The notes under the pieces are model-generated. The model saw only the letters and a list, made by a program, of their open reading frames with translations, was not told the origin of the DNA and searched no databases. 64,000 bases of DNA from Bacteroidota bacterium (GTDB lineage Bacteria; Bacteroidota; Bacteroidia; Flavobacteriales_D; Sanyastnellaceae). The position numbers and the translations under genes are program-made. Below are positions 1-64,000 of the stretch, piece after piece (positions within the stretch are counted from its first letter, which is position 1; each line of letters opens with the position of its first letter). The stretch is from the NCBI GenBank assembly GCA_002746975.1, contig NVXE01000002.1:1-64000 (forward strand), read 5' to 3'.

Positions 1-256
1 CCACATACTCCACACTCATCAACAACAGCACAAGAGCCATCATCTTGAGTAGCAGTCATGTCGTAGTTACAAGCAGTAGAATCCATACATCCTAGAATCT
101 CAGCGTCATCACATACTCCGTTACCATCGACGTCAGCTGCACAAGCTCCACCACATACTCCTAGAGCATCAAGTTGGTTGCCATTACAGTCACAGTCTCC
201 AGCAGGAATGCCAGTACCTCCACATACTCCACACTCATCGAGAACAGTACAAGTAC
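1..256 (-). repeat. Distant near-identical copy of the segment at 1378-1633
   Basis: Bases 1-256 and 1378-1633 align without gaps by eye, with only scattered single-base differences (roughly 95% identity). They encode the same run of DECGVCGG, a GIPAGDCDCNGNQLDALGVC stretch and a DVDGNGVCD motif. A copy of the duplicated domain A lies between them. Confidence 0.8.
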
Positions 257-2354
257 CGTCATCTAAATTTGCAGCAGAATCATAGTTACAAGCTGTAGAA
301 TCTGTACAACCACTTACAGTTGATATACAAGACCCATCATCGTAAACAGCTGCAGGATCGTAATTAGAGGCTGTACTATCTGTACATCCACATGCATTAC
401 TCGGCCCAGTAGATCCACCAGAGGTGAAAGTACCAGCTCCAGAAAAGTCAATGCTAACTTGTTGTTGGTCAGCTCCTATTCCTAGAGGGAAAACTTGGAA
501 ATTAATTGTTCCATCGACTGTACCCGCAGTTGTAATCTGCATAACCAAAACTCTCAATGTTGATGGGTCTGGTAAAGCATTCGTTGCAGTATTAAGAACA
601 TACCATGACGCTCCTGTTAAAGTATTAACATTTAATCCAGTTCCTCCGTTAACGAAGTAATCGCTCACTGTAGGTGATAGAGCAATATCTTCAACAAGAG
701 ATGGGTCAGCAGCTCCTCCTGTAGCTGGACCGTCAAGACCAATAGTTGCGTATGAATCATCCGCCATATCAGGGAAAAAGGCCAAAAATACTGGACTTAT
801 TCCAGAAGCACTCCAACTTGAATTTGCTGCACTATTAAAAATTCCAGCAGGTGTATTTACTATTAAGTTTTCTTGATCATTACCATAAACAGCACTGAAT
901 TTATCCGTTGCATCAGTCAAATTAACATAGAAACGATAAATAGAACTACCCGCAACATAAGCTGATGGAGCACCTTCAACAGTTAATGTATATGGACTAG
1001 CAGCAGGACCTCCTCCTCCTCCACAAGAGCAGAAGTCACAAGAACCATCTTCCTGAGTAGCAGAACTATTGTAGTTACATGCGTTCGTATCCATACAACC
1101 AAGTACTTCAGCATTATCACATACTCCGTTGCCATCAACGTCAGCTACACAACTACCAGCACATACTCCTAAAGCATCAAAACCAGCACAAGAACCATCG
1201 TCTTGAGTAGCAGCCATATTGTAGTTACAAGCAGTAGAATCCATACATCCTAGAATCTCAGCGTTATCACATACTCCGTTACCGTCTACGTCAGCTGCAC
1301 AAGCTCCACCACATACTCCAAGAGCATCGAGTTGGTTGCCGTTACAGTCACAGTCTCCAGCAGGGATGCCAGTACCTCCACATACTCCACACTCATCAAC
1401 GACAGCACAAGAGCCGTCATCTTGAGTAGCAGTCATATCGTAGTTACAAGCAGTAGAATCCATACATCCTAGAATCTCAGCGTTATCACATACTCCGTTA
1501 CCATCAACGTCAGCTGCACAAGCTCCACCACATACTCCTAGAGCATCGAGTTGGTTGCCGTTACAGTCACAGTCTCCAGCAGGTATGCCAGTACCTCCAC
1601 ATACTCCACACTCATCAAGAACAGCACAAGTACCATCATCTAAAGTAGCAGCAGCATCATAGTTACAAGCAGTCATATCTGTACAACCGAGGACATCTGC
1701 AGGAGCACCTCCAGCAGTGAATGTTCCAGCACCGTTAAATGGAATACTAATTTGTTGTTGATCAGCACCTACTCCAAGAGGGAATACTTGGAAGTTGATT
1801 ATTCCATCAACTGTACCAGGAGTTGTAATTTGCATGATAACCACCCTAAGGTTTGCATCTGGCAAAGCATTAGCGGCAGTGTTTAGAACATACCATGAAC
1901 CTCCTGTTAAGGTATTCACACTAAGGTTAGTGCCTCCATTTACAAAATAACTACTAATAGTTGGCAATAAATTTGCATCTTCAACAAGAGAAGGATCGGC
2001 ATCTGTACCTGAGGCAGGACCGTCAAGTCCAATAGTTGCATATGTATCCTCTGCCATATCTGGAAATACTCCTAGAAATAATGGGCTTAAACCTGAAGCA
2101 CTCCAACCTGCGTTGTAAATGCTATTGAACGTACCACTAGGGGTATTTATAATCAAGTTTTCTTGATCATTACCATATACGGCACTGAATTTGTCCGTAG
2201 CATCGGCCATATTCACATAGAAACGGTATATAGTATGTCCTGGTGTGAATGCTGCTGGAGCACTCTCAACAGTCAGTGAATACTGAGCTGAAACGCTTGT
2301 TAGCATTGTACAGGATAGGAGGGCCATAAAGGCAAGGCAAATATTCTTACGCAT
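1..2354 (-). CDS. Secreted Cys-rich repeat protein with duplicated N-terminal domain (3' end outside window)
   Basis: The reading frame is open for 784 codons from ATG at 2354 to the window edge, so the C-terminus is missing. Residues 1-23 form a signal peptide (MRKNICLAFMALLSC... ending SVSAQ). Domain A (about 24-215) is followed by Cys-rich repeats (about 221-445), a second copy of domain A (about 448-650) and more Cys repeats to the edge. The repeats carry GCMDSTACNYD, DDGSC, DECGVCGG and DVDGNGVCDNAE motifs; the last resembles an acidic Ca2+-binding loop. This module type is common in secreted Flavobacteriales proteins, often ahead of a T9SS sorting domain, which would lie beyond the window here. 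I do not recognise domain A. Surface location is inferred; an adhesive or structural role is only a guess. Confidence 0.88.
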   Translation of the reverse strand, partial: MRKNICLAFMALLSCTMLTSVSAQYSLTVESAPAAFTPGHTIYRFYVNMADATDKFSAVYGNDQENLIINTPSGTFNSIYNAGWSASGLSPLFLGVFPDMAEDTYATIGLDGPASGTDADPSLVEDANLLPTISSYFVNGGTNLSVNTLTGGSWYVLNTAANALPDANLRVVIMQITTPGTVDGIINFQVFPLGVGADQQQISIPFNGAGTFTAGGAPADVLGCTDMTACNYDAAATLDDGTCAVLDECGVCGGTGIPAGDCDCNGNQLDALGVCGGACAADVDGNGVCDNAEILGCMDSTACNYDMTATQDDGSCAVVDECGVCGGTGIPAGDCDCNGNQLDALGVCGGACAADVDGNGVCDNAEILGCMDSTACNYNMAATQDDGSCAGFDALGVCAGSCVADVDGNGVCDNAEVLGCMDTNACNYNSSATQEDGSCDFCSCGGGGGPAASPYTLTVEGAPSAYVAGSSIYRFYVNLTDATDKFSAVYGNDQENLIVNTPAGIFNSAANSSWSASGISPVFLAFFPDMADDSYATIGLDGPATGGAADPSLVEDIALSPTVSDYFVNGGTGLNVNTLTGASWYVLNTATNALPDPSTLRVLVMQITTAGTVDGTINFQVFPLGIGADQQQVSIDFSGAGTFTSGGSTGPSNACGCTDSTASNYDPAAVYDDGSCISTVSGCTDSTACNYDSAANLDDGTCTVLDECGVCGGTGIPAGDCDCNGNQLDALGVCGGACAADVDGNGVCDDAEILGCMDSTACNYDMTATQDDGSCAVVDECGVC
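1190..1633 (-). repeat. Tandem 219-bp coding repeats (73-residue Cys module)
   Basis: The same segment (for example gtagttacaagcagtagaat) recurs at 1221 and 1440, giving a 219-bp period, exactly 73 codons. A third copy begins near 63, offset 1377 bp (459 codons) from the 1440 copy. The copies sit in frame in the Cys-rich protein and differ mainly by scattered substitutions. Confidence 0.85.
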
Positions 2355-2391
2355 GATTTTTAGAAAATTTTACTGCATAAATATACGACAA

Positions 2392-2444
2392 GTCGACGAA
2401 ATAGATACAATAATCAGTAAAAAACTTTTATTCGTCGACGAAAT
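2392..2444. promoter_or_regulatory. Paired gtcgacgaaat sites in divergent intergenic region
   Basis: The 11-mer gtcgacgaaat occurs at 2392-2402 and again at 2434-2444, 42 bp apart (about four helical turns). The second copy is part of a perfect 12-bp palindrome, ttcgtcgacgaa, at 2431-2442. The sites lie between the Cys-repeat gene (-) and ffh (+), where an operator could act on either. The rest of 2355-2525 is AT-rich and I saw no clear promoter in it. Function is inferred from spacing and symmetry only. Confidence 0.35.
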
Positions 2445-2525
2445 TAACTAACTCGTCCCTTCATGTAGCTTCGTTACAGAGTAATATGTAACTTCGCATT
2501 TTTATAAAAAATTTGGTTAAAAACA

Positions 2526-3854
2526 ATGTTTGACAACTTACAAGAGCGGTTCGAGAGAGCTTTTAAAGTCCTAAAGGGACATGGCCAAATAACTGAAGTT
2601 AACGTTAGCGAAACTTTGAAAGAAGTTAGAAAGGCCCTATTGGATGCTGATGTTGACTTTAAAACTGCAAAGGATTTTATTAAAAGGGTAAAAGAAAAAG
2701 CACTCGGGCAACAGGTTTTGACTGCTTTGAAACCGGGACAATTACTTATTAAAATAACTCAGGAGGAACTTACGGAGTTAATGGGTAAGGCTGCGGCTCC
2801 ATTAGAACTAAGCTCTAAGCCTACTATAATACTTCTTGCCGGGCTTCAAGGTGCAGGAAAGACAACACATGCGGGTAAACTAGGTAAATACATAGTCGAT
2901 AAGGGTAAAAAGACTCTATTAGTTGCTTGCGATGTTTATAGGCCTGCAGCTGTTGACCAACTTAAAGTCGTGGGAAAATCAGTTGGAGTTGAAGTCTACT
3001 CCGAGCCTGGGGTGGTTGATGCAATAGGTATTGCTGAGAGAGGTGTAAAGCATGCTAAGAAGGAAGGTTTCGGAGCAGTTATTGTTGATACTGCCGGACG
3101 TTTGGCTGTGGACGAGGATATGATGGATGAAATAGAGAATATTAGCAACTCTATTCAACCACATGAAACTCTATTTGTGGTCGATGCTATGACAGGTCAA
3201 GACGCTGTCTTAACGGCTAAGGCATTTAACGATAGAACTAACTTTACTGGAGTAATCCTTACGAAATTAGATGGAGATGCACGTGGTGGAGCAGCTCTAT
3301 CAATCTTCAGTATTGTAGGAAAGCCGATTAAATTCGTCGGTGTAGGAGAGAAAATGGATGCTCTCGAAATATTCCACCCTAATCGCATGGCGGAGCGGAT
3401 TCTTGGAATGGGTGATGTTGTAACCCTTGTTGAAAGAGCTCAGCAAGTTGTAGATGAGAAGGAAGCAAAGAGAATTGAGGATAAGATTCGGAAGAATAAA
3501 TTTGATCTGGAAGATTTTTTAGGCCAAATCCAGCAAATTCGTAAAATGGGTAACGTTAAGGATTTATTAGGAATGATGCCAGGAATGGGAAAAGCATTAA
3601 GAGGTATAGATATTGATGATAATGCATTTAATCAAGTTGAAGCAATAATTAGATCTATGACTCCTTCTGAAAGGGCAGCGCCAAGGAGTTTGGACTTGAG
3701 TAGAAAAAAGAGGATAGCACGAGGAAGTGGTACTAAAATTGAAGAAGTTAATAAATTGCTTAAGCAATTTGAAGACATGCGAAAAGTGATGTCAATGATG
3801 AATAAAGGTGGAGGTAAGGGAAGAATTCCTATGCCTGGAATGAGAAGAGGATGA
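2526..3854 (+). CDS. ffh: Signal recognition particle protein Ffh (SRP54 GTPase)
   Basis: Cytoplasmic GTPase that binds signal sequences and 4.5S RNA and delivers ribosomes to FtsY. The 442-residue length is typical. The N-domain helical bundle (1-95) is followed by the G domain, with G1 GLQGAGKTT at 106-114, DTAGR at 188-192 and TKLDGDARGG from 246. The Met-rich M domain (about 325-442) carries the RNA-binding SRKKRIARGSGT helix and a GMMPGMG finger loop. Its stop overlaps the folD start (ATGA), so the two genes are probably cotranscribed, with ribD and the transporter gene following. Start is the first ATG, matching the family N-terminus MFDNLQERF. Confidence 0.98.
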   Translation: MFDNLQERFERAFKVLKGHGQITEVNVSETLKEVRKALLDADVDFKTAKDFIKRVKEKALGQQVLTALKPGQLLIKITQEELTELMGKAAAPLELSSKPTIILLAGLQGAGKTTHAGKLGKYIVDKGKKTLLVACDVYRPAAVDQLKVVGKSVGVEVYSEPGVVDAIGIAERGVKHAKKEGFGAVIVDTAGRLAVDEDMMDEIENISNSIQPHETLFVVDAMTGQDAVLTAKAFNDRTNFTGVILTKLDGDARGGAALSIFSIVGKPIKFVGVGEKMDALEIFHPNRMAERILGMGDVVTLVERAQQVVDEKEAKRIEDKIRKNKFDLEDFLGQIQQIRKMGNVKDLLGMMPGMGKALRGIDIDDNAFNQVEAIIRSMTPSERAAPRSLDLSRKKRIARGSGTKIEEVNKLLKQFEDMRKVMSMMNKGGGKGRIPMPGMRRG

Positions 3855-4738
3855 TGGGTAATATTCTAGATGGAAAACAGACCTCTTTAGATCTCCAAGA
3901 CGAAATAGCTCGAAAGGTTAAATCAATAACTGCATCTGGTGGAAAGAAGCCACACCTTGCAGCTGTGCTTATAGGTAATGATGCAGCAAGTAAAGCATAT
4001 GTTGGTCATAAAATAAAGGCTTGTGCAAAAGCAGGTTTTGAAAGTACCATTATCAGCAGGGATTCTAATATTAGCCAAACAGAGCTTTTACAAATAGTTG
4101 CTGAATTAAATTGTGATGAATCTATAGATGGGTTTATTGTTCAACTACCCCTACCCGATCATTTAAACTCGGATGAGGTTTTACAAGCTGTGAGTATAGA
4201 GAAAGATGTAGATGGTTTTCATCCTGAAAGTGTAGGAAGAATGGCATTGGGATTACCTGGGTTTTTGCCCGCAACTCCAGCTGGAATATTGACCCTTTTA
4301 AAAAGATATAGAATAAAGACTAACGGAATGCATGCAGTAATTGTGGGGCGTAGTGATATCGTTGGGAATCCTATTGCTGCACTGTTGAGAAAAAATGCTG
4401 ATCCCGGAAATTGTACCGTTACTCAATGTCACAGTAGAACTATTAATTTACGTGATCACACACTTCGCGCTGACATTTTAATTGTCGCAGTAGGTAAGCC
4501 TAACTTTATTACATCGGACATGGTAAAGGAAGGAGCTGTAGTTATAGATGTGGGGATAAATAGAATTGATGATCCTTCTCGCAAATCGGGAGCACGTTTG
4601 ACTGGTGATGTCGATTTTGAACATGTTGCGCCTAAATGTAGTTGGATTACACCAGTTCCAGGAGGTGTAGGACCTATGACTATTGCATCACTTCTAGAAA
4701 ACACATTACAAGCATCACTTTCAAATGCAAAATCTTGA
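3851..4738 (+). CDS. folD: Bifunctional methylenetetrahydrofolate dehydrogenase/cyclohydrolase FolD
   Basis: Interconverts 5,10-methylene-, methenyl- and 10-formyl-tetrahydrofolate for purine and fMet-tRNA synthesis, in the cytoplasm. The 295-residue length is normal. Visible features: catalytic Tyr50/Lys54 in AYVGHKIKAC; VQLPLPDHL from 97; DVDGFHP at 119-125; the NADP-binding GRSDIVGNP at 166-174; and the C-terminal TPVPGGVGPMTIASLLENT signature. The gene overlaps ffh by 4 nt; a second ATG at 3854 is also possible. Its 3' end overlaps ribD by 14 nt, which suggests translational coupling. Confidence 0.97.
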   Translation: MMGNILDGKQTSLDLQDEIARKVKSITASGGKKPHLAAVLIGNDAASKAYVGHKIKACAKAGFESTIISRDSNISQTELLQIVAELNCDESIDGFIVQLPLPDHLNSDEVLQAVSIEKDVDGFHPESVGRMALGLPGFLPATPAGILTLLKRYRIKTNGMHAVIVGRSDIVGNPIAALLRKNADPGNCTVTQCHSRTINLRDHTLRADILIVAVGKPNFITSDMVKEGAVVIDVGINRIDDPSRKSGARLTGDVDFEHVAPKCSWITPVPGGVGPMTIASLLENTLQASLSNAKS

Positions 4739-5810
4739 AGAAGACGAGTATTGGATGCAGAGGGCACTTGATCTTGCTGAGTTAGGAAGTAATACAACTT
4801 TGCCAAATCCGATGGTCGGATGTGTTATAGTTATAGATGGAGAATTAATTGCTGAGGGTTGGCACATGAAATTTGGGGAGGCACATGCAGAGGTAAATGC
4901 CTTAAATAAAATTAAACACCTCTCTCCCACTACTCTTAAAAAAGCAACGGTGTATGTAACTCTCGAGCCATGTAGTCATTTCGGGAAAACCCCACCTTGT
5001 GCCGACTTACTTATTTTTAGAGGAGTTGGAAGAGTTGTTACTTCTATGGAAGACCCTAACCCCAAAGTCAGTGGACGAGGCCATAAAAGATTGAAAGATG
5101 CAGGGATTACTGTTAAATGTGGCGTTTTAGAGAAGAAAGCAATGTTTTTAAACAGGAAATTCATAGCAATTCAATCATTTACTAAACCCAGACCTTACAT
5201 CGTTTTGAAATGGGCTCAGAGTCAAGATGGATTTATAGATACTGAAATAGATGCTGAGTCTGGACGAGGAGGCTACGCAATAACAGGAAAAGAAGTGAAA
5301 GATGAAGTTCATAAACTTCGTGCTGAAAACAACGGGATATTAATCGGCAACAGAACTGCAATAGTAGATAATCCATCCTTAACTGTTAGAGAAATAGGAG
5401 GAGTCAATCCAACACGAATTATAATTGACCCTGAATTAAGAGTAGATATTGAAACTCTTAAAATGAAAGATAAGGATGGAGTCACATTAATTCTATGTTC
5501 AGAAAAGGCAATAACGGAGTATGATTACGACCAAGTGAAAATTCTTCCTTGGCTAGATTTAGAAATGGAAGTTTGGCTTTGTAAGCTTAAAGAAGAAGAA
5601 GGTATAAACAGCTTGCTCGTTGAAGGTGGAGCGACAACTCACTCTAAATTTATTAATCTTGGGCTATATGATGAGATTATTGTCTTTTCAAGTCAATTTA
5701 AACTTTATCGAGGTTTACCCGCTCCAAAATTTCCAGAAGTAAATAGTGGAAAAGTTGAAATATCGCAAGTCGGTATAGATGTTAGAAAGCACTACTTTCG
5801 AATATGCTAA
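4725..5810 (+). CDS. ribD: Riboflavin biosynthesis bifunctional deaminase/reductase RibD
   Basis: Deaminates the diaminopyrimidine product of GTP cyclohydrolase II and then reduces the ribosyl side chain, two successive riboflavin steps. The N-terminal deaminase domain has the zinc ligands HAE at 54-56 and PCSHFGKTPPC with Cys83 and Cys92. The C-terminal reductase domain starts near residue 150 (RPYIVLKWAQSQDGFID) and contains LLVEGGATTHS. At 361 residues it is full length. The start codon lies inside the folD 3' end and the stop overlaps the next gene by 7 nt. No FMN riboswitch is possible immediately upstream because the gene is embedded in an operon. Confidence 0.96.
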   Translation: MQNLEEDEYWMQRALDLAELGSNTTLPNPMVGCVIVIDGELIAEGWHMKFGEAHAEVNALNKIKHLSPTTLKKATVYVTLEPCSHFGKTPPCADLLIFRGVGRVVTSMEDPNPKVSGRGHKRLKDAGITVKCGVLEKKAMFLNRKFIAIQSFTKPRPYIVLKWAQSQDGFIDTEIDAESGRGGYAITGKEVKDEVHKLRAENNGILIGNRTAIVDNPSLTVREIGGVNPTRIIIDPELRVDIETLKMKDKDGVTLILCSEKAITEYDYDQVKILPWLDLEMEVWLCKLKEEEGINSLLVEGGATTHSKFINLGLYDEIIVFSSQFKLYRGLPAPKFPEVNSGKVEISQVGIDVRKHYFRIC

Positions 5811-6688
5811 ACCTCATTCTTTGTATTGTATGCACTGGTGGAGTATTCTTAACATTCCGAGCGTTTGAATCTTGGGGAGTAAATAGATACACTGCCATAG
5901 TAATAAATTATGGCATCGCCGCGTCATTAGGCTGGATTCTTTCTGGAGGAACCTCATCAATGGAGGCTGCTTACTCAATGCCTTGGTTTGTTACTACTGC
6001 TATAATGGGAGCTGGTTTTTTATTCCTATTCAATTTAATGGCAAAATGTACTGCCGAACTAGGTGTTGCAGTATCATCTATTGCTTCTAAGCTCAGCTTA
6101 GTAATTCCAGTAGCAATATTCTTGATAATTGATAAAACGGATGTACTTACAGGTATTAAGGCTTTTGCATTAGTCTTAGCACTTATTGCTATAATACTTA
6201 GCTCTAAAGGAGATGACTCCAAACATCTCAATCATTCAAAGTGGGCTTTCTTACTCCCAATAATTATATTCTTAGGCAGCGGTGCTATTGATTTAGTTTT
6301 CGCTTGGTTCAGCACACCAGAATTCATCCCTACTATTGAGCATGCAATGGCTTTCACATCAGTTCCATTCAGTGTTGCTTTTATCTTAGGAATTATTATT
6401 TGGTTTATTAAATACCAAACCTCAACGACTTTTAGACCACCTACAAAACAAGATTTTTACGCCGGAATTTTATTAGGTGTAATAAACTTCGGCTCACTTT
6501 TCTTCTTACTTGGCGCATATGGAACACCTGGGGTAGATAAATCAATCCTAATTCCAGGGGTAAATATTGGAGTTGTTATCTTCAGTACCCTAGCTGCAAT
6601 ATTATTATATCAAGATAAACCAAACCAAAGAACATGGTTAGGAATAGGGTTTGGATGCTTAAGTATAACTGTACTTATGTTTGCCTAA
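5804..6688 (+). CDS. EamA/DMT-family transporter-like membrane protein
   Basis: A 294-residue, very hydrophobic protein with about ten predicted membrane helices in two halves, as in EamA/drug-metabolite transporters. It begins MLNLILCIVCTGGVFLTFRA and has GVINFGSLFFLLGAYG and a final LGIGFGCLSITVLMFA helix. The substrate is not evident. It overlaps ribD by 7 nt, so it is probably cotranscribed, but nothing in the protein itself links it to flavin transport. Family assignment rests on size, topology and general resemblance. Confidence 0.75.
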   Translation: MLNLILCIVCTGGVFLTFRAFESWGVNRYTAIVINYGIAASLGWILSGGTSSMEAAYSMPWFVTTAIMGAGFLFLFNLMAKCTAELGVAVSSIASKLSLVIPVAIFLIIDKTDVLTGIKAFALVLALIAIILSSKGDDSKHLNHSKWAFLLPIIIFLGSGAIDLVFAWFSTPEFIPTIEHAMAFTSVPFSVAFILGIIIWFIKYQTSTTFRPPTKQDFYAGILLGVINFGSLFFLLGAYGTPGVDKSILIPGVNIGVVIFSTLAAILLYQDKPNQRTWLGIGFGCLSITVLMFA

Positions 6689-6719
6689 TTTCCATAAACT
6701 AAACAAAAGGAATAATCTA

Positions 6720-9110
6720 TTACTCCCCTTCTTTTTTAAGAAGTTCCTCATTCTGCTTTGCACGTTGCATAGGATTATCACCTTGTGCTCCATAACGACT
6801 ATATCCATGACCTTTTTGCTTAAACACTTCGAAGCGAGTAGGTTCAGGGCGGGATGGCCAGCTATTGTTTGATAAGTCACAGTCTGCTGTCTCGAGCATA
6901 GGGTCTAAAACTATTCTAATCGCTGGTTTGTTTGTCGCGAAAACCTTGGTGACAGTAGGTTCGCTCATAAGCCATATTTCAGCAGGTATTCTACGAATCT
7001 CCTTCTCTCCATCAGCGAATTCAAATTCAACAATTAGTGGCATAACTAATCCTCCAATGTTTTTAAAGGTAATCTCATAAAAGTTTTTTCCGCTTGAAAG
7101 AAGCTCCTTTTCATCTTCTGAAAGACCATCTAACATTTCACGATACTCTACTCTATCTAGCTCTAGAACTTCATACTTACCAGTAGTTGTGTAGTAATCA
7201 TTTAATGTTGAGTCAGATTCGAGGTAAGTCTCTGGAGTATCAATTAAGTCACGTTCGTGAGAAATATCTTTAGGTTGATTTTCACTAGCCTCCTTATTAA
7301 ACTCAGCTTCTACATCAGGGTTTTGAGTGTCAATTTGCATCCACTTAACCTCATCAAGTGCAATATCTACATGATCATTCGTGTAGAACCATCCTCTCCA
7401 AAACCAATCTAGATCTACTCCCGACGCATCCTCCATTGTACGGAAGAAGTCTGCAGGTGTAGGATGTTTGAATGCCCATCTCCTACTGTACTCTTTGAAA
7501 GCAAAATCAAATAAATCACGACCCATTACTGTTTCACGAAGAATATTCAGTGCAACACTTGGTTTGCTGTATGCATTGGGACCGAATTGGTAAATAGATT
7601 CCGAGTTCGTCATAATAGGTGAAATGCGCTTCTTATCACCCCCCATATAATCGGTGATATCTCTTGCACGACGACGACGAGATGGGTAATCTCTGTCAAA
7701 CTCCTGCTCCGCTAAGTTTTGGACAAAAGTATTTAAACCTTCATCCATCCAAGTCCATTGCCTCTCATCAGAATTAATTATCATAGGAAAGAAATTATGT
7801 CCTACCTCATGAATAATAACTGAAATCATACCATGCTTAGTTCTTTGTGAGTATGTCCCGTCAGCTGCTGGCCTTCCTCCATTAAAACATATCATGGGAT
7901 ACTCCATACCTATCCACTTTGTGTGAACAGAAATAGCTACAGGATATGGATAATCTATTGTGTGTTTTGAATAAGTTTTTAAAGTTTGTGCAACAGCTTT
8001 CGTGCTATACTTTCCCCATAAAGGATTACCCTCTTTTGGGTAGAAACTCATAGCCAGCGGTCGATACTTCCCAACAGGCACTACCATTGCATCCCAAATA
8101 AACTTACGGCTAGACGCCCATCCAAAATCTCTCACATTATCTGCGCTGAATATCCAAGTCTTTAAGCCCTTTTCTTTTGACTGTTCAGCTTCTCTAGCCT
8201 CTTCCTCAGTAACAATAACTACTGGGTGGTCGGTTGTTATTTTTGCTAACTCGAAACGTTTACGTTGCTTCGAAGTCAAGACTGACTTAGAGTTTATCAA
8301 TTCACCTGTTGAAGCAACGATGTGGTCCGAAGGAACAGTAATAGCTACCCGGTAATCACCAAAACAAACAGTAAACTCTCCATTGCCTAAGAATTGCTTA
8401 TTCTGCCATCCTTCATTATCACTATATACTGCTAAACGAGGATAGAATTGTGCTATCGTATAAAGGTAATTATCATTTTCTTCAAAGTGCTCGTAACCCG
8501 ATCGCCCTCCTATTTGCATGCGGTTATTGATGTTGTACCACCAAGAAACACTAAATTTATATTGACTACCAGGCTTTAATGTTCTAGGCAGATCAACTCG
8601 CATCATAGTATTAATTATGGTGTAGTCCAAATCTCTACCAGATTCATCTTTGATACTCTCAATATTAAATCCACCATCAAATGATGGTTCTAGTTTATTA
8701 ACGGTTTTGAAAGACTCACTATCACTCCAAGAGCTCTGTGCAATTTTATAAGAATCTGATGATTTAGCACGAACGTTTTGATCTAACTGAAGCCATAGAT
8801 AACGCAGTTCATCAGGGCTGTTATTTGTGTAAGTAATTACTTCTGACCCATCAATACGCTGAGTATTATCGTCTAAAGTTATACGCATATCATAATCAAC
8901 CTGCTGCTGCCAATATTCGTGACCAGGAGCTCCAGAAGCTGTTCTATAAACGTTAGGGGTAGGAATCTCCGTACCCAACTGGCGAAATAAATTAGTGTTC
9001 GTACGACTAACTTCCTCTTGCTGAGCTGTGAAAGGTGTTGTCGATAATGCGAATATCCCTAGTAAAAGTCCTAGGTTTTTTATACTTAAATTCATGTAGA
9101 TGTATTTCAT
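6720..9110 (-). CDS. Secreted M1-family zinc aminopeptidase
   Basis: Metallopeptidase of the gluzincin M1 clan, probably periplasmic or secreted. The zinc motif HEVGH lies at 434-438, with the third ligand in WMDEGLNTF (Glu457). GMEYP at 401-405 occupies the position of the GAMEN exopeptidase motif but deviates from it. A signal peptide covers about residues 1-29 (LLLGIFALSTTPFTAQ). Length is 796 residues; the C-terminal part has a long acidic linker (about 600-650) and ends Lys/Glu-rich. No T9SS sorting domain is seen. A second ATG at 9095 (MNLSIKNLG) would shorten the signal peptide and is plausible. A TGAATTTG box lies just upstream of the 9110 ATG. Confidence 0.9.
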   Translation of the reverse strand: MKYIYMNLSIKNLGLLLGIFALSTTPFTAQQEEVSRTNTNLFRQLGTEIPTPNVYRTASGAPGHEYWQQQVDYDMRITLDDNTQRIDGSEVITYTNNSPDELRYLWLQLDQNVRAKSSDSYKIAQSSWSDSESFKTVNKLEPSFDGGFNIESIKDESGRDLDYTIINTMMRVDLPRTLKPGSQYKFSVSWWYNINNRMQIGGRSGYEHFEENDNYLYTIAQFYPRLAVYSDNEGWQNKQFLGNGEFTVCFGDYRVAITVPSDHIVASTGELINSKSVLTSKQRKRFELAKITTDHPVVIVTEEEAREAEQSKEKGLKTWIFSADNVRDFGWASSRKFIWDAMVVPVGKYRPLAMSFYPKEGNPLWGKYSTKAVAQTLKTYSKHTIDYPYPVAISVHTKWIGMEYPMICFNGGRPAADGTYSQRTKHGMISVIIHEVGHNFFPMIINSDERQWTWMDEGLNTFVQNLAEQEFDRDYPSRRRRARDITDYMGGDKKRISPIMTNSESIYQFGPNAYSKPSVALNILRETVMGRDLFDFAFKEYSRRWAFKHPTPADFFRTMEDASGVDLDWFWRGWFYTNDHVDIALDEVKWMQIDTQNPDVEAEFNKEASENQPKDISHERDLIDTPETYLESDSTLNDYYTTTGKYEVLELDRVEYREMLDGLSEDEKELLSSGKNFYEITFKNIGGLVMPLIVEFEFADGEKEIRRIPAEIWLMSEPTVTKVFATNKPAIRIVLDPMLETADCDLSNNSWPSRPEPTRFEVFKQKGHGYSRYGAQGDNPMQRAKQNEELLKKEGE

Positions 9111-9189
9111 AGACCAAATTCAACGACTGCAATTTACATTCATTTTACACTTAAGTAATCGAGAAGTATGAGATAAAACATCTTTATCC

Positions 9190-9978
9190 CTATCCAACGA
9201 GTTTTTTCGCCCTCTGCCAATACTCCTCCATCTCTTTTAAAGGCATTTCTCCAAGGTCTTTATTGTCTGTTTTAATTAGCGTTTCAAGCTGCTTAAATCT
9301 TTTTACGAATCTAATATTCGTCCTCTCTAATGCCTCATCAGGATTTACATCTATGAATCTGGAATAATTAATAAGTGCGAATAAAACATCCCCAAACTCA
9401 TCGGCAACCCTATCAGACTTAGCCTCAACTTCAACTGCTAATTCCTCCATCTCTTCATTGACCTTATCAAGGACTTGATCAGCATTATCCCAATCAAACC
9501 CCACTCCCCTTACTTTATCTTGAATTCGATACGCCTTAACTAAGCTCGGCAAAGAACGTGGAACCCCCTCTAGGACAGATTTATTACCTTCTTTAAGTTT
9601 TAGTTTTTCCCAGTTCGACTTTACTGTATCGACGTCATTTGCTTCGACATCACCGTAAATATGTGGATGACGATGTATTAATTTATCACATATCGAGTTA
9701 AGCGAGTCGGCAATATCCCACCCTCCTTTTTCTTTGGGTATTTCTGAACCAAGTTTTGCATAAAAAACCATATGCAATAACACATCACCTGTCTCTTTTT
9801 TGATTTCCTGAATGTCTGAATCAATAATTGCATCCGCTAATTCATAAGTCTCCTCTATGGTAAGATGACGAAGAGATTCAAAGGTTTGCTTTTTATCCCA
9901 AGGGCACTTCTCCCTTAAGTCATCCATAATATCCAAAAGTCTTCCGAAAGCTGCTAGTTGTTCCTCACGTGTATGCAT
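9190..9978 (-). CDS. mazG: Nucleoside triphosphate pyrophosphohydrolase MazG
   Basis: Hydrolyses (d)NTPs to NMP and pyrophosphate (housekeeping and nucleotide-pool cleaning). At 262 residues it has the standard tandem MazG layout. The N-terminal copy shows CPWDKKQTFESLRHLTIEET, with the metal-binding EExxE in EETYE and a downstream ETGDVL. The C-terminal copy has EEMEELAVE and DEFGDVLFALINYSRF. The start ATG at 9978 lies five bases beyond a TATCTTCG box that has a TTG 19 bp upstream, so the gene appears to have its own promoter at the end of the preceding gene. Confidence 0.96.
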   Translation of the reverse strand: MHTREEQLAAFGRLLDIMDDLREKCPWDKKQTFESLRHLTIEETYELADAIIDSDIQEIKKETGDVLLHMVFYAKLGSEIPKEKGGWDIADSLNSICDKLIHRHPHIYGDVEANDVDTVKSNWEKLKLKEGNKSVLEGVPRSLPSLVKAYRIQDKVRGVGFDWDNADQVLDKVNEEMEELAVEVEAKSDRVADEFGDVLFALINYSRFIDVNPDEALERTNIRFVKRFKQLETLIKTDNKDLGEMPLKEMEEYWQRAKKLVG

Positions 9979-9983
9979 GAGCG

Positions 9984-10013
9984 CGAAGATAGTGTCAGTT
10001 TTAAGGAGCGCAA
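9984..10013 (-). promoter_or_regulatory. Bacteroidota-type promoter for mazG
   Basis: On the minus strand TTG (10013-10011) is followed after exactly 19 bp by TATCTTCG (9991-9984), one mismatch from TAnnTTTG. The known Bacteroidota sigma-ABfr promoter uses TTTG/TTG, about 19 bp, then TAnnTTTG. The mazG ATG begins five bases downstream, implying a very short leader or none. Confidence 0.5.
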
Positions 10014-12118
10014 ACAGATCCGTACGCAGATAATAAATCTATTAAATCTGTACTTGTAACGAAACCATCATTATTTATATCTTCAGGACATAAGTTAGCC
10101 AATGAGAAAACACAAGTTCCATCATCTAGTGAAGCTGTTAAATTAAAATTTGTTGCAGAGCTATAAGTACATCCTAAGCAACTATAATCACAAACCCCAG
10201 AGTCAGTAGCAGATATTAAAAAATCACAAGCATTTGGATCTTGACACCCTATCACCTCAAACTGATCACATACCCCATCCATATCAGTATCAACTATACA
10301 TATTCCACTACAGTCATATCCTACCACTGTGTATATGCAAGAACAATTAGAAATAATTGCAGCTGGATCAAAATTACATGCCGCTACATCTGTACAGCCT
10401 GAACAACCATCGAAGATACATGTCCCATCATCAATTGTTGCGTCAATATTAAAGTTGCAAGCTGTAAGGTAAATGCATCCAGGAACTGAGGCAAGACTAA
10501 CGGAATCCCCAACAGTAAAAAGACCTACCTGTTCTAAATAACTCCAGCAAGTAAGCCAATTTGCTCCCCCTGGCTCAAATGCTCCAAAATACATAGCTTG
10601 ATCAAACCATGGGTCTGGTGAAATAAACTCTAACGCGGGAACTGCTCCATTTCCTGGCTCTAGAAATACTGGATCACTGACCATACCTGTTATTGAATCA
10701 ATTGCCAAAGTGTAGTCAAACATAGGATCAATTGCAATATTAGAGTTTGCTGTAAAATCACTTGCAATAGCGACTGGTCCATAACCCAAGTTACCATCGT
10801 AGAGTATCATATCATAAACACTCGTACTATCACCACAGTCCCAGAAATGATTATTCTTCATCTCATATTCATGAAAAAGAAAAAGCTCCCACGCATCGCA
10901 TGGATCGTGATCTTCGAAGTCAATTCCTTGGCCAAACCCTACAAAAATGTTATTTGACATTCTGGTAGCTCCCCCATTGTGTAATCTTAATCCAGACTGG
11001 GATTTAGGCCCTATTAGTGTTGCATTAATAATTGTTGGATTTGTATATGGCATAAAAGATATATCAACATTTGACTCTTCCCAATCGTCGCCCTCTATAT
11101 CAAATGCATTTGATATGCCCAAACTGTCTCCTACTACTTCTGAACTATCGTTGATTACTAATAAGTACTGAATCTTACCTCCCCATCCTTGATCGAATTC
11201 AACACCATCTTCTGCGTTAAATCCTGCCGCTATATGCTTCAGGCTTACACTTCCTCCCATTATTTGAAGCCCATCATCAGCTGAACTTACTACCTCAACA
11301 TGGTCTATTTGAGTACCACTACCTACAGCGCATAGTTGAAGTAAGTTAGTTTCGTTCCCATTATTAGATTCGTTTGTTGATGTATTTTGATGATATCCCA
11401 AAGAAGTACTTCCATGTCTAAATGAGGCATATCTTAATATTCCGCTAGAACCTAAAGGATCCGTATTTCCTCCATATACATGACGAAAAGTATTAGTAAA
11501 GTCTAAGACCCCTTCTGCCAAATCTGTTCCTGTACCAGGTCCAAGAATCTGAGAAGGAAAGCCTGTTGTATCATAGAATAGTGTGTTTGTGGCACCCGAA
11601 CCACAAATTACAAGACCTCCCCATTGACCTTTAACATCTACTCCTACAGAACCGTCTAATGGGTCTGCTTCATATGTAAAGGTTATCGCACAGTCAGGTG
11701 TACCATCAGCAATCAAAACTGCTCCTCTTGAAATAATTAGAGATGCTGGATAAGTTGTATAAGTAATCGTTTGGTCTGTGATATTACCTACAGAAAAAGT
11801 TGTTTCAGAGAAACCTACACCTGGAGCACCTTTTATTATTGCACCTGGCTCAATAGTCAAAGTGTCACCTGGGTTTACAAAAACATATTCTTGTAAAACA
11901 TAAATAGAATCACACGACCACGTTACAGTTCCAGTTCCCTGACCAGAATTATCTGTTACAATCACAACTGGTCTACTTGCAGCTGGTGGACAAGCACATG
12001 GTGTACTACCACCTGTCGTTTGCGCTTTGGTTAAAAACGGGAACGCAAAGGACATTATCCCTAACAAAACCACAACTATTTTTTGTTGTGAACACTGATT
12101 GTGAAGTTTATTATTCAT
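10001..12118 (-). CDS. Secreted beta-helix/Cys-repeat protein with dockerin-like C-terminus
   Basis: Start placed at ATG 12118 (MNNKLHNQCSQQKIVVV...) because it precedes a good signal peptide ending FLTKAQT; an upstream ATG at 12160 adds 14 unlikely residues. The mature N-terminal two-thirds reads like a right-handed parallel beta-helix (EPGAIIKGAPG, VKGQWGGLVICGSG, LRYASFRHGST, IDHVEVVSSADDGLQIMGG). Then come several Cys modules of the GCTDVAACNFDPAA / DDGTC type, related to the protein at 1-2354. The C-terminus, CPEDINNDGFVTSTDLIDLL..., is a single dockerin/EF-hand-like calcium loop rather than a recognisable T9SS domain. Exported and probably surface-located; the ligand is unknown. Confidence 0.85.
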   Translation of the reverse strand: MNNKLHNQCSQQKIVVVLLGIMSFAFPFLTKAQTTGGSTPCACPPAASRPVVIVTDNSGQGTGTVTWSCDSIYVLQEYVFVNPGDTLTIEPGAIIKGAPGVGFSETTFSVGNITDQTITYTTYPASLIISRGAVLIADGTPDCAITFTYEADPLDGSVGVDVKGQWGGLVICGSGATNTLFYDTTGFPSQILGPGTGTDLAEGVLDFTNTFRHVYGGNTDPLGSSGILRYASFRHGSTSLGYHQNTSTNESNNGNETNLLQLCAVGSGTQIDHVEVVSSADDGLQIMGGSVSLKHIAAGFNAEDGVEFDQGWGGKIQYLLVINDSSEVVGDSLGISNAFDIEGDDWEESNVDISFMPYTNPTIINATLIGPKSQSGLRLHNGGATRMSNNIFVGFGQGIDFEDHDPCDAWELFLFHEYEMKNNHFWDCGDSTSVYDMILYDGNLGYGPVAIASDFTANSNIAIDPMFDYTLAIDSITGMVSDPVFLEPGNGAVPALEFISPDPWFDQAMYFGAFEPGGANWLTCWSYLEQVGLFTVGDSVSLASVPGCIYLTACNFNIDATIDDGTCIFDGCSGCTDVAACNFDPAAIISNCSCIYTVVGYDCSGICIVDTDMDGVCDQFEVIGCQDPNACDFLISATDSGVCDYSCLGCTYSSATNFNLTASLDDGTCVFSLANLCPEDINNDGFVTSTDLIDLLSAYGSVCAP

Positions 12119-12215
12119 CCAGTACTTTATTAAGTAACATAAAAGGTACATACATCTCAACGAGAAAAGTTGTTAAAGGTTGCGTTTAGACAACGTAATA
12201 ACATTTTTTTAGACA

Positions 12216-12223
12216 TAAATTTG
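12216..12223 (+). promoter_or_regulatory. TAAATTTG -7 box immediately before the NqrM-like gene
   Basis: A perfect TAnnTTTG match ends four bases before ATG 12228. Transcription would then start at or next to the start codon, giving a leaderless mRNA. No -33 TTG at 19-21 bp was found, so this could be chance. Confidence 0.35.
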
Positions 12224-12227
12224 TAAA

Positions 12228-12461
12228 ATGGAATGGAAAGTATTGATTTTGTCGATAGGAATGATTGGTTTGGCCTTTGCAGGCATTGCAATTAAACTAC
12301 TTTTAAAAAAGAACGGTGAGTTTGCAGGAACGTGTGCTAGTAATAATCCAATGTTTCAAGATGATAGTGGATCGTGTAGCGTCTGCGGTGCAAGACCTCA
12401 AGATAAATGCTTAAGTAATGATGCAGAGTCAGAATTAGATGTGAAATCTATAAAAGAATAA
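12228..12461 (+). CDS. nqrM: Small membrane-anchored four-cysteine protein, probable NqrM-like Na+-NQR maturation factor
   Basis: 77 residues: one N-terminal membrane helix (about 4-26), a short basic stretch (KLLLKKNG), then GTCASNNP with Cys36 and a SCSVCGARPQDKC cluster with Cys50, Cys53 and Cys61. NqrM (DUF539) is a small single-helix protein with four conserved cysteines, needed to insert iron into Na+-NQR. The layout and the location 22 bp from apbE and the nqr genes fit that role, although this gene is on the opposite strand. Assignment is by topology, Cys pattern and context. A generic small membrane protein is the alternative. Confidence 0.6.
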   Translation: MEWKVLILSIGMIGLAFAGIAIKLLLKKNGEFAGTCASNNPMFQDDSGSCSVCGARPQDKCLSNDAESELDVKSIKE

Positions 12462-12483
12462 ATATCGTCTTTAAAAAAAATAA

Positions 12484-13593
12484 CTATAGCCAAGTAATCG
12501 CTTTTGCCCAACCTTCGGTCGCCCAAAATTTAAATGGTGCTTCTATAGGTTTTCCAACTTCCATTCCAATATTAGCATCGATAATAAAAAGTGCTTCTAT
12601 AGAGTTCCCAACTGTTTTTTGACGGATTTCTTTAATGAAATCTCTACCTACTTCGGGGCCTAAAACCATACAAGCAGTCGCATATGAATCTGCTAACGCT
12701 GCGCTTGGACCTTTGATTGTTACACTTAACAAACCGTTTAAGGCAGGGTACCCAGTTCTAGGATCAATAGTGTGAGAGTAATGTTTACCATCAATAATCA
12801 CAGATTTTCTGTAGTTACCACTTGTACAAACAGCAGCATTATGAACATTCAATATTGCTTGAAGAGGCCTTCCTTCGACAGTCCCCATCTCAACTGGTTT
12901 ATCTACAGCAATTCTCCAAGGCACCCCTTCAATATTCACTCCTATACACCTAACCTCTCCTCCCAATTCCACCATAGCATTTACGATACCTGCTTCTTGT
13001 AATAGATCAATTAGCATATCGACAGTATACCCCTGAGCGATAGCATTAAAGTCTAATTGGACTCTTGAATCACCTTTGATTATATGAGTTTCTATGTAAT
13101 TTGACTGCGTTTCGACTTCGTCTAGATCTATAAGATCTGTTCTAAAACCAACAAATTTCATAATACTATCGACTTCAGATGAATCAACTGATTCTACGTG
13201 CTTTAACCCAAAGCCCCATAAATCTACAAGGGGTTTTACAGTAGGGTCAAATGCTCCGTATGTATCTCTATTAATTTCCCACGAGAGATCCCAGATTACA
13301 GACCAGATCTTACTCTTATCATAAAACGAAAAGACTGTATCTGTTCTATCAAAATCGTTTATTTTAGAAATCCTTGAATTCTTTCGCCAAGTATTCATTT
13401 CAATATCCATTGACTCAATTAATGAGTCAACTTCGACTTGCCTAACCACCTTATCTCCGTGATACTTAATAGTATAAGTCGTTCCTTGAGCCTCACCCGA
13501 ATGTATATGTTCTACAGGTGGTGTATTGCATGAAAACAACGCAAATATTATTAGCGTAAAGAGTAATAAAGTACTGTAGGACTTTTTAATCAT
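12484..13593 (-). CDS. apbE: FAD:protein FMN transferase ApbE (lipoprotein)
   Basis: Attaches FMN through a phosphoester bond to threonines of NqrB and NqrC. The 369-residue protein has a lipoprotein signal with lipobox LFSC (Cys22), placing it at the periplasmic face where those threonines lie. Family motifs include DFNAIAQGYTVD, MVELGGEVRCIG and HTIDPRTGYPA, followed by the metal-binding ADSYATACMVLG region. It lies 18 bp downstream of nqrF and is probably cotranscribed with the pump genes. Confidence 0.95.
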   Translation of the reverse strand: MIKKSYSTLLLFTLIIFALFSCNTPPVEHIHSGEAQGTTYTIKYHGDKVVRQVEVDSLIESMDIEMNTWRKNSRISKINDFDRTDTVFSFYDKSKIWSVIWDLSWEINRDTYGAFDPTVKPLVDLWGFGLKHVESVDSSEVDSIMKFVGFRTDLIDLDEVETQSNYIETHIIKGDSRVQLDFNAIAQGYTVDMLIDLLQEAGIVNAMVELGGEVRCIGVNIEGVPWRIAVDKPVEMGTVEGRPLQAILNVHNAAVCTSGNYRKSVIIDGKHYSHTIDPRTGYPALNGLLSVTIKGPSAALADSYATACMVLGPEVGRDFIKEIRQKTVGNSIEALFIIDANIGMEVGKPIEAPFKFWATEGWAKAITWL

Positions 13594-13611
13594 ACTCAGT
13601 AAAAAGATCTA

Positions 13612-14910
13612 TTATCCACCAAAATCATCGAAACTTACATTCTCATCAGGAATTCCCCAATCATCAACCATCTTTAAGACAGCTTGATTCATAAGAGGTG
13701 GTCCACAGAAATACACTTCGATATCCTCAGGAGATTCATGACCCTCTAAATGATGTTTGATCACAGCATTATGAACGAAACCTAAGAAACCATCCCCTTG
13801 AGTGTCCTTATCATCCTTCTTCTCCACCCAATTATCTTCAGGAGCTGGCTCTGATAGAACTACATGGAATGTAAAGTTTGGAAATTCTTTTTCGATTTTC
13901 TTGAAATCATCGAGATAAAACAGCTCACGCTTTGACCTACCTCCATAATAGAAAGTAACCTTTCTCCCCGTTTTTACAGTATGAAATAAGTGAAATAAAT
14001 GTGAACGCATAGGTGCCATTCCAGCACCTCCACCAATATATAACATCTCAGAGCCGGTATCTTTTATAAAGAATTCTCCGTAAGGTCCACTAATTTGGAC
14101 TTTATCCCCGGGCTTTTGATTGAAAACATATGAAGAACAAACACCTGGATTAACTTGCATCCATCCTTTACGCTTTCTGTCCCAAGGTGGTGTAGCAACA
14201 CGAATGTTTAGCATCACAATATTACCCTCAGCAGGATGATTCGCCATAGAATAAGCTCTTACAATTGGCTCTTCATTTGTCATCTTTAAATCCCATAAAC
14301 CAAACTTATCCCACTCTTCCTTAAACTTCTGTGGTTCATCATGATGATCTGGGTGCGCTGTAACATCAATATCCTTGAAATCAACAACAACCTCTGGAAC
14401 ATCTATTTGTATATATCCACCAGCTTCAAATTCAAGAGTTTCGCCATCTGGTAAACGAACGACGAATTCTTTAATAAAAGAAGCAACGTTATAGTTTGAT
14501 ACTACCTCACACTCCCACTTCTTTACTCCGAAAACTTCTTCAGGTATTTGGATATCCATATCCTCCTTTACCTTTACCTGGCATCCTAATCGGAAATTGT
14601 CTGCTATTTCTTTACGAGAAAAATGAGGCTCTTCAGTTGGAAGAATAGCCCCCCCTCCAGAATTAACTTGACATGTACATTGAATACAGGTTCCTCCTCC
14701 TCCACAAGCTGAAGGGAGGAATATGCCGTTATTTCCAAGAACTGTTAATAAAGAAGATCCCCCCTCAACTTCGATAGTTTTCTCTTTGTTAATCGTAATG
14801 GTAATAGTACCGCTAGGTGAAAGTTTTGCCTTAGCAAAAAGCAACAAACTTACTAAGAGTAGTATTACTACTAGGAAAAAACCAATTGCAAGTAAAATAG
14901 TTGTAGTCAT
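13612..14910 (-). CDS. nqrF: Na+-translocating NADH:quinone reductase subunit F
   Basis: NADH-oxidising entry subunit. One N-terminal membrane helix (about 4-27), then a plant-type [2Fe-2S] ferredoxin domain with Cys69, Cys75, Cys78 and Cys110 (CX5CX2C...C). Next comes the FAD domain with RAYSMAN and the NADH domain with YIGGGAGMAPMRSHLFHL. The C-terminus EVYFCGPPLMNQAVL...FDDFGG is the family ending. Length is 432 residues, complete. Last nqr structural gene, 9 bp after nqrE. Confidence 0.97.
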   Translation of the reverse strand: MTTTILLAIGFFLVVILLLVSLLLFAKAKLSPSGTITITINKEKTIEVEGGSSLLTVLGNNGIFLPSACGGGGTCIQCTCQVNSGGGAILPTEEPHFSRKEIADNFRLGCQVKVKEDMDIQIPEEVFGVKKWECEVVSNYNVASFIKEFVVRLPDGETLEFEAGGYIQIDVPEVVVDFKDIDVTAHPDHHDEPQKFKEEWDKFGLWDLKMTNEEPIVRAYSMANHPAEGNIVMLNIRVATPPWDRKRKGWMQVNPGVCSSYVFNQKPGDKVQISGPYGEFFIKDTGSEMLYIGGGAGMAPMRSHLFHLFHTVKTGRKVTFYYGGRSKRELFYLDDFKKIEKEFPNFTFHVVLSEPAPEDNWVEKKDDKDTQGDGFLGFVHNAVIKHHLEGHESPEDIEVYFCGPPLMNQAVLKMVDDWGIPDENVSFDDFGG

Positions 14911-14919
14911 GGTAATCTA

Positions 14920-15534
14920 TCAGATTTCAATTCCCATAAAGCTCATGAATGCTATCCCCATGAGACCAGTAATAATAAATGTAATTCCAAGGCCTCGTAA
15001 AGGCTCAGGAACGTTTGAATAACGGATTTTCTCACGAATTGCAGCAATAGCAACAATCGCTAACCACCAACCCACTCCACTACCTAAGCCAAACACAGTA
15101 GCATCTCCAATAGTAGGATATTGACGTTCCTGCATAAATAACGCACCACCTAATATTGAACAGTTAACAGCGATAAGAGGAAGAAAAATACCCAAAGCTC
15201 CATATAGTGCAGGAGCGAATTTTTCAACTATCATCTCAACTAGTTGCACCATAGATGCAATAACTGCGATAAACATAATGAAACTCAAGAAACTTAGATC
15301 AACTTCAGAGAAAGATGGGTCTAACCAAGCTAATGCACCCTCTTTTAATACGTAGTTCTCAAGTAAGTAGTTGATCGGAACAGTAATTCCTAGGACAAAA
15401 ATTACAGCTAGTCCTAGACCATTTGCTGTCTTAACCGTTTTAGATACCGCTATATAAGAACACATACCTAAGAAGTAGGCAAAAATCATATTCTCAACAA
15501 AGATACCTTTGACAAAAATGCTTAAATATTCCAT
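14920..15534 (-). CDS. nqrE: Na+-translocating NADH:quinone reductase subunit E
   Basis: Integral membrane subunit, 204 residues, about six helices. Cys25 (in LGMCSYIAV) and Cys125 (in [10 protein letters not shown]) sit where NqrE ligates the intramembrane iron centre shared with NqrD. Begins [20 protein letters not shown], the standard N-terminus. Its ATG overlaps the nqrD stop (TAATG), indicating coupled translation. Confidence 0.97.
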
Positions 15535-16223
15535 TATGATTCAATTAGGGATTTATTGCGTGAGCGTTGAATCCAAATAATCACTCCTACTACCACAAGT
15601 GCCATAGGTGGTAGAATCATTAAGTTATTGTTTTCATAAAAACCACCCGCTGATATAAACCATTCTTCAGGGAGAAACTTTACTTGTCCCATTCCTGGCA
15701 TTGATATCGCTCCAGAACCAAATATCTCACGAACAACAGATACCGCAAGAAGAATCCATGCATATCCCAAACCATTTCCTATTGCATCTAGAACCGAAGG
15801 CCCTGGCTTGTTAGCTAAAGCAAATGCCTCTAAGCGTCCCATTATAATACAGTTTGTAATAATAAGCCCGACGAATACAGAAAGCTTCTCACTTACGTCT
15901 GGCAAATATGCCTTAAGAACTTCGTCAACAATAATAACTAATGAAGCAATTATAACAAGCTGTACGATAATTCTGATTCTATCAGGGATTAAGTTGCGTA
16001 ACATTGAAACGATAACGTTACCTCCTATCATAACGAATAAGACTGACAAGCTCATGATTACAGCTTGTTGCAATTGAACTGTAATTGCTAAAGCAGAACA
16101 AATACCAAGTACTTGAATTGTAATAGGATTAGCATCACCGAGTGGGTCTTTTAGAAGCTTTTTATTCTTCTTACTAAATAACGACTCCCTTTTAGGAGAG
16201 GCTATTGAATTTTCAGTACTCAT
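15534..16223 (-). CDS. nqrD: Na+-translocating NADH:quinone reductase subunit D
   Basis: Membrane subunit paired with NqrE, 229 residues, about six helices. Cys42 (GICSALAIT) and Cys125 ([10 protein letters not shown]) are the expected ligands of the shared iron centre. The N-terminal 25 residues are hydrophilic and basic ([18 protein letters not shown]). Overlaps nqrC and nqrE by one base on each side. Confidence 0.97.
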
Positions 16224-16966
16224 TACTTTGCGTTTGAATTCGTTTGCTTATCAAAATAACGTAAATAAATCGCTAATGTGCGATTCACCATCTCCTCTAC
16301 ACCTTTAGACGTAATAGTTCCTCCTGTTATTCCATCTACACTGTGAATGTCCGTACTACTCCCACCCTTTAATACTTTAAAAAATGGGGCTACTTCGTTT
16401 AATGTTTTGCCCTTAAACTTTTCTGTAAAGAAGTCTTCCTTTATCTCAGCTCCTAAGCCGGGTGTTTCAGTTTTGTGATCAAACTTAGCACCATAGATAG
16501 TGTGCATATCACTTGCTATTGCAATATATCCCCAAATTGGACCCCAAAGACCTGAACCTACAACAGGTATAACGTAAATTTTATCACCATCTTTCTCACA
16601 TATATATAGTGGGAAATTTAATTCTGAAGCAGGTTTTTTGGACCTATAATCCTTTTTCACGTCTAAGTTGAATGGATCACTAACATCGTTTGTGTTAATA
16701 CCTCCAGACATAGATTTCACAACATTTCCTTCACTATCTAAAGAAACTCTTTCAATTACGAATGTTGGGAAATCGGTTTTTGCGTTTTCTCTTGTAGTAC
16801 TAACTTGTATCGCTCCCAAAATGTCTATCATCTGCTTATCTGCAGCATTCTTTTTTTGAAGAGGTTTAAGATTAAGTGAAGTGAACGCTAATGCTAAGCC
16901 TACAATAACTACCATGATGATAGAGAAAGTGAACGTGTAGCCTGTACTGTTTTTATTTATAGCCAT
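16223..16966 (-). CDS. nqrC: Na+-translocating NADH:quinone reductase subunit C
   Basis: Periplasm-facing subunit with covalent FMN. Start set at ATG 16966 (MAINKNSTGYTFTFS), two bases beyond the nqrB stop; the frame can be extended to 17029 but that would run into nqrB. One N-terminal membrane helix (about 12-31), then a soluble FMN domain. DGITGGTITS at 211-220 is the ApbE target motif containing the acceptor threonine. 247 residues, normal size. Confidence 0.96.
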   Translation of the reverse strand: MAINKNSTGYTFTFSIIMVVIVGLALAFTSLNLKPLQKKNAADKQMIDILGAIQVSTTRENAKTDFPTFVIERVSLDSEGNVVKSMSGGINTNDVSDPFNLDVKKDYRSKKPASELNFPLYICEKDGDKIYVIPVVGSGLWGPIWGYIAIASDMHTIYGAKFDHKTETPGLGAEIKEDFFTEKFKGKTLNEVAPFFKVLKGGSSTDIHSVDGITGGTITSKGVEEMVNRTLAIYLRYFDKQTNSNAK

Positions 16967-16967
16967 A

Positions 16968-18182
16968 TCAAATATTCTGAATACGCTTTTGACGGCGGTT
17001 AATGTTTGACTGAAGAACATAGTGGTCAATTAATGGCGCCATTACATTCATAAATAGAATTGCCATCATTACTCCCTCAGGATACGCAGGGTTAAACACC
17101 CTTATCATAATGGAGAACAGACCGCCCAAAAATCCATATATTAATTTACCCGTGTTTGTAGATGCAGCAGTAACAGGGTCTGTAGCCATAAACACCATCC
17201 CGAACATGAATCCACCCAAAACAAGTTGGTGTAAAGGGTAAAGAGACATAAAGGCATTCATGTCCATTAAGTTGAATAATAATCCCATTACAAAACCTCC
17301 CGCTAAAAAAGAAGCCATAATTCTAAAACTACCAATACCTGTTGCAACAAGAATAACTGCTCCGATTAATATAGCAATAGCTGATGTTTCACCAATGGAG
17401 CCTGGAATAGTACCAATAATGCAATTGTGAAGTGAGAACATTCCACCATCAGCGAACATACCCATGATATGTTGGACTGCAGGTGTATCAGCAACTTTAC
17501 CCACAGTATTAGCTAGATGACCTAAAGCTGTTGCCCCAGTATGACCATCAACAAGTAGGTTTGCTCCTTTATTTGCAGCAACGTCGTGAATCCAAATCTC
17601 TCCAGACATTTGCTTAGGGTAGGCGAAGAATAAAAAAGCCCTAGATGTAAGAGCTACGTTTACAATATTCATTCCTGTTCCGCCGAACACCTCTTTTCCT
17701 ATAATAACAGCAAATGCTACTGCAACAGCAACCATCCACAATGGAACGTCCACCGGCATTATTAATGGTATCAACATACCCGAAACAAGAAAGCCTTCGT
17801 TAATTCCATGCCCTCGTTTTGCAGCGAATATGAACTCTATACCGAGGCCTACTCCATAGCTAACTAGAATCAAAGGAATTACTTTAGCTGAACCTATGAG
17901 CATCTTAGCCATTAGGTCAGCATCTTGACCTAGACTTGAATAATATTGATCTCCCAAATTCCAAGTGCCGAACAATAAAGCTGGGATTAATGCAACGATA
18001 ACAAAAAACATAGTTCGTTTAAGGTCTATCCCATCTCTAATGTGAGAACCTTGTAATGTGACATGTCCCGGTGTAAAGGTGAAGGTCTCGAGGGAATCGA
18101 ATACTACCCAAAACTTAGACAACTTCCCGCCCTCTTCAAAGTGAGGTTTAACGGAATTAATGAGTTTATGAAGAGCTTTCAT
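16968..18182 (-). CDS. nqrB: Na+-translocating NADH:quinone reductase subunit B
   Basis: Main membrane subunit, 404 residues, about ten helices, with covalent FMN and riboflavin. The GSIGETSAIAILIG stretch contains the FMN-acceptor threonine region. Other landmarks are GHGINEGFLVSGMLIPLIMP and DPVTAASTNTGKLIYGFLGG. Lies between nqrA (4 bp upstream) and nqrC (1 bp downstream). Confidence 0.97.
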   Translation of the reverse strand: MKALHKLINSVKPHFEEGGKLSKFWVVFDSLETFTFTPGHVTLQGSHIRDGIDLKRTMFFVIVALIPALLFGTWNLGDQYYSSLGQDADLMAKMLIGSAKVIPLILVSYGVGLGIEFIFAAKRGHGINEGFLVSGMLIPLIMPVDVPLWMVAVAVAFAVIIGKEVFGGTGMNIVNVALTSRAFLFFAYPKQMSGEIWIHDVAANKGANLLVDGHTGATALGHLANTVGKVADTPAVQHIMGMFADGGMFSLHNCIIGTIPGSIGETSAIAILIGAVILVATGIGSFRIMASFLAGGFVMGLLFNLMDMNAFMSLYPLHQLVLGGFMFGMVFMATDPVTAASTNTGKLIYGFLGGLFSIMIRVFNPAYPEGVMMAILFMNVMAPLIDHYVLQSNINRRQKRIQNI

Positions 18183-18186
18183 GATA

Positions 18187-19554
18187 TTAACCGAGTTCGT
18201 TTCTTAGGTTATCTAATCCCTCACGTACAATCTGTTGTACTCCAATTTTAGAAGTACAACCGTACTCACAAAGTGCAAAATCTTCAGGAGCTACTTCGTA
18301 AATTCCAAGTTTCTCCATTGAGTCAATATCATTAACAATGATAGACTTCACGAGATGTACCGGATAAATGTCCATTGGGAATACCTTTTCGTATTGACCT
18401 GTAACTACAAATGCTCTTTCCTCTCCTCCCATATTTGTATCTAGAATCCATTCTTTAGACTTAGGCATCAACCATGTAAGAAAAGAATGGGATAATGAAA
18501 AACGCTTTAAACCAAGACCTAACCAGCCTTCTGTAAGCAGAAATTTAGGTTGATTCCCCTCAGGAAGTAGTGCTATAGCTGAATGATATGCTCCTAAAAA
18601 GCCATCTTGTGTGATTTTATCTCCAGTTAAAGGACTACCTGAAATAATTCTGACATCCTCACCATTCTGAGAATTTGATGGTATTTCAACTATGCTTTTT
18701 ACCGAAGCACCTATTATAGTTTTTACGTGTTGTGGTTTTTTACATTCTGACCCTCCACAAGCAACTACTCGCGATGGAGTATAATTACCCGTTAAGAATA
18801 ATGAGCCTAAGTTTGCTACATCTTGTAGTCCTATAGTCCAAACCACCTCGCCCTTATTAATAGGAGCTATATGATTAATTTGAACTCCTACATTTCCTGA
18901 AGGATGTGGACCATCAAATTCAGAAACTGAACAATGTGTTACGCCTTTTAGATAAGTCTCACCCGCTTTAATTCCGAGATGAACTCCTCCTTCACCTGAA
19001 ATTGCTGCAAGAACTTTAATGCCTGTTTGAAAACTACTGAGTCTATTTTCTAATGCAATTGAAGTATTTGCCGCAAGAGGTGATGAATCGAAGCCACTTA
19101 CATGAATAGAGCGAGGTTTATCTTCAGGATTTGCGACGACATCGAATGGACGCTGCTTAAAGAAGGGAAACATTCCTCCCTCAAGTATTCGTGATATTAA
19201 AGTCTCACGATCCGATTTTTCAACTTCTAAAACGCCAAAATCAACGTTAGAATTTTTATTGTCGGCTTCGATAACAACAGCTAAAATGCGACGTTTTGCT
19301 CCACGAACTATTTCTTTTACTACTCCCGAAACAGGACTTGCATATTGAACTAACGGCATTTTTTTGTCGTAAAAAATAGACGTTCCTGCCTTAACGGCAT
19401 CGCCTTCACGAACATTCAACTTAGGCAAAAGTCCTGTAAAATCAGGTGGTTTAACGGCATAAACCTGAGCTGCTGGTGCTTCAGTAACTATGTCTGAGGG
19501 ACGACCACTCATTCGAATGTCGGCTCCTTTATTTATCCGGTATGTACGGCTCAT
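18187..19554 (-). CDS. nqrA: Na+-translocating NADH:quinone reductase subunit A
   Basis: Peripheral cytoplasmic subunit involved in ubiquinone access, 455 residues, complete. N-terminal barrel-sandwich-like region (PKLNVREGDAVKAGTSIFYD, ASPVSGVVKEIVRGAKRR), a central Rossmann-like region with GEVVWTIGLQDVANLGSLFL, and the characteristic C-terminus with DFALCEYGCTSKIGVQQIV. First gene of the nqrABCDEF-apbE operon; a perfect TAnnTTTG box and an inverted repeat lie upstream. Confidence 0.97.
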   Translation of the reverse strand: MSRTYRINKGADIRMSGRPSDIVTEAPAAQVYAVKPPDFTGLLPKLNVREGDAVKAGTSIFYDKKMPLVQYASPVSGVVKEIVRGAKRRILAVVIEADNKNSNVDFGVLEVEKSDRETLISRILEGGMFPFFKQRPFDVVANPEDKPRSIHVSGFDSSPLAANTSIALENRLSSFQTGIKVLAAISGEGGVHLGIKAGETYLKGVTHCSVSEFDGPHPSGNVGVQINHIAPINKGEVVWTIGLQDVANLGSLFLTGNYTPSRVVACGGSECKKPQHVKTIIGASVKSIVEIPSNSQNGEDVRIISGSPLTGDKITQDGFLGAYHSAIALLPEGNQPKFLLTEGWLGLGLKRFSLSHSFLTWLMPKSKEWILDTNMGGEERAFVVTGQYEKVFPMDIYPVHLVKSIIVNDIDSMEKLGIYEVAPEDFALCEYGCTSKIGVQQIVREGLDNLRNELG

Positions 19555-19562
19555 TTCTAAAT

Positions 19563-19577
19563 GAATTGATTCAATTC
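19563..19577. promoter_or_regulatory. Perfect inverted repeat in nqrA leader
   Basis: gaattga-t-tcaattc, two perfect 7-bp arms with a 1-bp centre, lies 9-23 bases before the nqrA ATG and just downstream of the predicted -7 box. This is where a repressor would occlude initiation. The 1-nt centre makes an RNA hairpin unlikely, so a DNA operator is favoured. Confidence 0.35.
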
Positions 19578-19583
19578 GGGGCG

Positions 19584-19591
19584 CAAAGATA
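19584..19591 (-). promoter_or_regulatory. TATCTTTG -7 box of the nqr operon
   Basis: Perfect match to TAnnTTTG on the minus strand, ending 29 bases before the nqrA start codon. No TTG was found at the usual 19-21 bp, so the -33 element is weak or absent. Confidence 0.45.
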
Positions 19592-19630
19592 ATACCTCTA
19601 CACTCTAAAGGCGAGTTCTTGTCAAAACAT

Positions 19631-19649
19631 AAGTTCGAGTTACGAACTT
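19631..19649. promoter_or_regulatory. Inverted repeat just before the DUF5103 gene
   Basis: aagttcg-agtta-cgaactt, perfect 7-bp arms with a 5-nt loop, ends six bases before ATG 19656. It could be an operator for the divergent promoters or a small hairpin next to the translation start. Confidence 0.3.
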
Positions 19650-19655
19650 TGAACC

Positions 19656-20924
19656 ATGATTAATTGGAGAATTTATTTTTTATTGGGACTTTTCACAAGT
19701 GTGAGCTCAAGTGGGGTTTGGTCTCAAAAAGTAGAATTAAATAAGTCTAAATACGGTTTATCATCCATCACGCTTTACCCAAAAGGCGCACCCACATCCC
19801 CTCCGTTCATACCACTTAGTGGCGGCGTACTCACATTTATGTTCGACGATTTAAGTGCATCATATTCAACTTACAACTTAAGAATAGTTCACTGCACTCA
19901 TGATTGGTGGTACAGTGATTTACACCCCAGTGAATACATCGACGGGTTTCACAATGTTGTAATTGATGAAATGGAAGACAGTTTCGGGACTAAAGTGAAT
20001 TACACACACTACTCCATTGACTTGCCAAGAGAAGATTTAATTATTACTCGTAGTGGCAATTATGTTTTAGAAGTTTTCGACCCATATGAACCAAACGAAA
20101 TTGTTATTTCAAGAAGGTTTGTTGTTTATGAAGATCTTTGTTTTGTTGAAGCCAAGGTTAATGAACCTGTTGATGTCGCTTTAAGAAGGACTCATCAAGA
20201 CGTTTCTTTCATCGTAAAAGAAGATAGTTACGCATTTCTAGACCCGTATTCAAGTCTTACGGCTACGGTATTACAAAACGGTAGATGGGACAATGCTTTA
20301 TCAGGAATACCTCCACGGTTTATTAAGGGCCACGAAATAGATTTTTCTAAAGTTGGATACACCTTTCCGGGTGGAAATTCATATCGTTTTGTTGATTTGA
20401 AAAGCCTTAGCTATACTGCAAGAGGCATAGCAGGGATTATGGAGGGAGAGGACTATTTTCATCATTTACTTGAACCAAGCAAAAGAAGAACATACACATA
20501 CCACAAATCACAACCAGATATTAATGGCGCATTTATAATTGCTAATGACAGGTATGAGCCACATACTGGAAGCGATTATACAATGACTCACTTTTCACTT
20601 CCTATGCCATACGAACTGCACGACAGAAACATTTTCATCTTCGGAGAGCTAAGTAACGGTCGTTGTCTTCCGACATATCAAATGCATTGGAATTCAGCAA
20701 AATCTTCTTACGAAGCGAAGTTACTTCTAAAGCAAGGATACTATAATTTCTTTTACCTCGTTAAGGATTCTAGCGCACCAGAATTTGAGGTTGGAATAAC
20801 TGCAGATATTGAAGGTGATCATTTCGCAACTGACAATCTTTATACGGTAATTCTTTACTACTCAGACTTTGAAGGATACGACAGAGTCGTAGGATTCGCT
20901 CAATGGAATAATAACCCCAGATAA
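19656..20924 (+). CDS. DUF5103-family secreted protein
   Basis: 422 residues with a signal peptide (about 1-23, YFLLGLFTSVSSSGVWSQ). The sequence has the Bacteroidota DUF5103 pattern: ITLYPKGAP near the start, PFIPLSGG, FDDLSASYSTYNLRIVHCTH, a conserved HDWWYSDL and a Tyr-rich C-terminal half (GYYNFFYLV). Function is unknown; predicted to be periplasmic or outer-membrane associated. It diverges from nqrA and is followed 1 bp later by an SDR gene. I see no catalytic motif. Confidence 0.85.
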   Translation: MINWRIYFLLGLFTSVSSSGVWSQKVELNKSKYGLSSITLYPKGAPTSPPFIPLSGGVLTFMFDDLSASYSTYNLRIVHCTHDWWYSDLHPSEYIDGFHNVVIDEMEDSFGTKVNYTHYSIDLPREDLIITRSGNYVLEVFDPYEPNEIVISRRFVVYEDLCFVEAKVNEPVDVALRRTHQDVSFIVKEDSYAFLDPYSSLTATVLQNGRWDNALSGIPPRFIKGHEIDFSKVGYTFPGGNSYRFVDLKSLSYTARGIAGIMEGEDYFHHLLEPSKRRTYTYHKSQPDINGAFIIANDRYEPHTGSDYTMTHFSLPMPYELHDRNIFIFGELSNGRCLPTYQMHWNSAKSSYEAKLLLKQGYYNFFYLVKDSSAPEFEVGITADIEGDHFATDNLYTVILYYSDFEGYDRVVGFAQWNNNPR

Positions 20925-20925
20925 C

Positions 20926-21648
20926 ATGACCCAACCATATTCAATTTTTATAACAGGAGCATCTAGTGGCATAGGTGCATGCATTGCGAAACAGTTATGT
21001 GACGCAGGACACAATGTTCATGCATTTGCACGAAGTAAAGATGGACTACAAAATATTAGCACTGAAACTGAACAATGCTCTGGGAAATTCGCTTATTCAG
21101 TAGGTGATGTAACCAACAATAATGACCTAAAGAAAGCTATTGAGAGATGTGCAAACGAGTTTGGAGGGGTTGACATCCTCATTCCCAATGCTGGAATAGG
21201 GTTTTTCAATCCTTTAGAGGAAGCTTCATTCGAGGAATGGGAAGCAATGATAGATGTGAACATAACAGGCGTTCTTAGGACCTTGCATTCTGCCCTTCCC
21301 TACTTGCTCAAATCTAAAGGCCAAATTATTAATATTGGTTCAATTGCTGCTCGACACGTCTTTCCTAATAGCGGGGTGTATTGTGCTACAAAACATGCTG
21401 TTTTGGCATTAAGTGAATCTTTGAGAATAGAATACACAAATAAACTGGCTATTACTACAATTAATCCAGGATCTGTTGATACTCCTTTTATTGATAGAAC
21501 ACAAAATGAAAAGCTGCTTAATGAGTATAAACCTACTTTCAATTCTGGAATGCAACCTAAGTTTATTGCAAAAGCTGTATTGCAAGCTGTAGAAGCTAAT
21601 GGAAGTGGTATATACTCAGAGATAACTCTACGCCCTGACCGTAGATAA
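20926..21648 (+). CDS. SDR-family NAD(P)-dependent oxidoreductase
   Basis: Classical short-chain dehydrogenase, 240 residues, cytoplasmic. TGASSGIG at the N-terminus binds NAD(P), NAGIGFF follows the fourth strand, and the catalytic residues are the Ser in INIGSIAAR and YCATK (YxxxK). The substrate cannot be told; closely related members act on 3-hydroxy acids or ketones. Its start lies one base after the DUF5103 stop, so the two are probably cotranscribed. Confidence 0.93.
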
Positions 21649-21653
21649 AATCG

Positions 21654-21661
21654 TACTTTTG
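21654..21661 (+). promoter_or_regulatory. TACTTTTG -7 box of prfC
   Basis: Perfect TAnnTTTG match in the 20-bp gap after the SDR gene, ending seven bases before the prfC ATG. Suggests independent transcription of prfC with almost no leader. Confidence 0.45.
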
Positions 21662-21668
21662 CCCCCAC

Positions 21669-23264
21669 ATGTCCCAGATTAAAGAAGAAATTGCAAAGAG
21701 ACGCACCTTTGCCATCATATCACACCCAGATGCGGGAAAAACTACTCTTACAGAGAAATTTCTACTCTTCGGGGGGGCGATACAAACTGCTGGAGCTGTA
21801 AAGAATAATAAAATAACGAAAACAGCAACCTCCGACTTTATGGAGATTGAACGTCAACGTGGTATTTCAGTTGCAACATCTGTAATGGCTTTCCACTATA
21901 AGGATATGCTGATAAACCTCCTAGATACTCCTGGTCACAGAGATTTTGCGGAGGACACCTACAGAACTTTGACTGCTGTGGATAGCGTTATTCTAGTTAT
22001 CGACTGTGTTAAAGGAGTTGAAGCCCAAACAGAGCGTCTTATGGAAGTCTGCCGTATGCGTAAAACTCCCGTTATAGTTTTCGTAAACAAGATGGATCTA
22101 GAAGGTCAGGACCCATTCGATCTACTTGACGAACTAGAAGAAAAACTTGATATTCAAGTTAGACCTCTTAGTTGGCCTATTAGTGGAGGGGCAACATTTC
22201 AAGGGGTTTACAATTTGTTTGATCATAATGTTCGGTTATTTCAGGCTGATAAAACAAAGGTTGCCAAAGATGTCATAGGAATAAAAGATTTAGCAGATAG
22301 CCAGCTTGACGAACTCATTGGAGAGCATGCTGAACAACTTCGAGAGGACGTAGAATTAATTGATGGTGTTTATGACAAGTGGGACCCTCAACCATATTTA
22401 GATGCCGAGGTTGCTCCTGTTTTCTTCGGTAGTGCTGTAAACAATTTCGGGATTCAAGAGATGCTAGATACATTTATAAAAATAGCACCCGACCCTAGCC
22501 CTGTAGAGACTAGCACTCGCTTCGTACACCCTGAAGAAGAGAAACTTACGGGCTTTATATTCAAGATTCACGCGAACATAGACCCTCGTCACAGAGATAG
22601 AATTGCTTTCCTAAGAGTGTGCTCTGGAAAGTTCCAGCGAAATACATTTTATAAGCATACACGATTAGGTAAAAAACTAAAGTTTTCTAATCCCGTTACT
22701 TTCCTCGCCCAGGATAAGAGCGTCGTTGAAGAAGCTTGGCCAGGAGATGTTGTGGGGCTATACGATACCGGTAACTTTAAAATTGGAGATACGCTTACCG
22801 AGGGCGAAGATTTACAATTTCGTGGCATCCCCAGTTTCAGTCCTGAGATATTTAAGGAGCTTGTCAATAAAGATCCTATGAAGAGCAAGCAACTGGAAAA
22901 AGGTATTAAGCAATTAACTGACGAGGGTGTAGCCCAATTATTTATTCGTGCTGCAGGAAATCGTAAAATTGTAGGGACAGTTGGAGAACTACAATTTGAG
23001 GTAATACAATATCGTCTCGAGCACGAGTACGGCGCTAAATGTGAATTTCAGCCCAAACCGTATCATAAAGCGTGTTGGCTAGTTTCGGACAACGAAGAAA
23101 AACTCGGAGAGTTCCGAAGGATAAAAGCCAATGACCTTGTAATTGATAAAGACGGTAATGAGGTATATCTCGCTCCTTCCCCATTCCTATTACAAATGGA
23201 AATGAATAACTTCCCTGAAATCACTTTCCACGTTACGAGTGAATTTAAAACGGAACAGGCTTAA
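21669..23264 (+). CDS. prfC: Peptide chain release factor 3 (PrfC)
   Basis: Translational GTPase that recycles RF1/RF2 after termination. 531 residues, complete. G1 is SHPDAGKTT near residue 18, switch I includes a [16 protein letters not shown] stretch, G3 is DTPGH and G4 is NKMD. The insertion [12 protein letters not shown] after G1 is typical of RF3 rather than EF-G. The C-terminal domain ends [13 protein letters not shown]. Confidence 0.97.
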
Positions 23265-23277
23265 CTTGACACTACAT

Positions 23278-23919
23278 ATGCTACAGTTAACAAAATTAAT
23301 TTTATCTATTGCTTTATTTGCTATAGGCTCATACACTTTAGCACAAACAGACTCTACTTCCTTCGAGGTTGTTCAAGTCAGTGGGCTAGTTGTTACAGGA
23401 GATTCACTTATGCCATTGGCCTATGCTACAGTATATCGTGTAAGTGATGCACGAGGAACTATGACTGACCCTCAAGGGTTTTTCAGTATCCCTATTCTTG
23501 AAGGTGACACACTCCGTTTCTCAAGTACAGGATATATAACTCGTGAAATTATTATTACTGCAGGAGGGGAAAGAAATAGATTAAGCTTAGTACAACCTAT
23601 GAGTAGAGACACCATAATGGTAAATAACGCATATATCTATCCGTGGCCATCTAGAGAGGCCTTTAAGAAAGACTTCATGGCTCTAGGCTTACACGAAGAC
23701 GCTTTTGCCGTGGGTCAACAAGCAATAGACCCTTTCGATATTTATGATAGACTTATTGATGTAGGCATGGATGGTCAAGCTGCAAGTGCTCAGACACTTA
23801 GACAAATGTCTGTCGATTATTCTCAAACTGGCAGTATTCCCACAACTAACTTACTCAACCCTGTGGCCTGGGCTCGTTTTATTCAAGCTATTAAGAACGG
23901 CGATCTTAAAGGGAATTAA
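23278..23919 (+). CDS. Exported carboxypeptidase-regulatory-like domain protein
   Basis: Start chosen at ATG 23278 (MLQLTKLILSIALFAIGSYTLAQ), which gives a clean signal peptide; an ATG at 23239 overlapping prfC adds 13 basic residues. Residues about 32-95 form a beta-sandwich of the CarboxypepD_reg type (LAYATVYRVSDARGTMTDPQ, GFFSIPILEGDTLRFSSTGY). The C-terminal half (PWPSREAFKKDFMAL...) is unassigned. It is followed 6 bp later by a TonB-dependent receptor that carries the same domain type, so a shared outer-membrane job is likely. Confidence 0.8.
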   Translation: MLQLTKLILSIALFAIGSYTLAQTDSTSFEVVQVSGLVVTGDSLMPLAYATVYRVSDARGTMTDPQGFFSIPILEGDTLRFSSTGYITREIIITAGGERNRLSLVQPMSRDTIMVNNAYIYPWPSREAFKKDFMALGLHEDAFAVGQQAIDPFDIYDRLIDVGMDGQAASAQTLRQMSVDYSQTGSIPTTNLLNPVAWARFIQAIKNGDLKGN

Positions 23920-23925
23920 TCTTAA

Positions 23926-26481
23926 ATGACTTCATTTCGTTACATACTTATCTGTTGCTCATTTCTGTGTTTGACTTTTTCGCCGCTTTTAGCCCAAACC
24001 GATTTCTCTATCTCAGGCAACGTTAGAGGAGTAGATGGGGAACTTCTACCAGGAGCCTCCTTAACTGTAATCGAAAACAATCGGATTGGCACCTCATCAA
24101 ACGATTTCGGACATTACGATTTAGACCTTCCATCCTCAGGACCTTGGACTCTAAGATGTTCAATGATAGGTTATATCATGCAGGTAATCGAAATAGATTT
24201 TGAAGGGAAAAACTTCCTCAGACTTAATATCACTTTACAAAACACCGTTGTTATCGGAGCTGCGGAAGTTGTCGAAGCTGGAGGTCATGACGTCTCTTTA
24301 AAAAGAATTGACGCAAGAATTGCTAGTAGGATACCTACCCCTAGAGGAACCATCGAAGATGTGCTTTTACAAGCTCCGGTTAATTTCACCAGCGAACTAA
24401 GTAGTGCTTATAATGTGAGGGGTGGGAGTTTCGATGAAAATTTGGTCTATGTAAATGATATTGAAGTATATAGACCTTTTCTCGTAAGAAGCGGGCAACA
24501 AGAAGGGCTGTCTTTTCCAAATCCCGATATGGTTCAGCGAATTCGTTTTAGTGCAGGAGGTTTTGAGAGTAAATATGGTGACAAATTGAGTTCTGTACTT
24601 GATATTCATTACAGAAAACCTAAAAAACGTAGAACTCAGTTAACGGCAAGTCTTCTCGGTGGTCAATTACAGCACGACGGCTTAAGCCCTGGAGGTAAGT
24701 TTCGAATAAATACAGGATTAAGGTATCGCAATAATTCATATATTTTAGGTACACTTGACGAAACAGGTGAGTATAACCCAACTTACCTTGATGCTCAAAC
24801 CTACATTACTTGGGACCCTGATGGTTATGGGCCTTGGGAAATTCAACTACTAGGCGTATATGGTCAGAATGACTATCATTTCGTTCCTCAGACTCGAGAA
24901 ACTGACATAGGTACTATTAATAATGCTATTCGACTGAAAATATTTTTTGACGGTGAAGAGAAGACTTCTTACCAAACTGGTTTCGGAGCACTCGCCTTTG
25001 AAAGAATCACTGAAAATACTAGGTTAAGATGGATTAATTCTGCATTTAGAACTGTAGAAAGTGAGTCATTTGATATTCTCGGCGCATATTGGCTAGATGA
25101 GTTAGAGTTGGATCCCGGCTCTGACGATTTCGGTGAGTCGGCTAATAATCTCGGTGTAGGCGGTTTTCTAAATCACGCAAGAAACCAGCTTCAAGCCACT
25201 GTAATCTCATCTGCCTTAAAAGGTTCTATCGATATTGATCAAGGGGTACATTTTATCGAATATGGTGTTAAGGGATCGACTGAAATTATTTTAGATAACC
25301 TATCTGAATGGTCTTTCGTTGATAGTGCAGGTTACATTTCACCCCATCCTCAAGATAGTGTGGGATTTATTGACCCTGGACTTCAACCATTTAGACCTCT
25401 TTTAATCGAAAATGTTATACGTACATCTAATGATGTAAGATCTAATAGATTTACAGGGTACATTCAAGATACTTGGTCATTAGAAACGAATAAAGGTCTG
25501 GTCAGAACTCACCTTGGCGCAAGATTTCATTATTGGAAACTATCGACTTCAGCAACGCATCCTGATTCTTTTTCCATCCACCTAGTAGGTGGTCCTAGAG
25601 GTCATATTAGTTATACACCTATAGAAAACCCACAAACAACTTGGTCTATAGCAGGTGGGTTTTATTGGCAGCCTCCTTTTTACAGAGAAATGAGGGCAAT
25701 TGATGGCACCCTTAACCCTGACATACTCCCTCAGAGGGCCATTCATGCTGTTGCAGGTGTAGATCACCAATTTGAGATGTATGAAAGAGATTTTAAATTT
25801 GTAGGAGAGTTATATTACAAGGATTTAGACCAAATGATTCCTTACGAGGTAGAGAATGTTAGACAGCGATACTACGCTACAAATAACTCTAGCGGATATG
25901 CTACTGGTATCGATTTAATGTTAAACGGGGAGTTCATCGATGGTATCGAAAGCTGGATGAGAGTTAGTGCACTTAAAACAGAAGAAGATATTTCAGACGA
26001 CTTTTATCTTGAATTATATAATGACGAAGGAATAAAAATCATTCCTGGATATACATGGAACGATGTCGCAGTAGATACCGTTCGCATAGAACCGGGATTT
26101 ATCGCTAGGCCCAGCGACCAACGTCTAAGCGTTAGCCTTCTTTTCCAAGATGAAATGCCCAGCAACCCCGACTACAAGGTGTTGCTCAGTCTTTTCTTCG
26201 GCACTGGACTTCCCTATGGCCCCCCAACAATGAATCGCTATCAAGACGTGCTTAGAACTCCTGCATATAGAAGGGTAGACCTGGGATTCTCCAAGGAGCT
26301 GCTTACATCAGATAGATTTGGCAATAAAAACGGTTACATTTCACTTGAGGTATTTAATATTTTAGGAATAAACAATACGATAAGCCACACTTGGATAGAA
26401 GACGTGAATGGGAGGCTATATGCAATACCAAACTTTTTAACAAGTAGACGATTAAACCTGAAGCTTCACCTTGAATTTTAA
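23926..26481 (+). CDS. TonB-dependent outer-membrane receptor with carboxypeptidase-like N-terminal domain
   Basis: 851 residues. A signal peptide (LTFSPLLAQT) is followed by a CarboxypepD_reg-like domain (about 25-110; ISGNVRGVDGELLPGASLTV). A plug domain (YNVRGGSFDENLVYVNDIEV, FSAGGFESKYGDKLSSVLDI) and a long Tyr/aromatic-rich beta-barrel ending RRLNLKLHLEF follow. The terminal Phe is typical of outer-membrane barrels. Imports an unknown ligand using TonB energy. No SusD-like gene is adjacent, so a classical glycan-utilisation locus is not supported. Confidence 0.93.
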   Translation: MTSFRYILICCSFLCLTFSPLLAQTDFSISGNVRGVDGELLPGASLTVIENNRIGTSSNDFGHYDLDLPSSGPWTLRCSMIGYIMQVIEIDFEGKNFLRLNITLQNTVVIGAAEVVEAGGHDVSLKRIDARIASRIPTPRGTIEDVLLQAPVNFTSELSSAYNVRGGSFDENLVYVNDIEVYRPFLVRSGQQEGLSFPNPDMVQRIRFSAGGFESKYGDKLSSVLDIHYRKPKKRRTQLTASLLGGQLQHDGLSPGGKFRINTGLRYRNNSYILGTLDETGEYNPTYLDAQTYITWDPDGYGPWEIQLLGVYGQNDYHFVPQTRETDIGTINNAIRLKIFFDGEEKTSYQTGFGALAFERITENTRLRWINSAFRTVESESFDILGAYWLDELELDPGSDDFGESANNLGVGGFLNHARNQLQATVISSALKGSIDIDQGVHFIEYGVKGSTEIILDNLSEWSFVDSAGYISPHPQDSVGFIDPGLQPFRPLLIENVIRTSNDVRSNRFTGYIQDTWSLETNKGLVRTHLGARFHYWKLSTSATHPDSFSIHLVGGPRGHISYTPIENPQTTWSIAGGFYWQPPFYREMRAIDGTLNPDILPQRAIHAVAGVDHQFEMYERDFKFVGELYYKDLDQMIPYEVENVRQRYYATNNSSGYATGIDLMLNGEFIDGIESWMRVSALKTEEDISDDFYLELYNDEGIKIIPGYTWNDVAVDTVRIEPGFIARPSDQRLSVSLLFQDEMPSNPDYKVLLSLFFGTGLPYGPPTMNRYQDVLRTPAYRRVDLGFSKELLTSDRFGNKNGYISLEVFNILGINNTISHTWIEDVNGRLYAIPNFLTSRRLNLKLHLEF

Positions 26482-26523
26482 GCTATTGCTTCTTCGTAGT
26501 TTGCATTGAAATTGACATCATCA

Positions 26524-28509
26524 ATGCGAATCGAGATACTCCTTATTACATGCCTGTGTTTATTAACGTTTCAGGGCGTAGCACAATACACACTGCAAGG
26601 AGATGCTGTATCGGGTGGAGGCAATTGCTATGTACTTACCGATTCCGTTGGAGGGCAAGTAGGTGCTGTTTGGTATGATGAATTAATCAACTTAGAGGAA
26701 GCATTCGACCTTCAATTTAAGATGAACTTCGGTGACAACCCTAATGGCGCAGACGGAATGGTCTTCGTAATGCAAACTCAAGGCCCTCTAGCTATAGGCA
26801 ATACCGGAGATGGTATAGGATTCGAAGGCTTTACTCCCAGTCTTGGAATTGAATTTGATACGTACTGGAATCAATCTAATGGAGATATTTTAGAAGATCA
26901 TATAGGCATTATTTCTGACGGAAGTGTTAGCCACCTTAACTCTACAGCTATTGCTGGTCCTGTTGCTGCTAGCTCTATAGGAGCAGACATTGAAGATGGA
27001 AACGATCACTCTATTCAAATAACTTGGGACCCTGTACTTAAGGAGATCAAAGTGTTTTTTGACTGTGAATTTAGACTTGTGGCAAGCGTGGATTTAATAA
27101 ATTACATATTCGGTGGTGAAACATCTGTTACTTGGGGGTTTACTTCTTCTACTGGAGGGGCTAACAACGTTCACACAGTTTGTCTTTACGAAAACGCAAC
27201 GCCTTCAGGAGACGTGATACTTTGCCCAGGACAATCTTCACAACTTATATCAGGCGGAGATTTATCTATGCCATTTACATGGGTTCCCTCGGACTTTCTT
27301 AGCGACCCTAATGCATATAACCCCATAGCCACCCCCCCATTCACACAAATCTACACCGTTACTTATACAGATTTCTGTGGCAATACACAAAGTGATGAGA
27401 TTGAGGTCGTAGTTGAGCCACTTGAAGTAAATATTTCTGCTGACTTCGACATAATTACTTGTAATAACACCACAGTTAATTTAACTGCTAATACTAATTT
27501 CACTTCTGGGATAAGTTACATTTGGGAAGCTACGGGGGGCGGAAGCTTCTCAAGCACTTTTAATGAAAACTCGTACACTTCAGATGCTGGAATTTATGTA
27601 GTCCAAATCTCTTTTGACGATGGTGCTTGCACCGCCGAAGACTCTTATACATTAGACCTCGATACAATGTCTTTCTCTGCAAATACTGGCTCTGACGGTC
27701 TGATAAACTGCTATGAGCCGTCATATATACTTCAAGGGTCATCTAACAGTACAGAAGCTGAGTTTAATTGGTCAACAAACAACGGAAGTTTTTTCGGTGC
27801 CAGTAATATTGCAGAGCCTACTGTTATTGAAGGAGGCCTATACGAACTTGAAGTAACTAACCCTACTAATGGCTGCGTTTCTACTAATCAAGTTATAGTA
27901 GTTGAAGATTTTACTGAACCAGTTCTAACAGTAGGCTTTCCCGACGGAATAATTAATTGTGAGTTTCTTCAAGTAATGATAATTGGCTCATCAGTATCTC
28001 CTAGTAATTATACAAATCAAGTTGAATGGACATGGAATGATGGTGAGGGCAACATTATAAACCCAAACGACATTAATCCTATTGCTACTCTTCCTGGCGA
28101 ATACTACTTAACAGTTACTTTCTTAGAAAATGGATGTACTACATCATCAAACGAAGCTGCAATAGTTGAGCAAGACGGAGATTCATTCATCGATATTTCA
28201 CAATTAACTATGCCCAACGTAATCACTCCTAACGGAGATTACTACAATGATAACCTTAAACCATTTCTTAAAGATCGTCCAGAAATAACGGCACTTTCTG
28301 TCCTAGACGAGTACCGATTAAGCGTGTACAATAGGTGGGGGGATTTGGTTTTCGGAAATAACGGCTTACCATTAGCATGGGATGGACGTGCAAATGGAAG
28401 TAGATTATCACCTGGAAAGTACTTAATAGTCGTTAATTACAAGTCTGTTTGTGGGGAAGTCCAAACAGGAACTTATACTGGCCCCCTTGAAATACTGTAC
28501 TCTGAGTAA
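26524..28509 (+). CDS. T9SS-exported L-type lectin domain protein
   Basis: Start set at ATG 26524 (MRIEILLITCLCLLTFQGVAQ); the frame extends to a TTG at 26506, which is less likely. After the signal peptide, residues about 22-230 form a legume/L-type lectin-like domain (GADGMVFVMQTQG, GIGFEGFTPSLGIEFDTYWN, DHIGIISDG). Ig-like repeats with TPPFTQIYTVTYTD and Cys pairs follow. The C-terminus is a gliding-motility-type (T9SS type B) sorting domain: NVITPNGDYYND, VYNRWGDLVF, WDGRANG. Predicted to be a secreted or cell-surface carbohydrate-binding protein, 661 residues. Confidence 0.88.
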   Translation: MRIEILLITCLCLLTFQGVAQYTLQGDAVSGGGNCYVLTDSVGGQVGAVWYDELINLEEAFDLQFKMNFGDNPNGADGMVFVMQTQGPLAIGNTGDGIGFEGFTPSLGIEFDTYWNQSNGDILEDHIGIISDGSVSHLNSTAIAGPVAASSIGADIEDGNDHSIQITWDPVLKEIKVFFDCEFRLVASVDLINYIFGGETSVTWGFTSSTGGANNVHTVCLYENATPSGDVILCPGQSSQLISGGDLSMPFTWVPSDFLSDPNAYNPIATPPFTQIYTVTYTDFCGNTQSDEIEVVVEPLEVNISADFDIITCNNTTVNLTANTNFTSGISYIWEATGGGSFSSTFNENSYTSDAGIYVVQISFDDGACTAEDSYTLDLDTMSFSANTGSDGLINCYEPSYILQGSSNSTEAEFNWSTNNGSFFGASNIAEPTVIEGGLYELEVTNPTNGCVSTNQVIVVEDFTEPVLTVGFPDGIINCEFLQVMIIGSSVSPSNYTNQVEWTWNDGEGNIINPNDINPIATLPGEYYLTVTFLENGCTTSSNEAAIVEQDGDSFIDISQLTMPNVITPNGDYYNDNLKPFLKDRPEITALSVLDEYRLSVYNRWGDLVFGNNGLPLAWDGRANGSRLSPGKYLIVVNYKSVCGEVQTGTYTGPLEILYSE

Positions 28510-28524
28510 ATCGTTCTTCTAAGT

Positions 28525-30567
<2,043 letters not shown>

Positions 30568-31503
30568 TCAAGTTAAATCAATTTGGGCTAATACATGCCT
30601 AGGTTTACCCTGTAAGTCGAAAATTATCTCGATATTTATCCAGTTTGGATTTCTCGATTCTAAGACATTTACAACATCATTCACAAAATCCTCATGACAT
30701 TCAAGTGCTAACCATCCCCCTTTTTTTAGCATTCCTTCATCACATAAATAAATAATTCTTTTATAGAATAACAGAGGGTCATCATCTGGAACGAATAAAG
30801 CGGAATTAGGCTCAAAATCTACAACTCGTCTTTCCATAGAGTTCAGCTCGCAATGAGGAATGTAGGGCGGATTCGAAATAACCGCATCGAATCGTTTTAT
30901 TTTATGTTCACCTCTATTAAAAGGGGCGTCCTTAAGAATGTCGGAGCACTCGAAAAACACATCGCACCCCGTTTTTGTAGAATTCTTTTTTGCTACTTCA
31001 ATAGCGTCTTCAGAAAAATCCGAAGCGAATAAAGTAAGGTTTGGCATACGATGCTTCAAGGCTATAGGAATACACCCTGAGCCTGTTCCAATATCTAACA
31101 CACGACATTTAGAGACCCCTGTCAAAAGCTTTAACTTCTGCTCAAAAGCTGAAATCAGTTCTTCTGTTTCTGGTCGAGGAATTAATACTCGAGAGTCAAC
31201 ATATAAGTCTAGACCGTCAAAATGCGCCTCTTCCAAAATGTATTGTATAGGCTCCCCTAGTGCTAATCTGTCGCCAATTATTGCTAGCTTATCAATTTTA
31301 GATTCAGGAAATTTATACGAATTCATCAGCCTTTCTCCTCTACCCTTTCCCGACACCCACTCCAAGCATAGAAGAACAACGGAATGTCTTTCTTCAAGCT
31401 CAACTCCCTTAGACATTTTTGATTCCAGCCATTTACGTACAGCTATCTCATCATTCGTGCTCGGCCACGGCCCCTTACCCCTAACTCCACCTATTCTATT
31501 CAT
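30568..31503 (-). CDS. prmC: Release-factor glutamine methyltransferase PrmC
   Basis: Methylates the GGQ glutamine of RF1/RF2. 311 residues. The helical N-terminal domain has GEPIQYILEEAHF and RVLIPRPETEELI. The SAM-binding domain shows VLDIGTGSGCIPIAL, and the catalytic NPPY is in AVISNPPYIPH. The C-terminus has GWLALECHEDF. The start ATG at 31503 overlaps the end of the GH13 gene by 8 nt, giving a longer N-terminus than usual (MNRIGGVRGKGPWPS); an internal start is possible. Confidence 0.94.
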   Translation of the reverse strand: MNRIGGVRGKGPWPSTNDEIAVRKWLESKMSKGVELEERHSVVLLCLEWVSGKGRGERLMNSYKFPESKIDKLAIIGDRLALGEPIQYILEEAHFDGLDLYVDSRVLIPRPETEELISAFEQKLKLLTGVSKCRVLDIGTGSGCIPIALKHRMPNLTLFASDFSEDAIEVAKKNSTKTGCDVFFECSDILKDAPFNRGEHKIKRFDAVISNPPYIPHCELNSMERRVVDFEPNSALFVPDDDPLLFYKRIIYLCDEGMLKKGGWLALECHEDFVNDVVNVLESRNPNWINIEIIFDLQGKPRHVLAQIDLT

Positions 31504-32959
31504 GCACCCTTCTGAAAATCTTGTAACACCATGGAGACAAGGTGTTTAAATCGTTATTACTTTCATAATTATCGCTACCATCACCACTCATATACAATTC
31601 AAATTTCCCTTCAGGGATTTGTACCGATTCAACTACCTCATCAGGACTCAAATTAAGTATTACCACCACCTCGCTATCTCCTTTCTTTTTACTGAAAGCG
31701 AATATCTGTTTAGGTGAATCACTTTTTAAAACCTCTGGTGCACTTCCGAAATCTCCATTCCACATCGCTTCTTCATCATGATGAAGTTTATTTATCGACT
31801 TGTAAAAATTTGATTTTGAGTAGTTACCCCATTCAATGGTATCCTTTTCAAAAAATCTCAATCTTTTGTTAAGGCCTGCCTCTTGACCAGAGTAAATCAA
31901 CGGCATATCGAAAAGGGTACTAGATAGAATAACCATTGCATCTGCAGCATCTCCATAACGCTCATAAATTGTGCCATTCCAAGAATTTTCATCATGGTTA
32001 GTTGCGAAACCCATCCTATATGCGTCAGAAGGGAATCTTTCTGCCTCTCCTATTAAATACTCTGTCAAGATGGAAGCGTCTTCTCGTCCTTTTGCAATTT
32101 CATTAGTTAGGTGATGAAAATGCCACGCATAACTCATATCGAACGCTCTGTTATGATGTTCAGGGACGTCTGCTTCAGCGAGCATAAATATTTCAGGGTT
32201 AATAGCCTCTAATCTTCGTCTAGCCATTTCCCAAAAAGCCACTGGAACCTTCTCCGCTACATCACATCTGAAACCATCTATTTCTGCTTCACTAACCCAA
32301 AACTCCATCGCTTTTGCCATTCCATCATAAAGACCATTCTGTACTCCATTGTCCCAATCTAATTGAGACACGTCCCACCAATCAGTACCTGTTGGAGGTT
32401 GTAAATTTCCCGTTTTATCTAAAAGATAGTATCCCCTGTGACTCTCAGTCCAATCACAATCAAAAGCTGAATGGTTTGCTACCCAATCTAGAATAACTTT
32501 CATACCTAAACCATGTGCCTCTTTCACAACATCTATCAAATCTCCCATTGTTCCATAATCTGGGTTCACTTCGATATAATTCTTCACACTATAAGGGCTA
32601 CCTAAGCTTCCACTTCCCGGCTCGGCGATAAAACTGGCCTTATTATCCCCACCCTTTCTATTAACTTCTCCAATTGGATGTATTGGCATAAACCATAATA
32701 CATCTACTCCTAGCTCTTTAAGTCTTGGCAAATCCTTTTTGAATGCCTGCAAAGTCCCTTCTGGTGTATGTTGCCTTAAGTTTACCTCATAAATTGTGGC
32801 ATTTTTAGACCAAACTGCATGCCTTAGTTTATCAAAAACCTCACCTTCTCCCACTACTTCTGCAGGAGTACTTGCCTTTCTAACATCTCCACACGAAGCT
32901 CCAAATAAAGCTGTTAATGTGAGTATTAATGTAGAAAAATATAAAATCGAACTTTTCAT
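31496..32959 (-). CDS. GH13 alpha-amylase-family glycoside hydrolase, exported
   Basis: 487 residues with a hydrophobic signal ending GASC at Cys23, probably a lipoprotein although the lipobox is imperfect. The catalytic (beta/alpha)8 barrel shows the four GH13 regions: DWVANHS (I), GFRCDVAEKV with the nucleophile Asp (II), LAEADVPE with the acid Glu (III) and NHDENSW (IV). A short C-terminal beta domain (VVVILNLSPDEVV) follows. Likely acts on alpha-glucans in the periplasm or at the outer membrane; exact specificity is not clear. Convergence with starch-binding genes is not seen nearby. Confidence 0.92.
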   Translation of the reverse strand: MKSSILYFSTLILTLTALFGASCGDVRKASTPAEVVGEGEVFDKLRHAVWSKNATIYEVNLRQHTPEGTLQAFKKDLPRLKELGVDVLWFMPIHPIGEVNRKGGDNKASFIAEPGSGSLGSPYSVKNYIEVNPDYGTMGDLIDVVKEAHGLGMKVILDWVANHSAFDCDWTESHRGYYLLDKTGNLQPPTGTDWWDVSQLDWDNGVQNGLYDGMAKAMEFWVSEAEIDGFRCDVAEKVPVAFWEMARRRLEAINPEIFMLAEADVPEHHNRAFDMSYAWHFHHLTNEIAKGREDASILTEYLIGEAERFPSDAYRMGFATNHDENSWNGTIYERYGDAADAMVILSSTLFDMPLIYSGQEAGLNKRLRFFEKDTIEWGNYSKSNFYKSINKLHHDEEAMWNGDFGSAPEVLKSDSPKQIFAFSKKKGDSEVVVILNLSPDEVVESVQIPEGKFELYMSGDGSDNYESNNDLNTLSPWCYKIFRRVHE

Positions 32960-32980
32960 GAATACTACTTACTTAATCTA

Positions 32981-35716
32981 CTAAAATAAACTAGCCTGTC
33001 CACCTCCGTCAGTTTTCGGATTTTCTCCATTATCTGTACTCGAATCTTCATTCTCATCCTTTTCTTCAGTTTCTTCTGACTTCGCCTCATCAAAGGTTGA
33101 TTCGACCATCTCGTCAGCCTTCCTTGCCTCTAATATCTCTGCTGCAACTGCAGATTCTAACTCTTCATTTGCTGGTTCTAACAAAACCTCAGTAATAGGT
33201 AGGGAACTCAACTTGTTACCGAGAGCTCTAACTCCTTTTAAAGCAATAAAACCACGCATGTCTATCAATTCATCCTCTCTATCTCTAGTATGCTTAAACC
33301 TTCTGTTGTACTTAATTCTAGCTTGAGGATGATAAAGAGATGTTGCAAATGCTAACTTGCTATCCTCGTGTTCACCTATGAATGAAACAGGTTTCGACGA
33401 ATTCTCTGGCAAAAATCTTTTCACAAACCAATCTGATTTCTCGCCATCATAATAAACAACTGAGACAGGTCTCTCAGAATCCCATTTCTCAACAGAAATC
33501 ATCTTATCGTCGAAATGTGTACTGAAATCAAAGTTTGTTATTACATACATTCCATTAGACTGAAGAGCCATAATCTTATCATCAGCATGGAATTCACCTA
33601 AAAACTCACCTCTGCCCTCTCCATTTAACCTCCTTACAGTCTCATCATACCAAACCTTTCTCGCCCCTAAAGTCGAAACTCCAGCTTCCTTTAACTCAAC
33701 CCGCTTAACCGGAAATTTTGTTACAATATTACCCCCTGAAGCTCTACCCTTAATCGCTATGTCTGAGAAATTAAGGTCCATTTTCAATCTCTTAAGCCGT
33801 GCTTGACTCCTCAATAAAATAGTAACTACCTCTGCTTCACCATTCCTATTTGCTGTGAAATATAAAATTCTTGACTTAGGAGTTCCTTTCGTTATAGGAT
33901 ACTCTCTATCTCTAGTGATAGACTTAACATTAAACCTTTTGACCATACTTCTTCCTGAAGCTCCATCAAAATAAATTACGTTGTAAGTAGTACGTATGTC
34001 CCCTTTCTTCCATACTGCTACGTGGATTATATCCTTTCCGAAAAAAGCTTTTGACGTTACCTTACTCACCTGCATCGTTCCGTCCTTTCTAAAGACGATA
34101 ACATCATCAATATCACTGCAATCACAAATAAACTCTCCCTCACCTCTCTTAAGTCCAGTTCCTACAAAGCCCTCTTCCGCTTGAACGTAAAGTTTGGCAT
34201 TAGCAACTGCAACCTTAGTTCTGTCGATTGTATCAAAAGTTCTTATCTCTGTCTTCCTCTCACGCCCCTCTCCGTATTTCTTCTTCAGAGATTTAAACCA
34301 ATTAACTGAGTACTCTGTCAAGTTTTCAAGATGATGTTTCACCTGATCCATCTTCTCTTCTAACCCCGTGATTTTCGTGTCAGCTTTGAATCCATCAAAC
34401 TTAGAAATACGTTTAATCCTTATTTCTGTTAATCTAGTTACATCATCGTCTGTAACCTCTCTAAGCAGCTTTTTCGTGTAAGGCTTTAAACCTTTATGAA
34501 TTGTCTCAAGAATAGCATCCCAAGTTTCACACTCTTCAATATCACGGTAAACACGCTTCTCGATAAATATCTTCTCCAAAGAAGAGAAATGCCAGCTTTC
34601 TTGAAGTTCGCCTAGCTCTATTTCCAACTCACGACCAAGTAAATACTTTGTTCGCTCAGCAGATGTCTTCAGAATCTCAGTAACCCCTATAAATTGAGGC
34701 CTGTCATCGAGAATAACGCAAGCATTTGGGGCTAAAGAGACTTCGCAATCTGTAAATGCGTACAATGCATCGAGCATTTTATCCGGACTAACGTTATTTG
34801 CAAGGTGGACTAACACCTCCACAACTTTCGCTGTGTTATCCTCGACCTTTTTTACTTTAATCTTCCCTTTCTCGTTCGCTTTAAGGATGCTTTCGATAAG
34901 AGAACTTGTAGTCACTCCGAAAGGCACTTCACGAACTGCAAGAGTTTTATTATCTAACTTATCAATTCTAGCACGTACACGAATTCTACCTCCACGTAAG
35001 CCGTCATTATACATCTCCATGTCCGCCATTCCTCCAGTAGGAAAGTCCGGAACTAACTTAAACCTCTTGCCTAATAGAGTGGCAATACTAGCATCAATTA
35101 ATTCGTTGAAATTATGTGGAAGAATTTTGCAGGCTAAACCCACTGCTATTCCTTCTACCCCTTGAGCTAGTAATAACGGAAATTTTACAGGCTCTGTCTC
35201 TGGCTCTTTATTTCTACCGTCGTAAGAGGCTAACCAATTCGTTGTCTTATGATTAAATAAAACCTCCGTACCAAACTTACTTAGCCTGACCTCAATATAC
35301 CTCGGTGCGGCAGCTCTATCACCAGTAAGAATATTACCCCAGTTGCCTTGGCAATCAAGAAGTAAATCTTTTTGGCCTATTTGCACCATAGCATCACCTA
35401 TACTCGCATCCCCATGAGGATGGAACTTCATTGTGTTACCTATTACATTAGCGACCTTGTGGTAACGACCGTCATGCATTTCATCAAGTGAGTGTAAAAT
35501 GCGACGCTGCACAGGCTTAAGCCCATCGTGTTGATGAGGTACAGCTCTCTCAAGAATTACATACGAAGCGTAGTCAAGGAAGTAGTCATTGTACATTCCT
35601 TGAACACGGACAACATGATCCATTTCAGCAGAAGCCGCTCCTGACTCCTCGCCAGAAAATTCTTGCTCGTGCTCGTTGTCGGGACTTTGTTCGTTTTCTT
35701 GCTCGTTCTCTATCAT
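32981..35716 (-). CDS. parC: DNA topoisomerase IV subunit A (ParC)
   Basis: Breakage-reunion subunit that decatenates chromosomes. 911 residues. The quinolone-region helix reads [12 protein letters not shown] (100-110), and the active-site Tyr140 is in [12 protein letters not shown]. The N-terminal 30 residues are acidic and low-complexity, and the C-terminal about 60 residues form a Glu/Asp-rich tail ending QASLF. The middle C-terminal part contains divergent beta-pinwheel blades rather than the GyrA box. It overlaps parE by 4 nt (ATGA), a typical parE-parC operon order. Confidence 0.93.
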
Positions 35717-37557
35717 ACCTCAACATCATCTTTCTCCACGCGGAGATTTTCAATAATAAACTTCTGCCTATCAGGGGTGTTTTTGCCCATAAAGAAGCCC
35801 AACATCTCCTGAAGATTTGCCTCTCTACCTACAACCACAGGATCAATTCTCATATCATCTCCAATGAAGAAACTGAATTCGTCAGGGCTTATTTCTCCTA
35901 GACCTTTAAATCTAGTGATTTCAGCTTTCGCACCGAGACGAGACAAAGCCGATTTCTTCTCTACTTCGTCGTAACAATAAATGGTATCCTTTTTATTTCT
36001 AACTCTAAAAAGCGGCGTCTGAAGAACATACAAATGACCTTTCTTTACTAATTCAGGAAAGAACTGTAAAAAGAAAGTAATTAATAATAATCTAATATGC
36101 ATTCCATCAACATCCGCATCCGTCGCAATAACTACTTTATTATACCTGAGCTCTTCCAGATTATCTTCAATATTTAAAGCTGCTTGGAGCAGATTAAACT
36201 CCTCGTTTTGGTACACTATCTTCTTTGTTAAACCAAAACAGTTTAAAGGTTTACCCTTCAATGAAAAAACAGCTTGCGTTTTAACATCTCTTGCTTTCGT
36301 TATCGAACCCGAAGCTGAATCTCCCTCAGTAATGAAAAGCGTGGAATCTTCATTTCTATCCTTTTTTTCATTAAAGTGAACTCTACAATCACGAAGCTTC
36401 TTGTTGTGTAAGGACGCTTTTTTGGCTCGTGCTCGTGCTAGTTTTTTTATTCCTGCGAGATCCTTTCTTTCTCTTTCGTTTTGGAGAATTCTAGCCTGAA
36501 GAGCAGATGCTACTTCAGGGTTTCTATGTAAAAAGTTATCTAGCTCTGTTTTAAGGAAGTCGAACATAAAGCTTTTCAAAGTTGGCCCCTTCGGTCCCAT
36601 CTCGCTAGAGCCTAATTTGGTTTTCGTTTGGGATTCAAAAACTGGCTCCTCAACTTTAACACTTACAGCACAAACTATTCCCGAACGGACATCGCCAGTA
36701 TCATAATCCTTTCCGAAAAAGTCCCTAACAACTCTAACATAAGCCTCTCTAAAAGCAGCCTGATGAGTACCACCTTGAGGAGTATATTGACCGTTTACAA
36801 AGCTTTGAATATCCTCACCATATGCCTCAGAGTGGGTTACCGCTAACTCTATATCTTCGCCTTTAATATGTATTATCGGATAGCGTGCTACACCGTCCAT
36901 ACTACTCTCAAGAAGATCTAGTAAACCATTGTCACTCTTGAATTTATCACCATTTAGATAAATCGATAGTCCAGTGTTAAGATACACGTAATTCCATAGA
37001 AGCTTCTCGACATGCTCCATCCTAAATTTGTATCCTTTAAATACATCTTCGTCTGGCCTAAAAGTGATTTTCGTACCATTCCTTTTCGTCGTGGCTTCTA
37101 TATCGTTATCCTCTATTAGCTCACCTATACAGAAAATTGCTGATTTAGCTTTTTCATCCCTGAAACTCTCAACTTTAAATAATGAGGAAAGAGCATTGAC
37201 TGCCTTCGTACCTACACCGTTAAGTCCTACCGTTTTCTTAAAAGCCCGTGAGTCGTACTTTCCTCCTGTATTGATTTTCGAAACGCAATCGATAACTTTT
37301 CCCAGAGGTATTCCACGGCCATAATCTCGGACTCGGACTTCTCCGTCACGGATACCTACTTCGATAGTCTTACCGTTACCCATTGTAAACTCGTCAACGC
37401 TGTTGTCTACGACCTCTTTTAAAAGGACGTAAATTCCGTCGTCGGCGTCTTTACCGTCCCCGATTTTACCAATGTACATGCCGGGACGCATACGGATATG
37501 CTCCTTCCACGATAACGACCGGATGTTATCTTCTGTATAGCTTACTTGTTCTGCCAT
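35713..37557 (-). CDS. parE: DNA topoisomerase IV subunit B (ParE)
   Basis: ATPase subunit of topoisomerase IV. Start set at ATG 37557 ([17 protein letters not shown]), the family N-terminus; the frame extends to 37584. The GHKL ATPase domain has [16 protein letters not shown] and [14 protein letters not shown]. The TOPRIM domain has [10 protein letters not shown] and [10 protein letters not shown]. About 614 residues, complete. Annotated as ParE rather than GyrB because it is paired with a ParC-type subunit and has the [16 protein letters not shown]-terminus characteristic of the Bacteroidota enzyme. Confidence 0.93.
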
Positions 37558-37693
37558 GAATCGCCACAAGTTAGACCAAACCACTTCCTAATTACCCCAT
37601 TCACCCTATACTTTTTCCACATTTATTCAACCGTTTTAAACTGATATTCTATCCCTAACTTGCGAATTCAAAACTAACATATTTACATTTCTA

Positions 37694-39157
37694 ATGTCAT
37701 CTGAAATTCGCAACCTAAAACCTTCTGCACTTTGGAACAGATTTGCAGACCTAAACGAAATCCCAAGACCCTCTAAACATGAGGAAGCTGTCTGTGCTTG
37801 GCTAATAAGTTGGGCTAATGAGCGCAACATTGAGGTTTGGCAAGACGATGTTAAGAATGTGTTCATGAAAAAGCCTGCTACCTCTGGCATGGAGGATAGG
37901 CAGACTGTAGTCTTACAGAGCCATGTTGATATGGTATGCCAAAAAAACAATGATACCGAGTTCGACTTTATGACCCAAGGCATTAAAATGTATGTTGATG
38001 GTGATTGGGTTCGTGCCGAAGGAACTACTCTAGGTTCAGACAATGGAATCGGGGTCGCTACAATTCTAGCAACTCTAGAAAGCTCTGACATTCCTCACCC
38101 AGCTCTCGAAGCTCTTTTTACTATTGATGAAGAAACTGGAATGACAGGTGCTCTAGGCCTTAAAGCCGGGCATCTCGAAGCGACAATTCTCCTCAATCTA
38201 GACACAGAAGACGACGACGAAATAAGTATAGGTTGTGCTGGAGGTGTAGATCTTACATCTATTGGAACTTACGAGCCAGAAAACACAATCAAAGAAAACA
38301 CGATAGGTCTTCAAATCACTGTAAAAGGTGGTAATGGTGGACATAGCGGAATGGATATCCATAAAGGTATCGCTAACGCAAATAAGTTGATGAACCGCAT
38401 CCTCTTAGAAGCTCAGGAGTCGGTAGATTTAAGGGTTAGTGAGATACACGGTGGAGGACTTAGAAACGCTATTCCACGTGAAGCTAACGCCCTTGTTGTT
38501 CTTGATAAAAAAGATATGGACTCAATGGTCGCAGCTCTTGAATCGACTGCTTCAGATTTGAAAGCGGAATATGCAACGACTGATCCGAATTTAGTTGTGG
38601 TTTGGGCTGAGGAGGAAACACCTGAAAAGGCACTACCTGAAGACGTTCAGAACGCTTTATTATTAGCAATTGCAGCCTGCCCAGTGGGGATACACAGAAT
38701 GAGCCCTGATATGCCAGGCTTAGTCCAAACCTCAAACAACCTCGCCCGAGTAGAGGTGTGCTGTGGAGATGTAAACATTCAATGCTTAAACAGAAGTTCT
38801 GTAGATTCAGAAAAGTGGGATCATGCTCGTTCAATAGAAGCGGGGTTCACTTTAGCGGGGCTAACTACTGAGCGGGGCGGAGCATATCCTGGATGGACTC
38901 CTAACCCTTCGTCTAAGGCTGTTGAAATGCTGCGTTCTCTATATGTAGAAATGTTCAAGGAGGAGCCTAAAGTGATGGCATGTCATGCTGGACTTGAGTG
39001 TGGGATTTTAGGTACTAACTATCCTGAAATGGACATGGCTTCATTTGGGCCTAACATTAGAGGAGCTCATTCGCCTGATGAGTGTTGCCAAATTTCTTCG
39101 GTCCAGAAGTTTTGGAATTTCTACCTCGAAGCACTTATTCGCATTCCTAAGCGTTAA
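37694..39157 (+). CDS. pepD: Aminoacyl-histidine dipeptidase (PepD-like, M20 family)
   Basis: Cytosolic metallopeptidase cleaving Xaa-His dipeptides such as carnosine. 487 residues. Metal-site motifs: QSHVDMVCQKN, TTLGSDNGIGVA, TIDEETGMTGA with the catalytic Glu pair, LNLDTEDDDEI, and a C-terminal H in RGAHSPDE. The lid domain GGNGGHSGMDIHKG is conserved. The intergenic region with parE is 136 bp and contains only a weak TACATTTC box just before this ATG. The stop overlaps the surE start (TAATG). Confidence 0.94.
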   Translation: MSSEIRNLKPSALWNRFADLNEIPRPSKHEEAVCAWLISWANERNIEVWQDDVKNVFMKKPATSGMEDRQTVVLQSHVDMVCQKNNDTEFDFMTQGIKMYVDGDWVRAEGTTLGSDNGIGVATILATLESSDIPHPALEALFTIDEETGMTGALGLKAGHLEATILLNLDTEDDDEISIGCAGGVDLTSIGTYEPENTIKENTIGLQITVKGGNGGHSGMDIHKGIANANKLMNRILLEAQESVDLRVSEIHGGGLRNAIPREANALVVLDKKDMDSMVAALESTASDLKAEYATTDPNLVVVWAEEETPEKALPEDVQNALLLAIAACPVGIHRMSPDMPGLVQTSNNLARVEVCCGDVNIQCLNRSSVDSEKWDHARSIEAGFTLAGLTTERGGAYPGWTPNPSSKAVEMLRSLYVEMFKEEPKVMACHAGLECGILGTNYPEMDMASFGPNIRGAHSPDECCQISSVQKFWNFYLEALIRIPKR

Positions 39158-39945
39158 TGGAAAATAGTACTGAAAAAAGACCGCTTATTCTCATCACGAA
39201 TGATGATGGGATAACTTCTGCAGGAATTTGTGCTTTAGCAGAAGCTGTAATCGATTTAGGGGATGTTTACGTTGTAGCTCCAGATAGCCCACAATCCGGT
39301 ATGGGACACGCCGTTACAATAGGAGATATTCTTAGAATAAAACCTGCTTACTTCCCTGTAAAAGGAGTAACTGCTCACAGCACATCTGGTACTCCTGTTG
39401 ACTGTGTAAAGCTTGCTATTTATACTATTTTACCTAAAAAACCAGATTTGTTAATTTCTGGAATTAATCACGGTAGCAATAGTTCTATAAACGTTATCTA
39501 TTCCGGTACTATGTCAGCAGCAGTTGAAGGCGCCGTAGAGAGCATACCCGCAATAGGATTTTCACTTTTAGACAACGATGCTGATGCTGATTTTAGGGCT
39601 TCAAAAGTAGTCGCTAGAAAAATGGCGAAGGAGGTTCTTAAACGTGGTCTCCCTACAGGTGTATGTTTGAATGTAAATATCCCTAAGCTTTCACCTGATA
39701 AACTTAAAGGCTTGAAAGTTTGCCGTCAATCAGCGGGCTATTGGAAAGACTCCTTTGATGAAAGAAATGCACCTAACGGTGATGTTTACTACTGGCTTAA
39801 AGGTGAGTTCACTAATCCCGATAGAGGAGAAGATACTGACGAATGGGCCCTTACAAATGGTTTTGCGTCTATAGTTCCAACTCAGTTTGATCTAACAGCT
39901 CATCATGCAATAGCTGATTTAAATAGATGGGAATTAAATGAATAG
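39157..39945 (+). CDS. surE: 5'-nucleotidase SurE
   Basis: Metal-dependent nucleoside monophosphate phosphatase. 262 residues. The active-site NDDG is in ILITNDDGITSAG, followed by VAPDSPQSGMGHAVT and SGINHGSNSSINVIYSGTM. First of three overlapping genes (surE, a small membrane protein, lpxB); its stop overlaps the next start by 8 nt. Confidence 0.96.
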   Translation: MENSTEKRPLILITNDDGITSAGICALAEAVIDLGDVYVVAPDSPQSGMGHAVTIGDILRIKPAYFPVKGVTAHSTSGTPVDCVKLAIYTILPKKPDLLISGINHGSNSSINVIYSGTMSAAVEGAVESIPAIGFSLLDNDADADFRASKVVARKMAKEVLKRGLPTGVCLNVNIPKLSPDKLKGLKVCRQSAGYWKDSFDERNAPNGDVYYWLKGEFTNPDRGEDTDEWALTNGFASIVPTQFDLTAHHAIADLNRWELNE

Positions 39946-40252
39946 CAAGTTTGACACTTTATTAGGCGGAATCTTAACCGGGCTCATCGGAACTGGTTTA
40001 GGGTTTTTAATTCTTGGGGCGTACTGGTCTTATAGCAACGAGGTAGAACTAGGTTACTTTATAGAAAACATAGCCGCTAAATCTATTTTATACAGGGATA
40101 GCATTCTCACTTTAAGCACCTTATTCAATGTAGGAATATTCTACCTCGGAATAAGAGCGGAATGGTGGCGTTTTTGCCGGGGAATACTGATGGTAATTAT
40201 GGCGTGTGTGCCACTAATAATTTGGTTTCAAATGCAAGCTGGCATTTCATGA
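39938..40252 (+). CDS. Small three-helix membrane protein between surE and lpxB
   Basis: 104 residues with three likely membrane helices (about 8-30, 55-74 and 80-98). Begins MNSKFDTLLGGILTGLIGTG and has a WWRFCRG segment between helices two and three. No recognised family motif. It overlaps surE by 8 nt and lpxB by 4 nt (ATGA), so it is translated as part of that operon. A role in envelope or lipid A assembly can only be inferred from position. Confidence 0.75.
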   Translation: MNSKFDTLLGGILTGLIGTGLGFLILGAYWSYSNEVELGYFIENIAAKSILYRDSILTLSTLFNVGIFYLGIRAEWWRFCRGILMVIMACVPLIIWFQMQAGIS

Positions 40253-41349
40253 ACAAAACATCCCGCATATTTATGGTAGCTGGCGAAGCTTCTGGCGATA
40301 TTTATGGGGGGCTTCTTGCTAGAGAGTTTTCAGACCAAACCACTTCTCTTCGTGGCTGGGGCGGCGAAAATATGAGCGATTCCGGAGTTCATATAACTAA
40401 ACATTATCGAGAACTTGCGTACATGGGTCTTTGGGAAGTTCTCGTTAACCTTAGAACGATATTGCGCAACTTAGATCTATGCTGGAGCGAAATAGAAGAG
40501 TTTAAACCGGACGCAATAGTTCTTATAGACTTCCCTGGGTTTAATATGCGCATTGCGAGAAAGGCTAAGAATGCGGGGATTAAAGTATATCAGGTGGTGG
40601 CGCCACAGGTTTGGGCTTGGAAAAAAGGCCGGATCAAAGACCTAGCCCGCGACTACACCGCCGTATTCCCAGTCCTCCCCTTCGAACACGACATACTAAA
40701 ATCAGGAGGAGTAAACTCCATCTACTGCGGCCACCCCCTACTCGACGCTATCGCTGCCGACAAAGATCCGGGCGAAACTCCGGGCGAAACGCTCGACCTC
40801 GAAAACACCTCGAAACCCATCTTAGCTCTACTCCCCGGCTCTCGATCGCAGGAGTTAAAAAAGATGCTACCCATTCTGTGCGAAGTCGCTGCAAAATTTC
40901 CCGATATGCACCCCATTATCGCGGGCGCCCCAGGAGCTTCGAAAGCCCTCTATCTCGACGCAGAAAAGCTCGGCATAAGTGTCATCTTCGGCTCTACTCG
41001 CAACCTACTCCGAAGCGCCTCCCTAGCGGTCGTCACTTCTGGCACTGCCACCCTCGAAGCCGCCCTCCTTAAAACTCCGCACGTCATAGTTTACAAGACG
41101 AGTTGGCTCACCTATCTCGCAGCCCGAACGCTCCTCCACATCGACCAAATCGGCCTTCCGAACATCCTCCTAAAGCGATCTGCCGTTCCCGAGCTCATCC
41201 AAAGCTCGTGCACCCCTGAGAACATCGCTTCAGTGTTAAGCGAGCTAGACGTTCCTTCGCAAAAATCTTCGTTCTTAGAACTATCCACGCTCCTAGGAAG
41301 CACGACCACCATTAAAGAAATCGCTTCGCACATTAAGGTTTCAACTTGA
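40249..41349 (+). CDS. lpxB: Lipid-A-disaccharide synthase LpxB
   Basis: Joins UDP-2,3-diacylglucosamine and lipid X to form the lipid A disaccharide at the inner membrane. Start set at ATG 40249 (MNKTSRIFMVAGEASGD); the frame runs upstream to 40162 but overlaps another gene. Motifs: MVAGEASGDIYGGLL, IDFPGFNMRIAR, APQVWAWKKGR, FPVLPFEHDIL, CGHPLLD, LLPGSRSQELKKMLP, TSGTATLEAALL and LPNILL. From about base 40600 GC content rises sharply (hand counts 50-63% per 60 bases against about 40% before) and third positions become C-rich. A perfect in-frame PGET duplication lies at 40768-40791. Confidence 0.95.
   Translation: MNKTSRIFMVAGEASGDIYGGLLAREFSDQTTSLRGWGGENMSDSGVHITKHYRELAYMGLWEVLVNLRTILRNLDLCWSEIEEFKPDAIVLIDFPGFNMRIARKAKNAGIKVYQVVAPQVWAWKKGRIKDLARDYTAVFPVLPFEHDILKSGGVNSIYCGHPLLDAIAADKDPGETPGETLDLENTSKPILALLPGSRSQELKKMLPILCEVAAKFPDMHPIIAGAPGASKALYLDAEKLGISVIFGSTRNLLRSASLAVVTSGTATLEAALLKTPHVIVYKTSWLTYLAARTLLHIDQIGLPNILLKRSAVPELIQSSCTPENIASVLSELDVPSQKSSFLELSTLLGSTTTIKEIASHIKVST
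40768..40791 (+). repeat. 12-bp in-frame tandem duplication in lpxB
   Basis: ccgggcgaaact at 40768-40779 is followed directly by ccgggcgaaacg at 40780-40791, encoding PGETPGET in a loop between CGHPLLD and LLPGSRS. One base differs between the copies. Confidence 0.8.
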
Positions 41350-41570
41350 CTCGAGGAGTTTGAGCTAGAAAAGTTTGAGGAGAGAAAACGAGCGCAAAAA
41401 GCGCAAAAAGTGTTAGAAAATGGTTCTTCATAAAGTAAGCCTTAAAATTATGTTACTCAAAATTACAATGAGTAAGGTTTTGAAAACATCCATAATAGGC
41501 CCATAATGAACTATATAAAATGACTCAAAAAGGCGCTAGCCTTGACACTATATATATAATATATATTGTG

Positions 41571-41578
41571 TATATTTG
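41571..41578 (+). promoter_or_regulatory. TATATTTG -7 box of toxin-antitoxin operon
   Basis: Perfect TAnnTTTG match 14 bases before the antitoxin ATG, at the end of an alternating AT tract (41548-41575) preceded by cttgaca at 41541. The 243-bp gap 41350-41592 also holds a short gcgcaaaaa direct duplication at 41392-41409 and no coding sequence that I can support. Confidence 0.4.
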
Positions 41579-41592
41579 GGTAAAGTTTTGTT

Positions 41593-41853
41593 ATGAGGAA
41601 AAATATTGATATAGATGAGTCTTTAATATTGAAGCTGAAATTGCTTGCCGTTTATGAAAACATGAGCGTAAAAGCGATTATGGAAGAAGCCGTTTCTTCC
41701 TACGTGAAGCAAAAAGAAATTGATCGCATAAAGGAATTAAGCGAAGAAGAAAAAGAAGATCTCGGTTTACTTTTACTTATGCAGCAAACTGACACCCTGG
41801 AAGTAGTTACAGAGAAGGAGGTGCTTGAATACTTGGATAAGCCATGCAAATAA
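41593..41853 (+). CDS. Ribbon-helix-helix-type antitoxin
   Basis: 86 residues. The N-terminus (MRKNIDIDESLILKLKLLAV, then NMSVKAIMEEAVSSYVKQ) has the strand-helix-helix pattern of a ribbon-helix-helix DNA-binding domain. The acidic C-terminus (SEEEKEDLGLLLLM...LEYLDKP) would wrap the toxin. It overlaps the RelE/ParE-type toxin gene by 10 nt, the usual antitoxin-first order. Such antitoxins normally repress their own promoter, here the AT-rich segment just upstream. Confidence 0.85.
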   Translation: MRKNIDIDESLILKLKLLAVYENMSVKAIMEEAVSSYVKQKEIDRIKELSEEEKEDLGLLLLMQQTDTLEVVTEKEVLEYLDKPCK

Positions 41854-42110
41854 TTTATTTGGCTTCGTTTTTAAAAGACTTAAAAAAAATAAAAGACGCA
41901 AAAGTCTTATCGAAGGTAAAAAAAGCACTTTTAGACTTACAGGCACTGACAGAAGTTCATGAGGACACGAATATTGTTAAGATTAAAGGTCACCCTACAG
42001 CTTACAGGAAAAGAATAGGTGATTACAGAATGGGATTGTTTATTCTAAATGACACTATCACAGTAGCTCGCTTTGTAAAACGAAACGATATCTACAAATT
42101 GTTTCCATAA
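41844..42110 (+). CDS. RelE/ParE-family toxin
   Basis: 88 residues of the RelE/ParE fold: IIYLASFLKDLKKIKDAKV at the start, then IVKIKGHPTAYRKRIGDYRM and LFILNDTITVARFVKRNDIY. The Arg in RIGDYRMG and the C-terminal FVKRNDIYKLFP pattern match chromosomal type II toxins. Whether it cleaves mRNA (RelE) or poisons gyrase (ParE) cannot be read from sequence alone. The catalytic core looks intact, so the pair is probably functional. Confidence 0.87.
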   Translation: MQIIYLASFLKDLKKIKDAKVLSKVKKALLDLQALTEVHEDTNIVKIKGHPTAYRKRIGDYRMGLFILNDTITVARFVKRNDIYKLFP

Positions 42111-42141
42111 AGGTTAGTGTGCTTTCTCAAGCTAGACTTTA

Positions 42142-43503
42142 TTACTTCTTCTTTCTCTTTTTCTTGAGGTTTTGAATCTTATCTCCTCGCCTTACTGGTT
42201 TTTTATATTTCTCCTTAACAGTAATGTTATAGCTCTTTTTCTTTACTACTTCTTTACTGTTCTTGGCGGACTTTTCTTGGATAGAAGGGCCGACCTTGAG
42301 TTTCGTTTTTTCGAGGTAGATTTCGTCGTAATCTATGGGTTTATTTTTCTCCTCAGGGGTAAGCTGGCTTGAAATTTTTACTCCTTCCGGGATTTCTCGA
42401 AGTGGAATAGAGTAGTTCATTAATTTTTCGATGGAATCTTTTAAAGGCGCTTCCTTCTCGGTATGAAAAAGTATCGCCCTTCCCTTCTGTCCGGCTCGTC
42501 CGGTTCTTCCTATTCGATGTATATAGTTTTCTGGATAAAATGGAGTGTCGAAACTAAAAACTGTACTCACATTTTCAATATCTATCCCACGAGCAATTAC
42601 ATCGGTCGCAATAAGAATTCTGCTTGTTCCGTCAATAAATTTCTCAATAGATTTGGTACGGAAATTTTGTTCTTTCCGAGAGTGAATAACAGTAGCTTCA
42701 GAATTAAATTTCAGATTTTCGAAAAGCCTGTCAGCAGTTATTTTAGTTGCCACAAAGACCAAAACTTTATTGAACTCCTCCCTATCTTCCAAGAGGTGGT
42801 TGAGTAAGTTTGTTTTCGTATAAAAATTAGGCACAGCAAACGATTCCTGCTCTATCGTGTCTAGGGGCGTACCGCTTATAGAAATCGTTTTCTTTACAGG
42901 ATTTACGAGGAAGTCGTCAATTAATCCGTCTACATAGGTAGTCATAGTGGCGGAAAAGAGAATGTTCTGGCGTTTTCTAGGAAGCTGCTCGAAGATGTTG
43001 TTTAGCTGTGTTTTATATCCGAAATCGAGCATGATATCCACTTCGTCAATCACGAGTTTCTTTATTGACTTTAGGCGCAAGACATTCGCAAGTGCAAGGT
43101 CATAAACTCTTCGAGGAGTTCCCACTACGATATCTTGGCCTAGGGAAAGAGCTGCTTTCTGCTTACCTATATTATTAGAACCGCCATAAACGCCTACTGC
43201 CCTAACGCTGATGTAGGGCGTTAGTTTATCTATCTCCTTTACTATTTGGATTACTAACTCCCTAGTAGGAGCCAAAATCAACACTTTCGGGTAAAGCTCT
43301 TCTGTATATTTCAAATCTTGCAAGATCGGAAGCAGGAAAGCTATGGTTTTTCCAGTTCCGGTTTGGGCTATACCCACAAAGTCGGAACCTCCAAGAATGG
43401 TAGAATACGATTCTTCCTGAATGGGAGTAGGTACTGTTAATCCCAAATCAACAAGTGCATTCTTTAACTGCTTCTTGATTTTAAAGTCTTCGAATGAATT
43501 CAT
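42142..43503 (-). CDS. DEAD-box ATP-dependent RNA helicase
   Basis: 453 residues, cytoplasmic. Q motif around PTPIQEE; motif I AQTGTGKT; Ia PTRELVIQI; II is DEVD rather than DEAD; III SAT; V ARGID; VI HRIGRTGR. The C-terminus is a Lys-rich tail (KKPVRRGDKIQNLKKKRKKK) of the kind that adds RNA affinity. Probably in ribosome assembly or RNA turnover. Convergent with the toxin gene, with 31 bp between them. Confidence 0.94.
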   Translation of the reverse strand: MNSFEDFKIKKQLKNALVDLGLTVPTPIQEESYSTILGGSDFVGIAQTGTGKTIAFLLPILQDLKYTEELYPKVLILAPTRELVIQIVKEIDKLTPYISVRAVGVYGGSNNIGKQKAALSLGQDIVVGTPRRVYDLALANVLRLKSIKKLVIDEVDIMLDFGYKTQLNNIFEQLPRKRQNILFSATMTTYVDGLIDDFLVNPVKKTISISGTPLDTIEQESFAVPNFYTKTNLLNHLLEDREEFNKVLVFVATKITADRLFENLKFNSEATVIHSRKEQNFRTKSIEKFIDGTSRILIATDVIARGIDIENVSTVFSFDTPFYPENYIHRIGRTGRAGQKGRAILFHTEKEAPLKDSIEKLMNYSIPLREIPEGVKISSQLTPEEKNKPIDYDEIYLEKTKLKVGPSIQEKSAKNSKEVVKKKSYNITVKEKYKKPVRRGDKIQNLKKKRKKK

Positions 43504-43515
43504 AGTACTAGCTAA

Positions 43516-44310
43516 CTACCAGTTATCACCGTCCACCATTCTACCTAAAGATCCAAGTACAGACCCTTCTCCTTTAGATCTCCCTCCTGCTCTTGGGGCA
43601 GACTTAAGGATTCTATCCGCGAGACGTGAAAAAGGTAGACTCTGCAAATAAACCGTTCCATGCCCTTGAAGGGTAGCTAAGAAAAGCCCCTCTCCACCGA
43701 AAAGCATTGATTTAAGCCCACCAGCTCTTTCGATACTATAATTAATTTCACCTGTAAACCCGACTATACAACCAGTATCAATTCTCAGCTTTTCACCTTT
43801 GAGTTCCTTCTCGACAATAGTACCTCCAGCATGCAGAAAAGCGAGGCCATCACCTCTAAGTTTTTGGAGAATAAAACCTTCCCCTCCAAAAAATCCAGCT
43901 CCTAATTTTTTATTCAAAGTAATTGTAACCTCGGTTCCTTTTGCAGCACAGAGGAATGCGTCTTTTTGGCATGTAATGCTACCTCCAATTTTAGATAAAT
44001 CAACAGGCAAAATTTTACCTGGATATGGCGAAGCAAAAGCTACGTTACGCTTTGCAACTCCATTATTTGTGAAATGCGTAAGAAATATTGACTCACCAGT
44101 GAGTAGTCGTTTCCCCACACCTAACACTTTACTAAAGAATCCACTATCTGCCTTAGAGCCGTCTCCCATTCTAGCCTCAAAGTTTATATCTTCCTCCATC
44201 CAGTTCATTGCACCAGCTTCGGCAATAACAGTTTCTTGAGGGTCTAATTCGATTTCAACTGCTTGGAGGTCGTCACCGTATATTTTATATGTTATTTCGT
44301 GAGATGTCAT
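43516..44310 (-). CDS. AIM24/TIGR00266-family protein
   Basis: 264 residues of the AIM24 family, a double beta-prism of unknown biochemical role. Landmarks: [83 protein letters not shown]. No signal peptide; cytoplasmic. Starts 12 bp upstream of the helicase gene, same strand, so possibly cotranscribed. Confidence 0.9.
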
Positions 44311-44338
44311 GTGTTTTAATTTTAAAGACCATTTAAAT

Positions 44339-45973
44339 TTATAGACCGTACAATATCGAATTTCTTGGATAGACTACCGTTATCGTAATAGTAACCTCTC
44401 GCCTCTCCTGAGGCCCCAGTTCTAGAGCAAAAGTTACTAGGTTATTTATTTCATCTAATCGACCTCCTTCGGATAATGAAATACTAACGTCAACATCTAA
44501 ATTTCTTGCCGAAACACGTGGTACTAAATCTACTAAATCTATAGAGATGGAATCTGAAAGGAAATTTTCAACTGAAAGCTTCCAATTTGAAACCACTTGA
44601 CGCTTACCAGACAAAATCGAAGAAGTACTTGTTTCTTCACTTAGTTCCCTTGAACATCTGACATAAGGGTTTGGTCCAAGTGGCATAATTAGAGTATCCC
44701 CCACAGAAGGAATGTCAAGATAAAATTTCCCTAAATACGAATTATTAGAAATTACTTGGGCATATCCATTCATTAATTTATGACCCGAAAAATCTGCAAC
44801 CCTTACTGTAGTATATGCTTCTGATTTCAATGCTGGTACTGCATAATACCTGACTTCTCCGTCTAATTCAAACTCGTCTATAACTATCTTTTCTAACTCA
44901 CCGTCTCCCGTAATTGTCGCAGACGTTTCCAAATCGAAAATATATCTAGAACTTCCTGCAAATGATACTTCTTCTGATTCAGATATGGAACCTGAGTCAA
45001 AGTCCTCCATAACGGCAACTTCAGTATCATCAGAATCTTTAGCTATTAGTGGCATATTATATGACACAACACCATAAGACTTGTCATTCCTTGATGTTTT
45101 ATTAGGTTTTAATGTGCTTAACACCCAATCTCCGAAATTTATTGGAGAAAGTGTGCCCGATGGCTTTCCACTAATTAGTGTTATAGGAACAGATGACCAA
45201 TCAGATCCAGATGCTTGAGATATCAATGCATAGCGTTTAACTTGAATTTGTTTCGAATTAAATATCACTTCGTAATCCGTTGACCAAAATGCTGAAGGTG
45301 ACAAATACCTGAATTTAATCTCCTGAGGCCTAACATAAGTTTTAGCAATATTCAGGACTACGTTAACAACACCTTCTTTATCCGCCTGTATGCGTTCAAG
45401 GTTTAATTTCCTATTCGTCAGTTTTCGAATTATTAAATTTACCTTGTCTATATCTAGTTCTGTTTCTAAGATATCTAATGCGATTTCTTTATTCCTAACT
45501 CTTAAAAAATCCGCCATTTCAGCTACGTCATCAACTAAAAGAACCTCATTATCACTACCTATACTCCTATTCGCTTCAAGGAACTTCTGCTCCGAGACTA
45601 GTGTTTGTTTAATGGCCTCATGCATTTTTCTAGAGACAGTCTGTAAATAGATACTATCTTTTATTCCCGATAATTCTAAAGATCTAGAATTAGGTTTCTC
45701 GCGCTCTTCGTAGTCAATTTTACTGATTGACACCCCCTCAGGCAAATCGATTTGTATTGTACTCAAATCCACCCCATGAGATATCCCTGGTATAACTAAC
45801 TTAATCTTGTTTTCCCTAAGCAACACTAGTGATGAGTGCTCAATTAATGCCCCAGCTTGGTGTACCTCTACTGATGAAATAGGCCAAACCTCAATCTCTT
45901 CATTTTGTCCTAAAGCACATAAAAATGTAGAAAAGAAAACTGATACAAAAAGCAATAAATGAGTGAATTTCAT
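44339..45973 (-). CDS. DUF4139/MuiA-like exported protein
   Basis: 544 residues with a signal peptide ([18 protein letters not shown]). The N-terminal DUF4140-like region ([39 protein letters not shown]) is followed by a helical, probably coiled-coil section (about 110-205) and a C-terminal DUF4139 domain with [14 protein letters not shown] and [17 protein letters not shown]. Related to the mucoidy inhibitor MuiA family; function unknown. Predicted to be periplasmic or outer-membrane associated. Confidence 0.82.
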
Positions 45974-46017
45974 TTGGTGAAGTTAAAGTAAGAACAGAAA
46001 AAGTGGCAAGAAAAAAT

Positions 46018-46995
46018 CTAATTACAAATGACAGTGTATTCGCTAGCCCCATAAGCTATCCACCAGCCCAAACCTCCTTCTATATTTGACTTAACGTTTG
46101 TGGGAGGCGCGAATGGGTTACCCTGTGCGGAGGCGGCTGACTCAAATGTCATAATAGCAGAAAATGCTGCTGCGTCAACCGTTTCAAGCCTTACTTGTAC
46201 GGTATCTCCTGTTTTCCAAAATCCATATTCACTAGAGGGCTCTAGTTCATTGTCGTCAGAATATCTATAAAAGGATAGTGTAAATTGTTGACCATTAACA
46301 AAACTATCATTCCATGCAGACCCTAGAGGGTATATAAACGAGGGGTCCTTACCTACTCGCTTCGAAGACCAACGAAATGAATTGCCTAAAGTATCAGGGT
46401 CCGTATAAGTCATCCATATAAACCCTAGCGAATCATTCTCTGAAGTAGAAGGCACTAAGAAATATGCTGTGTCTATAGGTATTACGTTTTGTAGAGTTGT
46501 CGTAGATGTCACTTCCAAAGTGTCATAAAGCACGTGAAGATCATACCTAGCTCCCTCTACTCCTAAAAGATCAAACTCGCTAAATGACGTATAAGCACAA
46601 ATAGGAAACATCGATAATATTTCTACATCCATACCTAATGTTGTTGCTACAATTTCAAGAGCTTCCGGAGTTAAATCGTCAGTACATATCTCGTCCAAAA
46701 CGTAAGGTGTTTCGTTAACTGTGACGGTTACGGTAGCCCCTCCGAGGTAGAATCCTTCTTGTCCACCTCCTACTGCATCGAAATATCCTTGAGATTTACT
46801 CAATAATACAAGGGGCATTTCTCCATTTCGTATACTTCCCTCTACTACTAAAAGAGGAATAGATGGAGGTATTTCAACCTCAATAATTTTAGAGCATCCC
46901 GTTACAAAAACTATTAGAATAGCTATAAAAAAAATCAAAGAACGAAGTAGAAAATTTTGGCTTAAAAAAGGAAAGAAAAAATCACGTTTAATCAT
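46018..46995 (-). CDS. DUF4249-family lipoprotein
   Basis: Start placed at ATG 46995 (MIKRDFFFPFLSQNFLLRS), giving a lipoprotein signal with VTGC at Cys34; the frame extends to 47097 but that part overlaps nusB. The mature protein starts KIIEVEIPPSIPLLVVEGSI, the standard DUF4249 opening, with a DAVGGGQEGFYLGGATVTVT region and C-terminal NIEGGLGWWIAYGAS. These lipoproteins usually accompany a TonB-dependent receptor; none is next to it here. About 325 residues. Confidence 0.85.
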   Translation of the reverse strand: MIKRDFFFPFLSQNFLLRSLIFFIAILIVFVTGCSKIIEVEIPPSIPLLVVEGSIRNGEMPLVLLSKSQGYFDAVGGGQEGFYLGGATVTVTVNETPYVLDEICTDDLTPEALEIVATTLGMDVEILSMFPICAYTSFSEFDLLGVEGARYDLHVLYDTLEVTSTTTLQNVIPIDTAYFLVPSTSENDSLGFIWMTYTDPDTLGNSFRWSSKRVGKDPSFIYPLGSAWNDSFVNGQQFTLSFYRYSDDNELEPSSEYGFWKTGDTVQVRLETVDAAAFSAIMTFESAASAQGNPFAPPTNVKSNIEGGLGWWIAYGASEYTVICN

Positions 46996-47068
46996 AATGT
47001 AAAAGTAGATGCATATAGTGTGCGTTTCAAAAGCAGTATTGACTAAATTCGCCACACGTAACGACGAC

Positions 47069-48010
47069 ATGCTAAACAGACGACACCTCCGTATCAAGAT
47101 CCTACATATCCTATACGGATTTTACCAGGACGAAGACTTAGACGCAGTAAAAGCAAAAAAGGCTTTAGACCACAGCATCGATAAGATGTATGAGCTTTAC
47201 TTGCTGCTTTTATCTATGATTGCTGATTTACAAGGATTAGCTATAGATAAAATTGAAGCTGGGCGAAAGAAGCAACTTCCTACCCCAGAGGATCTTCATC
47301 CTAACACAAAATTTGTGAGAAATGCTCCACTAAGAGTACTTGCAAACAGCAAAAAGCTTGAAAACAAACTCGCTGAAACTGGTGTAGGTTGGGGAAATAA
47401 CCGAGAACTCCTTCGTAATCTTTTCCGAAGTCTAATCGAGCACGAAGAATACACAGAATATATGGCGTCCGATGAAAGAAGCTTTCGTCATGATAGAGAG
47501 TCACTCGTAAGAATGTTTCGCAAGCATCTGATTAACGAAGAGGCTTTTCAAGAAATGCTCGAGGAAGAAAGTATTTTCTGGATGGACGACCTTGATTTGG
47601 CTAGTTCTATGGTAATTAAAACCATCAAATCGATCAAAGAAGATGATGAAGAACTAAATATTCTTCCATTATGGCGAAATGATGAGGATGATAAACATTT
47701 TGCGAAAATGTTGTTTACTCAAACTCTAGCACAAGGTGAGGATAATGAAGCCTTGATCAAGGAAGGAGCCCAAAACTGGGAACTTGAACGCATAGCCCTA
47801 GTAGATCGTATACTTATGAAAATGGCATTAGCCGAGGCAAAGACTTTCTCTTCTATTCCTCTTAAAGTGACGCTCAACGAGTACATTGAGTTATCAAAGT
47901 ATTACAGTACTGAAAAGAGTCACGGTTTCATTAATGGTATTTTAGACCAGCTCTTCACCAAGCTCAATGAGTCTGGAGAAATAAAGAAGACTGGCAGAGG
48001 ACTTATTTAA
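47069..48010 (+). CDS. nusB: Transcription antitermination factor NusB, long Bacteroidota form
   Basis: Binds boxA RNA with NusE/S10 in rRNA antitermination. Start at ATG 47069 (MLNRRHLRIKILHILYGFYQ), the family start; an upstream ATG at 47009 is unlikely. About 313 residues, roughly twice the E. coli protein, with the extra helical segment in the middle and the conserved NusB domain at the C-terminus (ERIALVDRILMKMALAE, VTLNEYIELSKYYSTEKS, FINGILDQL). The extension is usual in this phylum. Followed 2 bp later by a DUF1573 gene. Confidence 0.93.
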   Translation: MLNRRHLRIKILHILYGFYQDEDLDAVKAKKALDHSIDKMYELYLLLLSMIADLQGLAIDKIEAGRKKQLPTPEDLHPNTKFVRNAPLRVLANSKKLENKLAETGVGWGNNRELLRNLFRSLIEHEEYTEYMASDERSFRHDRESLVRMFRKHLINEEAFQEMLEEESIFWMDDLDLASSMVIKTIKSIKEDDEELNILPLWRNDEDDKHFAKMLFTQTLAQGEDNEALIKEGAQNWELERIALVDRILMKMALAEAKTFSSIPLKVTLNEYIELSKYYSTEKSHGFINGILDQLFTKLNESGEIKKTGRGLI

Positions 48011-48012
48011 TT

Positions 48013-48540
48013 ATGAGCATTTGCTCTACATTCAGTGGCTTATCAATTGTTGCACTTTCATGTTTCGTTGTTTCTTTATCCAGTTGTGTAGATAATACGA
48101 GAAACAACTCTTCCAAGAGGTTCGACACCGACTTAATTGATATTCCTGGCACAGCAGCAACTGTCATTGATTCCAAAGAATCAAATGAACTAAAAGGTCC
48201 GGTCATTAAAATGGATGAGTTGGAGTTTAAGTTTGGGACTATTGTCGCTGGGCGACATATTAAACATTATTTTTCATTTATTAACGCAGGCGATTCTCCA
48301 CTAATCATCTCAAACATAAAAGCCCCTTGTGGTTGTACTGTTGCAAAGGACTGGCCTAGACAACCTATTCTGCCTGGAGAAAAAGGTGAGATATTAGTTG
48401 TGTTTGACTCTAGCGATAGAGTTGGACCTCAAGTGAAAACTATAGATGTTGTAACGAATACAAGACCTGCTAACTTGACCCTAAAATTAATTGGTGATGT
48501 TATAGGCCCTGATCATCTACCCTCAGATATAAAGCATTAG
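48013..48540 (+). CDS. DUF1573-domain lipoprotein
   Basis: 175 residues; signal peptide with lipobox LSSC at Cys25. The mature part is one DUF1573 Ig-like domain: FGTIVAGRHIKHYFSFINAG, IKAPCGCTVAKDWPRQPILP, GEILVVFDSSDRVGPQ. Often found between nusB and yajC in Bacteroidota. Predicted to be periplasmic and membrane anchored; function unknown. Confidence 0.9.
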   Translation: MSICSTFSGLSIVALSCFVVSLSSCVDNTRNNSSKRFDTDLIDIPGTAATVIDSKESNELKGPVIKMDELEFKFGTIVAGRHIKHYFSFINAGDSPLIISNIKAPCGCTVAKDWPRQPILPGEKGEILVVFDSSDRVGPQVKTIDVVTNTRPANLTLKLIGDVIGPDHLPSDIKH

Positions 48541-48579
48541 CTTTATCTTTTTTTACAAGAATATTAAAATCTCATAATA

Positions 48580-48909
48580 ATGTTATTAAACCTACTACTA
48601 CAAGCTGACGTTGCTGAAGAAAGTGATTTCTCATTCATCGTTCTTTTAGGAGGAATGTTTCTAATCATGTACTTCTTTATGATTCGTCCTCAGATGAAAC
48701 GCCAAAAAGAAGCAAAGACATTTCGTGAATCTATCTCAAAGGGAGATAAAGTAGTCACAATTGGAGGACTTCACGGGAAAGTCCTATCCGTTAGTGACCT
48801 TACAGTAATGCTAGAACTTGAACAAGGAAAAGTCCGCATTGACAAAACAGCGGTATCGCCTAAGGGAGGTGCTGACGAAGCTGACATAGAGCTTCAAAAG
48901 AATTCATAA
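48580..48909 (+). CDS. yajC: Preprotein translocase accessory subunit YajC
   Basis: Partner of SecDF in the Sec holotranslocon. 109 residues: a single membrane helix (about 20-38; FIVLLGGMFLIMYFFMIRPQ), then a cytoplasmic domain with RPQMKRQKEAKTFRESI, KGDKVVTIGGLHGKV and RIDKTAVSP. The RPQ motif just after the helix is diagnostic. Ends one base into nhaC (TAATG). Confidence 0.95.
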   Translation: MLLNLLLQADVAEESDFSFIVLLGGMFLIMYFFMIRPQMKRQKEAKTFRESISKGDKVVTIGGLHGKVLSVSDLTVMLELEQGKVRIDKTAVSPKGGADEADIELQKNS

Positions 48910-50357
48910 TGAAATCAGCTAAGCCGATGTCGCTACTGGTTGCATTTATTCCAGTTCTTGCACTAATAGTTATGCTGGCGGCTGATGTGTCATTGTTTGG
49001 TGAAGACAGTTCATATGGATCAAACCAAATTGCTCTTCTTATAGCTGCCCTAATAGCTGGTATTATTGGAGTAATCCGCGGTACTAAATGGGAAGAGATT
49101 CGTGAAGCTATTGCTTTGAATATAGGCCAATCGACTGAGGCCATACTTATACTTTTATTGATAGGAGCTCTAGCTGGAACTTGGCTTATGGCAGGCATTA
49201 TCCCTGCTTTTATTCATTATGGACTATTAATCTTACAACCAGGTATATTTTTATTTGCAGCCTGTTCTGTTTGCGCAGTACTATCGATTACAACAGGCAG
49301 TTCATGGGGTACCATTGGAACTGTAGGTGTAGCTTTACTTGGAATAGGCACAGCTCTTGGTCTTGAAGAAGGCTGGATTGCAGGTGCGATTATATCAGGT
49401 GCATATTTCGGTGATAAGCTATCGCCTCTTTCAGACACTACTAACCTCGCTCCTGCTGTCGCAGGAACAGATTTGATTACTCATATTCGGTATATGACGA
49501 TTACAACTATTCCTAGTTTTGTTTTCGCTCTAATTGTATTTCTTATTGTTGGATTTGGAGGTAGTGCTACCACAACCATAGAAGCAGGTCTTGCTGAAGG
49601 GTTTGGAGATTCTGTAAGAGGGATTTTTAACATACACCCAGGATTGTTTATATCCCCTATTGTTGTGATAGTTATGATAGCTCGTAAAGTTCCAGCTGCT
49701 CCAGCTCTATTTATCGGTGTTTTACTAGGTGCATTTACTGCAATTATTTTCCAGCCAGACGCTATCAAAATGATTGCTGGTGATGAATTAAACTTTGCGG
49801 CAGCAGCGTATGTTGCATCGATGAAGGCTATGGCTGTAGATACTGTTTACATAACGAATAATGCTCTTGCCGACAACCTTTTGAAGGCAAGTGGTATGAA
49901 TGGTATGATGAATACTATATGGCTAGTAATTTGTGCTATGACATTCGGAGCTGTTCTTCAAGCTGCTGGAATGTTAAAGCGAATAACTGCCGCACTTATA
50001 TCAGGTGTGAATAGTGCTTTCGGACTTATTGGAAGAACCGTTGGAACTTGCATTGCTTTCAATATTTTGGTGTCCGATCAATATATTGCTATTGTTGTTC
50101 CTGGCAAGATGCTTAAGGATGCGTATGACGAGCAAGGTTTGGCCCCCGAAAATCTTAGCCGCACTTTGGAGGATGCAGGTACCGTTACATCTGTGCTTAT
50201 ACCTTGGAATACTTGTGGTGTAGCCCAAAGCGGTATTCTCGGAGTTGCAACATTAGCATATGCTCCTTATTGTATTTTCAACTGGGTGAGCCCTATAATG
50301 TCACTTATAGTTGCCGGATTTGGATATAAACTGAAGTATAAAGATGGCGCCGGATAG
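48909..50357 (+). CDS. nhaC: NhaC-family Na+/H+ antiporter
   Basis: Exchanges cytoplasmic Na+ for H+. 482 residues, about twelve helices. Landmarks: WEEIREAIALNIGQSTEAIL, LSITTGSSWGTIGTVGVALL, GAIISGAYFGDKLSPLSDTT, and a TLEDAGTVTSVLIPWNTCG stretch. It would use or balance the Na+ gradient formed by the Na+-NQR pump encoded at 12.5-19.6 kb. Its 3' end overlaps uvrA by 14 nt. Confidence 0.92.
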   Translation: MKSAKPMSLLVAFIPVLALIVMLAADVSLFGEDSSYGSNQIALLIAALIAGIIGVIRGTKWEEIREAIALNIGQSTEAILILLLIGALAGTWLMAGIIPAFIHYGLLILQPGIFLFAACSVCAVLSITTGSSWGTIGTVGVALLGIGTALGLEEGWIAGAIISGAYFGDKLSPLSDTTNLAPAVAGTDLITHIRYMTITTIPSFVFALIVFLIVGFGGSATTTIEAGLAEGFGDSVRGIFNIHPGLFISPIVVIVMIARKVPAAPALFIGVLLGAFTAIIFQPDAIKMIAGDELNFAAAAYVASMKAMAVDTVYITNNALADNLLKASGMNGMMNTIWLVICAMTFGAVLQAAGMLKRITAALISGVNSAFGLIGRTVGTCIAFNILVSDQYIAIVVPGKMLKDAYDEQGLAPENLSRTLEDAGTVTSVLIPWNTCGVAQSGILGVATLAYAPYCIFNWVSPIMSLIVAGFGYKLKYKDGAG

Positions 50358-53178
50358 TGACGTTATTGAAGATCATATAGTCATACGTGGTGCTCGAGAG
50401 CATAACCTATGTGACATTGATTTAATACTGCCTAGGAATAAACTCGTCGTTTTTACTGGTGTTAGCGGGTCTGGCAAGTCTAGTCTTGCTTTTGACACGC
50501 TTTATGCTGAAGGGTCTAGAAGATATTTAGAAACTTTATCTGCATATGCACGTCAGTTTATAGGAGGTTTAAAGAGGCCAAACGTTGAGCGAATTACCGG
50601 TCTTAGCCCTGTAATTTCTATCGAACAAAAAACGGTAACTAAAAACCCTAGATCGACTGTCGGAACAGTAACAGAGGTTCATGATTTCCTTAGACTCTTA
50701 TACGCACGTGCTTCTGATGCATATTCCTTAGAGACTGGAGAGCCTATGGTAAGATACACCGATGAACAGATTTCTGATAGTATAGAATCTCGTTTTGGAA
50801 ATGCTAAACTGCTTCTTCTCGCTCCGTTAGTTCGGGGTAGGAAAGGGCATTATAGAGAACTTTTCGATCAGGTGCGTAAACAGGGCTATGTAAGAGCGAG
50901 AGTTGATGGTGAAATAGTTGAACTTGACTCGGGCTTTAAAGTGGATAGATACAAGGTGCATGATATCGAAGTAGTTGTAGATAGAGTTATCGTAGGAGGA
51001 GATAGCAAGAGACTATTGAAGTCGGTAAGAACGGCTCTCACACTCGGCAAAGGATCGATGTCCGTCCTTGAACACGGCAAAATAAACCCCCGACCAATTC
51101 ATTTCTCAAGAAATTTAATGTGTCCTACTACTGGCCTCGCATATCCTGACCCAGAACCAAATCTCTTTTCATTCAACTCACCTTACGGAGCCTGTCCTAC
51201 ATGTAACGGATTAGGTCAGGTAGCAGAAGTAAATCGCGACCTGGTGTTCCCCTACCCTAATCTAAGTGTACGAAAAGGAGGGATTGCTCCCCTTGGAGAA
51301 CTGAAAAGCAATAAAACCTCAAACATAATAGAGGCATTACTAGCCTCTCATGGGATAAAACCTACAACTGCAATAAAGGATTTAAGTGAAAATATTATCG
51401 GGCAGATATTATACGGAACAGATGAACTTATTAAAGTTCCAAGCAGGTTTGGTCCTAAAAATGAAGGAGTAAAATACGACGGAGTGGTTGCTATTGTAGA
51501 AAAAGCTGCATTGAGAGCTACCTCAGTGCCACTCAAAAGATGGGCGCAGCAGTTTATGCATAAAATACCCTGCACTAGTTGTTCAGGAACTAGGTTAAAA
51601 GCAATTAGCAGACAATTCCGCATTGGCGATAAAGATATTTCTCAACTAGGCGCAATGGATTTCGGCACTCTTCAAAAGTGGTTTAATGGGATAGAGAAGT
51701 CACTCTCAAAAAGACAACAAATAATTGCTAAGGAGCCACTGAAGGAAATTCGTGCAAGAATTGGTTTTATGATAGACGTAGGACTTGGCTACTTGAGTCT
51801 TGACCGACCTGCAAAGTCTCTTTCAGGAGGTGAAGGCCAAAGAATTAGACTTGCGACGCAAATTGGATCAAGTTTAACCGAAGTTTTATACATTTTGGAC
51901 GAGCCTTCGATAGGCCTACATTCGAGAGATAACCACAGGCTTATTTCGTCTCTTCAAGCACTTCGTGATGCTGGAAATTCTGTCATTGTAGTAGAACACG
52001 ACGAGGAAATGATGTTAGCTTCTGATTATTTAGTAGATATCGGGCCTGGTGCAGGGGTACACGGTGGTAGAATCGTAGCTCAAGGACCTCCATCTGAACA
52101 TTTGAGTTCAAATTCTCTCACAGCTGCGTATCTACGAGGAGATAAGAAGATTGAAGTGCCTAAAAAAAGACGCAAAGGAACAAGTAAAAAACTCATCATC
52201 CCTAATGCAACGGGTAATAACCTCAAGGGTGTGACACTGACTCTTCCTCTCGGAAAATTTATATGCGTTACTGGTGTTTCAGGTAGTGGAAAAAGCTCAC
52301 TTATTAATAGCACCCTCTACCCCGCTTTACAGAATTTCCTACATGAGCCCATTCGTACACCCCTTCCTCATGGTGAAATAAAGGGCTTAAAGTACCTTGA
52401 TAAGGTTATTGCAATAGACCAAACCCCTATAGGTCGAACCCCGCGCTCTAATCCCGCTACATACACCGGGATTATGGACCACATCCGAAAGCTCTTCACC
52501 TTACTACCCGAAGCTAGGATTAGAGGATATAAACCAGGAAGATTTTCGTTCAATGTTGTAGGAGGAAGATGTGAAGACTGTAAAGGGGCTGGAGTTAGAA
52601 CCGTTGAAATGAATTTCCTACCGAATGTTCATGTTCCATGCGACACCTGTTCTGGGCGTAGATTTAATCGTGAAACTCTTGAAGTTCGTTACAAAGGCAG
52701 GAGTATTTCAGACGTTCTGGACATGACCGTTGATGAAGCTGCCACCTTTTTCGATCCATATCCTAAGATAAAAAGAATTGTCACCACTCTAAAAGACGTA
52801 GGACTCGGATATATTTCTTTAGGGCAGCCTTCGACTACTCTTTCGGGCGGAGAAGCCCAACGTGTAAAGCTCGCTTCAGAACTAGCTAGAGTCGGCACAG
52901 GAAACACCCTTTATATTCTCGATGAGCCTACAACAGGACTTCATTTTTCAGACGTTCAAATGCTTCTAGACGTGCTGAACCGTCTAGTAGATAAAGGAAA
53001 TACCGTTCTCGTAATAGAACACCACATGGACGTTATAAAAGTCGCCGACCACGTTATCGATTTAGGTCCTGAAGGAGGCAATGGAGGGGGCGAAATAATT
53101 GCTTCAGGAACTCCCGAACAAATAGCAATTGTGAAAAAAAGTTACACAGGTCAGTTTCTCAAGGAGATTCTTGACTAA
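50344..53178 (+). CDS. uvrA: Excinuclease ABC subunit A (UvrA)
   Basis: Damage-recognition ATPase of nucleotide excision repair. 944 residues, full length. Two ABC modules: Walker [13 protein letters not shown] near residue 40 and [12 protein letters not shown] in the second half; signatures [14 protein letters not shown] and [14 protein letters not shown]; Walker [11 protein letters not shown] and [10 protein letters not shown]. The C-terminal zinc site is intact (CEDCKGAGV...CDTCSGRRF). The N-terminal zinc site keeps CPTCNGLG but reads CPTTG where the first CxxC pair is expected, so one ligand is missing. Confidence 0.98.
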
Positions 53179-53187
53179 GTTTGACGA

Positions 53188-53877
53188 ATGTCTAAACCAT
53201 TAAAACATCGTACTTGGGCCGAAATCATGTCGAAAGACAGTTGGTCCATTTTCAAAATCATGAGTGAATTTGTTGAGGGCTATGAAGCACTACAACGAAT
53301 CGGACCATGTGTCTCAATATATGGCTCTGCTAGAACAGGACCAGATACTCAAGTTTATAAAGATGCTCAAAGAGTAGCCAGCTTACTCGCAGAAGCTGGA
53401 TATGGGGTAATCACTGGAGGAGGACCAGGAGTTATGGAGGCCGGAAATCGAGGGGCTTTCGAAGCGGGAGGACCGTCAGTAGGTCTAAATATACAGCTGC
53501 CTTTCGAGCAGCACGATAATCCATACATCGATAGAGATAAAAGCATAGATTTCGATTATTTCTTCGTTAGGAAAGTTATGTTTGTGAAGTACAGCCAAGC
53601 GTTTGTAGTAATGCCTGGGGGGTTTGGTACTCTTGATGAACTTTTCGAAGCTCTCACCTTACTCCAAACAGGAAAACTAAATCACCGTCCTATTATTCTG
53701 TATGGGTCACATTTCTGGGGAGGACTAATTGAATGGTTTCGAGAGATTATGTTGAAGGAATATAAAACTATTTCCGAAAAAGACCCTGATTTACTTTATG
53801 TAGTAGATAGTCCAGAAGAAGCCGTGAAAGTAATTACTCAATACCATTCAAAATCAGATTTGAAACCAAATTTCTAA
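53188..53877 (+). CDS. LOG-family (TIGR00730) Rossmann-fold protein
   Basis: 229 residues. Contains the lysine-decarboxylase-like/LOG motifs GGGPGVMEAGNRGAFEAGG and PGGFGTLDELFE. Members are cytokinin-riboside-5'-monophosphate phosphoribohydrolases or related nucleotide hydrolases. The length and FEQHDNPYID/FDYFFVRK segments fit the group widespread in bacteria. Nine bp after uvrA, same strand. Confidence 0.92.
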   Translation: MSKPLKHRTWAEIMSKDSWSIFKIMSEFVEGYEALQRIGPCVSIYGSARTGPDTQVYKDAQRVASLLAEAGYGVITGGGPGVMEAGNRGAFEAGGPSVGLNIQLPFEQHDNPYIDRDKSIDFDYFFVRKVMFVKYSQAFVVMPGGFGTLDELFEALTLLQTGKLNHRPIILYGSHFWGGLIEWFREIMLKEYKTISEKDPDLLYVVDSPEEAVKVITQYHSKSDLKPNF

Positions 53878-53936
53878 ACTAGAGTGACAATCTGACTGAA
53901 AAACCTAATTTAGACAGGTGATTTTGCTTCATGCTG

Positions 53937-53959
53937 TGCCATGGTGGCAGTTTATTTTT
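53937..53959 (+). terminator. Possible weak terminator after the LOG gene
   Basis: tgcca-tgg-tggca forms a 5-bp stem with 3-nt loop, followed by gtttatttttt. The stem is short, so this is a marginal candidate. It lies in the 143-bp gap before htpG. Confidence 0.25.
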
Positions 53960-54020
53960 TGTGCATAGTGATGGCATAGGACTTGCAGAGTAGTAGATAT
54001 AAAACAGAAAAAATAATACA

Positions 54021-55946
54021 ATGGCTACTACTGAAAAAACTAAAAAAGGAAGTATTAATGTAACTACGGAAAATATTTTCCCTATCATTAAAAAATTTCT
54101 TTACAGCGATCACGAGATTTTCTTAAGAGAACTTGTCTCTAATGCTGTTGATGCTACTCAGAAGCGTAAAACCATCGCTAAAGCTGGTGATATTGTTGAC
54201 TTTAAAGATGACAATCCCCAGGTGATTGTTAAACTTGATAAAGATGCGAAAACTATAACTATTTCAGATCAAGGTATAGGAATGACTGCTGATGAAATAG
54301 ATAAGTATATAAACCAAATCGCATTTTCAGGAGCTACTGAATTTTTAGACAAATACAAGGATGATGACGCTAAGCAGGCGATAATAGGCCACTTCGGTTT
54401 GGGTTTCTACTCTTCATTTATGGTTTCTGAACACGTAGATATTATATCATTAAGTGCAACCAAAGGCGCGAAAGCTGTTAAATGGAGTTGCGATGGGTCT
54501 CCTGACTATACTATTGAATCCGCAAAAAAGAAAGAAGTAGGTACTGATATCGTTCTACATATCGCAGAGGATTCATTAGAATTTCTTGAAGACGATAAGA
54601 TAGGCGGAATCTTAAACAAATACTGCAAGTTTATGCCTGTAGACATTGTGTTCGGTAAACGATCTATTCAAGAAGAAGATACATCGGGAGAAAAAGACGA
54701 GGAAGGAAATATTAAGCAAATAAGCAAAGAAATTGATAATGTTATCAATAACACTTCTCCAGCTTGGATGAAGAAACCTGCAGATTTGAATGAGGAAGAG
54801 TACACAAAATTCTATCGTGAACTCTACCCAATGAATATGGAAGATCCGTTGTTTAACATTCACTTAAACGTGGACTTTCCATTTAATTTAACCGGTATTT
54901 TGTACTTCCCTCCTTTGAAAAAACAGATGGACTTACAAAAGAATAAAATACATCTTTATTCAAATCAGGTCTTCATTACAGATAACGTAGATAACATAGT
55001 TCCTGATTTCTTGACTATGCTTCATGGAGTAATTGACTCACCAGACATTCCATTAAACGTTAGCCGTTCGTACTTACAGGAGGACGCAAATGTCAAGAAA
55101 ATATCTGGTTACATTTCGAAGAAAGTTGCGGATAAGCTTGCTAGTATGTTCAAGAAAGACAGGCCTGCTTTTGAGAGCCAATGGGACGATTTGAGAATAT
55201 TTGTTGAATACGGAATACTCACAGACGAAAAGTTCGCAGAACGTTCAAAAAAATTCTATTTATATAAGGATACTGAGGGTAAATGCATGACTCATGAGGA
55301 ATTAATTGAAGCGGTTGGGGAAACTCAAAAAGATAAAAGCGGTAAAATCGTATTCCCATACACATCTGACGCATCTGCTCAACACATGTTTGTAAAGGAC
55401 GCTACCGACAGAGGGTATAAGGTGCTTACTATGGAAGGTCCTTTAGCGGCTCACGTAGTTGGCTCTTTAGAACAAACACATACTGACATACAATTCAAGC
55501 GTGTTGATTCTGACATCATCGAAAAACTTATTGAAAAAGAAGACGATGATTCAACTAGCGCACTTGACGAATCCGCACAGAAAGAATTAACACCTATAGT
55601 ACAAGGGGCATTCCCGGAAAAAGGGTACGATATAAAGTTTGCTGCTATGTCACCTACCTCTGCTCCTTTCGTAATTACTCGTAGTGAGTGGATGCGTAGA
55701 ATGAAAGAACAGCAAGCTGTTGGTGGAGGAGGATTCCAAATGTTTGGTGATATGCCTGAGAAGTTTGATGTAACTGTTAATTCAAACCACCCTCTTGCAA
55801 CTCAACTTTTAAATGAAAAGGATGAGGAAAAACGATCTGCTACAGTTAAAGAGGCCGCTGATTTAGCTAGACTATCTCAAGGGATTCTTGAGGGAAAAGA
55901 ACTTGCAGAATTTATTTCTAGAGGTTTTAAGAACTTACAGTCATGA
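54021..55946 (+). CDS. htpG: Molecular chaperone HtpG (Hsp90)
   Basis: ATP-dependent homodimeric chaperone, 641 residues. The GHKL ATPase domain shows FLRELVSNAVDA, ISDQGIGMTADEI and GHFGLGFYSSFMVS. The middle domain has a catalytic-Arg region with NVSRSYLQED. The C-terminal dimerisation domain ends in LAEFISRGFKNLQS, without the eukaryotic MEEVD. No clear TAnnTTTG box or CIRCE element was seen upstream. Its stop overlaps the LemA start by 4 nt (ATGA), and four more closely spaced genes follow. Confidence 0.97.
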   Translation: MATTEKTKKGSINVTTENIFPIIKKFLYSDHEIFLRELVSNAVDATQKRKTIAKAGDIVDFKDDNPQVIVKLDKDAKTITISDQGIGMTADEIDKYINQIAFSGATEFLDKYKDDDAKQAIIGHFGLGFYSSFMVSEHVDIISLSATKGAKAVKWSCDGSPDYTIESAKKKEVGTDIVLHIAEDSLEFLEDDKIGGILNKYCKFMPVDIVFGKRSIQEEDTSGEKDEEGNIKQISKEIDNVINNTSPAWMKKPADLNEEEYTKFYRELYPMNMEDPLFNIHLNVDFPFNLTGILYFPPLKKQMDLQKNKIHLYSNQVFITDNVDNIVPDFLTMLHGVIDSPDIPLNVSRSYLQEDANVKKISGYISKKVADKLASMFKKDRPAFESQWDDLRIFVEYGILTDEKFAERSKKFYLYKDTEGKCMTHEELIEAVGETQKDKSGKIVFPYTSDASAQHMFVKDATDRGYKVLTMEGPLAAHVVGSLEQTHTDIQFKRVDSDIIEKLIEKEDDDSTSALDESAQKELTPIVQGAFPEKGYDIKFAAMSPTSAPFVITRSEWMRRMKEQQAVGGGGFQMFGDMPEKFDVTVNSNHPLATQLLNEKDEEKRSATVKEAADLARLSQGILEGKELAEFISRGFKNLQS

Positions 55947-56530
55947 ATACTTCAATGTTAAAGTGGCTAATTCCACTAGCTGTTATTTTACTTATAGGCA
56001 TGAATGCCAAAAGTAATTATAATGGTGCCGTCGATTCTGAAGAGCTTGTTTCAGAACAATGGGCTAATGTGGAGGCACAATATCAACGTCGATTTGATCT
56101 GATTCCAAACCTTGTCTCTACAGTAAAAGGGTATGCTGATATCGAGAAGGAGACCTTAATTGCAGTAACGGAAGCTCGTGCTTCGGCATTAGGAGCTATG
56201 AAGCGAGCTGGAGAGACTGGCGACCTTAGAGAGTTCGAACAATCTAATGTCGTACTAGGTGGTGCTATGCGAGGTCTACTGGGTTATACTGAACGATATC
56301 CAGACCTAAAGTCAAGTCAAGGATTTCGAGATTTACAAGTACAACTTGAAGGCACCGAAAATAGAATTACGAAAGCTAGAACCGATTTCAACGAAGTTGT
56401 CAAGGGATATAATAAGAAAATCCGACAATTCCCGGGAAAGATATGGGCTAGTCTTTTCGGATTTGAATCTAAAGAATACTTCGAGTCAACTACCGAAGCA
56501 GCCACTGCACCTACAGTGAGTTTTAAATAA
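55943..56530 (+). CDS. lemA: LemA-family membrane protein
   Basis: 195 residues: N-terminal membrane anchor (about 5-20; LKWLIPLAVILLIGMNAK), then the helical LemA domain with QWANVEAQYQRRFDLIPNLV, STVKGYADIEKETLIAVTEA and a FNEVVKGYNKKIRQFPG segment. The short N-terminal tail is cytoplasmic or extracytoplasmic depending on topology. LemA proteins commonly accompany TPM-domain proteins, as here. The stop is TAA, and the frame continues in register into the next gene after four sense codons. Confidence 0.95.
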   Translation: MNTSMLKWLIPLAVILLIGMNAKSNYNGAVDSEELVSEQWANVEAQYQRRFDLIPNLVSTVKGYADIEKETLIAVTEARASALGAMKRAGETGDLREFEQSNVVLGGAMRGLLGYTERYPDLKSSQGFRDLQVQLEGTENRITKARTDFNEVVKGYNKKIRQFPGKIWASLFGFESKEYFESTTEAATAPTVSFK

Positions 56531-56542
56531 AGCTGTTGTAAT

Positions 56543-56968
56543 TTGAAAAGTAATATCGATAGACTTAAAGTAGAAGACACTATTTCAAAGGCTGAAAAAA
56601 TAACTTCCGGTGAAATACGTGTGCACATAGATAGAAAGTGCAAAGGGGATGTAATGGATAGAGCCGCTTCTGTCTTTTCAACTTTAAATATGCATAAAAC
56701 TGAAGCTAGGAATGGTGTATTAATATACCTTTCTACAGAAAACAGAAAGTTTGCAATAATTGGGGATGGAGGCATTAATGAAAAAGTTCCTGATGGATTT
56801 TGGCAATCTACATACGATTCTGCACTACCATATTTAAAAAAGGGTGAATGGACTGAAGCTCTTTGCAGAGCTGTTGATAAATGTGGTGAAGTTTTGCGAG
56901 ATTATTTCCCATACGAGGAAGGCGATGTCAATGAACTTGATGATGGAATCTCATGGGGCGATGAATAA
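56543..56968 (+). CDS. TPM-domain protein without signal peptide or membrane helix, TTG start
   Basis: 141 residues with the TPM fold (TLP18.3/Psb32/MOLO-1): EKITSGEIRVHIDRKCKG, NGVLIYLSTENRKFAIIGD, GGINEKVPDGFW, then LCRAVDKCGEVLRDYFP. The acidic C-terminus ends GISWGDE. No ATG is available at the domain start; TTG at 56543 is the best initiator, and an internal ATG at 56654 would remove much of the first half. It is in the same frame as LemA, separated by its TAA and four codons. It overlaps the next gene by 8 nt. Confidence 0.85.
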   Translation: MKSNIDRLKVEDTISKAEKITSGEIRVHIDRKCKGDVMDRAASVFSTLNMHKTEARNGVLIYLSTENRKFAIIGDGGINEKVPDGFWQSTYDSALPYLKKGEWTEALCRAVDKCGEVLRDYFPYEEGDVNELDDGISWGDE

Positions 56969-57815
56969 ATTGAAAGTGATTTTGGTGACATTTTTAATGT
57001 CAATAGCCTTTTTTAGTTTAAATACTTTAGGCCAAACCTTAGGAGATGATTGCCTACCCCCTGCTATAGAAAACAAACTAGTTTATGATTTAGGCGACAT
57101 CCTATCTGATAAAGAAGAAATAGAAATTCAAAATGTACTATTAAGTTTTAAATCTTCTACAAGTAACACAATTGTTGTCGTTACGCACTTAGATTTTTGT
57201 GGATACGAACCATCAGTGTTTGCTATTGAAGCTGGCGATAAATGGGGAGTAGGTAGAGGTGATTTAGATAATGGAATTGTTATTGCATTAAAGCCACGAA
57301 ATGGGTCCGAGTCTGGAAAGATATTTATTGCTATTGGTGAGGGGTTAGAGGGTGCGATTCCGGATATTTTAACTGGTCGAATCGTGGATAAAATGACTCC
57401 TTCATTTAAGGAAGGAATGTGGTTTAATGGTTTGGCATTAGGAATTAATGACCTAATGAGTCTTGCAAGCGGAGAAATTTCAGAATCTGACTATTTAGCA
57501 AAATCTGAAAGTCAAAAAACTGATGGTCTAGCCGGGATGATTATCCTACTATTCTTTTTCCTTTTTGTTCCCATTTTGTCAGTAGGGTTGAATGTAAGGA
57601 GGGTGATGAATAGAAATAATCTAGCATTCGGTCTAGCTCTTGCAATGGTTTTTTCTGAAATGCAAAGGAGTCGTAATTCATACAATCAATTCACTCATGG
57701 AACTGGTCACTATCGTAGAGGAGGTGGGTTTGGAGGCGGTGGGTTTGGAGGTGGTGGATTTGGAGGATTCGGTGGTGGCGGGTTTGGTGGTGGTGGAGCT
57801 GGAGGAAGTTTTTAG
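56961..57815 (+). CDS. TPM-domain membrane protein with Gly-rich tail
   Basis: Start at ATG 56961 (MNKLKVILVTFLMSIAFFSL), overlapping the previous stop; the frame extends to 56844 inside that gene. About 284 residues. A signal peptide (ending NTLGQ) is followed by a TPM domain (YDLGDILSDKEEIEIQNVLL, NTIVVVTHLDFCGYEPSVFA, GIVIALKPRNG, GRIVDKMTPSFKEG). Then one membrane helix (about 190-210; MIILLFFFLFVPILSVGL) and a C-terminal GGGFGGGGFGG-type tail with a final GGSF. This is the YgcG-like layout. Partner of LemA by family association. Confidence 0.9.
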   Translation: MNKLKVILVTFLMSIAFFSLNTLGQTLGDDCLPPAIENKLVYDLGDILSDKEEIEIQNVLLSFKSSTSNTIVVVTHLDFCGYEPSVFAIEAGDKWGVGRGDLDNGIVIALKPRNGSESGKIFIAIGEGLEGAIPDILTGRIVDKMTPSFKEGMWFNGLALGINDLMSLASGEISESDYLAKSESQKTDGLAGMIILLFFFLFVPILSVGLNVRRVMNRNNLAFGLALAMVFSEMQRSRNSYNQFTHGTGHYRRGGGFGGGGFGGGGFGGFGGGGFGGGGAGGSF

Positions 57816-57838
57816 TCTCATTTTTAAACGATAATAAT

Positions 57839-58585
57839 ATGGCAGGATTTGGAAAATGGGTGGGTGGTGCACTTGGATGGGCTTTAGGGGGGCCTATAGG
57901 AGGAATTTTAGGTTATCAGGTTGGAAAACTATTCAGTTCTGGAGGCCAAACAAGTAATCCTTTTACACAGGGTCGCTCTCAAGGATTCCAAAATCGCACA
58001 ACTAATCCTGGTGACTTTGCAATGTCATTAGTAGTGCTTAGCGCTGCTGTAATGCAAGCTGATGGTAAGGTCCTTAAATCAGAACTCGATTTTGTAAAGA
58101 AATTCCTGAAACTGAATTTCGGAAGCACTCAAGCTGATCAATTACTCCTGTTGTTAAGAGAGGCGCTTAAACAACAAGTTGACATTAGAGGTGTTTCATC
58201 ACAGATTCGTTTTAACATGGATCACCCTAAAAGATTACTACTTCTTCAGTATCTATATGGGATATCGAAAGCTGATGGACATGTAGACAAGTCCGAGATA
58301 GATCTCATTAGAACTATCGCCCGTCACTTAGGTATTAGCGTAAAAGACATAGAAAGTATTGAAGAGCCTTTCCATTCTGGATCTCTAAACCCATTCAAAG
58401 TACTTGAAATAAATGAAGCATCGACTGATGCCGAGGTAAAGAAGGCATATCGCCGCCTAGCTATAAAATTCCATCCTGATAAAATTGGTGATCTAGGGGA
58501 AGGACCGCGAAAAAAAGCAAAAGAACGTTTCTTACAAGTTCAAGCAGCATATGAGCAAATAAAGAAGTCTAGAGGTTTTAAGTGA
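57839..58585 (+). CDS. TerB-like and DnaJ-domain protein (DjlA-like)
   Basis: 248 residues. A Gly-rich hydrophobic N-terminus (VGGALGWALGGPIGGILGYQ) may touch the membrane. Residues about 57-165 form a TerB-like helical domain (LVVLSAAVMQADGKVLKSEL, LQYLYGISKADGHVDKSEID). A C-terminal J domain (about 183-248) carries HPD in AIKFHPDKIGD. J domains stimulate Hsp70 (DnaK). This is the last gene of the htpG-LemA-TPM-TPM run, with 23 bp to the previous gene, so a chaperone or quality-control role is suggested by context. Confidence 0.92.
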   Translation: MAGFGKWVGGALGWALGGPIGGILGYQVGKLFSSGGQTSNPFTQGRSQGFQNRTTNPGDFAMSLVVLSAAVMQADGKVLKSELDFVKKFLKLNFGSTQADQLLLLLREALKQQVDIRGVSSQIRFNMDHPKRLLLLQYLYGISKADGHVDKSEIDLIRTIARHLGISVKDIESIEEPFHSGSLNPFKVLEINEASTDAEVKKAYRRLAIKFHPDKIGDLGEGPRKKAKERFLQVQAAYEQIKKSRGFK

Positions 58586-58619
58586 AATAAGTATAAAGTA
58601 AGACTATATTCGTACCTCA

Positions 58620-58627
58620 TACTTTTG
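58620..58627 (+). promoter_or_regulatory. TACTTTTG -7 box of the metalloprotease gene
   Basis: Perfect TAnnTTTG match ending nine bases before ATG 58637. A TTG that could extend the frame (58625) lies inside this box, which argues for the ATG start. Confidence 0.45.
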
Positions 58628-58636
58628 AAACCTATT

Positions 58637-61237
58637 ATGAGATTTAATACGAATACCCGCGCTACGTTTGCTTTTGCTACGTTAATGTTTGGTCTACAAA
58701 TGCTTGCTCCTTTAAATGCAGAAGCACAATTTTTTAAGAGAAACAAGAAGACTGAGCAATCTGAAGATAAGAAATCAAACTCTCCTAAACACAAGACAAT
58801 CAGCGAAATAACTAAAAACGCTGAAGAATTTGATGGATTGTTTACAATGTACCGTGATACCATTACTGGGGAGTCTTGGATGAGTATCTCAGAAGATGCT
58901 TTTACAAAAGAATTCATATACTTTTCCCAAGTTGAGGATGGTATTTTAGAAACAGGTAAATTTAGAGGGAGTTATGGGGCTAGTAAGGTGATCTCCTTTA
59001 ACAAAGAATACGAACGTATAGAAATTCTTCAAGAAAACACTCGTTATTATTTCAATCCAGAAAGCCCCCTTTCGAAAGCGGATAATGCAAATATCAACAC
59101 ACCGATTCTTGCCAGTTTAAAAATTGTAGCAAAAGATAAAGCAACAGATAGTACCGAAACTAAGTACTTAGTGTCAGGAGATTTGATCTTTTTAAGCGAA
59201 AAAATTTCAATGATTAAACCTCCTAGTCATGGGCCTAGAAAAAGTGCACTCGGGAAACTTTCTAAGGATAAAACTAAGATTTTAGAAATCAATAATTATC
59301 CTGAAAACCTTGAGGTTGTTGTTGATTACTTTTTTGACAATCCTAACCCTAGTGGAAGGTCTAGCGCATTTACTGATTCAAGATACATTTCCGTGAGTTA
59401 CAGACACGCTCTTCTGCAAATGCCTGAAGAGGACGGTTTTACTCCTAGAAAAGACGATGCGAGAATTGGATATTTCATGACTCAGGTAAACGACATGACT
59501 AGTCCTGATTTAACGCCGTGGAATGACATGATACACAGGTGGAGATTAGAGAAAAAAGATCCTGAAGCTGCGCTTTCTGAACCTGTAAAGCCTATTACTT
59601 GGTGGATAGAAAACACCACGCCTTATGAGTTTAGAGATTATATAAAAACTGGAGTAGAAAAATGGAATTTAGCTTTTGAAAAAATTGGCTTCAAGAATGC
59701 AATAGTTGTAAAAATTCAGCCTGATGATGCTGATTGGGATGCTGGAGATATTAGATATAATGTCCTTAGATGGACCTCCTCTCCTTCTACTCCATTCAGT
59801 GGATATGGACCAAGTTTTGTCAATCCTAGAACTGGTGAGATTTTAGGTGCTGATGTAATGTTAGAGTTTGCAGGTATGGCTGGTAGACTTTGGAAAGCCG
59901 GAGTATTTGAAACAGATGGAATGCGATTATCAACACGTGAAAGAACAGCCCAGATGATAAACATGTGTAATGCGGGGAGTGTTATGGCTGAAAATACATT
60001 GTTCTCGCTTGCGGCAATGCAAGTTCTTTCTTTTGACGATAGTGATCACGATGAATTTATACGCCAAACCTTACACAGACTTTCTCTACATGAAGTTGGA
60101 CACACATTAGGATTCAGTCATAATATGCACGCTAGTACTATGCTCTCGCCTGATGAATTGAAAGATCCTGAAGTAGTAGCGTCAAACGGAATGTGCAATA
60201 GTGTTATGGAATATCCTGCTATAAATTTCGCGCGAAATCCTGAAGATCAAACACTTTACTATGACGATTCACCGGGTCCATACGACTATTGGATTGTCGA
60301 GTACGGTTATAGTACTGGCCTTGATGATGCTGAGGCAGAAGATGCCAGACTCGAGGCAATTCTCTCCAAATCTACTTCTCCCCTATTGCAGTTCGGAAAT
60401 GACGCTGACGATATGCGAAGAGCCGGTTCAGGGATTAACCCAGATGTTAACATCTACGACCTTTCAAATGACCCAGTGGCATATGCTTCAGAACGTTGTG
60501 AACTTGTAAATGATTTATTAGGTGATTTTGTAGAAAAATTTACTGATTCAGGGAAAACATACAATGAAGTAAGGACTGCATACCTTTCTCTTACTGGAGA
60601 ATATGCTGTGCAGCTTAGAGTAATGACTCGTCAAATTGGTGGAGTTCGATACAATAGGTCTGGAACTAAGTTCATGGATGGAAATACTCCGTTTACTCCT
60701 GTTTCCTTAAAAGACCAAAAGGCCGCCCTCGCCGCCCTAGACAAGTATGCTTTTTCTCCTAACGCATTCGATGCTGCTAATGATTGTTACGCATACTTAC
60801 AACAACAACGTCGCGGCTTCGGGTTCTTCGGCAAAGGTGAGGCTCCGAGAATTCACTCCCGAGTTCTTTCAGCTCAAAAGGGCGCGCTGGCTCACCTACT
60901 TCATCCTGTAGTTCTTCAACGCCTCACCGACTCAGGCATGTACGGCAACGAATACGATATCGCGACATACATGAACGATCTTACCGACGCAATATTTAAA
61001 TCAGACCTTCGCAAGTCCGTTAACACATTCAGACAACAGCTTCAAGTAACTTACGTAGAGGCACTTATAAATGCTCTAGACGTAAAGAAAAAATACGATA
61101 GAATAGCGAGGGGTGTTATACTTCAACAGTTAAATAATATCGACAGAGTTGAAAAAAACGCATACTCTCCTGATAATTTAACTAGCGCACACAGATCACA
61201 CATTCGTCATCTTATTGACCAAGCATGGCAGCACTAA
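58637..61237 (+). CDS. Secreted zinc-dependent metalloprotease (DUF5117/DUF4953 type)
   Basis: 866 residues from ATG 58637 (MRFNTNTRATFAFATLMFG), with a signal peptide ending NAEAQ. The central catalytic site is HEVGHTLGFSH, the HExxHxxGxxH metzincin pattern. N-terminal DUF5117-like beta region includes FIYFSQVEDGILETGKFRGS; the C-terminal helical DUF4953-like region ends LTSAHRSHIRHLIDQAWQH. Full length for the family. A GC-rich block (about 60715-61020; hand counts 50-57% per 60 bases) interrupts the otherwise AT-rich gene. Confidence 0.9.
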   Translation: MRFNTNTRATFAFATLMFGLQMLAPLNAEAQFFKRNKKTEQSEDKKSNSPKHKTISEITKNAEEFDGLFTMYRDTITGESWMSISEDAFTKEFIYFSQVEDGILETGKFRGSYGASKVISFNKEYERIEILQENTRYYFNPESPLSKADNANINTPILASLKIVAKDKATDSTETKYLVSGDLIFLSEKISMIKPPSHGPRKSALGKLSKDKTKILEINNYPENLEVVVDYFFDNPNPSGRSSAFTDSRYISVSYRHALLQMPEEDGFTPRKDDARIGYFMTQVNDMTSPDLTPWNDMIHRWRLEKKDPEAALSEPVKPITWWIENTTPYEFRDYIKTGVEKWNLAFEKIGFKNAIVVKIQPDDADWDAGDIRYNVLRWTSSPSTPFSGYGPSFVNPRTGEILGADVMLEFAGMAGRLWKAGVFETDGMRLSTRERTAQMINMCNAGSVMAENTLFSLAAMQVLSFDDSDHDEFIRQTLHRLSLHEVGHTLGFSHNMHASTMLSPDELKDPEVVASNGMCNSVMEYPAINFARNPEDQTLYYDDSPGPYDYWIVEYGYSTGLDDAEAEDARLEAILSKSTSPLLQFGNDADDMRRAGSGINPDVNIYDLSNDPVAYASERCELVNDLLGDFVEKFTDSGKTYNEVRTAYLSLTGEYAVQLRVMTRQIGGVRYNRSGTKFMDGNTPFTPVSLKDQKAALAALDKYAFSPNAFDAANDCYAYLQQQRRGFGFFGKGEAPRIHSRVLSAQKGALAHLLHPVVLQRLTDSGMYGNEYDIATYMNDLTDAIFKSDLRKSVNTFRQQLQVTYVEALINALDVKKKYDRIARGVILQQLNNIDRVEKNAYSPDNLTSAHRSHIRHLIDQAWQH

Positions 61238-61257
61238 GAATAGTTTTTGGACGAAAT

Positions 61258-61809
61258 CTATAATAACTCCTCGACCGCAGAGATTCTACTTAATAGTGAA
61301 TCTTTGTGGTCAGTCCAATTTTCAAACCTAGACGACTGGCCTTGACCGTGTTTCCAAATTCTTTCCCATGCAACTACTTCTGATTGAAGCCCTATATATC
61401 CTATATGGGCAAGAGTAGTTTTCATTTTATGAAGAATAGAAGCCGTTACGTCCAAATCATTAGCTGATCTTAATACTTCTAGGTCTTCTTGTAAGCTAGC
61501 TTTTGCTAACGTATTTACTTCCAATATTAACTCAGGCATATCTTTGTAAAGTAAGTTAATAGCTTTCTCATCAGCTCTAACTGCAGGTACAGGAGGGAAA
61601 TTATCGGATAAAAATTGAAATATTGAGTCTGAATCCTTCATTGGTATTTGGTCTTTTTCAATAACCAAATCATAGTGCACATCTTCTTGAAAACTATCAC
61701 CACTATAAACCACTAATCCCCAACTATCTAAGGCAGACTTGATACTGTCTGAAACCTTACCTTTCAAATAAAGTGAAAAACCTGCTAAAGCATCTGGAGA
61801 GTGGTGCAT
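61258..61809 (-). CDS. Hpt-like phosphotransfer domain protein (tentative)
   Basis: 183 residues, no signal peptide or membrane helix. The C-terminal half contains ILHKMKTTLAHIGYIGL, which resembles the Hpt pattern H-x-L/M-K-x-x-x-x-x-G, with the phospho-accepting His preceding Lys. The preceding helices (MPELILEVNTLAKASLQEDL) fit an Hpt four-helix bundle. The N-terminal half (about 1-85, with DSWGLVVYSGDSFQEDVHYD) looks like a small alpha/beta, receiver-like remnant. It is divergent from the LysM gene with only 31 bp between starts. No kinase or regulator is adjacent. Confidence 0.6.
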   Translation of the reverse strand: MHHSPDALAGFSLYLKGKVSDSIKSALDSWGLVVYSGDSFQEDVHYDLVIEKDQIPMKDSDSIFQFLSDNFPPVPAVRADEKAINLLYKDMPELILEVNTLAKASLQEDLEVLRSANDLDVTASILHKMKTTLAHIGYIGLQSEVVAWERIWKHGQGQSSRFENWTDHKDSLLSRISAVEELL

Positions 61810-61840
61810 ATCGGTAAGGTAGGAATTGTATTTTTACAAA

Positions 61841-62611
61841 ATGTCTAGGCTACTGATAAAATTCGTGAATATTATTTTTATGTTGCTAAGCACGAGCGTA
61901 TTATTTAATAATGGAATAAGAGCTCAGACGTTATTCTCAAGCGAGATACCTACTGAAATTGCCGAAAAACTAGGCGTTTTTCCTATTGTGAATTACGAAC
62001 CTGCCCTTAAATCTGAATTGAGAGCACCCGATAGATGGGAAGTTATTCTTAACATCGTTGCAGACGACAAAAACATTCAATCCTCGATAATGAATAATTA
62101 TCGAAATAACGGATTCGAGAAACTACAGTGGGCAAATCTTTGGAATTACCGATGTAGAGAGGAGTGGCGTAATTTTACAGACTCGCATAATCTCCCACTT
62201 TCATCATCTTATTTTCCTTTATTATTAACGAAAGATCTCAATTGTTCATGCAAAGAATCTGTGAAAATACTTAATAATTTTATTGACCTTGAAAATGACT
62301 CTAATCTTTTAATTGAAAAATTAGAATATGCTTATGAGGGGGATAATTTTATGGTTTGGTTACATGAATTAAGGATCTTAATTAGGCTACTTGAAAATTT
62401 TAAGTTGGATGATCTTCAAGGAGTTTGGGATGAGGTAAGTAAGAACACAGAAATGAAAGACGGCGATAAAATTCATAAAATACTTAAGGGCGAAACTTTG
62501 TACAGCATATCCAAATTATATGACGTGAGTGTGGAGTCACTACAGAAAATCAACGAACTAGGGATAAGCACTATAATTTCAGAAGGCAGTAATTTAAAAA
62601 TCCCCAACTGA
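61841..62611 (+). CDS. Exported LysM-domain protein
   Basis: 256 residues from ATG 61841 (MSRLLIKFVNIIFMLLSTSV); a TTG at 61826 would add five residues. Signal peptide ends near NNGIRAQ. The middle part is unassigned and contains four Cys, including CSCKE. The C-terminal about 45 residues form one LysM repeat (HKILKGETLYSISKLYDVSV, LQKINELG, EGSNLKIPN), which binds peptidoglycan. It is followed 2 bp later by an SGNH hydrolase gene, so the two are probably an operon acting on the cell wall. Confidence 0.88.
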   Translation: MSRLLIKFVNIIFMLLSTSVLFNNGIRAQTLFSSEIPTEIAEKLGVFPIVNYEPALKSELRAPDRWEVILNIVADDKNIQSSIMNNYRNNGFEKLQWANLWNYRCREEWRNFTDSHNLPLSSSYFPLLLTKDLNCSCKESVKILNNFIDLENDSNLLIEKLEYAYEGDNFMVWLHELRILIRLLENFKLDDLQGVWDEVSKNTEMKDGDKIHKILKGETLYSISKLYDVSVESLQKINELGISTIISEGSNLKIPN

Positions 62612-62613
62612 TT

Positions 62614-64000
62614 ATGAAGTTTCACGAACCTAGGACAAGTACTCTTTTTCTACTATTTCTTGTTGTATTACTGTATTTAGTTCCTTTTCTTTCTCTGAAG
62701 TTTGAATCAAAAATTGAGCCTTCAATTGATGTGGTAAAAGAAAATATTCCAGTTTGGGCAGACTTCACATCAAATAAAGACGTAGATAGCTTACCTCCTA
62801 TTATTGTTAATGTCCCCGAAATATCTCAAGAGGAAGACACAACTAGTCTTGAGGCTATTATTTCAAAACCAATTGAGATAAGATCTAACTTTTGGTCACC
62901 CGATTACGATACTTGTACGGTTAAAACAATTGCACTTACAAATACCTTTTATGGATCTAAAGAGGCACGAAATAGACTTTATAAATTTTTTGAAAGCCTC
63001 AATGGACTAAGCTCAAATGACACTGAGCCCCTACATATTTTTCATTTCGGAGATTCTCAAATTGAGGGCGACAGGATAACTGGAAGGTTGAGGTCTAGCT
63101 GGCAAAAAAGTTGGGGCGGAAGTGGACCTGGCCTATTACCTGCAATTCAACCTATCTCATCACTTGCAATCCGTCAGGAACATGAAGGAAGTATTAAAAG
63201 ATTTACTCGATTTGGAAGAGTAGATACAACACTTGGACACACAAATTATGGAGCTATGGCGGCACTAAGCGTAATACACGATTCCGCTACAATATTACTT
63301 CACCCACATCCATTAGGTTTTATAAAGAACCAAACATGGCATGAAATGGAAATATTATTTGGTTCGGTTCCCATGGGAGGAATTATGAGTATTTATGGAG
63401 AAAAAACGGATTCTGTATTTGTAGATATCCCTCCAAGTGCCGAAGGAGCACACAATTCTATTAAAGTGAGGTTGGCGGGGGAAAAGGAAGATTTGGTATT
63501 AAAAATCGAAGGATATGAAGTTGAAGTAACAGGTATTCGATTAGGAAGTTCTAGGGGTGTGCAAATTCACAATATCCCAATGAGAGGGAGTTCCGGAACT
63601 ATTTTCACAAGGATTGGTAGTGATCACCTACGAAGATATCTCAGCGAATGGAATGTAGGTATGGTGATTCTTCAATACGGCGGAAATACTGCCCCCTATG
63701 TAAAAACTGAAGAATCTGCGAATAGATATGGAACGAGGTTTGGAAGGCAAGTTCGTTATTTCCATAAATTGCTTCCAGATGCTGCCATTCTTGTTATAGG
63801 TCCTTCAGATATGGGAGAAACTATGGACTCTACAAATTTAACCTACCCTATGTTAGGCGAAATTAGACGTGCCTTGAAAGAAGAAACTATAAAAGAAGGA
63901 GGTCTGTATTGGGATTTAAGTGAAGCAATGGGAGGTCCAGGAACTATGTCCGAATGGTCTACATCATCACCTAAATTAGCATCTCCTGATTTGGTACATT
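62614..64000 (+). CDS. SGNH/GDSL-type hydrolase, membrane anchored (3' end outside window)
   Basis: Open from ATG 62614 to the window edge (462 codons), so truncated. N-terminal membrane helix (about 10-30; TLFLLFLVVLLYLVPFLSL). An SGNH block I with HFGDSQIEGDRITG supplies the catalytic Ser. Block II-like GGSGPGLLP and a block III-like ILQYGGNTAPY follow; the block V Asp/His would lie near the end or outside. Such proteins often sit in pairs next to MBOAT O-acyltransferases and modify envelope glycans. The LysM neighbour supports a peptidoglycan-related substrate, by inference. Confidence 0.82.
   Translation, partial: MKFHEPRTSTLFLLFLVVLLYLVPFLSLKFESKIEPSIDVVKENIPVWADFTSNKDVDSLPPIIVNVPEISQEEDTTSLEAIISKPIEIRSNFWSPDYDTCTVKTIALTNTFYGSKEARNRLYKFFESLNGLSSNDTEPLHIFHFGDSQIEGDRITGRLRSSWQKSWGGSGPGLLPAIQPISSLAIRQEHEGSIKRFTRFGRVDTTLGHTNYGAMAALSVIHDSATILLHPHPLGFIKNQTWHEMEILFGSVPMGGIMSIYGEKTDSVFVDIPPSAEGAHNSIKVRLAGEKEDLVLKIEGYEVEVTGIRLGSSRGVQIHNIPMRGSSGTIFTRIGSDHLRRYLSEWNVGMVILQYGGNTAPYVKTEESANRYGTRFGRQVRYFHKLLPDAAILVIGPSDMGETMDSTNLTYPMLGEIRRALKEETIKEGGLYWDLSEAMGGPGTMSEWSTSSPKLASPDLVH

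Follow-up and report, generated by a model that had tools for sequence, protein, structure and literature searches.

Five genes at positions 54021-58585 of the window (the whole stretch of 64,000 nucleotides analysed here) encode the Hsp90 chaperone HtpG, LemA, a soluble TPM protein (TPM1), an exported membrane TPM protein (TPM2) and a TerB/J-domain protein (TerBJ). They are packed in an operon-like manner, and their succession is conserved in several families of the taxonomic order to which the window belongs. Herein, the run is interpreted, with confidence at the middle of the scale, as an operon for an inner-membrane Hsp70/Hsp90 relay of a DjlA-like J protein and HtpG, to which LemA-TPM would add a module for assembly or quality control.

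Architecture of the locus

The successive junctions of the run are -4, +12, -8 and +23 nt. The features of the locus are as follows:

53937..53962, + strand: terminator-like hairpin and T-rich stretch between a LOG-family gene and htpG (from a consensus scan only)
54021..55946, + strand: htpG, Hsp90 chaperone of 641 aa (NF003555; Pfam HSP90 and HATPase)
55943..56530, + strand: lemA, 195 aa, N-terminal hydrophobic anchor and LemA domain (PF04011; PDB 2etd)
56543..56968, + strand: TPM1, 141 aa, TTG start, stand-alone soluble TPM domain (PF04536)
56961..57815, + strand: TPM2, 284 aa, signal peptide, TPM domain, transmembrane helix and Gly/Phe-rich tail with a GGSF end
57839..58585, + strand: terBJ, 248 aa, DjlA-like, N-terminal Gly-rich hydrophobic segment, TerB domain and C-terminal J domain with HPD
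58637..61237, + strand: met-zincin protease gene (DUF4953/DUF5117; PF16313, 248.5 bits)

The ATG start of TPM2, giving an 8-nt overlap with the TPM1 stop, was picked by eye. The ORF list, Pfam and NCBIfam bear out the reading frames, domains, overlaps and spacing of at most 23 nt described in the original prediction; its interval of 55943-58585 covers lemA to terBJ but omits htpG, which its own text names. The met-zincin gene (ORF 58625-61237, start assumed at 58637) is read in the same direction as terBJ and comes after it, and one also lies directly 3' of terBJ in G086, G056, G059, G068, G083, G116 and L087. Possibly, it is the last gene of the unit in the subclade of the window, and the hairpin at 53937..53962 is a possible upstream limit.

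The five genes would be read from one transcript. A sigma-70-like scan yields 17 promoter-like sites versus 17.8 expected by chance, the best of which (10/12) lies inside lemA at 55995-56023. Terminator-like sites number 11 on both strands versus 3.4 expected. Two of these are on the + strand in lemA, one internal (55962-55977) and one a hairpin of five pairs at the gene's end (56503-56518); if real, they weigh against a single unbroken transcript, and they are counted against the relay. Bacteroidota promoters follow a -33/-7 consensus. Among the loci with the full gene order, it was found in 0/21 cases upstream of htpG, 0/23 before lemA and 0/23 before terBJ, and in loci of arrangement state C it occurs once before terBJ (1/13). 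That no promoter of the Bacteroidota type was found before htpG is also counted against the relay. A search for CIRCE-like patterns gave a single short match, in G011.

Recurrence and modularity of the gene order

The sample of the window's taxonomic order comprises 120 genomes from 53 genera and 13 families, and all 77 genomes with a TPM match were typed for TPM. The succession htpG-lemA-TPM-terBJ on one strand is present in 31/120 genomes, spread over 20/53 genera and 7/13 families; hence, the arrangement is not peculiar to the window genome. The 4-nt overlap of htpG and lemA is seen in the window and in G089. The surroundings are far less stable. In between-genus pairs from 23 loci with the full gene order, homology extends to the first and second upstream genes in 11/206 and 4/186 pairs and to the first and second downstream genes in 15/227 and 7/187 pairs, so that flanking genes are shared in only 2-7% of pairs. 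Chance is excluded for the gene order because it recurs in 31/120 genomes while the flanks turn over, a difference that is also counted in favour of the relay.

The arrangement is modular. htpG is followed by terBJ with no lemA-TPM between them in 58/120 genomes (directly in 42, with a longer gap in 16), and the two frames overlap by 4 nt in G049, G056, G059 and G068 and by 1 nt in G083 and G116. Since 19 of the 33 htpG-terBJ genomes that lack TPM also lack LemA, the chaperone pair persists without the lemA-TPM block, which is counted against the relay. So is the location of the block elsewhere in 25/120 genomes, where lemA-TPM-TPM usually still forms a run of its own; three of these 25 (G002, G084, G105) contain an atypical pair of a LemA-like protein and TPM. 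Partial forms include htpG-LemA-TPM with terBJ elsewhere (12/120) and LemA-TPM-terBJ with htpG elsewhere (3/120). One of the latter, G013, resembles a full order split by a contig boundary, as its htpG opens another contig and is truncated at the C terminus; without it, two genomes from a single genus remain. G025 (state D) may be another such split. The partial forms and the frame overlaps with and without the block are counted in favour of the relay. With htpG-terBJ, htpG-LemA-TPM and LemA-TPM-terBJ each present in the absence of the rest, a fixed five-gene module is not supported.

Outside the taxonomic order, 125 genomes of the phylum were sampled. LemA is found in 109/125 and TPM in 104/125 of them, and lemA precedes TPM on one strand in 99 of the 104 genomes holding both. 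Loci with two TPM genes number at least 24 among the matches listed. Within 5 kb, htpG is linked to LemA in 0/76 and to TerB in 0/19 of the genomes holding both members, and LemA is linked to TerB in 0/22. A comparison across Bacteroidota, which had been proposed as a check, thus upholds the arrangement within the order, and no such linked pair appears in the 125 genomes beyond it, which rules out a phylum-wide five-gene module. Links of LemA-TPM to chaperones were encountered in the order of the window and in a few neighbouring hosts only. L093 and L100 contain LemA-TPM1-TPM2-terBJ with htpG on a different contig, and L146 contains htpG-LemA-TPM1-TPM2 with terBJ 2.3 kb further on; all three hosts fall outside the rows of the order in the HtpG tree.

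A tentative account, possible rather than probable, explains this pattern by expression linkage only: an old operon brought lemA-TPM-TPM and terBJ under the control of the htpG promoter so that stress would induce them, giving a common regulon with no common pathway, and inertia and steady break-up did the rest. It fits the HtpG tree, on which one ancient arrangement with many break-ups would account for the five arrangement states (at least 17 changes among 50 rows of the order). The three hosts outside these rows and the LemA-TPM pairs of the phylum sample, which have neither htpG nor TerB as neighbours, also agree with it; the latter are counted against the relay. However, the five genes remain together in 31/120 genomes with flanks almost fully replaced, the relocated block tends to stay intact, and the htpG and terBJ frames overlap in genomes near the window, none of which speaks for mere inertia.

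Proteins of the run

HtpG matches NF003555 with 609 bits, above the cut-off of 371 bits. LemA is covered by PF04011 over the full model (1-149 of 149; 177 bits, cut-off 26.2) and matches PDB 2etd with an E value of 1.6e-39; a lipobox is present by pattern in 10/40 LemA proteins. TPM1 matches PF04536 with 78.6 bits (cut-off 22.1) and the BA42 structures 2lt2, 2mpb and 4oa3 with E 2.3e-31, and 37/40 of the TPM1 proteins show no transmembrane segment. TPM2 starts with a signal-peptide-like segment and matches PF04536 with 85.8 bits (cut-off 22.1) and BA41 (PDB 5anp) with E 2.4e-25. Its tail is kept to the final residue in relatives, and a loose end pattern fits 40/41.

TerBJ combines PF05099 (68.2 bits) with PF00226 (50.4 bits). 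The HPD motif and, by hydropathy, the N-terminal hydrophobic segment are present in 49/49 TerBJ proteins, which is counted in favour of the relay, together with the lack of a transmembrane segment in most TPM1 proteins and the LemA lipobox. All 16 aligned relatives match the DjlA equivalog NF006948 at E of 0.001 or below (best E 8.1e-38). In the structure model, residues 1-52 have a pLDDT below 50, and Foldseek ranks 2h5n (TerB-like) and J domains highest, all of them at E of 0.001 or more.

The matches to BA42 and BA41, the closest TPM proteins of solved structure, are the starting point of an unlikely alternative, in which a signalling or metabolic module is built from two metal-dependent phosphatases or nucleotidases, TPM1 and TPM2, with LemA as scaffold, and TerBJ and HtpG only keep them folded. 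Titles in the reference list of PMC9478572, from the BA42/BA41 work, attribute phosphatase and ATPase/ADPase activity to TPM domains of this kind, and these are counted against the relay. On the other side, a PSP survey (PMC11237479), which presents the function of TPM as disputed between phosphatase and membrane-complex assembly, favours assembly and cites PspA neighbourhoods for a chaperone-like role. The neighbours at the window locus are chaperones, and the Pfam scan of nine neighbouring proteins revealed no kinase, cyclase or regulator. The relay reading leans towards a chaperone-like role of TPM rather than a phosphatase one.

Proposed mechanism of the relay

In the relay, TerBJ would act as a DjlA-like, membrane-anchored co-chaperone that recruits DnaK to the inner membrane face, and HtpG from the same transcript would receive clients from DnaK. 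The lemA-TPM1-TPM2 products would form a separable module alongside, which may assemble, repair or sort protein complexes linked to the membrane. LemA and the domain of TPM2 probably face the periplasm; hence, HtpG would have to be reached via the membrane, via TPM1 or via the TPM2 tail. Both TPM1 and this tail, which is rich in Gly/Phe, are predicted to be cytoplasmic, and a block that spans the membrane in this way could hand clients to the chaperones or signal stress to them. The rise of lemA (log2FC 1.22) and of a TPM gene (2.21) upon sppA deletion in Flavobacterium columnare is counted in favour of the relay; htpG goes unmentioned in the main text of that paper (PMC13236525), which is counted against it. 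In iron-depleted B. thetaiotaomicron, htpG and a LemA gene are both raised, as separate entries in PMC10434189.

A more elaborate version, which we consider improbable, makes LemA-TPM1-TPM2 a trans-membrane client adaptor, in which LemA and TPM2 would sense the folding state in the periplasm and the block would pass it on to DnaK and HtpG. Classical DnaJ has a Gly/Phe region and a client domain. TerBJ ends with its J domain and thus lacks both, and the TPM2 tail would supply the Gly/Phe and client functions in trans.

History of the block

At several starred positions, the tree of the lemA-TPM-TPM block conflicts with that of HtpG. Family f1 falls into two parts, one of which groups with f3, f9 and f10; both copies from f3 nest with one from f9; and the copy of G116, on a 4.2-kb contig that may be mis-binned, nests with G080. 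These conflicts are what supports the least probable reading, namely that the block travels between genomes and came to lie between htpG and terBJ, by landing there or by replacement at that site, for no functional reason. Several points speak against it. The copy in the window clusters with that of G049, a member of the same subclade; the copies of f3, f9 and G116 are not located at htpG; and insertion at random would not put the block between one and the same gene pair in 7 families. Among the eight genomes of the window's subclade, the block is absent in five and elsewhere in two (G049, G116). No common flanking gene was detected for these two relocated copies; hence, an old exit and return into an empty site is not required for the window lineage. 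Repeated loss or exit is simpler, with the direction of change unreadable from the trees. The window and G086, of the same genus, with and without the block, offer a natural comparison.

An anti-phage defence system finds no support, since PADLOC gives only weak TmtA matches to the N-terminal region of HtpG and none to the other four proteins.

Comparison with known systems

LemA and TPM are widespread in the phylum and the role of TPM is disputed; the conserved run adds independent evidence from gene context on the side of assembly or quality control. The recurrent order suggests that LemA and TPM may help to build or police membrane proteins. No description of htpG adjoining LemA/TPM or TerB-J was found in openly licensed papers, and a narrow literature search returned no paper on a bacterial Hsp90 paired with a specific membrane J protein, which is the pairing of this locus.

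As in other Bacteroidota LemA-TPM pairs, lemA precedes TPM on the same strand; unlike these, the block of the window lies between htpG and terBJ, a position seen in none of the sampled genomes outside the order. By sequence, TPM1 resembles BA42 of Bizionia argentinensis in being a stand-alone TPM protein, and TPM2 resembles BA41 of the same organism in combining TPM with a further C-terminal part. Systems of the B. subtilis PspA-YdjG-YdjH type likewise place a membrane TPM protein beside proposed chaperone-like partners, as described in PMC11237479. Unlike there, the partners in the window are an Hsp90 and a J protein, and the Pfam scan of the nine neighbouring proteins gave neither PspA nor a band-7 protein. 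The closest relative of TerBJ in layout is E. coli DjlA, which according to PMC11709261 consists of an N-terminal membrane segment, a TerB-like middle and a C-terminal J domain without a client domain, helps DnaK and, when overproduced, acts on the inner-membrane Rcs proteins; this layout and the role with DnaK are counted in favour of the relay. TerBJ shares the order of segments and the HPD motif. It differs from DjlA in scoring below the equivalog cut-off (102.1 versus 162 bits) and in that its gene adjoins htpG, with or without LemA-TPM.

Gene organization of the locus

The original prediction of a five-gene order with overlapping or close junctions is borne out. The genes htpG, lemA, TPM1, TPM2, and terBJ (the last encoding a DjlA-like TerB and J-domain protein) are joined at −4 (htpG/lemA), +12 (lemA/TPM1), −8 (TPM1/TPM2), and +23 nt (TPM2/terBJ), with the TPM2 start at 56961 chosen by eye. 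All five proteins score above the curated domain cut-offs in the profile search. The region comprises:

ends at 53877, LOG-family gene upstream of htpG, followed by a terminator-like hairpin (consensus scan)
54021–58585, + strand, five-gene run htpG, lemA, TPM1, TPM2, terBJ (ORFs and domain matches)
55962–55977, terminator-like site (consensus scan)
56503–56518, terminator-like hairpin at the end of lemA, ahead of TPM1 (consensus scan)
58637–61237, met-zincin protease gene, starting 39 to 51 nt past terBJ, depending on the start chosen

The two terminator-like sites at 55962 and 56503 count against a single transcript; 11 such sites occur in the region versus 3.4 in shuffles. The met-zincin gene directly follows terBJ in the window. 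Its subclade includes seven further genomes: in six (G086, G056, G059, G068, G083, and G116) the gene holds the same position, and in the seventh, G049, it lies 4.1 kb beyond terBJ. Because of this position across the subclade, the unit may extend to an exported protease. A HExxHxxGxxH-type site is seen by eye in the met-zincin.

Arrangements within the order

A sample of 120 genomes of Flavobacteriales_D, the window's own among them, was searched for LemA, HtpG, TerB, and TPM, which at the E limits used were matched in 93, 115, 117, and 77 genomes, respectively; HtpG and TerB are both present in 113. The gene order recurs across these genomes rather than being confined to the window (state A).

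Arrangement states among the 120 genomes
State A, htpG-lemA-TPM-terBJ: 31 genomes (20 genera, 7 families)
State B, htpG before terBJ, lemA-TPM elsewhere: 25 genomes
State C, htpG before terBJ, genome without TPM: 33 genomes (19 without a LemA match, 14 with)
State D, htpG-lemA-TPM, terBJ elsewhere or not found: 12 genomes
State E, lemA-TPM-TPM-terBJ, htpG elsewhere: 3 genomes
None of these: 16 genomes

In 89 genomes, htpG lies ahead of terBJ within 3.5 kb. The match-to-match distance between the two in states B and C (n = 58) is ≤329 nt in 42 genomes and 452–1673 nt in 16; most of the longer gaps read contain an opposite-strand gene (G011, G014, G053, G060, G099), and that of G005 holds short ORFs only. 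Three of the state B genomes (G002, G084, G105) carry an atypical LemA-like/TPM pair. Genome G013 (state E) resembles a full order severed by a contig end; without it, state E is confined to two genomes of a single genus. The same may apply to G025 (state D). Since contig ends hide links, the linked counts are lower bounds.

For exact junctions, 60 regions were fetched and scanned with local profiles, taking the most upstream possible ORF starts. At sites near the window that lack the lemA-TPM1-TPM2 block, htpG and terBJ overlap by 4 nt in G049, G056, G059, and G068 and by 1 nt in G083 and G116; they are 74 nt apart in G086, which is the window's only congener in the sample. Among 23 block-bearing loci, hand counts give an htpG-lemA distance of ≤30 nt in 15 and a TPM2-terBJ distance of ≤32 nt in 16. 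In some loci of families f3, f10, and f11, terBJ is immediately preceded by an ORF on the opposite strand; the five listed here resemble DUF6934 weakly, none of them reaching the Pfam cut-off:

L204:4382–4885, opposite strand, weakly DUF6934-like
L216:4825–5265, opposite strand, weakly DUF6934-like
L214:3996–4412, opposite strand, weakly DUF6934-like
L201:4309–4731, opposite strand, weakly DUF6934-like
L196:4758–5192, opposite strand, weakly DUF6934-like

Conservation and possible movement of the block

Between genera, the first neighbors of the 23 state A loci are homologous in 11/206 pairs upstream and 15/227 downstream, and the second neighbors in 4/186 and 7/187; hence, the surrounding gene order was lost where the block was kept. 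The five core genes are homologous in 249/249 pairs, but these loci were selected for having the order.

On the HtpG tree (64 rows, 50 from the order), the order's rows require a minimum of 6 changes in whether the block adjoins htpG or terBJ and a minimum of 17 among the five states; the window (state A) is sister to G086 (state C) with a support of 100. The block tree (40 rows) departs from it by splitting family f1 in two parts, one of which groups with f3, f9, and f10. Both f3 copies of lemA-TPM-TPM (L211, L215) nest with an f9 copy, a pattern expected if all three genes had been transferred together. The copy of G116 (L191:1686–3513, on the 4.2-kb contig C150) groups with G080 and not with its host's nearest relatives, possibly by transfer or as a mis-binned contig. 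The disagreement as a whole could stem from transfer, from replacement of the block in place, from mis-binning of the G116 contig, or from errors in a tree built on short proteins.

Occurrence outside the order

The phylum sample comprised 128 genomes, of which 125 lie outside the order. Of those outside genomes, 104 hold both lemA and TPM, and in 99 of these a same-strand TPM gene lies downstream of lemA at a distance of no more than 1.3 kb. Pairs within 5 kb were found in none of the outside genomes with both partners, namely 0/76 for htpG-LemA, 0/19 for htpG-TerB, and 0/22 for LemA-TerB, where TerB denotes the domain, sometimes without a J domain. From 567 loci of TerB-J relatives, 80 named ones were taken and partner genes sought with local profiles; they were found at 11 and not found beside terBJ at 69, many on short contigs:

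htpG-terBJ: L087, L090, L126, L151, L152, L165
full order htpG-lemA-TPM-terBJ: L088, L106 (the contigs of L088 and of G004 in the order sample are equal in length and may be one record)
htpG-LemA-TPM-TPM, terBJ 2.3 kb further: L146
LemA-TPM-TPM-terBJ: L093, L100

On an HtpG tree, the order's sequences and those of Flavobacteriaceae form a group (supports 98 and 91) from which HtpG of the L093, L100, and L146 hosts is excluded; accordingly, either the arrangement predates the order and broke up, or the links arose more than once. The order itself does not come out as a single clade there, since Flavobacteriaceae nest within it.

Protein features

TPM1 matches BA42 and TPM2 matches BA41. LemA has a hydrophobic N terminus in 40/40 rows (hydropathy) and a lipobox in 10 of them by pattern or 12 by eye, which would place the LemA domain in the periplasm in lipobox-bearing species. 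By hydropathy only, TPM1 is without a transmembrane segment in 37/40 rows, and TPM2 has two hydrophobic segments in 33/41. The last 45 residues of TPM2 are ≥40% Gly in 35/41 rows, and its tail (57690–57815) is kept to the last residue, as GGGGAGGS[WF] in most printed rows, with 40/41 fitting a loose end pattern; this conservation suggests a specific ligand for the C terminus.

Sixteen aligned TerB-J relatives share 38–79% identity with the window's protein, and the DjlA model matches all 16, the window's protein being below its cut-off. The predicted TerB-J structure has a mean pLDDT of 71.9 (residues 1–52 under 50); its best matches, all with E of 0.001 or more, are J domains and the TerB-like Porphyromonas gingivalis protein 2h5n.

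Proposed function and comparison with known systems

The locus is real, conserved, and modular; its function we infer. As HtpG and the DjlA-like protein are recurrent partners, the likeliest reading is that the two would form a membrane client relay, with which LemA-TPM would work as an assembly or quality-control module. A chaperone-like assembly role was proposed for TPM in a survey of PSP systems (PMC11237479). The main competing explanation is that the genes are expressed together under stress but their products do not work together. Upon sppA deletion in Flavobacterium columnare, lemA and a TPM gene rise, which the authors read as membrane stress (PMC13236525); htpG does not appear in the main text of that paper. 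The relay reading draws on Escherichia coli DjlA, which assists DnaK and, when overproduced, alters interactions of inner-membrane proteins (PMC11709261). The TerB-J protein has the same layout as this DjlA, and the locus as a whole is a new arrangement of known parts.
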